Assembly: GCA_025350695.1 (NCBI GenBank) | Contig: JANXXI010000100.1 | Location: 1-44,405 of the forward strand | Origin: Acidobacteriota bacterium | GTDB taxonomy: Bacteria; Acidobacteriota; Terriglobia; Bryobacterales; Bryobacteraceae | Direction: 5' to 3' | Length of the DNA: 44,405 nucleotides | Shown here: positions 1 to 44,405 of the stretch, piece after piece | Numbering within the stretch: position 1 is the stretch's first letter | How the letters are laid out: each line of letters begins with the position of its first letter | Position numbers and translations under genes: made by a program | Notes under the pieces: model-generated | Database searches by the model: none | What the model was told of the DNA's origin: nothing | Seen by the model: the letters and a program-made list of their open reading frames with translations, nothing else

Positions 1-768
1 TTTGGCGCCTTCCAGATGACGGGTTCTTATGTTTGGTCAAAATCGCTTGGCTTCCTACACTACAGGCAGATTTTCAGCCAAAACGGCAATGTTCCGGCAC
101 AGAACAACTATGATCTTTCTGTTGAGAAGTCCTTGCTGCCCTTTGATCAGCCTCATGTGTTCAACTTCCTAACATCGTACACTCTGCCTTTCGGTAAGGG
201 CCGAAGGTTCATGGCAAGTAACAAGGTGGCCGATGCAGTTCTGGGCAACTGGAATCTGGCGGCTATCGTCAAGTACCAGACGCCCACGCCCATTCGGGTC
301 GCCGCGACCAATACTTTGGCTAATTTATTATTTACGCGGACTCGACGGGCCAACCTTACCGGAACTTCGATTCGCGCCAACGGCGACCGGAACTCGCTCG
401 ATCCCGCTGATGCAAGCGTACGCTGGTTTACCCCTTGTCAAGCATTGAACGTTAATACCTGCAGGAATGGCACCGCCCCTTTTGCGAATCCGCTTCAGGA
501 TCTTGAATTCGGCAGCGCCGGTTTGTACTTTTCGGACTTCAGACAACCGAGGACCTTGACGGAGAATATCTCCATCGCCAAAACGTTGAAGTTGTTTGAG
601 AGGGATACTCACTATGTTCAGCTGCGCTACCGTGCGGACATGTTCAATTTTCTGAACCGTACCAACTTCGGCGTAGATTCCAACTTCCAAAGCGTTAATT
701 TCGGTCGTGCAACAGGGCCGCAACTTGGCGCTCGTCTTATCACCATGGGACTGCAACTCGAGTTCTAG
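1..768 (+). CDS. TonB-dependent receptor (Oar-like), C-terminal fragment
   Basis: This is the 3' end of a gene that begins before the window; frame 1 is open from the first base to the stop at 766-768. The visible 255 residues look like the last beta-strands of an outer-membrane barrel: alternating aromatic/polar strands, a segment (TSYTLPFGKGRRF) typical of the barrel of Oar/carboxypeptidase-regulatory-like TonB receptors, and a final Phe (MGLQLEF), the usual barrel-assembly signal. The stretch FNFLNRTNFGVDSNF is common near the C-terminus of the large Acidobacteriota receptors. The plug and the N-terminal carboxypeptidase-like domain would lie upstream. The substrate cannot be inferred. A strong terminator follows, so this is the end of its transcription unit. 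Confidence 0.85.
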   Translation, partial: FGAFQMTGSYVWSKSLGFLHYRQIFSQNGNVPAQNNYDLSVEKSLLPFDQPHVFNFLTSYTLPFGKGRRFMASNKVADAVLGNWNLAAIVKYQTPTPIRVAATNTLANLLFTRTRRANLTGTSIRANGDRNSLDPADASVRWFTPCQALNVNTCRNGTAPFANPLQDLEFGSAGLYFSDFRQPRTLTENISIAKTLKLFERDTHYVQLRYRADMFNFLNRTNFGVDSNFQSVNFGRATGPQLGARLITMGLQLEF

Positions 769-787
769 GCTTGCAGCCGCGGTAACG

Positions 788-825
788 AAGGGGCTTCTCC
801 ATTGGGAGAAGCCCCTTTTCCTTTT
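788..825 (+). terminator. Rho-independent terminator after the TonB receptor gene
   Basis: A perfect 13-bp stem (788-800 with 805-817), loop ATTG, is followed by TTTT-CC-TTTT. It begins 20 nt after the receptor stop codon and separates the receptor from the TolC-like gene. Confidence 0.9.
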
Positions 826-841
826 CTACAATGAAAGAGAC

Positions 842-2125
842 ATGACCCGATTTCTCATTGCTCTTCTTTTTCCCTTGGCTTTGTCTGGGCAGGTGCGGAC
901 GCTGACCCTTCGCGAACTGTTGGGAATGGCGCTGGCGCAAAGCCCTGAAGTGGCGCTGGCTCGGCTGGAGGAGGACAAGGCAAACGACGACATCACTCTT
1001 GCGCGGGACCCATTTCATCCGAAGCTTTCGGTCGGTAGTGGCCTTGCCAAGAACTTTGGATTTCCGATGTCGATTGAAGGCTCGGCGCCATCGATCGTGC
1101 AGGCGCGAGTGGGCGCCTCCATTTACGACAAGCCGCAATCTTACCGGGTGCAGGCGGCTCGCGAACGCCGGAAAATTTCATCGCTGGACACGCAGACTAA
1201 ACGCGACGAAGTAACTCATCGGGCAGCCACTCTATACTTGGACGCTTTGCGGTTACGGCAAGGGATTCGGGTATTGCAATCACAGATTGAAAATTTGAAT
1301 CGGGTGGAAGCGGCGGTGAAGGCTAGGGTTGAAGAGGGGCGGGATCTCGCGGTTGAGTGGAAACGCGCTTCGCTGCGATTGCTGCAAACTAAGCAACGCT
1401 TACGTTCGTTTGAGACCGAGGCGCATAACGCGGAAGTGTCCATGGCGGCGCTGTTGGGACTTGGGGTGAATGATCTAGTTCGGCCAAAAGATGAAGACCT
1501 GATTATTCCAACGATGCATTTGGATTCCGAGGAATTGGCAATTGAAGCGGCCTTGGCGGCCAGTAACGATTTGAAGCGCCTTGAGACCGGGCTTGTCGCG
1601 AAGAGTTGGGAAGTGAAGGCGGGAAAGGCGGCGGGGTTGCCCAAGATCGATCTGGTGGCGCAGTATGGGCTGTTCGCGAAGTTCAACAACTATGAAGACT
1701 ACTTTCGTAATTTTCAGCGGCACAATGGCATTGTAGGCGTGTCGATACAATTGCCGATCTTGACGGGGTCGGCATCGAAGGCGATGGCGTCGCAGGCGAA
1801 TGTGGAAATGGCGCGGCTGCGGCTGCAAACCTCGTCGGCGCGTAATCGCATATCGTCGGAGGTGCGGCGGGCATGGCAAGATGTGGAGCGGGCGATGACG
1901 TCTTCAGATCTGGCGAGGCTGGAGCTGGATTTGCAGCGGGAGGAGGTTTCGCGAGTGCTCGCATTGGTGGGGGAAGGCAGGGCGACGGCGAGACAGTTAG
2001 AGGAGATGCGTTATCTGGAAAACGAAAAGTGGTTGACGCTGTTTGATGCACGGTTTTCGCTGGAGCGGGCGCGATTGGAATTGCTTCGGCAGACGGGGAC
2101 GCTGGTTGCGCAGTTGCGGCCGTAG
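842..2125 (+). CDS. TolC family outer-membrane efflux protein
   Basis: A 427-residue secreted protein. The chosen ATG gives an N-terminal signal peptide (MTRFLIALLFPLALSGQ), and a longer in-frame extension would run back into the receptor gene. After cleavage comes the two-fold repeat of the OEP (TolC) family: LTLRELLGMALAQSPEVALA opens the first repeat and LDSEELAIEAALAASNDLKR the second, each followed by long amphipathic helices with heptad-like spacing. TolC proteins are trimeric channels for type I secretion or RND efflux. No inner-membrane pump or membrane-fusion gene is adjacent, so its partners are unknown. A TACAAT hexamer lies 9 nt before the start, between the upstream terminator and the ATG, and GAAAGAGA could serve as a ribosome site. 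Confidence 0.88.
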   Translation: MTRFLIALLFPLALSGQVRTLTLRELLGMALAQSPEVALARLEEDKANDDITLARDPFHPKLSVGSGLAKNFGFPMSIEGSAPSIVQARVGASIYDKPQSYRVQAARERRKISSLDTQTKRDEVTHRAATLYLDALRLRQGIRVLQSQIENLNRVEAAVKARVEEGRDLAVEWKRASLRLLQTKQRLRSFETEAHNAEVSMAALLGLGVNDLVRPKDEDLIIPTMHLDSEELAIEAALAASNDLKRLETGLVAKSWEVKAGKAAGLPKIDLVAQYGLFAKFNNYEDYFRNFQRHNGIVGVSIQLPILTGSASKAMASQANVEMARLRLQTSSARNRISSEVRRAWQDVERAMTSSDLARLELDLQREEVSRVLALVGEGRATARQLEEMRYLENEKWLTLFDARFSLERARLELLRQTGTLVAQLRP

Positions 2126-2129
2126 GGCA

Positions 2130-2160
2130 GCGAACGCTGTTCGCATGTGAGAGAATGCGA
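2130..2160 (+). promoter_or_regulatory. Two overlapping, mutually exclusive hairpins before the coiled-coil gene
   Basis: Hairpin A pairs GCGAAC (2130-2135) with GTTCGC (2139-2144). Hairpin B pairs TCGCAT (2141-2146) with ATGCGA (2155-2160). They share 2141-2144, so only one can form. Hairpin B places the GAGAG ribosome site in its loop, two bases before the next ATG. A role in translation control is inference; there is no U-tract, so it is not a classical terminator. Confidence 0.4.
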
Positions 2161-2162
2161 AT

Positions 2163-2516
2163 ATGCCTGCGAAATCCAGCGAAGAGAGATTTGACCGTCT
2201 TGAACAGATTGTGCAGATTTTAGGGGAAGATAATTTAGTAATGAGGGAAGAGACTGCAAGGGTGCAGAAATTGATTGCCGACTTGGCTACGGAGACCCGC
2301 CGCGGTTTCGACCTGATGGCGGTTCGGGGTGCTGAAATTGATCGCCGAATGCTTGAGACGGCTGAGCGGATGCTTGAGACGGCTGAGCGGATGCGGGAGA
2401 CGGATGAGCGGATGCGGGAGACGGATGAGCGATTTAAGCGAACCGATGAACGAATCGACAAGCTTGTCAGCGCGATTGGGCAATTCATTAGTAGGTCTGA
2501 CGCACGTCCGGCATAG
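2163..2516 (+). CDS. Small coiled-coil protein with tandem 7-residue repeats
   Basis: A 117-residue, highly charged protein with no signal peptide or membrane segment. Residues about 63-97 are five copies of a 7-residue unit (RMLETAE, RMRETDE, RFKRTDE) in heptad register, and the flanking sequence is also helical, so it probably forms a long parallel coiled coil. Similar Glu/Arg-rich heptad proteins occur in many bacteria and phages as hypothetical proteins. I do not recognise a family precise enough to assign a function. The start follows a GAGAG ribosome site. It lies 37 nt after the TolC-like gene and 56 nt before phoH, on the same strand. Confidence 0.65.
   Translation: MPAKSSEERFDRLEQIVQILGEDNLVMREETARVQKLIADLATETRRGFDLMAVRGAEIDRRMLETAERMLETAERMRETDERMRETDERFKRTDERIDKLVSAIGQFISRSDARPA
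2349..2453 (+). repeat. 21-bp tandem repeat coding for coiled-coil heptads
   Basis: Five 21-bp units run in frame with the coding sequence. Units 1 and 2 (2349-2369, 2370-2390) are identical. Units 3 and 4 (2391-2411, 2412-2432) differ from each other by one base and from units 1-2 by a few. Unit 5 (2433-2453) is diverged. The pattern indicates recent unit duplication and possible copy-number variation. Confidence 0.9.
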
Positions 2517-2572
2517 TGTGTTGTTCACGTATTTGATCACTTCCCTAATGCGACCAACTTCACTACAACAAC

Positions 2573-3595
2573 ATGAAGATTAGTGTTCCCATCAGCCGGG
2601 GCATCGAAACCCTTTTTGGCACTAGGGATGAAAACATCCTGCTGCTTGAGACCTCTCTTTCGGTCAAGGCATCGCTTGACAATGGCAGTGTCATGGTTGA
2701 AGGCGAACGTGGGCCCGTGGAGCGCGCCGCTCATATCCTTAGTGATTATTCGGAGTTGGCGGCGGCTGGCGCCGTTTTCGCCAACGGGGATCTAAACAGC
2801 TATCTTCGACTGGTTGTTGAAGATCCGGAAGTGTCGCTGAAGGCTTTGATTGAATCGGGCAAGCAGCGCAGTTTCGGCAAGAAAGTGTTGGCTCCGAAAA
2901 CCATAACTCAACGCCGTTATTTGGAAGCGATTGAACGGATGGACCTGGTGTTTGGGGTTGGTCCGGCGGGTACCGGTAAAACCTATTTAGCCGTCGCGAT
3001 GGCGGTTAACGCGCTTTTGTCGAAGAAAGTTACACGAATTATCCTGACTCGTCCGGCGGTTGAGGCTGGGGAACGGCTGGGGTTCCTGCCGGGGACCTTG
3101 CAGGAAAAAATCGATCCCTACTTGCGCCCACTGTACGATGCTTTGTTTGATATGTTCGACGTTGAGAAAGTGGAAAAGCTGATAGAGCGCAATACTATCG
3201 AAATTGCGCCACTGGCTTTTATGCGCGGGCGAACACTGAACGACAGTTTTGTCATATTAGATGAGGCGCAAAACGCGACTACCGAGCAAATGAAAATGTT
3301 TCTCACCCGTCAAGGCTTCAACACTAAAGTTGTAGTTACGGGCGATTCCACGCAGATCGATTTGCCCAATGGGCGGCGCAGTGGATTGCTTGAAGCGCTA
3401 GAAGTATTGAGGAAAGTGGAAGGCATCGGATTCATTACTTTCACGGAAAAAGACGTGGTGCGGCATAGTTTGGTCCAGCGGATTGTTAGAGCTTATGAAC
3501 GGCACAGCGAATCTACTGGAGCGAGCCGCCAGTTGAATCTAAAGCTGGATACGGCGGTTGAGGCCGCACCGAAACCAGAAGTACAAACCCATTAA
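2573..3595 (+). CDS. phoH: PhoH-like ATPase
   Basis: A 340-residue cytoplasmic ATPase of the PhoH/YbeZ family, associated with YbeY and RNA/ribosome maturation. A small KH-like N-terminal part (residues 1-65) precedes the P-loop domain. Walker A is GPAGTGKT at about 130-137 and Walker B is FVILDEAQN at about 227-235. Motifs LTRPAVEAGERLGFLPG and TGDSTQIDLPNG are characteristic of the family. Length matches the family (about 320-350). The first ATG gives the expected N-terminus, although no clear Shine-Dalgarno sequence precedes it. ybeY follows after 6 nt, the classic phoH-ybeY order. Confidence 0.95.
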   Translation: MKISVPISRGIETLFGTRDENILLLETSLSVKASLDNGSVMVEGERGPVERAAHILSDYSELAAAGAVFANGDLNSYLRLVVEDPEVSLKALIESGKQRSFGKKVLAPKTITQRRYLEAIERMDLVFGVGPAGTGKTYLAVAMAVNALLSKKVTRIILTRPAVEAGERLGFLPGTLQEKIDPYLRPLYDALFDMFDVEKVEKLIERNTIEIAPLAFMRGRTLNDSFVILDEAQNATTEQMKMFLTRQGFNTKVVVTGDSTQIDLPNGRRSGLLEALEVLRKVEGIGFITFTEKDVVRHSLVQRIVRAYERHSESTGASRQLNLKLDTAVEAAPKPEVQTH

Positions 3596-3601
3596 CAAAG
3601 C

Positions 3602-4069
3602 ATGTCTAGCAGCGGTAGTAGAGCTTCACTCATATTCAGGAATGCCCCTAGGGGCCTTGATCGCAAACAGATCCGCGAGTTCGCCAAAAGACTGTCGATT
3701 CTGGTTGCCCCTGGATGCGGGTTCACGGTGCTGATCACTAACGACAAGGAACTTCACCGATTAAACGAGGCATTCCTTAAGAAGGATTACGCCACCGACG
3801 TTCTTTCGTTTCCGGTAAAGGGCGACGAAAGTGAATTGGGCGAGATGGCGATCTCCGCTCAACGGGCCCGTATTCAGGGGATGGAATTCCGGCACTCGGT
3901 GGAAAATGAAATCGCCATTCTGATGCTCCATGGCTTGTTGCATTTACAAGGAATGGATCATGCGAATGACAGGGGAAAGATGCGCCGAACGGAAGCCAAG
4001 TGGCGGACCGATCTTAGTCTGCCGCATGGTTTAATTGAACGGGCAACACTTAAGCGAGCCACGCGATGA
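3602..4069 (+). CDS. ybeY: Endoribonuclease YbeY (rRNA maturation factor)
   Basis: A 155-residue zinc-dependent single-strand endoribonuclease needed for 16S rRNA 3'-end maturation and ribosome quality control. The zinc-binding signature HxxxHxxxxxH is complete in HGLLHLQGMDH, with ligands H110, H114 and H120. The preceding block TDVLSFP is also family-typical. The length is normal. It begins 6 nt after phoH and its stop overlaps the start of the CorC-like gene by 4 nt (ATGA), so translation is probably coupled along the phoH-ybeY-CorC-era operon. Confidence 0.96.
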   Translation: MSSSGSRASLIFRNAPRGLDRKQIREFAKRLSILVAPGCGFTVLITNDKELHRLNEAFLKKDYATDVLSFPVKGDESELGEMAISAQRARIQGMEFRHSVENEIAILMLHGLLHLQGMDHANDRGKMRRTEAKWRTDLSLPHGLIERATLKRATR

Positions 4070-5379
4070 ATCCTGCGTTAAGTATCTTATTCCTGGTTTT
4101 ACTGTTTGTCCTGGCGTTGGTCAGCCTAGTGCAATTGTTGTATACGGAGACCTTAAGACTTCTAGCCAAGGAAACCCGGACACTTGCCTACTTTCAGGAA
4201 CACTTGCAGGAATCCTTTGGGAAAGAACCGGAGCGTGGCGCACAAATCTTCGCACTCTGGAAGCATGGCGTCATGTTGTGGTTGGGTGCCATCTCGCTTG
4301 GAATGGTTCTGACGCGGACGCATGAGGATGTTCATTCTCTCTCCGCCGGATCTCTGATCGAAGCAGTGCTTGTGAGTTGGGTATCCGTCGCGATTTTCGC
4401 CTATCTCGTTCCGCAAATACTTTATCGCAGAACCAGTGGGCATTGGTTAATCGCGGTGAGCCCATTAATACGATTGATGCTGCTGGTGATGGCCCCACTG
4501 ACGGTAGTTTTCCATTTTCTACACTCGCTATTTGAGTTGGGAAGGGAAGCGGAGACGGCGGAGGAAACGGGTAAGGCCGAAGCCGAGCAGGTTGAGAAAT
4601 TCATTGATGCCGGCACAGATGAAGGAATTATCGAAGAGGAAGACAAACGGTTAATCCAGTCGGTGGTTGCCTTCGGTGATAAACGGGTGCGCGAAGTAAT
4701 GACGCCGCGGCCGAATGTGGTTGCCATTGAGGCCAATCAGTCGTTGGATGAACTTCACAAATTGGTGGTGGTGGAACAATATTCGCGAATCCCCGTTTAT
4801 GAAGAAGTGCTGGATCAAATGGTGGGTTTTGTGCATGTGCGCGATCTGTTTGAGCTGAGCGAGGAATCGCGCCGTCATAAGAAGGTTCACGATATCAAGC
4901 GGCCAATCCGGCAGGTGCCGGAGACAAAGTTAGTGGGCCAGTTGCTGCGGGAAATGCAGGAAGACGGCCAGCATATTGCGGCTGTGATCGATGAGTACGG
5001 TAATATGGCTGGTCTTGCTACGATGGAAGATCTGGTTGAAGAGATTCTAGGCGAAATCCGCGACGAACATGAACCTGCGAAAGATGTTGAAGAGGACGGA
5101 CCCGGGCGCTGGATTGTTGCGGGAAGCTTCGATGTGGATGGGCTTGCGGATCTGATTGGATTCCGTCCGTCGGGCGAAATTGAGTCGACTACGTTGGGGG
5201 GCTTGGCGGCAGAGTGGCTTGGCCGTGTCCCTAAGGCAGGCGAAGAAGTGGAAAAAGAAGGTTTACGAATTGAGGTCCTTTCGGCAAGTGATCGGCGCGT
5301 GGAACAGGTGCGCGTCTCTGAGTCCGCTGCGAAAGAGATCGCTAGCCCTGTCGAATCGGCGGAGAAAGAAAAAGCTTGA
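4066..5379 (+). CDS. CNNM/CorC (HlyC) family membrane protein with CBS domains
   Basis: A 437-residue inner-membrane protein of the hemolysin-C/CorC group, proposed to act in Mg/Co ion transport or its regulation. The N-terminal DUF21 (CNNM) region has four hydrophobic segments (about residues 5-28, 68-82, 105-125 and 130-155). A CBS pair follows from about residue 200 (REVMTPRPNVVAIEANQSLDE and the VIDEYGNMAGLATMEDLVEEI block), then a C-terminal CorC_HlyC domain. It overlaps ybeY by ATGA and era by TTGA. Position after phoH-ybeY matches ybeX-type genes of other bacteria. The transported ion cannot be decided from sequence. Confidence 0.92.
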   Translation: MNPALSILFLVLLFVLALVSLVQLLYTETLRLLAKETRTLAYFQEHLQESFGKEPERGAQIFALWKHGVMLWLGAISLGMVLTRTHEDVHSLSAGSLIEAVLVSWVSVAIFAYLVPQILYRRTSGHWLIAVSPLIRLMLLVMAPLTVVFHFLHSLFELGREAETAEETGKAEAEQVEKFIDAGTDEGIIEEEDKRLIQSVVAFGDKRVREVMTPRPNVVAIEANQSLDELHKLVVVEQYSRIPVYEEVLDQMVGFVHVRDLFELSEESRRHKKVHDIKRPIRQVPETKLVGQLLREMQEDGQHIAAVIDEYGNMAGLATMEDLVEEILGEIRDEHEPAKDVEEDGPGRWIVAGSFDVDGLADLIGFRPSGEIESTTLGGLAAEWLGRVPKAGEEVEKEGLRIEVLSASDRRVEQVRVSESAAKEIASPVESAEKEKA

Positions 5380-6290
5380 GAGTAGGAACAGTATCTATTA
5401 TTGGTTTGCCGAATGCCGGCAAATCCACATTACTGAACGCACTGGCAGGGATGAAACTCGCCATTGTTAGTTCAAAGCCACAAACAACACGAACCTCGGT
5501 GCAAGGGGTCCTGACCGAACCTGAACTTGGGCAAATCGTATTTGTTGATACGCCTGGGATTCACAAATCCGACTCTGTTTTCAATCAGCGAATGATGCGT
5601 ACGGTGCGCGCCTCACTGGCAAATTTGGATGCGGTGGTTTATGTGGTTGACGCGCGCCGCGAAATTGATGACGAGCAGCGTCAGGCAATGGACGTGCTGC
5701 AAAACGTTGAAGTGCCGGTAATTCTGGCCTTGAACAAGATCGACAAGATCCCAAAGAAAGAGAAACTGATCGCGCTGCTGTCAGACTATCAACAGATTCG
5801 AGAGTTTACGGCCTACATTCCCATCTCGGCGGCCAATGGGGATCAGGTGGATGTGCTGAAGAACGAAATCTTCAAGCATCTGCCGGAAGGCGAACCTATA
5901 TTTCCAGAGGATCATGTCACCGATCAACCTTCGCGTTTTATCGCGGCGGAGATGATTCGTGAAAAGTTACTGGATTCGACTGAGCAGGAAGTGCCACACT
6001 CCGTGGCTGTTTTTGTGGAGAAGTGGGAAGAGACGCCGAACATCATCCGCGTCACGGCCACTATTTTCGTGGAAAAAGAGGGACAGAAGGCTATCGTGAT
6101 AGGCCAAGGCGGCGCTATGATCAAGAAGATTGGCACCGAGGCTAGGCTAGAGCTGGAAAAGTTCTTTGAACAGAAATTTTACCTGGAGCTGTTCGTCAAG
6201 GTGCGTCCAAATTGGCGCGAGAATATCGAATTCTTGAACGAACTAGATTGGCGAAAAATGATAGGCGGCGATACTACTTCCGAGAAATGA
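5376..6290 (+). CDS. era: GTPase Era
   Basis: A 304-residue Ras-like GTPase that binds the 3' end of 16S rRNA during 30S assembly. G1 is GLPNAGKST (about 10-18), the switch region KPQTTRTSVQG is followed by G3 DTPG, and G4 is NKID. The C-terminal KH domain carries the GxxG loop (VIGQGGAMIKKIG). The start is TTG, overlapping the preceding TGA as TTGA. GGAG at 5361-5364 lies 11 nt upstream, and residue 3 onward aligns directly with the Era N-terminus, so no longer form is plausible. It is the last gene of the phoH-ybeY-CorC-era block. Confidence 0.96.
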   Translation: MRVGTVSIIGLPNAGKSTLLNALAGMKLAIVSSKPQTTRTSVQGVLTEPELGQIVFVDTPGIHKSDSVFNQRMMRTVRASLANLDAVVYVVDARREIDDEQRQAMDVLQNVEVPVILALNKIDKIPKKEKLIALLSDYQQIREFTAYIPISAANGDQVDVLKNEIFKHLPEGEPIFPEDHVTDQPSRFIAAEMIREKLLDSTEQEVPHSVAVFVEKWEETPNIIRVTATIFVEKEGQKAIVIGQGGAMIKKIGTEARLELEKFFEQKFYLELFVKVRPNWRENIEFLNELDWRKMIGGDTTSEK

Positions 6291-6292
6291 TT

Positions 6293-6607
6293 ATGAAAAC
6301 ACTTGCGAAATCCCTTACGTGCTTGCTTTTGTCCCTGGTCCTTAGTCTTAGCCTAATTGGCGCGGGCAAGGATAAAACCGACCTTACTTCCGACGACGCC
6401 TTGTTTGACCTGGTGCGTCGTAAATTAGCCAATGATCCGGATGTCCGCGGCGGCAGCCTTACCGTGGAAGTGAAGAACGGCGTGGTGACGATTACAGGCG
6501 TTTTAGAAAAAGAAAAGCTGAAGGCCAAGGCCACAAAAGTGGCGATGAAAGTGAAGGGTGTAAAGAAGGTGGATAACCAGATCACCATTTCTCCGACCAG
6601 GAACTAG
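6293..6607 (+). CDS. Secreted BON-domain protein
   Basis: A 104-residue protein with a clear signal peptide (MKTLAKSLTCLLLSLVLSLS, then LIGAG) and one BON domain (about residues 33-100). The domain shows the typical LVRRKLANDP, VEVKNGVVTITGVL and VKGVKKVDNQITI blocks. BON domains bind phospholipid or peptidoglycan surfaces; OsmY is the best-known example. An upstream ATG at 6287 overlaps the era stop, but the ATG at 6293 has better spacing from GAG at 6282-6284 and starts directly with MKT. It may be co-transcribed with era. Confidence 0.85.
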   Translation: MKTLAKSLTCLLLSLVLSLSLIGAGKDKTDLTSDDALFDLVRRKLANDPDVRGGSLTVEVKNGVVTITGVLEKEKLKAKATKVAMKVKGVKKVDNQITISPTRN

Positions 6608-6612
6608 CGGCA

Positions 6613-6831
6613 ATGGAAATCGAACCTGGGCTGGCGGCCAGAGCGCTGGAAATTGCGCTGACTGCTGCTCCTCAGTTTGCACAATACGAACCCGCTCTGG
6701 TTTGGCGTCCACTGGCGCAAGGCGGCGCTCTGTTTCTGCAGTATGGAATTCAGCCACCCGCCGGACTTCCAGGATTGTGGGATTTCCAAAACGCTGTGGT
6801 AAAAGGGTATAAAAGTATGGCTGGAGTATAA
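6613..6831 (+). CDS. Small hypothetical protein (72 residues)
   Basis: An ORF of 72 residues starting 5 nt after the BON gene and ending 3 nt before the next start, so it fills the gap exactly as a real operon member would. It has no signal peptide or membrane segment. It is rich in Ala, Leu and Pro, with aromatic residues spread through the second half (LVWRPL, LFLQYGIQPP, LWDFQNAVVKGY). AGGAA about 11 nt upstream could be its ribosome site. I recognise no family. It could also be spurious; the tight spacing is the main support. Confidence 0.45.
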   Translation: MEIEPGLAARALEIALTAAPQFAQYEPALVWRPLAQGGALFLQYGIQPPAGLPGLWDFQNAVVKGYKSMAGV

Positions 6832-6834
6832 ATC

Positions 6835-7779
6835 ATGCTTACAAGACGAGAGGCCATTGCGGCGTTTGCCGTAGCCACCACACAAGCCGCCACTCGGCTG
6901 CCCGCTAACCAGAATATTAAGTGGGCCTGTAGCGCCGCGCTGTGGGGACACTTCAAGCGCGTGCCTTTGACTGAGATTCTGGACATTATGAAGGACACTG
7001 GATTCATCGGAATCCGCGTCACCGGATTTCCCGGTTTCTTAGAAACCTATGGGATGACAACGGCCCAGATTGAAAAGGAAGTGTCGAAGCGTAACCTCAA
7101 TGTGGTTACCATTTCCTTCAACGGTCCGTCGCATGACCCGGGGGCGCGGAAAAAGGTTCTGGCCGACGCTAAGCGTGCGATGGAGTTCCTCAGTATTTTT
7201 GGCGCGAAGGATCTGGTAGTGTTCTCCCCGTCGCGGCAAAAAGAGAACTTTGACATGCACTTCAAGAACATGTGCGAGGGCTTCAATCAGATAGGCGAAT
7301 TGGCCGGAAGCATGGGATTCCGCGCAGGCTTGCACAACCATTTGAATCAGATGGTGGAGAAGCCAGCGGAAGTGGACAAGTGCATGGCGATGACCGACCC
7401 TAAGTTGTTCTGGTTCTCTCCTGATTGCGCTCATCTCAACTTGGCCGGGTACAATGTGCCGAAAGCGATTGAGAAGTACAAAGATCGCTTGATCACCATC
7501 GACTACAAAGACTCGAAGTGGACTACGCCGACTGCCGATTGGGTGGAAGGTAACGGCAAAGTCTACACGAAGGATTCTGAGAACGCGAAGTTTTTCAATT
7601 CGATTTACGACATGGGCGACGGTGAAATAGATTTTCCGGGCGTGCATCGCATCTTGAAAGCAAACAAATGGAGGGGCTGGCTAATTAGCGATCTGGATAC
7701 GGCCCGCGAGGGACCACGCAAGAGTTACGAGCACCAAGCGGATTACGTTGTCAGCAAACTGGAGCCGATCTACAAATAA
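6835..7779 (+). CDS. Sugar phosphate isomerase/epimerase family protein (TIM barrel)
   Basis: A 314-residue AP-endonuclease-2/xylose-isomerase-like TIM barrel. The N-terminus TRREAIAAFAVATTQA resembles a twin-arginine export signal, common in Acidobacteriota and Planctomycetes members of this family. Metal-site motifs of the family are present: GLHNHLNQ (about 163-170), SPDCAHLNLAG, IDYKDSKW and GEIDFPGV. Such enzymes isomerise or epimerise sugars or keto-sugars; the substrate here is unknown. CTGGAG 8 nt before the ATG supports the start. It is followed one base later by an amidohydrolase, so the pair probably acts on the same compound. Confidence 0.85.
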   Translation: MLTRREAIAAFAVATTQAATRLPANQNIKWACSAALWGHFKRVPLTEILDIMKDTGFIGIRVTGFPGFLETYGMTTAQIEKEVSKRNLNVVTISFNGPSHDPGARKKVLADAKRAMEFLSIFGAKDLVVFSPSRQKENFDMHFKNMCEGFNQIGELAGSMGFRAGLHNHLNQMVEKPAEVDKCMAMTDPKLFWFSPDCAHLNLAGYNVPKAIEKYKDRLITIDYKDSKWTTPTADWVEGNGKVYTKDSENAKFFNSIYDMGDGEIDFPGVHRILKANKWRGWLISDLDTAREGPRKSYEHQADYVVSKLEPIYK

Positions 7780-7780
7780 T

Positions 7781-8668
7781 ATGGGCCTCAGCAGAAGACA
7801 GTTAATAGCCGGGAGCGCTCTTGCCATGACCACCGAAGCGGCCACACCGCCGTATAAAATCATTGACCCGCACGTGCATGTTTGGAAGAACGATCCGAAG
7901 TTTCCGTGGGCCAAAGAAACGTCCAAGCCGCCGGCTGAAGATCGGACAGTGGAAATGCTCATTGAGCTGATGAAGGCCAATGGTGTCTCAAATACCGTGC
8001 TGGTTCAATACATCGGATACCGCTGGGACAACAGCTATACGTTGGATGTTCTGAAGCGATTTCCGAAATTGTTTCAAGGAGTGGCGCGGGTAAATCCAAC
8101 GGATCCGGCCTCGCCCGACCATGCTTCTAAACTTGCCGAGCAAGGCTTTAAGGGCATAAGGATTTCCCCAGGAGCGGATGCAAGCGGCGATTGGATTCGT
8201 GGTCCTTTAATGGCGCCGCTGTGGAAGCGTGTGGAAGATTTGAAAATTCCGATGCTGTTGCTGGCCCCGGTGACTCGGATGCCCGACATGGCCCCGCTGA
8301 TTGAGAAGCATCCCAACCTTACGGTGGTGATCGACCACATGGCCGATTCGCCAGTGGGCAAACCGGAATTGCTCGATCTTCTGCTGGCGCTGGAACGGTA
8401 TCCCAAAGTGCTCGTCAAAATTTCGCACACGTGGCAGCTATCGAAGGAAGAGTTCCCTTTCCGGGACACCTTCGAGAACGTGAAGCGCCTTTACGACAAG
8501 TTCGGCGCCAAGCGGTTGATGTGGGGTACTGATTGGCCAGTTTGTCTTTCTCATACAACGTATCCCCGGACGCTTTCGGTGGTGCGCGATGAGATGAAGT
8601 TTCTGAATGAGGAAGACAAAAGTTGGATCCTTTCGAAAACCGTGGAACGAGTTTGGAAATTTTCCTAA
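7781..8668 (+). CDS. Amidohydrolase family protein (COG3618-like lactonase/hydrolase)
   Basis: A 295-residue metal-dependent hydrolase of the amidohydrolase-2 group. The HxH metal motif is in IDPHVHVW near the mature N-terminus, and the C-terminal Asp motif is MWGTDWPVC. The start MGLSRRQLIAGSALAMTTEA is a short twin-arginine-like leader. I chose the ATG at 7781, one base after the upstream stop; an in-frame extension to 7748 would overlap the isomerase. COG3618 members include L-fuconolactonase-like and 2-pyrone-4,6-dicarboxylate-lactonase-like enzymes, so sugar-lactone hydrolysis is a reasonable but unproved guess. Confidence 0.85.
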   Translation: MGLSRRQLIAGSALAMTTEAATPPYKIIDPHVHVWKNDPKFPWAKETSKPPAEDRTVEMLIELMKANGVSNTVLVQYIGYRWDNSYTLDVLKRFPKLFQGVARVNPTDPASPDHASKLAEQGFKGIRISPGADASGDWIRGPLMAPLWKRVEDLKIPMLLLAPVTRMPDMAPLIEKHPNLTVVIDHMADSPVGKPELLDLLLALERYPKVLVKISHTWQLSKEEFPFRDTFENVKRLYDKFGAKRLMWGTDWPVCLSHTTYPRTLSVVRDEMKFLNEEDKSWILSKTVERVWKFS

Positions 8669-8683
8669 CGGGGGCATTCGACC

Positions 8684-10291
8684 ATGCGGCGCGGATGGGC
8701 ATTCTTGTGGCTTTACAGTTCACTGTGCGGAGCTGAAACCTGGAAGGAATACAAGGCCGGACCCGTATCCGTACTGGCTGTAGGCCTGGAGAAGGAAACT
8801 GCCGATACCCTCAACCTACTAGACCAATACCGTTACACCCTGGGGCAGATGGTCGGGGTGGAACTCATGCCCGTTTGGCCCATCAAAATAGTGCTTCTGA
8901 AAGAGAAGCAAGCTGGTGGGTTCCCTAAATCAAAGACAATTGAATTGCGCCGCGATTCCTACATGGCTGTGTTTGGACAAGGCGGCTCCGTGGTGTCGCA
9001 ATTGTATCCAAGCTTTGGCCGCGTGTTGCTGGAGGATGGAATCAGTGGCATGCCGGCGGAATTTGAAGCAGCTTTGCTGGCTCTGTTTTCGACCCTTGAG
9101 GTTGAGGGAACGCGAGTAACTTTGGGTGCGCCGCCTGCAAAGGACATGCAGACTCGGCTATGGGCCAGATTGCATCTGCTGGCCGTGGATCCCCGGTTCA
9201 GCGGCAAACTGCGAGTGATGCTTTCCAATATGCGCAAAGGCGTTGAGCCCGACGTGGCGATGCGCAATGCGTTTGAATTGAGCGTAGAGGCCATTGATAC
9301 AGAAGTGACAGCATATATGTCTAAGCCGATTACCGGCACGGCCAAGTTGAATGGACACGCGGTTGAGGTTAGACGGTCGGGGTTGGGACGTGAATTGGAT
9401 GCCCCGGCGGGGGAAATTGCTCTGATCGATCTGGAACCGACCGATGCTGCTTATCAGGCTGTTCTTGCTAAGTTTCCTAAATCGAGCGAGGCCTATGAAG
9501 GGTTAGGTTTGTTGACAAAAGATGAGGCCGTCTTGAGTAAAAGTCAGGGGTCGCGGGCGCAAGTATCTATCGGCACTTATGAAGCTTTGCGGAATGCGGC
9601 TGGGAAAAATCCACGTTGGGGCGAACCTGCGCGCATGCTGGCAGCCTTGGAGAGTGACACAGGACGAAAGCTGGCTTTGATGAAAAAGTACACAGAGCTT
9701 TCCCCGCGCGATTGGAAGTATTGGGGAGATTATGCACAGGCCCTGCAGGACGCGGAGAAGTTTCCGGAATCGTCAAAGGCTTGGCTTGCCGCGGAAAAGG
9801 CTGCGCCCGATCAGAAGACCAGGGAAGCTTTGCGCGAAAGGCGCCGGGTTGCGAATGATATGCGGGCCGATGCTGAAGCCGAGGCTCGGCGGAAAGAGCT
9901 GGACGACAGGCGTAACGAATTAGAGCGGCTGAAGAACGAAGCCATGGCTCGGATTCGTGAAGCTGAAGCGAAAGCCAACAAAGGCTCGGAGCCGTTGGAC
10001 AAGAACAAAGTGGAGCAGTGGTGGGATGGCGCGCAGGCCGACGCGAGTATCATTGGAAAGTTGGAACGGGTGGATTGCTTGAAAGGGTACGTCCGGTTTG
10101 CTGTACGCGGTGGTGATAACAAAGTGTTACTACTTGGTGCGCAGGATATGACGAAGGTGGGTTTGTCTGGCGTGCAGACGCTTTCTTGCGGCGTGCAGAA
10201 ACCGTTTCGCGCGGTTACCGTGGATTATGCAAAGAAGGCCAGTGCTGCAAGGCAAACTGCGGGCGACGTGATTCGGGTGGAATTGAAGTGA
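8684..10291 (+). CDS. Secreted TPR and coiled-coil protein of unknown function
   Basis: A 535-residue protein with a signal peptide (MRRGWAFLWLYSSLCGA). Residues 20-210 resemble the degenerate peptidase-like N-terminal region seen in some TPR proteins, but I see no HExxH. About 250-380 contain TPR-like helical pairs (PKSSEAYEGLGLL, PRDWKYWGDYAQALQDAEKF). A highly charged coiled coil follows at about 382-432, and a small C-terminal beta domain ends the protein. I do not recognise a named family. Its stop overlaps the GTG start of the MFS gene (GTGA), so it is part of the operon. Confidence 0.75.
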   Translation: MRRGWAFLWLYSSLCGAETWKEYKAGPVSVLAVGLEKETADTLNLLDQYRYTLGQMVGVELMPVWPIKIVLLKEKQAGGFPKSKTIELRRDSYMAVFGQGGSVVSQLYPSFGRVLLEDGISGMPAEFEAALLALFSTLEVEGTRVTLGAPPAKDMQTRLWARLHLLAVDPRFSGKLRVMLSNMRKGVEPDVAMRNAFELSVEAIDTEVTAYMSKPITGTAKLNGHAVEVRRSGLGRELDAPAGEIALIDLEPTDAAYQAVLAKFPKSSEAYEGLGLLTKDEAVLSKSQGSRAQVSIGTYEALRNAAGKNPRWGEPARMLAALESDTGRKLALMKKYTELSPRDWKYWGDYAQALQDAEKFPESSKAWLAAEKAAPDQKTREALRERRRVANDMRADAEAEARRKELDDRRNELERLKNEAMARIREAEAKANKGSEPLDKNKVEQWWDGAQADASIIGKLERVDCLKGYVRFAVRGGDNKVLLLGAQDMTKVGLSGVQTLSCGVQKPFRAVTVDYAKKASAARQTAGDVIRVELK

Positions 10292-11460
10292 CTCAATCCC
10301 GATGGATTGCGATTGGCGTGTTCGTTTGCGCTTCTTTGTTGAACTATCTGGATCGCCAATTGCTGGCTGCGGTAAAGCCGACGATTGGAGTGGAATTCAA
10401 CATGAGCAATAAGGATTACGGCTGGCTGATTGCCGTTTTTTCTATCATATACTCCGTTTCCGCCCCGCTCATGGGCCTGTTGATTGACAAGATTGGATTG
10501 AATTGGGGCATCACGATTGCGGTCGGCGGCTGGTCGCTGGCCACCGTTGTCACGGCGATGACCAACAGCTTCACGGGACTGATTGCATGCCGCGGACTAT
10601 TGGGGATTGCGCAGGCTGGCGGCGTTCCCGGATCAGGAAAAGCCTTTGCGATGTACCTTGCTCCCGCGGAAAGGGCGCTGGGGAATTCCTTGTCGCAAAC
10701 GGGCATCAGTCTGGGTAGTTTTGTGGCTCCGTTGCTGGCTGCGGAATTTGATTGGCGCACCTCGTTCAAGATTGCCGGCATGCTGGGTTTTGTTTGGATT
10801 CCGGTTTGGTGGATCATTGCACGGCGAGTTCCAGCGCAACCGCCATTGTCCACCGATCGAAAGATTCCCATACGAGAGATTCTGGCGGATTCACGATATT
10901 GGATCTTCGTCGCCGCGACAATGCTCGGCATGACCACATACAGTTTGTGGACTAACTGGGTGACCAGCTATCTGGTGGAGACTTTTAAGGTTTCGCAGGG
11001 ACAGGCAAACAGCCAATTCGCGTGGATCACGCCGCTGATGGGTTTGTGCGGAGGGTTAACGGGCGGGTCGATCTCACTCTATTTAAGCCGGCAGGGCTTG
11101 CCTCTTCACAAAGCAAGAATGCGGGCCGTTTGGTTGGGATGTGTAGGCATGTTGCTGACCGCCGTTGTGCCGTTCGCGTCGTCTGCATTGATGGCCTCCG
11201 CTCTGATGGCTATCAGTTATTTTTGTGGAACGGTTTTCACAGTGAACTTGTATTCCATGCCGCTTGAAGTGTTTGGCCGTGAGCGAGCGGCATTCGCGAT
11301 TTCCTCGCTTACTTCAGCGTACGGATTGATGCAGGCCGTAATGTCGGTGGCCGCGGGATCGATCATTGATCATTATGGTTTCAAGTTAGTCTGCATGGTT
11401 ATTGCGGTGCTACCGTTGTGCGCGGCGTTTCTACTAAGCAGAGTGAAGGTTGCCGTGTGA
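10288..11460 (+). CDS. MFS transporter (anion:cation symporter-like)
   Basis: A 390-residue inner-membrane transporter with about 12 hydrophobic segments. The first helix ends in LNYLDRQLLAAVKP, the pattern of the ACS family (hexuronate, glucarate and other organic-anion importers). The loop LMGLLIDKIGLNWG corresponds to the MFS loop 2-3 signature. The GTG start overlaps the upstream TGA, and GGGTGG lies 7 nt upstream, which fits the N-terminus MTQSRWIAIG. Next to a sugar isomerase and a lactonase-like hydrolase, uptake of a sugar acid is plausible but unproved. Its stop again overlaps the next start as GTGA. Confidence 0.88.
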   Translation: MTQSRWIAIGVFVCASLLNYLDRQLLAAVKPTIGVEFNMSNKDYGWLIAVFSIIYSVSAPLMGLLIDKIGLNWGITIAVGGWSLATVVTAMTNSFTGLIACRGLLGIAQAGGVPGSGKAFAMYLAPAERALGNSLSQTGISLGSFVAPLLAAEFDWRTSFKIAGMLGFVWIPVWWIIARRVPAQPPLSTDRKIPIREILADSRYWIFVAATMLGMTTYSLWTNWVTSYLVETFKVSQGQANSQFAWITPLMGLCGGLTGGSISLYLSRQGLPLHKARMRAVWLGCVGMLLTAVVPFASSALMASALMAISYFCGTVFTVNLYSMPLEVFGRERAAFAISSLTSAYGLMQAVMSVAAGSIIDHYGFKLVCMVIAVLPLCAAFLLSRVKVAV

Positions 11461-13094
11461 GTTGGAAGCAAGCGCTGTTTGAGTTGCTTGGGAAGGAGGC
11501 TGAAGCTGTTGTTGTCAGCTTCGCTTCAGGCAACAATGCGTTGGTTCGGAAGATGGCGGAGGAAGTGCGGGGACTGGAACCGGCTCGGCGGCATTTTCTT
11601 GTGTGTCTGGATGAACCGATTGAAGTTGCGGGGATAACTTGCGTCGTTGTGTCATCGCGCAATCCGTATTGGGAAGCACGGCGGACACTACGTCGGTTCA
11701 GAATTGGGCTTGCGCCTGTTCTGTTTGATGGCGGCGAGCATCCCCTTCGCAGGGTAGCGGCGTTGCTTGCGCCCTTCAAGATTCTGGCTTACAACCGCCG
11801 GTTGGAGCGGCATCATCTAAGTTTCAATTCCCCTATTGCCTCCATGCTGTTTTATCGTGGGCTGGCGTTGGATCGAATTTGGCTGCGCCCTTGGTCTCGT
11901 GGCGATGGGTATGCCTCGAACAAGTATCAAGCGCTAAACGGGCGCGCGTGGAGGGCAGGCCGCAAGCGAATCGGAATCGTGTCTCCTTATTTCCCTTGGC
12001 CTCTCTCGCATGGTGGGGCGGTTCGGATTTACTATCTTTTAAGGGAGGCTGCTAAAGAATTCGACCTTGTGCTTTATGCCTTTGGTGAGCCTTCGGGAGC
12101 AGTGATGGATTTTGTATCAAAGGCCTACCTGTTCGACTTGCCACGGTATCGCAAGCCACGATGGTCAACATTGCTTCCGCCTGAAGTCTGCGAATATGAA
12201 TCCGCTACTTTGCGTCGGCTGATCGAGACCAGCCGCATAGAGTTGGACCTTTCATTGATGCAAGTGGAATACACACAGTTGGCCAACTACTCTGGTGAAG
12301 TATTGGTGGAGCACGACGTCACGTTTGACCTTTACGACCAAGTGGCTGCGAGGGAGCAGACTTTCAGCTCCCGATGGACCGCATGGCGCTGGCGACGGTT
12401 TGAGCGGGCGGCAACGAGCCGCTTTGACCGGGTTGTTACCATGGCCGGCAAAGATTCCGCGCAGTTACCAAACGCCAATACTAGAGTCGTTCCCAATGGT
12501 GTGGATTTGTCGCGATTTTTCCCTACGGAAGAAACCGACGGACAAAAGGTATTATTCATCGGTTCCTTTCGTCATTTTCCGAACATTGAAGCTTTTCGGT
12601 TCTTTGCTGAAAAAGTTTGGCCGCTGGTGCGGCTCCAATTTCCTGGAGCGCAATTCACCGCGGTGGCCGGTCCTGATCCGGAGAAATATTGGAGCGGCTT
12701 CACGGCTGACCCGTTTCCCTTGGCAACTGATGGGATTGAGATTCTCGGCTTTGTTGCTGACGTGGCGCCTCTTTACGAACAGGCCAACCTGGTTGTAGCC
12801 CCAACACTTGTTTCCGCGGGAACGAACTTGAAAGTACTGGAAGCCATGGCGATGCTGAGGGCCGTTGTTGCGACTAGTTCCGGTTGCCAAGGGTTGGGAC
12901 TGCAGCACAACGTCTCCGTGTGGGTGGCGGACGATGCCGTCGCATTCGCGGAAGGGGTATGCCAATTGTTGCGTTCAGCGCCAACGCGACTCCGCATCGC
13001 CGAAGCCGCTTATGGCGCTGCCCGGCAGTTCGACTGGGAGTCCATTGGTAAGTTGCAGTGTGCGGTGTGGCGGGAGTTGATCGATGCCAAATGA
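11457..13094 (+). CDS. Glycosyltransferase family 4 protein with extra N-terminal domain
   Basis: A 545-residue protein. The GT4 (GT-B fold) part starts at about residue 170 (RKRIGIVSPYFPWPLSHGG). It contains VVPNGVD (about 345-351), a second-domain opening VLFIGSFRHFPNIEAFRFF, and the donor-site region APTLVSAGTNLKVLEAMA (about 449-466). The first 170 residues are not a standard GT4 part and are of unknown function. The GTG start overlaps the MFS stop and has GAAGG upstream. No other glycan genes are adjacent, so the acceptor is unknown. Its last 11 nt overlap rimI. Confidence 0.85.
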   Translation: MSWKQALFELLGKEAEAVVVSFASGNNALVRKMAEEVRGLEPARRHFLVCLDEPIEVAGITCVVVSSRNPYWEARRTLRRFRIGLAPVLFDGGEHPLRRVAALLAPFKILAYNRRLERHHLSFNSPIASMLFYRGLALDRIWLRPWSRGDGYASNKYQALNGRAWRAGRKRIGIVSPYFPWPLSHGGAVRIYYLLREAAKEFDLVLYAFGEPSGAVMDFVSKAYLFDLPRYRKPRWSTLLPPEVCEYESATLRRLIETSRIELDLSLMQVEYTQLANYSGEVLVEHDVTFDLYDQVAAREQTFSSRWTAWRWRRFERAATSRFDRVVTMAGKDSAQLPNANTRVVPNGVDLSRFFPTEETDGQKVLFIGSFRHFPNIEAFRFFAEKVWPLVRLQFPGAQFTAVAGPDPEKYWSGFTADPFPLATDGIEILGFVADVAPLYEQANLVVAPTLVSAGTNLKVLEAMAMLRAVVATSSGCQGLGLQHNVSVWVADDAVAFAEGVCQLLRSAPTRLRIAEAAYGAARQFDWESIGKLQCAVWRELIDAK

Positions 13095-13515
13095 GTTTCG
13101 TATTCGACGGGGCTTAGACGCTGACTTGGCTGCGGTGGAAGAGATTCAACAGGGAGCCCCGGAGGCCGCCCACTGGCAGGTGAATGAGTATCTTCAATAC
13201 GAATTTTATATTGCGGAAGTAACATTTCCAAAAATAGAAGTGGTTGGATTCATTGCTTGGCGAGAAGTCACCACTGGGGAGTGGGAACTGCTTAATCTTG
13301 CTGTCTTTCCGGCATTCCGGCGTCGGGGAGTGGCTTCGGTATTGCTAATGAAACTCCTGCAATTGCAAGCGGGAAGCGCTTTTCTTGAAGTGAGGGAGTC
13401 GAACCAGGGGGCCCGGGCGTTCTATGCGCTTCATGGATTCCATCAAGTAGGTCTCCGGCGAAACTATTATTCATCGCCGATCGAAAATGCTATTGTGCTC
13501 CGCTTCCAAAAGTGA
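13084..13515 (+). CDS. rimI: GNAT acetyltransferase, probable RimI
   Basis: A 143-residue GNAT-fold N-acetyltransferase. The acetyl-CoA pyrophosphate loop is RRRGVASVLL (motif A, RxxGxA). LEVRESNQGARAFYALHGF is the beta5-alpha4 segment characteristic of RimI, which acetylates the N-terminal Ala of ribosomal protein S18. The N-terminal APEAAHW matches the substrate-loop position of RimI. The length is typical. It overlaps the glycosyltransferase 3' end by 11 nt. In many genomes rimI lies beside tsaB, but here tsaB is 16 kb away, so another GNAT substrate is possible. Confidence 0.78.
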   Translation: MPNEFRIRRGLDADLAAVEEIQQGAPEAAHWQVNEYLQYEFYIAEVTFPKIEVVGFIAWREVTTGEWELLNLAVFPAFRRRGVASVLLMKLLQLQAGSAFLEVRESNQGARAFYALHGFHQVGLRRNYYSSPIENAIVLRFQK

Positions 13516-13636
13516 TAATTAATAGATGTGACTGGCCGTCGGTGACCGGTCGCTGAATAGAGAGAAGTAGTTTCGAGACTACCCACCGAGCCTTAAATCG
13601 ACTCGGCGCGGCGGCCTCCCAAAGGAGAGAAACCTG

Positions 13637-13870
13637 ATGGAGCTTAGCACGCAAGAACAACTCAAAGCGCATCTGATGTCGACCAGTGAAGAATTCCGGA
13701 ATATGGCGAGCGAACATTCGAGCTATGAACGGAGATTGGAGGAACTGGACGCGCTAGATCATCTCACGCTGGAACAGGAAGCAGAAGAGCATAGATTGAA
13801 AAAACTCAAACTGCACTTAAAGGACCAGATGACAGGGATGCTTTCGCACGGCGATCTGCAGGCTGTATAG
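13637..13870 (+). CDS. DUF465/YdcH family small protein
   Basis: A 77-residue all-helical protein. The block SEEFRNMASEHSSYERRLEE, followed by LEQEAEEHRLKKLKLHLKDQM, is the DUF465/YdcH pattern: two helices joined at a conserved Leu-Thr turn. Family members are abundant small cytoplasmic proteins of unknown function. AGGAG at 13623-13627, 9 nt before the ATG, is one of the best ribosome sites in the window. The 121-nt gap after rimI could hold its own promoter (TTGTGC at 13493-13498, GATAAT at 13514-13519, 15-nt spacing, weak) and a hairpin CCGAG/CTCGG. Confidence 0.9.
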   Translation: MELSTQEQLKAHLMSTSEEFRNMASEHSSYERRLEELDALDHLTLEQEAEEHRLKKLKLHLKDQMTGMLSHGDLQAV

Positions 13871-13912
13871 CTGAAGATTGGGACATTGGTTGCGCGGCAA
13901 CTGAGTCGAACA

Positions 13913-14422
13913 CTAGGAGCCCGCTTCGGCGGGCTCTTTCCATTTCGAAACCATCTTTAGTTTCAAGGGCGGGGCTAACTTAAGAAGGTTGCCGATGGAT
14001 CGGCCCAGTGTTGGGTGGCGCAGCGTAGGGGCAATCTCGTTAAGTGGCTCTAGCACGAAGCGGCGCTCGTGCAAGCGGGGGTGAGGTACGGTCAAAGTGG
14101 GAGTGTCGATGATGGTTCGCCCGAACAGAAGAATGTCGATGTCAATGGTTCGCGGACCGTTTCGGATTACTTGCTTTCTGCCCATGGCGTTCTCGATGCT
14201 CGCCGTCCGAACCAGAAGCTGAAGGGGCATCAAATCGGTGGCCGCCTTCAGCGCAATGTTCAGGAACCAACCTTGATCGGCAAAGCCAACGGGTTCAGTC
14301 TCCCAAACGGACGAGACGGTTTGAACGGTCACGCCAGCCTGGTTTAATAGCGTCACTGCGCGTTGAAGATTTCTTAGGCGATCGCCGAGGTTCGATCCTA
14401 ACGCCAAATAGACAGTCTTCAT
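13913..14422 (-). CDS. folK: 2-amino-4-hydroxy-6-hydroxymethyldihydropteridine pyrophosphokinase
   Basis: A 169-residue HPPK, transferring pyrophosphate from ATP to 6-hydroxymethyl-7,8-dihydropterin in folate synthesis. The N-terminus YLALGSNLGDR and the signature GPRTIDIDILLFG are intact, as is the pterin-binding Trp/Phe region (WETEPVGFADQGWFLN). It lies 6 nt downstream of pheA and is the last gene of the M20-small ORF-ubiX-pheA-folK run. Its final codons (EPAEAGS) are encoded by a GC-rich hairpin that also acts as the terminator of the convergent DUF465 gene. Confidence 0.95.
   Translation of the reverse strand: MKTVYLALGSNLGDRLRNLQRAVTLLNQAGVTVQTVSSVWETEPVGFADQGWFLNIALKAATDLMPLQLLVRTASIENAMGRKQVIRNGPRTIDIDILLFGRTIIDTPTLTVPHPRLHERRFVLEPLNEIAPTLRHPTLGRSIGNLLKLAPPLKLKMVSKWKEPAEAGS
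13917..13939 (+). terminator. Terminator of the DUF465 gene, inside the folK 3' end
   Basis: GAGCCCGC (13917-13924) pairs with GCGGGCTC (13929-13936) around a UUCG tetraloop closed by C-G, followed by TTT. It lies 46 nt after the DUF465 stop. The U-tract is short but the stem is very stable. The same bases encode the folK C-terminus on the other strand. Confidence 0.7.
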
Positions 14423-14428
14423 GGCGGG

Positions 14429-15268
14429 CTAAACCGAGCGAGGATAACTTCCAAGGATCTTCATCATGTCCGCTAACTCTTCGAGGTGCGCCAGGGCTTT
14501 TTGAGGCACCGGATCGGTGGCCTTGCCCAGGAAATCAAGATAGTACAAATACTCATACGGCTTGCCACGAAGAGGGCGCGATTCGATTTTGGCCAAATTC
14601 AAGTCTCGAAGGGCAAAGACACTGAGGGCCTTGAAGAGCGATCCTGGCTTGTTCGGAGTGGTAAAGACGAGCGACGTTTTCCAACCTAGTTTGCCCGCAG
14701 GTTCCGGTTTCGAGCCATGTCGGCGAAGCAAGAAGAACCGAGTGAAATTTTGACTGTCGTCTTCAATTGCTTTGCGCAGAATGTGGGCGCCGTACTGTTC
14801 GGACGCAATGCTGGAGGCAATCGCCGCCGCATCCTTCGGTAGTTGCTCCATAATCATTTTTACGCTACCAGCAGTGTCGTAGTAGGGGGTGCGTTCCAAC
14901 TCCTTGTGCGCGGCGAAAAATTTCAAGCATTGATTCAGGGCTACGGGGTGCGAATAGACGCGCCGCACGTCCCCGAACTTAACACCGGGAGCAGCGATCA
15001 GGTTATGGACAATGCGGACTTGGGTTTCCGCCACGATCTCCAAACCGAACTCGAGCAGGTGGTCGTAGTTTTCGTGGATGGATCCGTGAAGCGTGTTTTC
15101 AATCGGCACCACCGCCGCATCCACTTCTCGATTGGCCAAATGCTGAAACACCAAATCGAAACGGGTGCATGGCACCACTTTCACTCTTTCGCCCAACAAC
15201 TGCCTGGCAGCCACTTGGCTAAAGGCGCCCAGTTCCCCCTGAAACGCCGCACGAACGCCTTTCTTCAT
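14429..15268 (-). CDS. pheA: Prephenate dehydratase
   Basis: A 279-residue monofunctional prephenate dehydratase (prephenate to phenylpyruvate, phenylalanine synthesis). The catalytic domain starts AFQGELGAFSQVAA and contains VPIENTLHGSI and the essential TRF motif (NFTRFFLL). A C-terminal ACT domain has NKPGSLFKALSVFALRDLNLAKIESRP; the ESRP segment is the phenylalanine-binding site, so feedback inhibition by Phe is expected. I chose the ATG at 15268 because GGAGG lies 9 nt upstream and it starts 2 nt after ubiX; an in-frame start at 15289 would overlap ubiX. Confidence 0.94.
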   Translation of the reverse strand: MKKGVRAAFQGELGAFSQVAARQLLGERVKVVPCTRFDLVFQHLANREVDAAVVPIENTLHGSIHENYDHLLEFGLEIVAETQVRIVHNLIAAPGVKFGDVRRVYSHPVALNQCLKFFAAHKELERTPYYDTAGSVKMIMEQLPKDAAAIASSIASEQYGAHILRKAIEDDSQNFTRFFLLRRHGSKPEPAGKLGWKTSLVFTTPNKPGSLFKALSVFALRDLNLAKIESRPLRGKPYEYLYYLDFLGKATDPVPQKALAHLEELADMMKILGSYPRSV

Positions 15269-15270
15269 TC

Positions 15271-15834
15271 CTACTTGCCTCCACTCCAACGTTTGGCGTT
15301 TTCCGCCGGCAGTCCAATCAAGTCCATCACCCGTTCCACGCTTGAATCCACTAAGTCCATTACTGTTTCCGGATTGTTATAGAAACCGGGAATGGGTGGA
15401 GCGATGATTGCACCCATTTCCGTTAGGCTGACCATGGTGCGAAGGTGACCCACATGGAATGGGGTTTCGCGCACCATGAGGATCAATTTTCGACGCTCCT
15501 TCAAGATTACATCGGCGGCGCGAATTAGAAGATTGGAACTGATGCCGGTGGCTATGGCCGACATCGAATGGACAGAGCATGGAGCGATGATCATGCCGTC
15601 TGTTTGAAAACTTCCGCTGGCCAGGCGGCAGCCAACGTCTTCCACCGGATAGTTGTGGTCGGCAAGATCCTTGAACTCTTTGATCTGCTTGCCCAATTCT
15701 AAGTAAGCTGTTCTTTCGGCGGAGCGCGTCATCACTAGATGAGTCTCCGCTAGTCCCGTGGCCCGCAGTTGTTCCAACAACCGGTACCCGTACACGATGC
15801 CGCTTGCCCCGCTAATCCCAACAACAATTCGCAT
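15271..15834 (-). CDS. ubiX: Flavin prenyltransferase UbiX
   Basis: A 187-residue FMN prenyltransferase that makes prenyl-FMN, the cofactor of UbiD-type decarboxylases. It shows the N-terminal FMN-binding VVGISGASGIVYG, the central APCSVHSMSAIATGISSNLL and the C-terminal VRETPFHVGHLRTMVSL blocks. The ATG at 15834 gives the canonical N-terminus (MRIVVGISGASG). A longer reading from a TTG at 15876 would overlap the small upstream ORF. No UbiD gene is in the window, so the decarboxylase that uses the cofactor lies elsewhere. It is 4 nt after the small ORF and 2 nt before pheA. Confidence 0.94.
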   Translation of the reverse strand: MRIVVGISGASGIVYGYRLLEQLRATGLAETHLVMTRSAERTAYLELGKQIKEFKDLADHNYPVEDVGCRLASGSFQTDGMIIAPCSVHSMSAIATGISSNLLIRAADVILKERRKLILMVRETPFHVGHLRTMVSLTEMGAIIAPPIPGFYNNPETVMDLVDSSVERVMDLIGLPAENAKRWSGGK

Positions 15835-15838
15835 ACTT

Positions 15839-15985
15839 CTATTGTTTCGCATTGATGGCGGTTGCCGCTTCTTCAACGCGGGGAATTATTGTTTCCCCGA
15901 AATCGTCCCAGTACTGGAGCGGGGCGTCCTGGGGCCGCCCGCTCACAATGCGTAAGCCCCACTCCACACGGGAATCCTTCGTCAT
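15839..15985 (-). CDS. Small protein of 48 residues between the M20 peptidase and ubiX
   Basis: A short complete ORF: ATG at 15985-15983, stop TAG at 15841-15839. Its ATG overlaps the M20 TAA stop by one base (TAATG) and it ends 4 nt before the ubiX ATG, exactly filling the gap. The protein is acidic, without a signal peptide: it starts MTKDSRVEWGLRIVSGRPQD, has an aromatic centre (LQYWDDFG) and ends in an Ala/Glu-rich helix (IIPRVEEAATAINAKQ). I recognise no family. The precise translational-coupling geometry on both sides is the main evidence that it is real. Confidence 0.6.
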   Translation of the reverse strand: MTKDSRVEWGLRIVSGRPQDAPLQYWDDFGETIIPRVEEAATAINAKQ

Positions 15986-17343
15986 TATGACTTGCACACT
16001 TCTTCCAGGAAAAGTTCCACGGCCTCAATGCCTCTGTAGAAATTAGGCAGATGGAGTTTCTCGTTCGGCGCATGCAGGTTGTCGTCCGGCAACCCGAAGC
16101 CCATCAGGATGCAGGGCAGGCCTAATTCGTTTTGCAACAAGCCCACAACCGGGATAGATCCGCCGGAGCGGATGAACACCGTTTTGTTGCCGAAGATTTT
16201 TTCCATGGCAAGAGAGGCAGCCTCGATAAAAGGGTTAGCCGTGTCCACAACACATGGCGGGGCGCTGTGAAATGGTTTCCATTCGGCAATGACGCCTGCC
16301 GGACAAACAGTTGCAATGGCTGCCGCCAACTGTTTGCTTGCCACGTCGGGCTTCTGCTTGGGAACCAGTCGCATGCTGATTTTCACCACGGCCTTGGCCG
16401 GAATTACGGTCTTCGCGCCTTCACCGACGAAGCCACCCTTGATGCCGTGGACCTCAAACGTTGGTCGCGCCCACACGCGCTCCAGCACGCCGAGGCCCGC
16501 TTCGCCGACCAATATTTTCGAGCCAACCTCCTTCTGCCTATATTCTTCTTCGTTGAATGGAAGGCGCGCCCAAGCCTCGCGCTCGGCGTCCGATGGCGCC
16601 TGCACATCGTTATAGAAGCCCGCAATTCGAATCTTTCCGTCCGGCCCTTTTATAGATGCGATAATTTCGGCAGCGGCCTGCAACGGGTTAGGGGCCGCGC
16701 CACCGTAGACTCCGGAATGCAAGTCCTGACTTGCGGCTGTTATATGAAGCTCGCCATACACGATGCCGCGTAACCCTACACAAAGCGTAGGCAATTCAGG
16801 GGCGAACATTTCTGAATCGCACACTACCGCGGCGTCCGCCTTCAACCTGGCCGGCTTCGATTTAACATAAGCCTCGATAGATTCGCCGCCTACCTCTTCC
16901 TCACCTTCGATCAGGAATTTTACGTTAACGGGAAGTGAACCGGTGCGAGCCATGGTCCGCGCAACGGCTTCAATTTGAATCAATACCTGTCCCTTGTCGT
17001 CGGTGGCGCCGCGGGCATAAATATTGTTGTTGCGTACGGCGGGCTCAAAGGCCGGGGAAATCCATTCATCCAGCGGCTCGGCAGGCTGTACGTCGTAGTG
17101 ACCATAAAAGAGGATTGTGGGTTTGCCCGGCGCCCCCAGCCATTCGCCGTAAACCATGGGATGGCCCGTGCCTTCCATCAGATGGACGTCCTGCAATCCG
17201 GCGGAACGTAGCTTGTCGGCCACGAACTGAGCGGCACGCAAAATATCGGGCTTGTGTTCGGGCGCCGTGCTTATGCTGGGGATGCGCAGGAATGCCTTAA
17301 ACGTCTCAAGCAAAGTTTGTTTTTCGGTTTCTGGGATCGGCAT
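15985..17343 (-). CDS. M20 family dipeptidase/carboxypeptidase
   Basis: A 452-residue zinc peptidase of the M20 family (CNDP/PepV-like dipeptidase group). Metal-site motifs in order are FYGHYDVQP, RGATDDKGQ, IEGEEEVGGES, VVCDSEMF and, near the C-terminus, LHAPNE. A dimerisation (lid) domain lies in the middle, about residues 190-330. No signal peptide, so it is probably cytoplasmic peptide degradation. I chose the ATG at 17343 because the reading frame before it has only a TTG inside the divergent promoter region. TATAAT (read on this strand) lies 13 nt upstream. It leads the run that ends with folK. Confidence 0.9.
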   Translation of the reverse strand: MPIPETEKQTLLETFKAFLRIPSISTAPEHKPDILRAAQFVADKLRSAGLQDVHLMEGTGHPMVYGEWLGAPGKPTILFYGHYDVQPAEPLDEWISPAFEPAVRNNNIYARGATDDKGQVLIQIEAVARTMARTGSLPVNVKFLIEGEEEVGGESIEAYVKSKPARLKADAAVVCDSEMFAPELPTLCVGLRGIVYGELHITAASQDLHSGVYGGAAPNPLQAAAEIIASIKGPDGKIRIAGFYNDVQAPSDAEREAWARLPFNEEEYRQKEVGSKILVGEAGLGVLERVWARPTFEVHGIKGGFVGEGAKTVIPAKAVVKISMRLVPKQKPDVASKQLAAAIATVCPAGVIAEWKPFHSAPPCVVDTANPFIEAASLAMEKIFGNKTVFIRSGGSIPVVGLLQNELGLPCILMGFGLPDDNLHAPNEKLHLPNFYRGIEAVELFLEEVCKS

Positions 17344-17356
17344 AGGTTGAAATGCG

Positions 17357-17362
17357 ATTATA
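17357..17362 (-). promoter_or_regulatory. -10 box (TATAAT) of the M20 gene
   Basis: A consensus TATAAT on the minus strand, 13 nt before the M20 ATG, would give a 5' leader of only about 6 nt. No convincing -35 box is seen at the expected distance. It lies in the 25-bp divergent gap with the YyaL-like gene. Confidence 0.45.
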
Positions 17363-17368
17363 GAGGAA

Positions 17369-19462
17369 ATGCCCAACCGTCTGTCTGCTGAAAAAAGCCC
17401 CTACCTACTTCAACACGCAAATAACCCTGTGGATTGGTATGCCTGGGGGCCAGAGGCATTTGAAAAATCAAGACGGGAAAACAAGCCCATCTTCCTTTCT
17501 ATCGGCTATTCCACTTGCCATTGGTGCCATGTGATGGAGCGGGAATCGTTCGAGTCGGAAGCCATCGCCGCTATCCTCAATCAGTTTTTTGTGCCCGTGA
17601 AAGTTGATCGTGAAGAAAGGCCTGACGTGGATCGAATTTACATGCTGTTCGTGCAATCGACTACCGGCGGAGGCGGGTGGCCCATGTCCGTATGGCTAAC
17701 TCCTGACCTGAAGCCCTTTTACGGTGGCACCTACTTTCCGCCCGATAATCGTTATGGCCGACCGGGCTTTGGGGCCATTCTTGAACACATCGCCGGCGTG
17801 TGGCGCGATGATCAAGCAAAAGTTATGGAATCGGGAGACAACGTACTGATTCAGCTTAGAGGGCATGCGACCGTCTCTGGCGAGCCGGGCCGCGTTGGTA
17901 ACGAAACATACGAGGCGCTGTTCTCCCATTTCCGCCGCACCTTCGATAAGCGCGACGGCGGCTTTGGTGGTGCGCCGAAATTTCCTCGACCTGTATCGCT
18001 TACTTTTCTCTTTCGCTGGTACTACCGAACAAAGAATGAAGAGGCGCGCGACATGGCGACGGCCACCCTACGCGCCATGGCGGCTGGAGGGATGTACGAT
18101 CAGTTAGGTGGCGGCTTCCATCGCTATTCGGTGGATTCGCACTGGTTTGTTCCGCACTTTGAAAAAATGCTGTACGACCAGGGGCAATTGGTCGTTTCCT
18201 ACTTGGAAGCGTTTCAACTTACTGGCGAACAACATTTTGCGGATATCGCTCGAGCATCGCTCGAGTATGTTCTGCGCAACATGACTAGCGCTGAAGGCGC
18301 GTTCTATTGCGCCGAGGATGCGGACAGCGTTGTTGATCCTGCGCATCCGCATGAAAAGGGCGAAGGCGCCTTTTACGTCTTCACCCAAAAAGAAATTGAG
18401 GCGACGCTTGAACAGCCCGATGCTTCCTGGTTCATTTATCACTATGGCGTGGACGAGGAGGGAAATGTTCACGAGGATCCGCACCATGAATTTACGGGTC
18501 GAAACATCTTGTTCATTGATCATTCCGTTGACCGAGTGGCTGAATTCTTCAAAGTCCCTGAGACAGAAATCCTCGCATCCCTGGAGAAGTCGAAGCAGAA
18601 GGTACTAGCGTTGCGCGCCCCTCGGGTGCGGCCGCATCTGGACGACAAACTGCTGACTGCGTGGAATGGCCTGATGATCTCGGCTTTCGCATTGGCCGGG
18701 CGATGCCTTGGGGAACCACGTTACGCGGACGCTGCGGCAGGAGCTGTCCGCTTCTTTCAAACTCGGATGTTCAACGCCGAAACAAAGACTCTTTTGCGGC
18801 GCTACCGCGAGGGAGACGCCGGCATTCCCGGTTTTCTGGACGACTATGCGTTTCTAGCATGCGCATTGATCGACCTGTATGAAACGACATTCGACATTAG
18901 TCCCATTCAGTTTGCGGAGAAGCTTGCGGACCGGTTGATTGAACTGTTTGAGGACGGCGAGGAGGGCGGCTTCTTCGCTACCGCTTCCGGCGACGCCAGT
19001 CTGTTGCTTCGCATGAAAGAAGACTACGATGGCGCCGAACCTTCAGGAAATTCGATGGCCGTTCTGGCTCTGCTTCGACTGGCCGCCTATACAGGGCGAA
19101 TAGATTTCCAGAAGTCCGCCGAACGTGCGCTCGCCGCGTTTGCGCATAGGATGAAAGCGGGGTCGCCCGGTATGCCGCAAATGGTAGTTGCCGCGATGAT
19201 CGCTGAATCTGCTCCCAGGCAGGTGGTGCTAGCCGGTGAAGATCTGTCGGCGCTAAAAGGCGTCTTGGGCAAACACTTTGCTCCGTTCCAGATTGTCTTT
19301 GCTCTAGATTCCGCGGGTTCGAGAGAATATTGGACTCGCCTGCATCCTGAACTGGCGGCGATGCATCCAATAGACGGAAAACCAACAGCCTACGTGTGTC
19401 AGAGTTTTGCTTGCCAATTGCCAGTAAGCGATACGACTGCACTCGAGGCTTCGCTACAATAG
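17369..19462 (+). CDS. YyaL/DUF255 family thioredoxin domain-containing protein
   Basis: A 697-residue protein of the COG1331 family (bacterial YyaL, eukaryotic SPATA20). The N-terminal thioredoxin-like domain (about 1-165) opens with [21 protein letters not shown] and carries the CxxC pair in [25 protein letters not shown] and [14 protein letters not shown] follow. The rest is an alpha/alpha-barrel resembling N-acylglucosamine 2-epimerases ([23 protein letters not shown]). The biochemical role is not established. The first ATG fits the family N-terminus; GAGGA is very close to it. tpx follows after 36 nt, and both are thiol-redox proteins. Confidence 0.92.
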
Positions 19463-19498
19463 AAGAGAATCACCCCAAAAACTTGATTAGGAGAAAGA

Positions 19499-20011
19499 AT
19501 GGAAAGACCTGGTGCTACAACGATGAAGGGCGGTCCGCTGACGTTGATCGGACCCGAATTGAAGGCTGGCGATGCAGCCCCCGACTTTGCCGCGGTTGAT
19601 ACTGGCCTGAAGCCGGTTGATCTTGCGAAGACCGGCGCTGGCGTGCGGATTTTTAGCGTAGTCCCTTCGCTAGACACTCCGGTTTGCGATATGCAGACGC
19701 GGCGTTTTAACGAAGAGGCTGCCAAGCTGCCCAACGTAAAAATTTACACCATCAGCATGGACCTGCCCTTTGCGATGAAGCGCTGGTGCGGCGCGATGGG
19801 CGTGGATAAGGTGGAGATGCTTTCCGATCACAGGACCGGCTCTTTCGGGGAAAGCTACGGAACCATGATCAAGGATTTGCGCATTGAGAGCCGCGCGATT
19901 TTCGTGGTGGATCAAGCTAATAAGCTTTCCTACGTGGAATACGTTAAGGAAGTTGCCGATCATCCGAACTACGACGCTGCCTTGGCGGCCGCTAAATCTA
20001 TTGCTGGCTAA
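19499..20011 (+). CDS. tpx: Thiol peroxidase Tpx
   Basis: A 170-residue atypical 2-Cys peroxiredoxin reducing H2O2 and alkyl hydroperoxides with thioredoxin. The peroxidatic Cys63 is in PSLDTPVCDMQTRRF and the resolving Cys97 is in MKRWCGAMGVD, the spacing expected for Tpx. The DHRTGSFGESYG and LRIESRAIFVVD blocks are family-typical. GGAG lies 8 nt before the ATG. TACAAT, overlapping the stop of the upstream gene, may be the -10 of a separate promoter. A hairpin terminator follows 12 nt after the stop. Confidence 0.95.
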   Translation: MERPGATTMKGGPLTLIGPELKAGDAAPDFAAVDTGLKPVDLAKTGAGVRIFSVVPSLDTPVCDMQTRRFNEEAAKLPNVKIYTISMDLPFAMKRWCGAMGVDKVEMLSDHRTGSFGESYGTMIKDLRIESRAIFVVDQANKLSYVEYVKEVADHPNYDAALAAAKSIAG

Positions 20012-20023
20012 CCGAATTAAGCG

Positions 20024-20045
20024 GGCGGCGATTTGACTCGCCGCC
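20024..20045. terminator. Hairpin between convergent tpx and rsgA
   Basis: GGCGGCG (20024-20030) pairs with CGCCGCC (20039-20045), loop of 8. It is followed on the + strand by TACCTGTTTT, an imperfect U-tract. It lies between two convergent stops (20011 and 20054) and may serve both. Confidence 0.6.
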
Positions 20046-20053
20046 TACCTGTT

Positions 20054-21124
20054 TTAATGCTTCGGCCTCTTGTAAATCTCCTTCTGGGCCTTGTGAATCA
20101 CCTTCCATTTAGCTTTGAGTTCCACCTCTGCCTGCTTGTCTCCTAAACTCGACTGACGAGCAACTTCCCGCCTCATCTTATGAAAATTGGCCAAACGAGC
20201 CGCATCTAGTTTCCCGGCTTTGACGGCTTCCTGAACGCTGCAATCTGGTTCCGATTCGTGGCGGCAATCCGGAAATCGGCACTCCCCGCCCAACGCTTGA
20301 ATATCGGGAAAAGTAGCGTCCGTCGATTCATCAGGGGCAGATGGCAAACCCACTTCGCGGATACCCGGCATGTCGATCAACACCCAACCTTGTGGCATAG
20401 GGATCAACTGACGATGGGTCGTAGTGTGTCGGCCCTTGCTGTCTGAATCTCGAACGGCGGAAGTTCGCTGTGCTTCCCGCCCTAAGATTCGATTGAAAAG
20501 CGTGGACTTGCCTACGCCGGACGACCCCAGCAAGACAGCGGTTTGGCCATGGCCGATTGCAGCGGATAAGTCGTCGACCCCCACACCCGTCAATGCGCTG
20601 ACAAAATGAACCTCGCATTCAAATGCAGCCAAAGCCACCTTCACAGCTTCGGTGTCTGGGCTCAAGTCGAGCTTGTTCAGCACTATCACCGGGCGAATTT
20701 TGTTGGTCTTCGCTAGATGAACGTAACGTTCCACTCGCCGAAGATTCAGGTCGTTGTCCAGCCCTGAAAGTATCAACGCCACATCCACGTTTGCCGCCAT
20801 CATTTGGCTTGGCTCGCCACGCTCCATTAAGCCGCGGTACAAAGCATTGGCGCGCGGGACAACGCCTTGAATCGTCCAGGAACCATCAGCGCGGGGAAGG
20901 GCAGCCACCCAATCGCCGACGACGGGCCAAAGGCCGCCGTCCTTGGCATCGAAGCGGAGCCTGCCGGATACTACCGCGGAAAACGCGCCGTCCGGCCGGA
21001 TTAGGTGAAACGAGTTGTGGCTGATGGAGCAAACACGCGCAGGCGTCCATTTAGGTGGGTACTCTGCGCGAAAGTATTCAAGTAGATCAAACGGCTGTGA
21101 CCAGCCGAGTTCGGAAAAACTCAT
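20054..21124 (-). CDS. rsgA: Ribosome small subunit-dependent GTPase RsgA
   Basis: A 356-residue circularly permuted GTPase for late 30S maturation. Motifs come in permuted order: G4 VLNKLDL, then G1 GSSGVGKSTLFN, then G3 DMPGIREVG. An N-terminal OB domain (about 25-100) precedes them, and a C-terminal zinc finger follows (ECRFPDCRHESEPDC: C-x5-C-x-H-x5-C). Slightly longer than average. I chose the ATG at 21124 (MSFSELGW) because GAGG lies 9 nt upstream and the 37 residues before it look like untranslated sequence (Pro/Ser-rich, non-family). Confidence 0.93.
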   Translation of the reverse strand: MSFSELGWSQPFDLLEYFRAEYPPKWTPARVCSISHNSFHLIRPDGAFSAVVSGRLRFDAKDGGLWPVVGDWVAALPRADGSWTIQGVVPRANALYRGLMERGEPSQMMAANVDVALILSGLDNDLNLRRVERYVHLAKTNKIRPVIVLNKLDLSPDTEAVKVALAAFECEVHFVSALTGVGVDDLSAAIGHGQTAVLLGSSGVGKSTLFNRILGREAQRTSAVRDSDSKGRHTTTHRQLIPMPQGWVLIDMPGIREVGLPSAPDESTDATFPDIQALGGECRFPDCRHESEPDCSVQEAVKAGKLDAARLANFHKMRREVARQSSLGDKQAEVELKAKWKVIHKAQKEIYKRPKH

Positions 21125-21287
21125 GGGAGTTTGCCTCGGAAAATTGGAAAAAGAAGGGGGGGAGGGCAGGGCGGTGTTATCAGTGGATCCGCACACACCT
21201 ACCCTCATAGCGAAATGACCCGCTAGAGCAAGCATCCGGAACCATTAGACAATCTCAGTCAGTTGCAGAACCAAATCTCAGGATAGC

Positions 21288-22157
21288 TTATTTCTTCCTG
21301 CTTTTGGTCTTCTTGGCGGAAGGCGGCGGTGGAACATAGCAATGCTTCAGGCCTTGCACGAACCTTTCCGGATTTGTCGGGATTGAATGGACATAGAGGC
21401 CCCAGTGCAGGTGTGGTCCCGTGGCAAATCCGGTTGAGCCGACGTAACCCAAGATGTCTCCCGGCTCCACTTCCTGTCCTTCCTGGGCTGCTATTTTCGA
21501 CATGTGCAAATAGTGCGACGTCACCCCTTGTCCATGATCGATGCCGACTGTGCCTCCATGCAGGCGGAACATTTGAGCAACTCTCACGGTTCCGGCGGCT
21601 GGCGCATGAATCGGCGTGCCCATTGGCGAGCGCAGGTCAAGCCCACGATGGAAGTTCCCACTTGGTTTGCCGTTGTGATAGCGCAGAACACCAAAGGGCG
21701 AGTTGCGGCATTCGGAAACGGGCAAGTGAAATGGTGTGAAAAACTTTTTTTCGGGGGTAACTGCGGTGTACAAGGCTCGCATGGCCTCCATTTCACCGGG
21801 AAGCGGCGTGAGTTGCTTCATGCTGGTGCTGGCGGAAATATTTTGGATCGGGTATTTGCCGTTAACGACGTGAACTTTGACTGTATGTAACGTGCGGTTG
21901 TCCTCGGTAGCAATCACTACATCGAACAGACCGACGGAATCTGTTACGGCTACCGGGAGTAGACCTTCCATTCCACCTTTCCCATCGGGAAATAGCGGGA
22001 CTGTGGTTTTCCCTGTGGCTTTCGCCAGGGTGGCATGCAACTTGCCTGATGCGGTGGTCTCAATGTGGACCAATTCGCCCTGCCTTACCGTCTCAGTCAG
22101 CGTAAAAGTTGGCTGCGCCAAGAGTGGGAAAGTCAACAATAAGTAAAAAGCCTTCAC
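21288..22157 (-). CDS. Secreted M23 family (LytM-like) peptidase
   Basis: A 289-residue secreted protein. The GTG at 22157 gives a signal peptide (MKAFYLLLTFPLLAQ). The C-terminal M23 domain has the zinc ligands HRGLD (HxxxD) and HLH in GPHLHWGLYVH, with GIDHGQGVTSHYLHMS between them. It ends in a Pro- and Lys-rich tail (PPPPSAKKTKSRKK). The N-terminal 100 residues form a beta-rich domain resembling the one that precedes M23 in many Acidobacteriota proteins. Active-site His and Asp are present, so it is probably an active peptidoglycan endopeptidase. TACAAT lies 7 nt before the GTG, with no spaced Shine-Dalgarno. Confidence 0.88.
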   Translation of the reverse strand: MKAFYLLLTFPLLAQPTFTLTETVRQGELVHIETTASGKLHATLAKATGKTTVPLFPDGKGGMEGLLPVAVTDSVGLFDVVIATEDNRTLHTVKVHVVNGKYPIQNISASTSMKQLTPLPGEMEAMRALYTAVTPEKKFFTPFHLPVSECRNSPFGVLRYHNGKPSGNFHRGLDLRSPMGTPIHAPAAGTVRVAQMFRLHGGTVGIDHGQGVTSHYLHMSKIAAQEGQEVEPGDILGYVGSTGFATGPHLHWGLYVHSIPTNPERFVQGLKHCYVPPPPSAKKTKSRKK

Positions 22158-22164
22158 TCCCGTT

Positions 22165-22170
22165 ATTGTA
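22165..22170 (-). promoter_or_regulatory. -10 box (TACAAT) of the M23 gene, leaderless geometry
   Basis: TACAAT on the minus strand is separated by 7 nt from the GTG start at 22157, so transcription would begin at or next to the start codon. No clear -35 box. It is part of a 40-bp divergent promoter region. Confidence 0.4.
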
Positions 22171-22185
22171 AGCGGCAACCTAGAG

Positions 22186-22191
22186 TAAAAT
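22186..22191 (+). promoter_or_regulatory. -10 box (TAAAAT) of the E1 dehydrogenase gene, leaderless geometry
   Basis: TAAAAT lies 6 nt before the ATG at 22198 and no ribosome site intervenes. It is divergent to the M23 promoter. Confidence 0.4.
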
Positions 22192-22197
22192 CTAAGA

Positions 22198-24309
22198 ATG
22201 TCGCTACGCACGCAAGCGGGTTCTTCGACGAAGGACCGGTCCCCGTACGCCGCAGCCAGCCTCCTAACCAAGGAACAGTTGCTGCGGGCGTTTCGTTTGA
22301 TGCTCACCTCCCGGCGCATTGATGACCGTGAAATTGTGCTCAAACGGCAGAACAAGATTTTCTTTCAGGTAAGCGGCGCTGGTCACGAAGCCATTGAAGT
22401 GGCGGCGGCCATGGCGATGCGTCCTGGTCATGATTGGTTTTATCCTTACTATCGCGACCGTGGGCTTGCTCTGGCCCTGGGCATCACTCCCTACGAAATG
22501 TTTTTGCAGGCCGTTGGCGCCGGGGCTGACCGCCAAAGCGGTGGGCGTCAGATGCCTTCGCACTGGTCTTCGCCAGAACTGCATATCGTGACGGGATCAT
22601 CTCCCACCGGCTCGCAGTTTGTACAAGCGGTTGGTTGCGCTCATGCGTCGCGTTACGTGAGCAAGAATTCTGACGAAGTTACGCTGGTGTGCACCGGGGA
22701 AGGCGCAACAAGCGAAGGTGAGTTTTGGGAAGCGATGAACGCGTCGTGTCTTGAAAAACTTCCGATTCTATTTTTGGTGGAAGACAATGGTTTCGCCATT
22801 TCCACGCCGGTTGAGTTTCAGACGCCCGGTGGAAACATCTCTCATCTTCTGTCCGGAATGCCCGATTTGCTGCGTGTCGAGGTAGATGGTTCCGATTTCT
22901 TTTCCTGCTACGAAGCGATGACGCAGGCCGTGGCATACTGTCGATCGGGGCACGGCCCTGCGCTCGTGCACGCGAAAGTCACTCGGCCCTATTCGCATTC
23001 GTTGTCGGACGACGAGAAGCTTTACAAATCGCCACGAGAGCGGCAAGAGGAGGCGCGGCGCGATCCACTGTCGCTCTTCACGGCCTACCTACTTTCTGAG
23101 CGTATTATCGAGGAGCCAAGCCTTAAGGTCCTGCTCGGTGAGATCGAGCAGGAAGTCCAACAGGCCGCCGACAAAGCCCTACCAGCCGCCCCACCTGAAA
23201 AAGGTTCCGCCCTTCGTTTTCTCTATTCCGATAAGATCGACCCAACCTCTAGTCAGTTTGACCGCCAGCCAGAATCGAACGGCGCGCCGCGCACCATGGT
23301 GGATTCCATCAACCAAACTTTGCACGAGGAAATGGAGCGCAATCCACTGATGGTGGTTTTCGGCGAAGACGTCGCCGACTGCAGCCGTGAGGAAAATTTG
23401 GCTCTTGTGAAAGGCAAAGGTGGCGTGTTCAAAACTACGCTGGGCCTGCAAAGCCGCTTTGGATCTAAGCGTTGTTTCAACACACCTATTGCCGAGGCCG
23501 CCATTGTTGGCCGGGCGACAGGCATGGCTACCCGAGGTATGAAGCCGGTTGTGGAGATCCAATTTTTTGACTACGTCTGGCCGGCGATGATGCAGATTCG
23601 CGATGAGATGGCTAACATCCGGTGGCGCAGTCATAACGGCTTTTCCTGTCCGGTTGTGATTCGAATTCCAATTGGCGGTTATCTGACTGGCGGAGCCATT
23701 TATCACAGCCAGTGCGGCGAGGTTTGCTTTACGCACATTCCCGGGCTTCGCGTTGTGATGCCTTCGAACGCCGAAGACGCGTGTGGGTTGCTTCGCACTG
23801 CCATTCGGTCCGACGATCCGGTGCTATTTCTTGAGCACAAGAAGCTTTATAGGGAACCATACAATCGCAATCCGCACCCAGGCCTTGATTACACGATTCC
23901 TTTCGGAAAGGCGCGTGTGGTTAAGGCGGGTGCGGACATGACAATTGTGACTTATGGCGCCTTGGTGCAAAAGTCAGTTTTAGCCGCGCAACAGATTGAA
24001 ACGCGCACAGGCAAGACGGTAGAGATTCTCGACCTGCGAACTTTGCAGCCGTATGATTGGCAATCGATCGCTGATTCGGTGAAGAAGACCAGCCGCGTGC
24101 TGATCGCCCATGAAGACACTCTTTCCTTCGGCTATGGCGCCGAAATTGCCGCTCGGATCGCCGATGAGCTTTTTACTTTCCTCGATGCGCCGGTAAAGCG
24201 CGTGGCCGCGCTTGATACCTGGGTTGGATACAATCCGGAACTCGAGGATGAGATCCTGCCGCAAGTGAGGGACCTTGTGGAGACGGCGGAAACGTTATTG
24301 GGGTTCTAA
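22198..24309 (+). CDS. Fused alpha/beta E1 component of a 2-oxoacid dehydrogenase
   Basis: A 703-residue thiamine-diphosphate enzyme in which E1-alpha (about 1-340) and E1-beta (about 365-703) are one chain. The alpha half has the TPP motif as [15 protein letters not shown] followed about 25 residues later by EDNGFAIS; the usual GDG is GEG. Phosphorylation-loop-like sequence [11 protein letters not shown] follows. The beta half has [42 protein letters not shown] and the C-terminal [21 protein letters not shown]. Fusions of this kind are most often annotated as branched-chain 2-oxoacid dehydrogenase E1. No E2 or E3 gene is adjacent. Its stop abuts the convergent epimerase stop with no gap. Confidence 0.9.
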
Positions 24310-25392
24310 TCAAATCTTACGCAAGCCAAGTCCAGGCCCGGACGGCAGCACCAATTTTCCTTTGACCACGGTCACGCCTTGGAACGGATCGTTTGAGATG
24401 AGGAGATTCCCATCGAGGTCGGCATAGTCCACCATAGGGGACAGTTGCGCGGCGGCAGTCACGGCGGCCGAACTTGAAATCATGCACCCCAACATTGTCT
24501 TCAGCCCCAGAGACTTTGCAATTTGAATCATTCGGTATGCTTCAAGAATTCCACCGCACTTATCCAGTTTGATGTTTACTCCATCAAAGTAGTTTGCCAG
24601 TTTGGGAATATCTTGCGGATGAAGGCAAGCTTCGTCGGCAATGATGGGCATGTGCACTCGTTTGCGAATGTAGTTCATGTCCTCAAGCATGTGAGCCGGC
24701 ATTGGCTGTTCGATAAACTCGACGCCTTGTTTTTCCAGCCAATTGATTTTGCGCACAACTTCGTCCTTGTCCTTCCAGCCCTCATTGGCATCCACGCGCA
24801 AAGGCTTTCTTGTAACGGAGCGCACGGCTTCGATCGTGGCTTCATCGGTATCGAGGCCCACCTTCACTTTTAGCACCGGATAGGCGTCGGCCTCCTTGGT
24901 CTTTTGACGAGTCACCTCTGGGGTATCAATGCCAATAGAAAAGGTAGTCAGTGGCGCATCTTTAGGGTCGAGGCCGAAATACTGATATACGGGTACGCCA
25001 AAGTTTTTCGTGTTCCAGTCCATCAGGGCATTGGCTAGCGCGCTTTTGGCCGCCCAGTGTTTCGGATGCCGCTCAAAGATCTGCCCCAACAACTTAGAGA
25101 ATTGACGCCAATCAGCCTTCTCCAATTCGGGCGTCAGGCTTTTCAGCCACTCCACGCCTTCAGCCGCTGTTTCTTCGTAGCGAACAATTGGCGCACCTTC
25201 TCCGAAGGCGCTCACCCCACCTCGGTGCAAGGTTAAATGTAGGGTGTCGCGGTAGTCACTGGATGACATTGTGGTGGTCCAGGTGTGCTTCAGTTTCAAC
25301 CGGACAGATTTCGGATCCACCGCAATCGGTCCGGCGGCGGCTGATGCTGATCCGGCAACGAGCGGCATGGCTAACAAATCTCGGCGTCTCAT
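24310..25392 (-). CDS. Dipeptide epimerase (L-Ala-D/L-Glu epimerase-like, enolase superfamily)
   Basis: A 360-residue enolase-superfamily enzyme with a twin-arginine-like leader (MRRRDLLAMPLVAGSASAAA). The acid/base Lys pair is in VLKVKVGLD and NIKLDKCGG. Metal ligands are Asp in LRVDANEGW, Glu in FIEQPMP and Asp in IADEACL. The lid sequence and KCGGI, plus SSSAAVTAAAQLS, match the muconate-lactonizing/dipeptide epimerase branch (YkfB/YcjG). It starts 4 nt inside the NlpC/P60 gene stop (ATGA overlap). YkfB and an NlpC/P60 enzyme act sequentially on murein peptides in Bacillus, which supports L-Ala-D-Glu as substrate. An exported version is unusual. Confidence 0.88.
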   Translation of the reverse strand: MRRRDLLAMPLVAGSASAAAGPIAVDPKSVRLKLKHTWTTTMSSSDYRDTLHLTLHRGGVSAFGEGAPIVRYEETAAEGVEWLKSLTPELEKADWRQFSKLLGQIFERHPKHWAAKSALANALMDWNTKNFGVPVYQYFGLDPKDAPLTTFSIGIDTPEVTRQKTKEADAYPVLKVKVGLDTDEATIEAVRSVTRKPLRVDANEGWKDKDEVVRKINWLEKQGVEFIEQPMPAHMLEDMNYIRKRVHMPIIADEACLHPQDIPKLANYFDGVNIKLDKCGGILEAYRMIQIAKSLGLKTMLGCMISSSAAVTAAAQLSPMVDYADLDGNLLISNDPFQGVTVVKGKLVLPSGPGLGLRKI

Positions 25393-26216
25393 TTCGGCCT
25401 CCTTGCGGCAACAAACAATTTCGTCCAGGGTGGATCGTCTAAGCGGCTGATCTGCACTGCGGGACGTCCGCTAACCGCGGCGTGAATGAACTGCCCGCCG
25501 CCGATGTAAAAGCCGGTATGTGTTATTTTTTTCAGGTTACTTCCGAAATAGAGAAGGTCGCCTGGTTGCAGTGTGTCTCGTTCTACTGGCTTCACGCCAT
25601 CCCATTCGGCTTGCGGCCCGGCATCACGAGGCAGCATGACGCCTTGCCGACGGCAAAGCATCTGCGTGAACCCACTGCAATCGTACCCAAAGCTGGAGGT
25701 CCCACCCCAAGTGTATGGCAGGCCAATAAAACGTTTGCTCAACTCGATAACTTGGTCCACATTCAGCTTGTCCACGGCAAACGAAAGATCGCCCCTTTGC
25801 ACCCAGGCGCTACGATCGTCGACCAGTCGAACTTGCAACCAACGTTTCCCATTGCTTTCGGGTTCGGCCACAATTTCCAGCTTCGATTCGAAGGGGACAG
25901 TGATCACGGGTTGATGCTTAGTAACGCTAGGTTCGCGGTACAGGTGGGCGAACAGGCTGGCCACCGACGCAGTCTTACCGGTCGTGGCGTAGGGTTTGCC
26001 TGCATCCTTGAGCCGCGAAACCTCAATCCAGCCGGTATACTTGTCGAAAGTTTCAACTTTGATCCAACCGGCTTGCTTTTCCAAATAGAGGACTTGTGAG
26101 CCGTAAATGGATTGAGAAACGACATCGGCGTCCACGGTTGGCCGTGAATACATGTTGGCCACCGGTTCGTTTACCGTGCCAGCCAACGCCGCCGCCAACC
26201 ATAGCGCCAAAACCAT
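25389..26216 (-). CDS. SH3-NlpC/P60 family murein peptidase
   Basis: A 275-residue secreted Cys peptidase. A signal peptide (MVLALWLAAALAGTV) is followed by two SH3-like domains (about 17-72 and 85-145) and a C-terminal NlpC/P60 domain. Catalytic Cys is in YDCSGFTQML, His in THTGFYIGGG, and the third polar residue is His in QFIHAAV. Relatives (YkfC) cleave the gamma-D-Glu-diaminopimelate bond only in peptides with free N-terminal L-Ala, releasing L-Ala-D-Glu. The ATGA overlap with the dipeptide epimerase supports that role. Confidence 0.9.
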   Translation of the reverse strand: MVLALWLAAALAGTVNEPVANMYSRPTVDADVVSQSIYGSQVLYLEKQAGWIKVETFDKYTGWIEVSRLKDAGKPYATTGKTASVASLFAHLYREPSVTKHQPVITVPFESKLEIVAEPESNGKRWLQVRLVDDRSAWVQRGDLSFAVDKLNVDQVIELSKRFIGLPYTWGGTSSFGYDCSGFTQMLCRRQGVMLPRDAGPQAEWDGVKPVERDTLQPGDLLYFGSNLKKITHTGFYIGGGQFIHAAVSGRPAVQISRLDDPPWTKLFVAARRPK

Positions 26217-26228
26217 TCCCGTATTCCG

Positions 26229-26648
26229 CTATTGGCAGTACTGATCAAATGCTTGCGTCAACATCGCCGCAATCTGTGGCGCTTGCTGACTTTCAATTTG
26301 GTGCCGGTGCAACATGAAGACCGGTTTGCCATCTTTGAAAAGAGCGACCGAGGGTGACGAAGGAGCAAATTCCGGCAACAGTTCTCGCACGCGCTGAACA
26401 GCTTCCACATCAGCACCGGCGAAAACAGTAGCGGAGGTTTTTGGAGCAACAGAATGTTTCAGCGCCATTAGAATTCCAGGCCTCGCTTTTCCGGCCGCAC
26501 AACCGCAGACCGAATTGACTACCATCATGACCGTGCCTGACCCTGGGGCAAGCAATTGTTCAACTTGCTCGGGAGTCCTGGCCTCAATCACACCGTTCTG
26601 AGACAACTCCGCCCTCATGGGGGCGATTAAAGGTTCGGGATATCGCAT
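26229..26648 (-). CDS. BrxA/BrxB family bacilliredoxin
   Basis: A 139-residue thioredoxin-fold protein of the BrxA/BrxB (YphP/YqiW) family. The active-site CGC motif is in VNSVCGCAAGKARPG (Cys48 and Cys50). The family blocks RYPEPLIAPMRAEL, VFAGADVEAVQRVRELLPEFAPSSPS and MLHRHQIE are intact. In Firmicutes these proteins remove bacillithiol from client proteins; whether this organism makes bacillithiol cannot be seen here. The ATG at 26648 gives the family N-terminus. The gene lies 12 nt before the NlpC/P60 gene and has its own promoter-like TACAAT just upstream. Confidence 0.92.
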   Translation of the reverse strand: MRYPEPLIAPMRAELSQNGVIEARTPEQVEQLLAPGSGTVMMVVNSVCGCAAGKARPGILMALKHSVAPKTSATVFAGADVEAVQRVRELLPEFAPSSPSVALFKDGKPVFMLHRHQIESQQAPQIAAMLTQAFDQYCQ

Positions 26649-26655
26649 AACTTCT

Positions 26656-26661
26656 ATTGTA
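26656..26661 (-). promoter_or_regulatory. -10 box (TACAAT) of the bacilliredoxin gene, leaderless geometry
   Basis: TACAAT on the minus strand lies 7 nt before the ATG at 26648, directly after the terminator of the upstream regulator gene. A new transcript must begin here, so the box is functionally placed. The -35 region is weak. Confidence 0.5.
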
Positions 26662-26685
26662 GCGACCTCTTGGGTTCGTAAAGAC

Positions 26686-26720
26686 AAAAAGCGCAGCCCC
26701 TGACCGGGAGGCTGCGCTTT
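26686..26720 (-). terminator. Rho-independent terminator of the response regulator gene
   Basis: Read on the minus strand, AAAGCGCAGCC pairs perfectly with GGCTGCGCTTT (11 bp, 11-nt loop) and the stem runs into TTTTT. It lies 31 nt after the regulator stop. Confidence 0.9.
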
Positions 26721-26751
26721 CGTTCTCTGGAGGGATACATCTCAAAAAACC

Positions 26752-27501
26752 TTACGTGTTCAGATGAAGACCTTTGTGAATGGCATACAAAGCCAACTCC
26801 AGGCGATCAGAAACTCCAAGCTTATCGAAGATGTTGTGCAGGTGGTTCTTCACCGTCTGTTCGCTGATAAACATCTTCTCAGCCATTTCCTTGTTCTTAT
26901 AGCCCTGAGCCACGAGCGCAACGATTTCCCGTTCGCGCGTTGAGAGCGGGCTGCGTTCGCGCTGCTTGCCCGAACCGTTGGAGGACCCACCTTCGCCGGG
27001 CGCTGCGAATTGCCGCATCACAGCTGCTGTGGTGTGCGAATCCAGCCAAATCTCGCCGGAGAATACTTTGCGGATACTCTTGATGATCAAATCCGGAGCC
27101 GTTTGCTTGAGAACGATCCCTGAACACCCAAGCTTCATCGCTTGTACAAATTCGTTTTTGTCCTCGGATGCAGTCAAAATAATGACTCTGGTCCGGCGGT
27201 TGGTTTGTTGCAAGGTCTGCAACGCTCCTAATCCATCAAGGTTTGGCATCCGCAAATCTAGTAGAAGGACATCTGGATCCTTCGCTTGGACCACTTCCAG
27301 TACCTGACGGCCGTCCCCTGCTTCCCCCACTATATCCACATCTGACTCCAGACTTAGGAGCCGCCGCAAACCATCGCGTACAATCGGATGATCGTCCGCT
27401 ATCACAATTTTAATCCTGGGCTTGACCTCTGGCTGCGGAACGATGATTTCCTCTACAGGATTCTCGGCTACGCTGGCAGTGGCAAGAATTTCGTTTAGCA
27501 T
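26752..27501 (-). CDS. NarL/FixJ-type response regulator
   Basis: A 249-residue two-component regulator. The receiver domain (about 30-150) has the acidic pair IADDHP (D36, D37), phospho-acceptor Asp82 in LLLDLRMPNLDG, Thr in IILTASED and Lys in IVLKQTAPD. After a Gly/Ser-rich linker a LuxR-type HTH spans about 185-245 (LSTREREIVALVAQGYKNKEMAEKMFISEQTVKNHL; only key parts given). An unusual 28-residue acidic/Pro tail precedes the receiver. No histidine kinase gene is adjacent, so it is an orphan in this window. A promoter candidate lies about 30 nt upstream. Confidence 0.93.
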   Translation of the reverse strand: MLNEILATASVAENPVEEIIVPQPEVKPRIKIVIADDHPIVRDGLRRLLSLESDVDIVGEAGDGRQVLEVVQAKDPDVLLLDLRMPNLDGLGALQTLQQTNRRTRVIILTASEDKNEFVQAMKLGCSGIVLKQTAPDLIIKSIRKVFSGEIWLDSHTTAAVMRQFAAPGEGGSSNGSGKQRERSPLSTREREIVALVAQGYKNKEMAEKMFISEQTVKNHLHNIFDKLGVSDRLELALYAIHKGLHLNT

Positions 27502-27900
27502 TTTTTTTCGTCTCGCCTCGCTTCTATCCTGATGTTATAGACGTTCTAGTACTGCGTCAATTCCGTCTCGCCTTAGTTCAATCCTAAGAATTCACCTAGC
27601 TCTTGACATCGTTAGATCCTACTAAAGCCGCCGATTTTAGCGATTGTGGCTCTTAATTGCGTCTTCATTGTACCGCAAGGCTAATCTTTACTTTAACTTG
27701 AAAGTAGCGGCCGTATGTGGGAATGGCTTCCTAAACAGGCGGGCTGCTTCAAACCTATTTGTACGGGGCGGGAAACTTCGGTCCTGGCACAAACCGCTGG
27801 TATGGTTCTAGCAGTCCTAGTATTCATACTCCCATGGAAAAGATTATACCTGTCTATGGGAACAAATGAGGGCACTTCGGGGATACTAGTTTAAGAATCT
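27502..27900. other. 399-bp divergent intergenic region
   Basis: It separates the response regulator (-) from the selenoprotein gene (+). I find no convincing gene in it. A 60-residue minus-strand frame at 27693-27875 has no ribosome site and no recognisable features. TTGACA at 27603-27608 has no matching -10. TTCATA (27822-27827) and TATACC (16-nt spacing) form a weak promoter candidate for the selenoprotein gene. Confidence 0.6.
27534..27560 (-). promoter_or_regulatory. Candidate promoter of the response regulator
   Basis: On the minus strand, TTGACG (27560-27555) and TATAAC (27539-27534) are spaced by 15 nt, slightly short of the optimum. The start codon is 32 nt downstream of the -10 box. 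Confidence 0.4.
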
Positions 27901-28959
27901 ATGAAAGCAGCCATCGTCATATCCCTTCTAAGCCCTCTCCTGCTGGCCCAGGTTAAACCGAGCGAGGCCTCGACATTTGCAGCCAAGTTGGGACCAGCTA
28001 TTGGCGCCAAGGCTCCTATCCTTGAGGTTAAAGATAATGTCGGGAGAGCGCAATCATTCACGTCCCTCCGCGGACCCAAGGGACTTATCCTCCTCTTCGT
28101 CCGTTCGGCCGATTGGTGACCTTACTGTAAATCCCAGCTGGTCGAGCTGGAAGAATGGTTGCCTGAAGTGAAGAAGCGGGGCTACGGAGTGGCCTCTGTA
28201 AGTTACGATTCAATCGAGGTTTTGAAGAACTTCGCGGATCGGAAGAAGCTGACCTATCCTTTGTTGTCTGATCCGGATTCGAAGATGATCAAAGCTTTTG
28301 GGATACTGAACGAAGGACCCAAGACGGGATTCGCAGTTGGTATTCCTCACCCTGGTATCTTCATGCTCAATGCCGCAGGAATGGTGGAAGCCAAGTTTTT
28401 CGAAGAAGATTACCGCGAGCGAATTACCATTTCAGCCTTACTATCCAACCAATTGGGGAAGCCGGGATTACAAGCCGGTGAACAAGTGGAGGGTAAGAAT
28501 GCCCGGGTCACTCCGAAAGCGAGCAGTTTGACGGCACGCACGGGGCAGCACATCGTTTTGAGCTTAGAGGTTGAACTTCCGAAGGGCATTCACGCTTACG
28601 CACCTGGTGCGCCGGAAGAGTACATACCCGTCGATTGGAAGTCAGAGCCGAATGAGGCTTACCGGTTGGGACCTTTAATTACGCCTGAGCCTAGACGCCT
28701 CAAAGTCGGCGGTGAAACCGTCCCCGTCCCGGTCTTTGAAGGTACGTTTACTCTTAAGCGGGAGTTAATCCCTGGCGCCCAACCCAAATTGAAGGCAGCG
28801 ACTGACAAACAGGGCAACTTCAAGGTTCCCGTTGCGTTTCGGTATCAGGTTTGTTCAGACCGCCAATGTTTTCCGCCACAAACGGTAAATGTAAACTGGA
28901 CATTTCGAGCAGAGCAATTAGAGTCCGAGCGAGTTCCGGCGGAACTCCGCAGGAAGTAA
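27901..28959 (+). CDS. Predicted selenoprotein: secreted UxxC redoxin fused to a DsbD-alpha-like domain
   Basis: One frame of 353 codons interrupted only by TGA at 28117-28119 (codon 73). Read as selenocysteine it gives RSADW-U-PYCKSQLVELE, an AhpC/TSA-type redoxin active site in which UxxC (U73, C76) replaces CxxC. The first 16 residues form a signal peptide (MKAAIVISLLSPLLLA). The redoxin domain spans about 28-190, and PHPGIFMLNAAGMVEAKFF continues the fold after the TGA. Residues about 210-345 match the N-terminal alpha domain of DsbD, with its Cys pair in YQVCSDRQCFPP. Predicted role: envelope thiol/peroxide reduction or electron relay. If not recoded, the gene would be a nonsense pseudogene; the SECIS-like hairpin and intact downstream frame argue against that. 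Confidence 0.82.
28117..28150 (+). promoter_or_regulatory. UGA codon with bacterial SECIS-like hairpin
   Basis: CCAGCT (28134-28139) pairs perfectly with AGCTGG (28145-28150) around the 5-nt loop GGTCG. The loop starts 20 nt after the UGA, within the range known for bacterial SECIS elements, and opens with GGU. From memory, the E. coli fdhF element has the loop GGUCU recognised by SelB. A weaker lower helix (UGACC with GGUUG, 28117-28121 with 28157-28161) could extend it. All bases are also coding. Confidence 0.75.
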
Positions 28960-28976
28960 TCAAAGGAAAGTCTCTC

Positions 28977-29993
28977 TTGGAATCGCTCTATTGGGTAATG
29001 AGTTGGCTCTGCCACCGCAAGTGCGTTCACTGTTATGAAGATAGGTTTCGCCCGTATTACGGCGCCGAATTGGCAGCCGTCGTCACCGAGGCGGAAACCA
29101 ATTTCCGGGCGATCATATCGAATCTTCCGGCGCAAATGTCGTACCTCGACGCAGCCGATGGTCTTGCTAGGAAACGGGGGCGCATCATTCTCGCCGGTGG
29201 CGAAATCCTTCTTGAACCAGTCCGTAAGACTGTTTTGTACCCCGCTCTTGATCTTCTTTATGACAAGTACAAAGACCAGGGCGGCGTGGAGCTTATTGTC
29301 CAGACTACCGGCGATATCCTTTCCACCCAGATTGTCGAAGATCTCGTAAAATACCATGTCAACGTGATTTCGATTTCCGGCATCGATGAATTTCATCAAG
29401 GGCTTGAGGAAGAGTCAGACCGGGAAGCTCTGCGGGCGAAAATTACGGCAATGTGCGATGCTAACGGCGTACATCATTTCCCTCTGAACGCCGGGCAAAG
29501 ACCTTTCGAGCCAGGCCGCTATTTCCACTTCTTCGGCGCGACTAAAGGGTCCTGGATCGGCAAGATCTGGCCGCGCGGCCGAGCCCATCAAAACGAACTC
29601 TCCACGGCCACATTGGCTGATAACTTTTGCAACGCGTGGTCTGGCGGCCTCAACTTCTTGGATACCGCCCACGGGGGTAGCGAGGTATCTATCGAGCCAA
29701 ATGGCAACGTCTATCCTTGTTGCATGAAAACCAAGAAGGCGATAGGGAACTTGCTCACTGAATCACTCGATTCGATTCTGGCCCGGCGCCGCGGCGACCC
29801 TGTGTATGAGGCAATTTCAATGGGCCACCCCGAACGAATGGGAATCGGTCACGGCTGGAGCGTTGAAAAGTTTTACGAGGCATCGACAACCACTTTGCCT
29901 TCCGGTAAGTCCTACCAGAATCTGTGCATAGGCTGTGATAAATTTCATGATGAAGTGTTAGGAACGGGCGGTTTACTTATCAACCCAAAATAG
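28977..29993 (+). CDS. Radical SAM protein with SPASM-like C-terminal cysteines
   Basis: A protein of about 338 residues. The radical SAM cluster motif is CHRKCVHC (C-x3-C-x2-C, C12, C16, C19), preceded by the expected beta-strand (YWVMSWL). GGEILLEP is the SAM-binding GGE motif. The C-terminus has NGNVYPCCMKTKKAIGNL and CIGCDKFH, resembling a SPASM auxiliary cluster domain. TTG at 28977 is preferred: AAAGGAAAG lies about 8 nt upstream; ATG at 28998 would truncate the strand. It starts 17 nt after the selenoprotein stop, so one transcript is likely. Substrate unknown; peptide modification is the usual job of SPASM enzymes. Its end overlaps tsaB on the other strand by 21 nt. Confidence 0.85.
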   Translation: MESLYWVMSWLCHRKCVHCYEDRFRPYYGAELAAVVTEAETNFRAIISNLPAQMSYLDAADGLARKRGRIILAGGEILLEPVRKTVLYPALDLLYDKYKDQGGVELIVQTTGDILSTQIVEDLVKYHVNVISISGIDEFHQGLEEESDREALRAKITAMCDANGVHHFPLNAGQRPFEPGRYFHFFGATKGSWIGKIWPRGRAHQNELSTATLADNFCNAWSGGLNFLDTAHGGSEVSIEPNGNVYPCCMKTKKAIGNLLTESLDSILARRRGDPVYEAISMGHPERMGIGHGWSVEKFYEASTTTLPSGKSYQNLCIGCDKFHDEVLGTGGLLINPK

Positions 29994-30617
29994 TTCCGCA
30001 TCCGCGCGCCGGACATAATTTGCGTTGATGGCTGCAGCGGATTCTTCAAGCCCTTGAGAAAGACGTTGGGCCGCAAGTAATCCAATCGCTCCGGCCAGCC
30101 GATGCCCAACCGCCGTCACGGAACGTCCAGGTAGGTCTAACACAGCCCGATCCGTAGTTAGCAATTCTGCCTCAGCGGGTAGCGAAGCAAGCCAGTTGGG
30201 CAGGGGAGTGACAATCTCTTCGGTGAGGGCGTTTAGCTGGGAATCAAAAAGGGCTCCAAATATGTCGCCTCTGCGGGCATCAAGGAAGGGCGCCCGCACC
30301 GGGGCTGAGCCATAAGATGCAATCGCTTCCAAATTCGATATAGCGCAGATCGGTTTAGACAGCGCGTAGGCCAAGCCTTTTATGGCGGCCAATCCGACGC
30401 GTACCCCGGTAAACGTTCCGGGCCCTTTGGCTGAGGCGAAACAATCGATGTTTTTTAGCGTAGTTTTTTGGTCTTGCAGCAGAGCGTTAATCTCGTCGAA
30501 CAAAACCTGCCCGAAACCAGACGGCGCCTCGATCCCAATTTCACACACGACAACTCCATCCTCAATGAGTGCGATGCTGCCAAATTCCGCAGTCGTATCC
30601 AACGCCAGAAGCCGCAC
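29973..30617 (-). CDS. tsaB: tRNA threonylcarbamoyladenosine biosynthesis protein TsaB
   Basis: A 214-residue ASKHA-fold protein, partner of TsaD in t6A37 tRNA modification. The N-terminus MRLLALDTTAEFGSIAL and the signature KGPGTFTGVRVGLAAIKGLAYA are diagnostic. The C-terminal NYVRRADAELFW is the conserved TsaB tail. The metal-binding residues of TsaD are absent, as expected. It lies 2 nt downstream of the GH-like gene on the same strand, and its 3' end overlaps the convergent radical SAM gene. Confidence 0.95.
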   Translation of the reverse strand: MRLLALDTTAEFGSIALIEDGVVVCEIGIEAPSGFGQVLFDEINALLQDQKTTLKNIDCFASAKGPGTFTGVRVGLAAIKGLAYALSKPICAISNLEAIASYGSAPVRAPFLDARRGDIFGALFDSQLNALTEEIVTPLPNWLASLPAEAELLTTDRAVLDLPGRSVTAVGHRLAGAIGLLAAQRLSQGLEESAAAINANYVRRADAELFWVDK

Positions 30618-30619
30618 CC

Positions 30620-32461
30620 TTACTCCGTCACCATGTATACCTTGTCGGCGGCATAGGCTTTGCCGTTTGCGTTCACAGCTGAGATGCGGACATTGAGAAC
30701 AGCGGGAAACTTTTTGATGATTCCAGGAGGAACACGAAATGATCCACGCGCTCCTGTGGCCAGAATGCGGCTCCCTTGCCCATCGGCAACTACTTCGCCA
30801 GTTAACACATACATCATGGATCGAGTAGCTCGCGTGTCCTTCTTTATCTTCAATTCAAAGGCATATTCCTTTTTAGTGGTAAGATCACCATCGCGGGGCG
30901 CAATCAACTGAAAGGGCACCTTTTCGGTACTGAGTTCAATCTCCTGTACAAAGGGTGGCCGGGATTCAAACTTATAGTTACGTAAGCTCTCCTTACGCCC
31001 GTCGCGAGATAGTTGCAAGACCCAATCTTGAGTCTTCGTGGGAGGTTCGCCGACAAACTTCTCGCCTTTGAAGTTTTTCATCGTCACGGTTTCACCGGTG
31101 ATTGGGTTGAACCAATACACGTTGTAGGAATGCTTTTCGACGGTGACCTCAATCAAGCCTGGCTTCTCGACATAGACGATATATTCAACACCGTCCAGCG
31201 CAAGAGCCCGGCCGCCGTCCACCTCAAAATAGGGATCCAACTCCCAGTGCCGCGTCCAATCGAAGAAATCGAACCAAGCCTTCATGGCCTTCGCTCCAGG
31301 CGATTCAGTGTACTTGGGATCTACCGCCTTGCCACCGGTCCCACTCAGGCCTGTGTTGGCAAAGGATGGGTAATGTCCGTCCATCGTCACGTTCCAAAGG
31401 CGCTTGCGAAATGCGTCGCTGTCGACATCCGTCTGTCGCGTCTTCCCAGCCCCGGAATCTTCGGCGCCAATTCCAAAATTCACGAATGGCTTAGTAAACA
31501 ACTGCCGCTCTACGGCGCAAGCTTGGTCATCCGCCGTTTGATAGCTGATGAAATCCATCCAACCATCGGACTGCAATCCCGCCGAACTTCCTTCTGTGAA
31601 TGTTGATCGCGGATGCCCATACGGATCGTTCTTCTTTAAGTAATCGCCAATCTCTTTGAGCAGCGCTCGTCCGTCGGCATAGCTTTCATATTCGTCCAAG
31701 CCCAGCCATGTAAGATTTGACGAACTGTAACGGCCAATGACATATTTCAAAAACCGTTCCCGCTGCTGCCACGTGGGAAACAGTTGACGCAATTGGTTGT
31801 TAGCTTGCCCGAGCATGAGGTCCACGACAATGCCTTTCTTGTTCACGTATTGAAGGCGCCGGTCGAGTTCCTGAAAATAGGCTGGATTAGGTTTATCCGC
31901 TTCGGGGTATGCATTCTTTGCGTCTTGCGCCGTTGCGCCAAATAGTTGGGTTCTAATGTGTGTAAACTCACGAGCCGCGCGGTCATTGACGATTGCCTCA
32001 AACTTCGATTGATCCATCGTCGCCAAACTCAACAGCGTATCGCCCATCCACAAATGCGGCTTGTTGGCTTCGCTATACTTCCAATGACGTAAATTCGCCG
32101 GTCGAATGAACCCGCGCGCGTCGCCTGTAAGCGCTTCCACGTGGCCTAATTTGCCATCGAATCGCGCTAGATTTGAGGTGAGGCGGAAATCCCATTGCCC
32201 GGCGTCGAGCGGCGAAAAGCGGATGATCATTTTCCGTCCGCCATCCCAAAATGCGGGGAGCTTGAAGGTAGCATGCTTGGGCGACCGCACCTCCGCATGC
32301 ATGTTTACAGACGCGTACGGGTTGGGATGCGCCTTAGCTTCAGCATCATCCAATTCGAAAACAAGATCGCAGCTTTGATAGATCGGCGTTGGCGGGCAAA
32401 TTGTTTGCCCCGTCAGTGACCGGATAAACAAGGTAAGTAACCCCACCCGAAATTTGCGCAT
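30620..32461 (-). CDS. Secreted DUF5060/DUF4038-type glycoside hydrolase-like protein
   Basis: A 613-residue exported protein. An N-terminal signal (MRKFRVGLLTLFIRSLTGQ) is followed by a DUF5060 beta domain (about 28-110: VFELDDAEAKAHPNPY, FWDGGRKMIIRFSPLDAG), then a TIM barrel of the DUF4038/GH140-like kind (about 115-420: HLWMGDTLLSLATMD, WLGLDEYESY, DGHYPSFANTG). A C-terminal beta domain resembles the putative collagen-binding domain of such enzymes (GRALALDGVEYIVYVEKPG). Related proteins act on plant or microbial polysaccharides. The catalytic acids are not certain from reading alone. No clear Shine-Dalgarno precedes the ATG. Confidence 0.75.
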   Translation of the reverse strand: MRKFRVGLLTLFIRSLTGQTICPPTPIYQSCDLVFELDDAEAKAHPNPYASVNMHAEVRSPKHATFKLPAFWDGGRKMIIRFSPLDAGQWDFRLTSNLARFDGKLGHVEALTGDARGFIRPANLRHWKYSEANKPHLWMGDTLLSLATMDQSKFEAIVNDRAAREFTHIRTQLFGATAQDAKNAYPEADKPNPAYFQELDRRLQYVNKKGIVVDLMLGQANNQLRQLFPTWQQRERFLKYVIGRYSSSNLTWLGLDEYESYADGRALLKEIGDYLKKNDPYGHPRSTFTEGSSAGLQSDGWMDFISYQTADDQACAVERQLFTKPFVNFGIGAEDSGAGKTRQTDVDSDAFRKRLWNVTMDGHYPSFANTGLSGTGGKAVDPKYTESPGAKAMKAWFDFFDWTRHWELDPYFEVDGGRALALDGVEYIVYVEKPGLIEVTVEKHSYNVYWFNPITGETVTMKNFKGEKFVGEPPTKTQDWVLQLSRDGRKESLRNYKFESRPPFVQEIELSTEKVPFQLIAPRDGDLTTKKEYAFELKIKKDTRATRSMMYVLTGEVVADGQGSRILATGARGSFRVPPGIIKKFPAVLNVRISAVNANGKAYAADKVYMVTE

Positions 32462-32511
32462 AGGCTTCTTTACAGTGTAGCCGTTCCTTTAATTCTTGAG
32501 ACAATCGATCT

Positions 32512-34920
32512 ATGTCTCGCCACCTGTTTCTCCCACTGATGTTGTGCGCAACATTGAGCGCTGCCACCATCGCTGAAAAAACCGCGGGTTTTACCAAGCT
32601 CGACGGCTACTTCCCTCTCTATTGGGACGCGAAGGGCGGAAAGATGTTTCTGGAGATTCCGGCCCTTGAAAAAGAATTCCTCTATTACAGTTCCTTACCT
32701 GCTGGGCTGGGGTCCAATGACGTCGGCCTGGATCGCGGTCAAATCGGCGGTGCACATCTGGTCCAATTCGAACGCAACGGCCCCAAAGTTCTATTGCTTG
32801 AAAACAACACGCACTTCCGGGCCATTAGCGGCAACCCGACCGAGGTCAGAGCGGTCAAAGAGGCTTTCGCCCGTTCCGCCATCTTTGGCTTCACCGTGGA
32901 GGCGGAAACGGACGACCGCATTCTGGTGGACGCCACCAATTTCTTCCTGCGGGACGCCCATGGCGTGATCGAAACCTTAAAGCAAACCCGGCAAGGCGCC
33001 TATCGCCTTGAATTAGGCCGCTCGATGTTTTATCTGGATCGCACCAAAGGCTTCCCGCGGAACTCCGAGGTGGAAGTGACACTCACATTCCTGGGCGATG
33101 CGCCTGGTCCGCTGGTGAGAGGCGTCACACCCTCGGGCGATTCCGTTACTCTGCGTGAGCACCATTCTTTGGTCGCGTTGCCTGAACCTGGGTACAAACC
33201 ACGCCGGCACGATCCTCGCGCCGGCTTCTTCGGAATTTCTTACTTTGACTATGCCACTCCTTTCACCGAGCCTATCAGCCAACGCTTCATTGCACGTCAT
33301 CGCCTGGAAAAGAAGGACCCCACATTGGCGGTCAGCGATCCGGTGAAGCCCATCATCTACTACCTGGATCCAGGCGTGCCTGAGCCGATTCTTTCCGCGC
33401 TGCAGGAAGGCGCCAGTTGGTGGAAGGATGCTTACACGGCCGCTGGATTCCGTAATGCTTTTGAGGTTCGTATTCTGCCGCCTGGAGCCGACCCGATGGA
33501 TGCCCGCTACAACATGATCCAATGGGTGCACCGCTCCACGCGCGGCTGGTCTTACGGCAGTTCCATTACCGATCCTCGCACGGGCGAAATCATAAAGGGA
33601 CACGTGACTCTTGGTTCGCTACGGATTCGTCAAGACTATCTGATTGCCGAAGGCTTGCTTGCTCCCTATGATTCGGGCGTTAAAGAATCCGCCCAGGGCA
33701 GGGAAATGGCATTAGCTCGCATCCGGCAACTGGCCGCGCATGAGGTAGGGCACACGCTGGGAATCTCTCATAACTTTGCATCGAGCGCCAACAAAAACGC
33801 CTCCGTCATGGACTACCCACATCCTTTTGTTGAGCTGACTCAACAAGGAAATCCGCAGTTAGCGAACGCGTATCCGGTTGGTATTGGTGAGTGGGACAAA
33901 GTTGCTGTGTCGTACGGATATGCGCAGTTTTCAGATGCAGAAGCGGAGGCGACAGGGCTGAAGCAGATTCTGAGTGATTCCCAGAAGAGGGGTTTGGAAT
34001 TCATTTCAGATTCCGATGCTCGGCCTGAAGGTGGGGCGCATCCGCGAGCTCACTTATGGGATAGCGGTCCTGACGCAATAGCCGAACTGGACCGAATTAT
34101 GAAGGTACGCGCCAGAGCCCTAGAACGCTTTGGCGCCAACACCATTCGCGAAGGGGCGCCTTGGAGTACGCTTGGCGACTCGCTTGTTCCTATTTATCTA
34201 CTTCATCGCTATCAAACCGAAGCTGTGTCCAAATTGGTCGGCGGGGTTGACTACACGTACGCGCTGAAGGGTGACGGCCAAAAGATCACTGAAGTAGTCG
34301 CGCCTGACATTCAGAAGCGGGCGATTGATTCCTTGCTTAGCACCATCAAGCCCCAATCGCTGACCCTAAATGAGCGTTTGCTCTCCATCATTCCTCCGCA
34401 CGCCTTCGGCTTCGGCGCAACCAGGGAATCTTTTCGTGGCGCGAGCGGCCTCGTCTTCGATGCCAATGCCCCGGTGGAGGCTGCGGCGAACCTCACGATC
34501 GGTCTGTTGTTGAACCCGCAGCGCGCCAATCGTTTGGTAGAACAGCATGCCCGCAATTCGAAAATTCCAGGCTTTGCGGAAATGGTCGATAGGCTTGTCC
34601 GGGCCACATGGAAGACTGCGCCCATCGGCGGTTTATTGGAAAATGCCCAGCAAATGGTGTGTTTCGCTTTGCTGAACCGGTTAATGGCGCTGGCCGCGAG
34701 CGATTCGGCTTCGCCTGTAGTTCGTGCTCAAGCCTACTTGAAGTTAGAACAATTGCGCGACTACGCAAAATCCATGAGCGGATCAAGACTGGCGTTGGGA
34801 CGCTACGCGATCCGTCAAATCGACAAATTCCAACAGGACCCAAAGCAAGTGAATCTGACCTTCCAGGAGATTCCCCCAGGCCAGCCCATTGGCTGCGAGG
34901 ATCTTCATACGGAACGCTAG
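32512..34920 (+). CDS. Zinc-dependent metalloprotease (DUF5117/DUF4953-type)
   Basis: An 802-residue secreted protease with signal peptide (MSRHLFLPLMLCATLSAATIA). The zinc site is AAHEVGHTLGISHNFASS (HExxHxxGxxH, about residues 409-419), followed by a Met-turn candidate (NASVMDYPHP), so it is metzincin-like. An N-terminal DUF5117-type beta region (about 25-240) and a large C-terminal helical domain (about 520-790) match the architecture frequent in Acidobacteriota and Bacteroidota. Substrate unknown. The stop is 1 nt from the glnS stop (convergent). GACAAT lies 6 nt upstream of the ATG. Confidence 0.92.
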   Translation: MSRHLFLPLMLCATLSAATIAEKTAGFTKLDGYFPLYWDAKGGKMFLEIPALEKEFLYYSSLPAGLGSNDVGLDRGQIGGAHLVQFERNGPKVLLLENNTHFRAISGNPTEVRAVKEAFARSAIFGFTVEAETDDRILVDATNFFLRDAHGVIETLKQTRQGAYRLELGRSMFYLDRTKGFPRNSEVEVTLTFLGDAPGPLVRGVTPSGDSVTLREHHSLVALPEPGYKPRRHDPRAGFFGISYFDYATPFTEPISQRFIARHRLEKKDPTLAVSDPVKPIIYYLDPGVPEPILSALQEGASWWKDAYTAAGFRNAFEVRILPPGADPMDARYNMIQWVHRSTRGWSYGSSITDPRTGEIIKGHVTLGSLRIRQDYLIAEGLLAPYDSGVKESAQGREMALARIRQLAAHEVGHTLGISHNFASSANKNASVMDYPHPFVELTQQGNPQLANAYPVGIGEWDKVAVSYGYAQFSDAEAEATGLKQILSDSQKRGLEFISDSDARPEGGAHPRAHLWDSGPDAIAELDRIMKVRARALERFGANTIREGAPWSTLGDSLVPIYLLHRYQTEAVSKLVGGVDYTYALKGDGQKITEVVAPDIQKRAIDSLLSTIKPQSLTLNERLLSIIPPHAFGFGATRESFRGASGLVFDANAPVEAAANLTIGLLLNPQRANRLVEQHARNSKIPGFAEMVDRLVRATWKTAPIGGLLENAQQMVCFALLNRLMALAASDSASPVVRAQAYLKLEQLRDYAKSMSGSRLALGRYAIRQIDKFQQDPKQVNLTFQEIPPGQPIGCEDLHTER

Positions 34921-34921
34921 G

Positions 34922-36649
34922 CTATTTTGGCTTCTGTCCCTTTTCGATCTTGGCCCATGAATCGCGTAACGCGACCGTTCTGTTGAACACCGGCATTTCC
35001 GGAGTCGAGGTCTTGTCAACACAGAAGTAGCCGACACGCTCGAATTGATAGAGCGTCCCAGCAGCCGCGCCCTTAACGCACGGTTCTACTTTAGCCCCGG
35101 TTACGTTGATCATTGAGTTTGGCGTAAGCCAGGCCCACTCTGTTTCCTGAGCCTCCACTTCATCCTCGCTTGCTTCTCTGAAAAGGTTTTCATAAAGACG
35201 AGCCTCGCAATCAATCCCATGTTCCGCCGAAACCCAATGAATGGTCGACTTCACCTTACGCCCGTCGGGCGAGTTTCCTCCGCGCGAGGCTGGATCATAA
35301 GTGCAATGGATCTCCGTAACTTCACCCGCTTCATTCTTCACCACGCTGGTGCACGTTACGAAATAAGCGTACCGAAGCCGAACTTCACGACCTGGTGACA
35401 GGCGGAAATATTGCTTCGGAGGATCCTCGCGGAAGTCGTCACGTTCAATGTAGATGACCTTTGAAAAGGGCACGGTTCGGGTTCCCATTGAAGGATCGTC
35501 GGGATGATTCACTGCTTCCAACTGATCCACCTGGCCGTCTGGGAAGTTGTCGATGATAACCTTGATCGGATCAAGCACGGTCATAACGCGGGCAGCCTTC
35601 TTGTTTAAGTCCTCCCGCAAGAAATGCTCGAGCATTGAAAATTCAACAATGCCGTTGGTCTTGGAAACACCGATGTTGCCGCAGAACGTTCGGATCGCCT
35701 CGGCCGTATACCCCCGCCGCCGCATGCCGGACAATGTGGGCATCCGCGGATCGTCCCATCCGGAAACTATGCCCTTTTGAACCAGCAGTAAAAGCTTGCG
35801 CTTACTAAGAACTGTGTTGGTCAGGTTCAAGCGGTCAAACTCGATCTGCTGGGGATGGTGAATGTCCAGGTTCTCAACATACCAATCGTAGAGGGGGCGA
35901 TGATCTTCGAATTCCAGAGTACAAATGGAGTGCGTGATGCCTTCAATAGAATCACACTCCCCATGCGCGAAGTCGTACATGGGATAAAGACACCACGTGT
36001 CGCCTGTTCGATGATGGTGGGCCCGCAAGATGCGATACATCACCGGGTCCCTCATGTTGAAATTAGGAGACGCCATATCTATCTTGGACCGCAAGGTACG
36101 AGACCCATCGGGAAATTCACCGGCGCGCATGCGGGTAAATAGATCCAGGTTCTCCTCAACGGATCTGTTCCGGTATGGACTTTCTTTGCCGGGTTCGGTG
36201 GTCGTGCCACGATGCTCGCGAATCTGCTCAGCCGTGAGGTCGCAAACGTAAGCCTTTCCCTTTTTGATCAGGTCGACTGCCCACTGGTAGATTTGCTCGA
36301 AATAGTCGGACGCGTAAAACATCCGGTCATCCCAATCGAATCCCAGCCAACGGACATCTTCAATAATGGAATCCACGTACTCCGTCTCTTCTTTCGACGG
36401 ATTGGTATCGTCGAAACGAAGATTGCACTTGCCTCCGAACTCTTTTGCGAGGCCAAAGTTCAAGCAGATGGATTTGGCGTGGCCGATGTGCAGATAGCCA
36501 TTGGGTTCCGGTGGGAAGCGCGTGTGAACTCTGCCCCCATTCTTGCCTGAGGCAAGGTCCTGAATGACGATGTCCCGGACGAAGTTGGACGGTTTAGCTT
36601 CTTTTTCAGGGGAAGGAGGAGTGCTCACGTTCGAGCTATCAGTGGACAT
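34922..36649 (-). CDS. glnS: Glutaminyl-tRNA synthetase
   Basis: A 575-residue class I aminoacyl-tRNA synthetase. The HIGH signature is in [16 protein letters not shown], the Gln-specific FDDTNPSKE follows, and the KMSKS-equivalent is TVLSKRKLL. The C-terminal beta-barrel anticodon domain is complete to the stop. A 20-residue polar N-terminal tail (Ser/Pro/Glu-rich) precedes the usual start. Presence of GlnRS implies at least one direct route to Gln-tRNA(Gln). TATACT lies 8 nt before the ATG and AGAGG overlaps that gap. Confidence 0.96.
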
Positions 36650-36657
36650 AAACCTCT

Positions 36658-36663
36658 AGTATA
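36658..36663 (-). promoter_or_regulatory. -10 box (TATACT) of glnS
   Basis: TATACT on the minus strand is 8 nt upstream of the glnS ATG. A hairpin CTGCG/CGCAG (36672-36685) sits in the spacer where a -35 would be, and no -35 consensus is seen. Confidence 0.4.
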
Positions 36664-36759
36664 TCGGAGGGCTGCGGGACCGCAGGGATGTGACCAACAA
36701 CGCCTTTCCGTCATCCGCATAACAAGTGCAGGATCGCGGTTAAGAGACAACGAAACGTT

Positions 36760-36958
36760 ATGAACAGAAAATCAAAAACCAAACCGTTTCGCTGCTCTCC
36801 CGCGGGCACAGTTGGTCGTGATGCTTGATCCGGATTTGAGCAAAGTGTTTACAACTCCAGAAGCGGTCAACAGAGCCCTTCGTGGACTATTGGACTGCTT
36901 GCCGGTTCCGGTTAAAACTATGACTTCTCAGCGAAAAGGGAAATCGGCAACGGCATAG
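36760..36958 (+). pseudogene. Short, possibly frameshifted ORF in the glnS-Gfo gap
   Basis: Frame A opens with ATG at 36760 (MNRKSKTKP...) and stops after 22 residues. Frame +1 is open from 36764 to TAG at 36956-36958 and reads coherently: ALPRAQLVVMLDPDLSKVF then TTPEAVNRALRGLLD, ending QRKGKSATA. A one-base change near the A-rich run at about 36775-36783 would join the two into a small protein of about 66 residues. Alternatively a 45-residue ORF starts at ATG 36821. The helical LDPDLSKVFTTPEAVNRALR block resembles small DNA-binding or antitoxin-like proteins, but I cannot name a family. Confidence 0.35.
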
Positions 36959-36990
36959 AGTCCAACCCCTGCACCGCCCCCAAACTGCGA

Positions 36991-36996
36991 TATTAT
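36991..36996 (+). promoter_or_regulatory. -10 box (TATTAT) of the Gfo/Idh/MocA operon, leaderless geometry
   Basis: TATTAT lies 7 nt before the ATG at 37004, with no ribosome site between. No good -35 is seen. The position predicts transcription from the start codon itself. Confidence 0.45.
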
Positions 36997-37003
36997 TCAG
37001 TCA

Positions 37004-38269
37004 ATGGATCGCCGCACATTTTGGAAGTCCGCCCTGTCCGCCGCACCGCTTCTTAACGCCCAGCCAGGTAAGAAATTCAAGACCGCTCTCATCGGTTCTG
37101 GTTGGTGGGGCATGAACATTCTGCGGGAAGCCATCGCATCCGGGGAATGCTCCACCGTCGCGCTAGCCGACCCCGACCCCGCTCAAATGGATAAGGCCGC
37201 CATCGAAATTGCCAAGCTAACCAGCGACCAACCTCGCCGTTATCGCGACTATCGCGATATGCTCCAAAAGGAACGGCCCGACATCTGTATCGTCGCCACG
37301 CCCGATCATTGGCACGCACTCCCCACCATCGATTCCGTAAAATCCGGCGCCCATGTTTACGTCGAGAAGCCGATCAGCCATACCATCGACGAAGGTCGGG
37401 CCATGGTTAGCGCGGCACGCCAGGCGGACCGTATTGTGCAAGTCGGCCTGCATCGCCGCGTGTCGCCGGCTCCTATTTCTGGCATGGCCTTTCTGAAGTC
37501 AGGAAAGGTCGGCAAGATCGGCATGGTGCGTACTTTCGCCCACGCTGCCGGTGGCCCCGGCACAAAAACGCCCGACAGCGAACCGCCTCCCGGCATGGAT
37601 TGGGACCTCTGGCTCGGCCCCGCCCCCAAGCGTGCGTTCAACGCCGCGATTCACCCGCGCGGTTTCCGGCAATTTCTCGACTACGCCAACGGCACCCTCG
37701 GCGATTGGGGAGTTCACTGGATGGATCAAGTCCTGTGGTGGACTGACGAAACGCACCCAAAGTCCGTCTACTCTTCCGCCGGCCGCTTCATTCGCGAAGA
37801 TTCAACCGACGCGCCGGACACGCAAATCGTCACGTATCAATTTGAAACCTTCAGTTGTACCTGGGAACAACGCCACTACGCCGCTAACAATGCCGAACAG
37901 CATTTAATCGGAGCCTACTTCTACGGAACTGAAGGCACGTTTCATATGGGTTGGCGCGATGGTTGGACTTGGTACCCGGCCAAGAAAAGCGAAAAGATCA
38001 TTCACGTGGAACCGCAACTAAACGACCCCGACGGCCAAAACATCAAGGAGCTTTGGGCCGACTTCCTTGACTCCATCAAGAAGAAGCACAAGCCCGTGCG
38101 CGACATCGAAATTGGATATCGGGCCACCAATGCAGCTCTGCTCGGCATGGTTAGTTGGCGCCTTGGCCGGAGTGTTCCCTGGGACGGCAAGCAATGCCCC
38201 AACGATCCCGCGGCCAACAAGCTTCTTCGTCGCGCCTATCGCGCCCCATGGAAGTATCCAGAGGCCTAA
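37004..38269 (+). CDS. Gfo/Idh/MocA family oxidoreductase
   Basis: A 421-residue NAD(P)-dependent oxidoreductase. The Rossmann start is KTALIGSGWWGMNILREA (GxGxxG), VATPDHWHALP and the EKP motif (VYVEKPISHT) follow, and the C-terminal beta-sheet domain has GDWGVHWMDQVLWW. The N-terminus MDRRTFWKSALSAAPLL is a short twin-arginine-like leader, frequent in Planctomycetes and Acidobacteriota paralogues. Substrates of this family are sugars and inositols; this one is not identified. Its stop TAA overlaps the next ATG (TAATG), so it is the first gene of a four-gene operon with the DUF1592 and DUF1552 genes. Confidence 0.9.
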   Translation: MDRRTFWKSALSAAPLLNAQPGKKFKTALIGSGWWGMNILREAIASGECSTVALADPDPAQMDKAAIEIAKLTSDQPRRYRDYRDMLQKERPDICIVATPDHWHALPTIDSVKSGAHVYVEKPISHTIDEGRAMVSAARQADRIVQVGLHRRVSPAPISGMAFLKSGKVGKIGMVRTFAHAAGGPGTKTPDSEPPPGMDWDLWLGPAPKRAFNAAIHPRGFRQFLDYANGTLGDWGVHWMDQVLWWTDETHPKSVYSSAGRFIREDSTDAPDTQIVTYQFETFSCTWEQRHYAANNAEQHLIGAYFYGTEGTFHMGWRDGWTWYPAKKSEKIIHVEPQLNDPDGQNIKELWADFLDSIKKKHKPVRDIEIGYRATNAALLGMVSWRLGRSVPWDGKQCPNDPAANKLLRRAYRAPWKYPEA

Positions 38270-40152
38270 TGCGGATCGCCCTTTTCTTCCTGACGTCTGC
38301 CCTAAGCCTCGCCGCCGTCGAAACGTTCGATTCTGTCCAAGCCTTCCTCGGCACGCACTGCGCCAAATGCCACCAAGACAAGGGTGGCGCTGGAGGCTTT
38401 AAGCTAAGCCGCGTCACCTCGCTTGAGAGTCTAAAAACGGATGGCGAGAAATGGAAGTCGCTCGCGCTTCGCGTCAAGAACGGTGAAATGCCACCGAAAG
38501 GCGCGCCCGCTCCGCCTCTCGATGATCGCGTGGCCTTCACGCAATGGGTCGATCACGAACTTCGCAATCAAGCCTGCTCATCCGGAATAGTCGCCGGGCC
38601 TTCACCCATCCGTCGCCTCAATCGAGACGAATATTCAGCCACGCTCCGCGATCTGCTCGACATGCATCTCAACATAGGAAGTGCGCTCCCCGCCGACGGA
38701 GCAGGAGGCGAAGGGTTTGACAACGCCGCGGAAACACTCTTCCTCTCCCCCATCCACGCCGAAAAATATATGGACGCCGCCAAGTTCGCCATGGATTTCG
38801 CGGCCAAAGAGTTCAAGTCGCACAACATGATTTTCGTCGCGACACCTAAGCCCAACGTCACCCCGACGCAAGCCGCCGACAAAGTGCTCCGCCGCTTCTT
38901 AACCCGCGCTTTCCGTCGCCCAGTGACCGATACCGACGTCGCTCCTTACTTCGCCCTCTTCCAAAACGCGCAAAAGCAAGGCGACGCTTTTGAGCCCAGC
39001 GTTCTCTTCGCTCTCCGCGCCGCGCTCGTCTCGCCCATGTTTCTGTTCCGCTACGAGCCGCCCAACCCAACTCCCAACCCGAGGCCGCTCGACAACTTCT
39101 CGCTCGCCTCGCGCATTTCGTACTTTCTATGGGGCAGTATGCCTGACGAGTTCTTGACCGACATCGCCGCCGCCGGTAAGCTGCAAGACGACGAAGTGCT
39201 CAAGCAAATCATCCCGCGCATGGTGAAGAACGACCGAGCCCTGGGCTTCTCCCAACGCTTCATGGATCAATGGCTGCGCACCCGCGAACTGACCACCGAC
39301 AAAATTCCCGACGACAAGTTGTTCCCCGGTTACGCAGGCAGCGAAGATCTACGATCCGATATTCGGCTGCAGCCGGCGCTCTTCTTTCGCGAACTTCTAG
39401 TCCGCAATCTCTCGGTGTTGAACCTGATCGATTCCACACACACTATCGGCACAGGCCTGCTTGAAAAGCATCTGGATCTGAAACTTCCGTTAAATGCAGG
39501 CGCCAAATCTCAACCGCAATGGGTGGAATTGCCAAAGGGCAGCAATCGCGGTGGCCTGCTTGGAATGCCCGCAGTGCTGATCGTTTCCTCATATCCTTAC
39601 CGCACCAGTCCCGTACTTCGCGGCGCTTGGATTCTCGACTCCATGCTCGGCACTCCGCCACCTCCGCCCCCCCCGAACGTGCCACCGCTTGGAGAGGAGA
39701 AAGCTGGTGCACCCGCGGCATCAGTCAGGGAACGCCTCACGCGGCATAGAGCGGACCCCAACTGTGCGGGTTGCCACAGCCGCATCGACCCCATGGGCTT
39801 CGCGCTCGAAAATTACGACGCCGTCGGCAAATGGCGCGACCAGGACGGCGGCAAACCAGTCGACAACACGGGCGAACTTCTCGACGGAACCAAGTTCCAA
39901 GGCCCTGAAGAATTGCGCAAAATCCTGCTCGATCGCAAGGATCTCTTCCTCCGCAATCTCACCAACAAAATGCTGGGCTTCGCCCTCGGCCGAGGCCTCA
40001 CGTTGAAGGACAGCTGCACAGTTGATAGTATAGTGGCGCGGGTTAAGGAAAAAGATTATAAGGCGCAGGCGCTAGTCGAAGCCATCGTGCTTAGCGTCCC
40101 TTTCCGAAACCAGGCTGGAATGGTTGTCTCCAAGGAGCAGGTAAAGAAATGA
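38269..40152 (+). CDS. DUF1592-type c-type cytochrome protein (PSD family)
   Basis: A 627-residue secreted protein. Signal peptide MRIALFFLTSALSLAA, then a cytochrome-like domain with haem motif CAKCH (31-35). Next come the family blocks typical of DUF1587 (IRRLNRDEYSATLRDLLDM), DUF1595/DUF1592 (FLTRAFRRPVTDTDV, SRISYFLWGSMPDE), DUF1588 (RGAWILDSMLG with a poly-Pro run) containing a second CAGCH motif (CAGCHSRIDPMGFALENYD), and DUF1585 at the end. These proteins are abundant in Planctomycetes and Acidobacteriota and almost always pair with DUF1552; function unproved, polymer oxidation has been proposed. The ATG at 38269 overlaps the upstream stop and gives the signal peptide. Confidence 0.93.
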   Translation: MRIALFFLTSALSLAAVETFDSVQAFLGTHCAKCHQDKGGAGGFKLSRVTSLESLKTDGEKWKSLALRVKNGEMPPKGAPAPPLDDRVAFTQWVDHELRNQACSSGIVAGPSPIRRLNRDEYSATLRDLLDMHLNIGSALPADGAGGEGFDNAAETLFLSPIHAEKYMDAAKFAMDFAAKEFKSHNMIFVATPKPNVTPTQAADKVLRRFLTRAFRRPVTDTDVAPYFALFQNAQKQGDAFEPSVLFALRAALVSPMFLFRYEPPNPTPNPRPLDNFSLASRISYFLWGSMPDEFLTDIAAAGKLQDDEVLKQIIPRMVKNDRALGFSQRFMDQWLRTRELTTDKIPDDKLFPGYAGSEDLRSDIRLQPALFFRELLVRNLSVLNLIDSTHTIGTGLLEKHLDLKLPLNAGAKSQPQWVELPKGSNRGGLLGMPAVLIVSSYPYRTSPVLRGAWILDSMLGTPPPPPPPNVPPLGEEKAGAPAASVRERLTRHRADPNCAGCHSRIDPMGFALENYDAVGKWRDQDGGKPVDNTGELLDGTKFQGPEELRKILLDRKDLFLRNLTNKMLGFALGRGLTLKDSCTVDSIVARVKEKDYKAQALVEAIVLSVPFRNQAGMVVSKEQVKK

Positions 40153-41471
40153 ATCGCCTATCTCGCAGAACATTGTTGAAAGGCGCAGGCGTGGCCCTTG
40201 GCCTTCCCTGGCTTGAATCCATTGCAGCCACAACCGCCGGCGCCGCCAACCCCAAACGCTTCGCCGCCTTCTACATGCCCAACGGCGTCAACGTCCCCAT
40301 GTGGACCTGCGAAGGCACAGGCCGCGACTTCAAATTCTCCCCAACTCTTTCGCCGCTTGCCGATCTCAAGGACCAGATCACCGTCTTCAGCAACCTGTAT
40401 AACTTAAACTCGAAAGGCGGCGACGGCCACTACGTTAAAGAAGCGGCCATCCTCACCTGCCAGACCATCAAGAAGACCCAGGGCGCCGACCTCGCCAACG
40501 GCGTCTCGCTCGACCAAGTCATCGCGCAGAAGGTTGCGCGCGAAACTCCGCTCCCGTCGCTCGAACTCGGTGTCACGCCCGTCGCCATCGGTGTCGACGC
40601 AGTGGTTGGCTACACCCGCGTCTACGGTTCGCACATCGCCTGGGCCAACGCCAACACGCCCCTTGCGCGCGAAATCAATCCACGATCGGTTTACGAACGT
40701 CTGTTCCGCGCGGCTAACGCCGGGAAGGGAAGCGGCTCCAAGCAAGAAGCCCTTTTGTTGGACCGCGTCTTGTCCGACGCCAAGCGCCTCCGCGCCCAAG
40801 TCAGCGCCTCCGACAAAATCCGCGTCGACGAATATCTCTCAGTTGTCCGCTCGCTCGAAGAACGCGTCACGCGCGCAAGCAGCGGCACGCAACAGCCATG
40901 GAAGCCGAAGATGGCGCTCGACCTAAAGACCGCCCCAACCGATCAACCCACCGGCCATGCTGAACACGTCCGACTGATGATGGATATGATCGCCGTCGGC
41001 TTCCAAAGCGACACCACCCGCGTGGCCACCTTCATGTTCGGCAACGCTGTCAGCAACGTCAGCTTCCGATTCCTAGAAGGAGTCAGCGCCGGCCACCACG
41101 ACGTTTCGCACCACCAGAAGGAAGAAGATAAGCTTCGCCAGTACCAGCTCATCAACAAGTGGCATATTGAACAATACGCCTACCTGATCCGCAAGCTGAA
41201 AGCCATGCCCGAAGGCGAATCGAACGTGCTGGATAATTCCATGCTGCTTTTTACCTCGGCGCTGAGCGACGGCAACAGTCACAACTGGCATAAGCTGCCC
41301 ATCGTGTTGGCCGGCCGCGCCGGTGGCCGCATCGATAGTGGCCAGCATATTGTTTCGCCGGATGACACGCCGCTGTCTAATCTCTATTTAGGAATGCTCG
41401 AAGCCTACGGAGCTTCGCAGGAACGCTTCGCCGATAGTACCGGCATTCTGCCTGGCTTGCTGAAAGGATAA
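40149..41471 (+). CDS. DUF1552 domain-containing protein
   Basis: A 440-residue protein with a clear twin-arginine signal (SRRTLLKGAGVALGLPWLES). The mature N-terminus RFAAFYMPNGVNVPMW is the DUF1552 opening, and the later NWHKLPIVLAGRAGGRI resembles sulfatase-fold DUF1501/DUF1552 C-termini. Export as a folded protein suggests a cofactor or partner loaded in the cytoplasm. It overlaps the DUF1592 gene by 4 nt (ATGA), the usual arrangement. Function is unknown for the family. Confidence 0.93.
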   Translation: MNRLSRRTLLKGAGVALGLPWLESIAATTAGAANPKRFAAFYMPNGVNVPMWTCEGTGRDFKFSPTLSPLADLKDQITVFSNLYNLNSKGGDGHYVKEAAILTCQTIKKTQGADLANGVSLDQVIAQKVARETPLPSLELGVTPVAIGVDAVVGYTRVYGSHIAWANANTPLAREINPRSVYERLFRAANAGKGSGSKQEALLLDRVLSDAKRLRAQVSASDKIRVDEYLSVVRSLEERVTRASSGTQQPWKPKMALDLKTAPTDQPTGHAEHVRLMMDMIAVGFQSDTTRVATFMFGNAVSNVSFRFLEGVSAGHHDVSHHQKEEDKLRQYQLINKWHIEQYAYLIRKLKAMPEGESNVLDNSMLLFTSALSDGNSHNWHKLPIVLAGRAGGRIDSGQHIVSPDDTPLSNLYLGMLEAYGASQERFADSTGILPGLLKG

Positions 41472-41475
41472 CGCC

Positions 41476-41877
41476 ATGAGGATCGCGCTCTTCTTCTTGA
41501 CTGCGTGCCTCTACGCCGAAGATTTCTCCGGCATCTGGACCGGCCAAATCCCCACGCGCAACAACGACACGCAGGAGATCTCTTTTCAATTTATCCAGGA
41601 AGGTTCGAAGATCAGTGGCAAGTTGTACGGTGATTACAAGAGCATGCCGATCATTGAAGGAAAGATCTCCGGCAACGTACTGGCCTTTATCGTACCGTCC
41701 CAAGAGCAGGCAGGCAACCAGATCAACGAAACCCGCTTCCGCTTCAGTGGCCGCATGGTGGATGGGAAAATCGAACTGACCCGAGAGCGGGAGTCGGCCA
41801 AGAACGCAGGCAATAGCGGCAATGTGCAATTCAAAGGCAGCACTCGTACGTCTTTCACATTGAAGAAATTGATCTAA
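41476..41877 (+). CDS. Small secreted beta-rich protein
   Basis: A 133-residue protein starting 4 nt after the DUF1552 gene. Its signal peptide MRIALFFLTACLYAED is nearly identical to that of the DUF1592 protein two genes upstream. The mature part looks like a small beta-barrel of alternating hydrophobic/polar strands (FSGIWTGQIPTRN, FQFIQEGSKISGKLYGD, MVDGKIELTRERES), a pattern common in Acidobacteriota secreted proteins of unknown function. Predicted last gene of the operon. Confidence 0.75.
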   Translation: MRIALFFLTACLYAEDFSGIWTGQIPTRNNDTQEISFQFIQEGSKISGKLYGDYKSMPIIEGKISGNVLAFIVPSQEQAGNQINETRFRFSGRMVDGKIELTRERESAKNAGNSGNVQFKGSTRTSFTLKKLI

Positions 41878-42358
41878 TCTCTCAAACTGCTTCCCACGCT
41901 AATTGAATCGAGATCCGGGGCTTTTGTTCGTCTACCAAAAACGAAACCCAAGTTTCATCGCGATAGGCTTGTCTTAGTGAAGCAAATAACCATCGACACC
42001 ATGCAACAAAAACGTAAAGCCCACGCAATGCTCGACCTCCTTCCCCCGGGAAAGCTTTCGGTTGGATGACTTGGCGGCTTGCTGGACCCAGTCGACCTTG
42101 GTTAATTTCAATCCGGAAAAGAGCTGAAAGCCCCGAGTGGCGGAAACACAACGAACCCATTCCCCATGAGGTTGTCTTGGCTGAGCTGTGTATAACCGCT
42201 GAGGAATTGGAGAACTACCGGGAACCTGTTTGAAGTAAATCGGTTGGACCGACCGTGAATAATTACGCCTTCGCATTGGCGACTATCGCTTATCCTAAAT
42301 TAGAGACTTTCACGCCGTCGACCTTGGCAAGCAGACGAGGTCTGTGGCTGAGACACGG
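41878..42358. other. 481-bp intergenic region
   Basis: It separates the DUF1552 operon from the convergent CoA-binding protein gene. It contains the decayed antitoxin-like gene at 42001-42233. The 11-bp word GTCGACCTTGG occurs twice (about 42091 and 42327). I see no other gene and no clear terminator for either neighbour. Confidence 0.6.
42001..42233 (+). pseudogene. Decayed small antitoxin-like gene
   Basis: ATG at 42001 opens QQKRKAHAMLDLLPPGKLSVG, a stop TGA at 42067, then in the same frame LGGLLDPVDLG and a second stop (42103). After a frameshift the coding signal resumes as AESPEWRKHNEPIPHEVV and LAELCITAEELENYREPV, ending with TGA at 42231. The pieces, in order, match a small antitoxin-like family I recall from Acidobacteriota and other bacteria (LPP...L...LLDPV, then W..HN.PIPHEEVLAELG). 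The recognition is from memory. Two stops plus a frameshift make it a pseudogene; no intact toxin gene is next to it. Confidence 0.6.
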
Positions 42359-42745
42359 CTACAGCCGCCCGTGCTCCTTCAACAAGCAACGGTCCATCAC
42401 CACATCCAACCCCGCCGCCCGAGCCTTCGCCGCCGCCTCGTCATGCACCACTCCTTCCTGCATCCACACGCACTTGGCGCCGATCCGAATCGCCTCATCC
42501 ACAATCCCGGGCACAAATTCAGCCCGCCGGAACACGTTCACAATCTCCACCTTGTCGGGCACGTCCAACAACGTCGGATAAGATTTCTCGCCAAGCACTT
42601 CCGTCTCGGCCGGGTTCACGGGAATGATCCGATACCCGTGCTTCTGCATGTATTGCGACACTCCAAAGCTCGGACGCAGCGGATTTGACGACAACCCGGC
42701 GACCGCAATTACTTTGTACTCGCGCAGGATCTGGCTAGTCGTCAT
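42359..42745 (-). CDS. CoA-binding protein (YccU/CoA_binding_2 family)
   Basis: A 128-residue Rossmann-fold protein. The nucleotide-binding start is YKVIAVAGLSSNPLRPSFGVS, then the conserved GYRIIPVNPAETEVLGEKSYPTL and VWMQEGVVHDEAAAKARAAG blocks. Length is typical of the family, which binds CoA; its cellular role is unknown. It overlaps the upstream pseudouridine synthase gene by 11 nt. Confidence 0.93.
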   Translation of the reverse strand: MTTSQILREYKVIAVAGLSSNPLRPSFGVSQYMQKHGYRIIPVNPAETEVLGEKSYPTLLDVPDKVEIVNVFRRAEFVPGIVDEAIRIGAKCVWMQEGVVHDEAAAKARAAGLDVVMDRCLLKEHGRL

Positions 42746-43481
42746 TCTTTGTAATCTCCATCCCTAGTAGCTTCTTGAATCGATCCACCTCGCGCTGGTT
42801 CAAATGCCGGAACTCACCCGGGTTTGCAATTCCGTCCAGCGTCAGAAAGGCGATCCGCACCCGGCGCAGCTTTTCCACCAGTCGGCCAAAATGCTTGAAC
42901 ATCAGTTTAATCTGGTTCGTCCGCCCCTGAATCAGCTTCACTTCGTACCATGGATTATCCTGCTCGCGAATGCACTTCAAACCAGCAGGCGCCGTGCGAT
43001 TCCCATGAATCGGCAGACCACGCCGGAATTGCTCGCACTGCTCGTCGGTCAGAAATCCCGTCACTTTCGTAACGTATACTTTTTCAATTTTTGATTTCGC
43101 TGATGTCAAGCGGTTCGCGAAATCCCCGTCGTTGGTGAACAGCAGTAAGCCTTCGGTGTTATAGTCAAGCCGGCCGACCGGAATTACGCGCTCCTTCAAC
43201 CCTCGCACTAGCTTCATCACAGTCGGGCGGCCTTCCGGGTCGTCCGTCGTCGTAACGTAGCCCTTAGGCTTGTTCAGTGCAACGTACACCATGTTCTTTG
43301 GAGCACGCAGTAACTTACCGTCAACTTTAATGTGATCGTTCTCTAGGTCAGCCTTGCTACCTAGCTCCATCACCACTTTGCCGTTGACCGTGACAAGACC
43401 ACCAACAATTAATTCTTCCGCTTTGCGGCGGCTGGCTACACCTGCCCGTGAAATGATCTTTTGCAAACGCTCTTCGGGCAT
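42735..43481 (-). CDS. rluB: RluB-type 23S rRNA pseudouridine synthase
   Basis: A 248-residue RsuA/RluB-family enzyme. An N-terminal S4 RNA-binding domain (about 1-60: RLQKIISRAGVASRRKAEEL) precedes the synthase fold. The catalytic Asp is in VGRLDYNTEGLLLFTNDG, and RTNQIKLMFKHFGRLVEKLRR is the conserved C-terminal motif. RluB and the paralogous RluE/RsuA types are hard to separate by eye, but the scpB-rluB order is a common bacterial arrangement, favouring RluB (U2605-type site). It lies 16 nt downstream of scpB. Confidence 0.9.
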   Translation of the reverse strand: MPEERLQKIISRAGVASRRKAEELIVGGLVTVNGKVVMELGSKADLENDHIKVDGKLLRAPKNMVYVALNKPKGYVTTTDDPEGRPTVMKLVRGLKERVIPVGRLDYNTEGLLLFTNDGDFANRLTSAKSKIEKVYVTKVTGFLTDEQCEQFRRGLPIHGNRTAPAGLKCIREQDNPWYEVKLIQGRTNQIKLMFKHFGRLVEKLRRVRIAFLTLDGIANPGEFRHLNQREVDRFKKLLGMEITKNDD

Positions 43482-43497
43482 ACTTTGGGGACCTTCT

Positions 43498-44361
43498 TTA
43501 TTCCGAACCGCCTTCCGTGGCGGCCTTTGCTTGCTCAGCTATTTCAACCGCAGGTTGTACTTGCGACTGTTGTTCAGGTTCTTCGCTCGCGCCTTCCGCA
43601 TGCAACTCAGCCGATGTTGCTGGTTTTCCTTCCACCACTTCTGGCAGCGCCATCTGCTCCGCCGAAGCTTCCGCGTTCGCATCAGCCAAATCTTCATCCA
43701 AGGCCAAACGGCTCAACTCCTCGAACTCTTTCAAAGTCGGCAATTCGTTCAACCCGCTCAATCCGAACTGCACCAAAAACTCACGGGTTGTCTTATACAA
43801 GATTGGCTTGCCGACAACATTTTTCCGACCGCCAGTAACAATCAGCTTCCGATCCAGCAGTGTTTTCAGAACACCGGTTCCCTGCACGCCACGAATTTCC
43901 ATGATCTCAGGCGCTGTAATCGGTTGCTTGTATGCGATCACGGCTAAAGTTTCCAAAGCCGCCAACGAAAGCTTTAGTGGCTGCTTCAGATTCTTCACGA
44001 ATTGTCGAATTACGTCGTGATGTTCAGGCTTGGTTCCCATCTTGAAACCGCCAGCCACTTCTTTAACAATCAATCCGCGGTCTTCGTTTGCGCTTGCTTC
44101 AACCAGTGACGCAAGCACGGCTTCCACGCGTTCCTTCTTCTGCTTCAGTGCGGTTGCAATCTGCTCGGCCGATAAAGGTTCCTCGGTGATGTAGACCACC
44201 GCTTCAATCACGGCGCGCAATTCCGTGTCCCCCATTTCAACCGGAATCGGATCCCCGGACTCGGGAGAATTGGGTTCAGTCGATTCTGACTCCGGTGGCA
44301 TTGCTGCCGCAGCCATGTGCTCGGGGGGCGGCGCTTCGAGTTGCTGTTGTTGCTCTTCCAT
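43498..44361 (-). CDS. scpB: Segregation and condensation protein B
   Basis: A 287-residue kleisin-associated protein of the SMC-ScpAB chromosome condensation complex. Two winged-helix domains span about 45-220, with IEAVVYITEEPLSAEQIA, SLAALETLAVIAYKQPITAPEI and IRGVQGTGVLKTLLDRKLI diagnostic. Long Glu/Pro/Ala-rich tails flank the core (1-44 and 225-287), so it is longer than the usual 180-200 residues. The ATG at 44361 is 4 nt after the upstream stop (44366-44368). Confidence 0.94.
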   Translation of the reverse strand: MEEQQQQLEAPPPEHMAAAAMPPESESTEPNSPESGDPIPVEMGDTELRAVIEAVVYITEEPLSAEQIATALKQKKERVEAVLASLVEASANEDRGLIVKEVAGGFKMGTKPEHHDVIRQFVKNLKQPLKLSLAALETLAVIAYKQPITAPEIMEIRGVQGTGVLKTLLDRKLIVTGGRKNVVGKPILYKTTREFLVQFGLSGLNELPTLKEFEELSRLALDEDLADANAEASAEQMALPEVVEGKPATSAELHAEGASEEPEQQSQVQPAVEIAEQAKAATEGGSE

Positions 44362-44365
44362 GCGA

Positions 44366-44405
44366 TTAACTGTAATCCCCTTCTAATTGAGAAATGGCCT
44401 TTTCA
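44366..44405 (-). CDS. C-terminal fragment of an upstream gene, probably scpA
   Basis: On the minus strand a frame enters from the window edge and ends EKAISQLEGDYS-stop at 44366-44368, 4 nt before the scpB ATG. Only about 12 residues are visible. The identity is inferred solely from the common scpA-scpB order. Confidence 0.4.
   Translation of the reverse strand, partial: EKAISQLEGDYS

Follow-up and report, generated by a model that had tools for sequence, protein, structure and literature searches.

A predicted envelope selenoprotein family of Acidobacteriota joining a UxxC redoxin domain to a DsbD-alpha-like domain

Selenoproteins of the peroxiredoxin-like (Prx-like) type with selenocysteine (Sec) in a UxxC motif are known. 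A 2026 review tabulates 119 selenoprotein families and subfamilies, and its table includes UxxC Prx-like and redoxin families as well as a rhodanese/DsbD fusion-like protein (PMC13188914). The Prx-like thiol:disulfide oxidoreductases (PF00578, UxxC/UxxU), as characterized there, likewise carry Sec as the first residue of UxxC in an AhpC-TSA domain (PMC13188914). Going by the description of the WP_010940744.1 family, these proteins consist of a single PF00578 domain, whereas 41/41 members of the family reported here also match a DsbD-alpha model. The redoxin family selenoproteins (PF08534, UxxC; HEU0032618.1) also contain a redoxin domain with UxxC, as far as the review describes them (PMC13188914), and probably correspond to Prx-like 3 of a 2008 ocean survey. 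In that survey, Prx-like 3 is described as a fusion with a second domain (Unknown_3) that holds three conserved Cys, a CxxC among them (PMC2398784); compared by this description, our family differs in having two invariant Cys in a C-x4-C arrangement. TsoB (rhodanese/DsbD fusion-like, NF045694, UxxxxU) is likewise described with a DsbD-like part, and its UxxxxU spacing equals that of C-x4-C. TsoB as outlined in the review is, however, a rhodanese protein with two Sec in UxxxxU, whereas here the redoxin carries Sec and the C-x4-C residues are plain Cys (PMC13188914). NF045694 was not among the NCBIfam matches of the protein studied here or of the 41 family members.

The locus lies in a stretch of 44,405 nucleotides of an Acidobacteriota genome (GCA_025350695.1, contig JANXXI010000100.1, Bryobacteraceae), referred to below in its full length as the window. 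Its product shares with ResA/TlpA oxidoreductases a redoxin domain and an aligned CxxC (WCPHC in the solved ResA, an entry that we believe to be an engineered variant), but those enzymes have Cys where the present family has Sec, and the DsbD-alpha-like domain is extra. The ResA model NF002854 gave 40 bits on the window protein vs. a cut-off of 170. The second domain resembles the alpha domain of DsbD (PF11412) in scoring above the Pfam threshold, in having a Cys pair near its C terminus and in having a free relative in the genome; in DsbD this domain is joined to the DsbD membrane domain, whereas here it is joined to a Sec redoxin. Among the NCBIfam models SelL_rel_redox, WAxxUGC_long, PrxU and ResA, the window protein reached 47 bits at best, and the cut-offs of the matched models are all at least 120; three other members also stayed below the cut-offs (best 57 bits). 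A redoxin/DsbD fusion is absent from the 119-family table (PMC13188914), and our literature search (acidobacterial selenoproteins, UxxC redoxins and DsbD fusions; mainly open-access articles, without supplements) recognized none. An initial annotation of the window, made from the sequence, had called the protein a type not known as described, and these searches agree with it. Thus the redoxin/DsbD-alpha make-up, which defines a very well supported selenoprotein family, was not found described; the nearest families were compared by description, and an older member may have passed unnoticed.

Positions 27901-28959 on the plus strand form one reading frame, as the initial annotation had proposed, running from ATG 27901 through 352 codons to the TAA at 28957-28959, with a sole in-frame TGA at codon 73 (28117-28119). 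The motif around this codon is RSADW-U-PYCK, and codon 73 takes the first position of U73-P-Y-C76. Frame, Pfam matches and homologue alignments together point to a coding sequence of 352 residues plus TAA with a leader, a UxxC redoxin domain and a DsbD-alpha-like domain. We put the probability that the codon-73 UGA is read as selenocysteine at about 0.97. That the gene product is a selenoprotein with the redoxin and DsbD-alpha-like two-domain make-up is predicted from the sequence with high confidence, a judgement that leaves aside the electron relay considered below. The table-11 open reading frame (ORF) list (at least 80 aa) represents this gene by a 266-aa piece alone, with its start at TTG 28159, a truncation of the kind foreseen for gene callers. 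Since callers that treat TGA as a stop split the protein, an enzyme present in 46/101 near genomes is easily overlooked.

The 266-aa ORF is also what would be expected if the locus were a pseudogene, contained an error of sequencing or assembly, or comprised two distinct genes. We consider this extremely improbable: the same TGA occurs in many genomes, invariant residues lie on either side of it, and the TGA and a complete downstream hairpin (described below) occur together. Sequencing error was rejected on the recurrence of the TGA in 46/101 genomes, and a pseudogene on its conservation together with the hairpin. Elsewhere in the window there is no TGA with at least 70 open codons before and at least 270 after it; the case against a chance TGA rests on the same TGA being kept in homologues. 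A changed genetic code, with UGA read as Trp, Gly or Cys, would equally leave the frame open. This too has a negligible probability, because TGA ends 10 of 38 mechanically chosen long ORFs (at least 140 aa) in the window, codon 73 is only TGA, TGC or TGT (106-locus pool and wider draw, see below), and a tRNA-Sec with anticodon loop CUUCAAA is present. An alternative code was accordingly discarded, TGA being an ordinary stop in the window of a genome that has a tRNA-Sec.

To follow codon 73 among relatives we used a set of 101 genomes, the source genome and 100 relatives out to class. In 46/101 genomes (the source genome included) a homologue matched over nearly its full length and had a single TGA; two genomes that carry the TGA form in two pieces (G090 and G097) are counted among the 55 without it. 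Contigs were further scanned with two patterns, FxRSADWCP and, without codon 73, [YF]CKxQLV[EQ]L. This gave 546 stretches encoding a relative, the best 80 of which were kept and form part of a pool of 106 non-redundant loci with the motif (identical 150-nt stretches merged; the related-subfamily and partial matches L068, L069 and L072-L076 left out of the locus counts). Codon 73 in the pool is TGA in 99/106 loci and TGC in 7/106, so that the Cys homologues anticipated at residue 73 do exist. The best 80 of the 546 divide into 75 TGA and 5 TGC; as they were ranked by similarity to a TGA query, the TGA share may be over-stated, and the 75 include one locus (L123, RTADWUPYC) that missed the motif and is outside the pool of 106. 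By record title, 78 of these best 80 are acidobacterial and 2 are Acidimicrobiia, the latter apparently corresponding to a genome (G031) placed in the window's own family. In a phylum-wide draw, 60/396 genomes matched at E ≤ 1e-30 across 22 family labels, a figure that takes in partial and sister-subfamily matches.

Residues R68 to K77 (bar residue 75), C318 and C323 are invariant in a 24-member alignment, and in a 41-member alignment the invariant Cys/Sec columns are 73, 76, 318 and 323 only. Downstream of the TGA, four close pairs show purifying selection, with dN and dS of 0.019/0.104, 0.034/0.213, 0.014/0.250 and 0.052/0.329; between the window gene and the relative closest to it, dN in this part is 0.159 and dS was not computable. 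When charged tRNA-Sec is in short supply, any Sec-UGA can end translation. The 72-residue stub made at low selenium might thus matter in itself, for instance through mRNA decay or as a regulatory product, as termination at a Sec-UGA under such shortage would allow. Such a selenium-dependent switch seems very improbable to us given the purifying selection past the TGA in the four close pairs and the 7/106 loci with TGC, which have no stop there.

TGA was also seen in related groups. A sister subfamily with the motif RSAVWUPYCRTQLVELQ (L068, L069, L183-L185) has TGA at the same place, and a five-pair hairpin is complete in 5/5 of its loci. In another redoxin group, found in relatives (L074, L075 and L076), TGA occupies the first Cys position of the motif RGYWUP[YF]C; two of these loci, L074 and L075, have all five hairpin pairs, and L076 does not.

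Downstream of the TGA the mRNA of the window gene can form a candidate SECIS hairpin (28134-28150, plus strand), with a stem of 28134-28139 paired to 28145-28150 and the loop GGUCG at 28140-28144. The 6-bp stem starts 14 nt past the TGA and the 5-nt loop 20 nt past it. Bacterial SECIS elements are modelled with a loop of 3-9 nt with an early G, a stem of 4-16 bp and a spacing of 16-37 nt in the review, and the window hairpin agrees with this model (PMC13188914). A 60-nt stretch with the hairpin folds at -17 kcal/mol, and 8/200 shuffles were equally low. A scan of the window against Rfam at gathering thresholds gave 0 matches, which carries no weight because bacterial SECIS elements are diverse, according to the review (PMC13188914).

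Comparison of homologues supports the hairpin. Across 90 distinct sequences 98.0% of the stem cells are paired, and when the partners are slid along, pairing falls to 7-49%. Cells changed on both sides number 54 vs. 18.8 in shuffles, and 0/500 shuffles reach 54; covariation measures that count pairs or types gave no clear excess (50 and 108 of 500 shuffles equal). RNAalifold recovered the same six pairs. The main covarying pair is formed by the Gln79 wobble base and the first base of Leu83, at both of which the changes are synonymous; compensatory synonymous changes at one hairpin pair are found in 34/90 sequences. The Gln79/Leu83 codons are CAG/CTG in 55 loci, CAA/TTG in 37 and mixed in 5 (97/99 loci; Fisher 4e-21), and the best p among the other 144 Gln x Leu column pairs is 3e-4. 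Parsimony mapping onto a FastTree tree gave 12 branches with changes at both of these positions, 4 with a change at only the first and 4 at only the second. The pair between the first base of Leu80 and the third base of residue 82 shows two changes, each on both sides. The outer pair (columns 18-34) is unpaired in 8/90 sequences, and on the tree it underwent one-sided change 19 times and both-sided change twice.

The five inner pairs are complete in 96/99 TGA forms vs. 0/7 TGC forms. Synonymous-codon shuffles retained the five-pair hairpin in 587/2000 cases (29%), which indicates that part of the hairpin is due to the protein sequence. The wider draw provided 20 more loci for a check, three of which (L167, L168 and L172) repeat L129, L149 and L154, and one of which (L174) has no motif in its stretch. 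In the remaining 16 the full hairpin is present in 12/12 TGA forms (3 from the sister subfamily), and 4/4 TGC/TGT forms are without it. With a SECIS in its Sec forms and no complete one in its Cys forms, the family is well suited to studies of Sec/Cys exchange. Within the loop (28140-28144), the third positions of codons Leu80 and Val81 often change together across the family, mostly as GGUC or CGUG; 7 branches change both and 24 change one, and hairpin pairing between the two bases is impossible. These co-changing bases are possibly a feature recognized by SelB.

The machinery for Sec insertion is encoded in the source genome. We found selA (contig C264, 493 bits), selB (C212, 371 bits), selD (C313, 366 bits) and a tRNA-Sec (C355, 66.6 bits, anticodon loop CUUCAAA); the latter is selC, and the four genes named in the initial annotation as a check are thus all present. 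The selD gene (L082 on contig C313) also contains an in-frame TGA, within the motif UASK, from which SelD looks like a selenoprotein itself. ARAGORN detected no tRNA in the window, the tRNA-Sec being on another contig. For tRNA-Sec we applied a limit of 58 bits of our own, because other tRNAs pass the 47 of Rfam (5/14 control genomes exceed 47). All three of selA, selB and tRNA-Sec occur in 41 of the 46 genomes that contain a near-full-length TGA form; 4 of the 46 have two of these, 1 has one and 0 have none. Among the 55 genomes without that form 8 lack all three, one of them (G007) having sub-cut-off split pieces of selA and selB.

For the wider draw, 18/60 matching genomes were followed for selA and tRNA-Sec. 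In three Cys-form genomes (G386, G159 and G186) no selA passes the cut-off, and tRNA-Sec scores at best 46.9, 47.9 and 50.4 bits, values that other tRNAs also attain. A further two (G490 and G481) have the Cys form despite the presence of both selA and tRNA-Sec. Of the 13 TGA-bearing genomes, 2 (G438 and G323) have no selA over the cut-off and a tRNA-Sec of 72.8 bits in both, and 3 (G459, G407 and G214) have selA and a tRNA-Sec of only 56.9, 52.7 and 48.9 bits, respectively.

The predicted protein begins with a hydrophobic N terminus that is a putative signal peptide at about residues 1-24 (27901-27972, plus strand). A 10-residue stretch with mean hydropathy >1.6 precedes the domain in 90/106 members (with script-chosen starts). 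By this crude hydropathy rule the protein is probably exported, and the signal peptide noted earlier is likely on the same rule.

The AhpC-TSA/redoxin domain covers residues 34-164 (28000-28392, plus strand; PF00578, E 1.5e-26), and the match crosses the TGA without a shift, as had been noted from the sequence. AhpC-TSA, Redoxin and DsbD_N all match 41/41 members at E ≤ 0.001. An AlphaFold model of the whole protein has a mean pLDDT of 90.2 and superimposes on AhpE/Bcp structures with Z about 20 and rmsd 2.1-2.6 over about 150 residues (~29-187). Cys76 (28126-28128), the proposed Sec partner, is invariant in the 24- and 41-member alignments, as is Pro151 in GIPHPG (28351-28353), which may be the cis-Pro of a thioredoxin-type thiol-disulfide oxidoreductase. 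In HMM alignments with the solved ResA, the first Cys of CxxC falls on U73 and the second on C76; with the solved AhpE and Bcp, the peroxidatic Cys falls on C76 and the Thr/Ser of TxxC on U73. Sec thus stands in for the attacking Cys in a CxxC of the ResA type rather than for the peroxidatic one. The initial annotation had placed Sec at the peroxidatic/attacking Cys; the attacking Cys holds in the ResA-type sense, and the peroxidatic Cys corresponds to C76. A PF00578 domain together with U73-P-Y-C76 is the combination that describes the Prx-like UxxC group. The motif of Sec peroxiredoxins is named PxxxTxxU in the review (PMC13188914), and here the place of the Pro in PxxxTxxC is taken by Arg68 (by alignment) or Ser69 (by count).

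The nearest solved folds among the matches listed are the peroxiredoxins AhpE, Bcp and PrxQ (Z about 20), so peroxide stays among the possible substrates. One could accordingly picture a Sec-dependent envelope peroxidase in which Sec73 or Cys76 meets peroxide and the DsbD-alpha-like domain is a dedicated reductant; Cys76 at the place of the peroxidatic Cys of AhpE and Bcp fits this. The sequence has, however, U-P-Y-C instead of TxxC, the Pro of PxxxTxxC is absent, and the invariant Pro of GIPxP seems to resemble a thiol-disulfide cis-Pro more. We regard a peroxidase as rather unlikely, and thiol-disulfide substrates, not peroxide, are somewhat favored.

The DsbD-alpha-like domain, residues 207-329 (28519-28887, plus strand), is matched by PF11412 (DsbD_N) in the window protein with E 7.4e-8 and 32.9 bits vs. 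a gathering score of 25. The fusion to such a domain, pointed out in the first reading of the sequence, was thus recovered in 41/41 members scanned. Its two Cys, C318-x4-C323 (28852-28869), are both invariant in the 24- and 41-member alignments. Modelled alone without an alignment, the second domain gave a pLDDT of 44, and the 50 fold-search matches listed cover mainly the redoxin part; its kinship to DsbD hence rests on sequence. The same genome encodes a complete DsbD, composed of DsbD_N, DsbD_TM and a thioredoxin-like part. On another contig (C119, L077, 5907-7390) two redoxins with plain CxxC are followed by a small free DsbD_N protein, which shares 28% identity with the second domain (E 2e-10, a single comparison). 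The selenoprotein thus resembles a fused counterpart of this unfused redoxin-redoxin-DsbD_N row.

We propose the following mechanism, for which the decoding step has computational support. SelB and tRNA-Sec(UCA), aided by the SECIS hairpin, would decode UGA73 as selenocysteine, placing Sec73 where ResA/TlpA-type enzymes have the attacking Cys of CxxC, with Cys76 as its partner. By analogy to family chemistry, the selenolate would attack an oxidized envelope substrate, a disulfide or a peroxide, and a Se-S bond with Cys76 would be formed and then reduced. Electrons could reach the Sec site from C318-x4-C323 in the same chain, and the DsbD-alpha-like domain could in turn be recharged by the membrane reductase DsbD of the genome. 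The overall order would be DsbD to C318/C323 to U73-C76 to the envelope substrate, in which order, substrate and export are all presumed. Domain identity and gene arrangement suggest electron input via the DsbD-alpha-like domain at roughly even odds. Most likely the protein is an exported thiol-disulfide or peroxide reductase that would be recharged by DsbD through its own DsbD-alpha-like domain. More tentatively, and with a chance a little short of even, this may represent an acidobacterial envelope pathway from DsbD via a fused DsbD-alpha domain to a Sec site, spread over many lineages, in which Sec and Cys have been swapped with loss of the SECIS, also where the Sec machinery seems absent. 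If real, it would place selenium use in the envelope of many Acidobacteriota, and electron flow from DsbD to a selenoenzyme could be tested directly with the fusion.

The gene neighborhood was analyzed by clustering ORFs around 53 non-redundant loci and the window (54 loci), 50/53 of the former holding at least 2 kb after the codon. No general operon partner was found among the 54 clustered loci. In the window, a radical SAM/SPASM gene (28977-29993, plus strand; SPASM over the cut-off, Radical_SAM below it) has its likely start ~17 bp past the selenoprotein stop. A relative of this gene is nearby in only 8/54 loci (window included), which makes the link a loose one. A neighbor in 12/54 loci is presumably tsaB.
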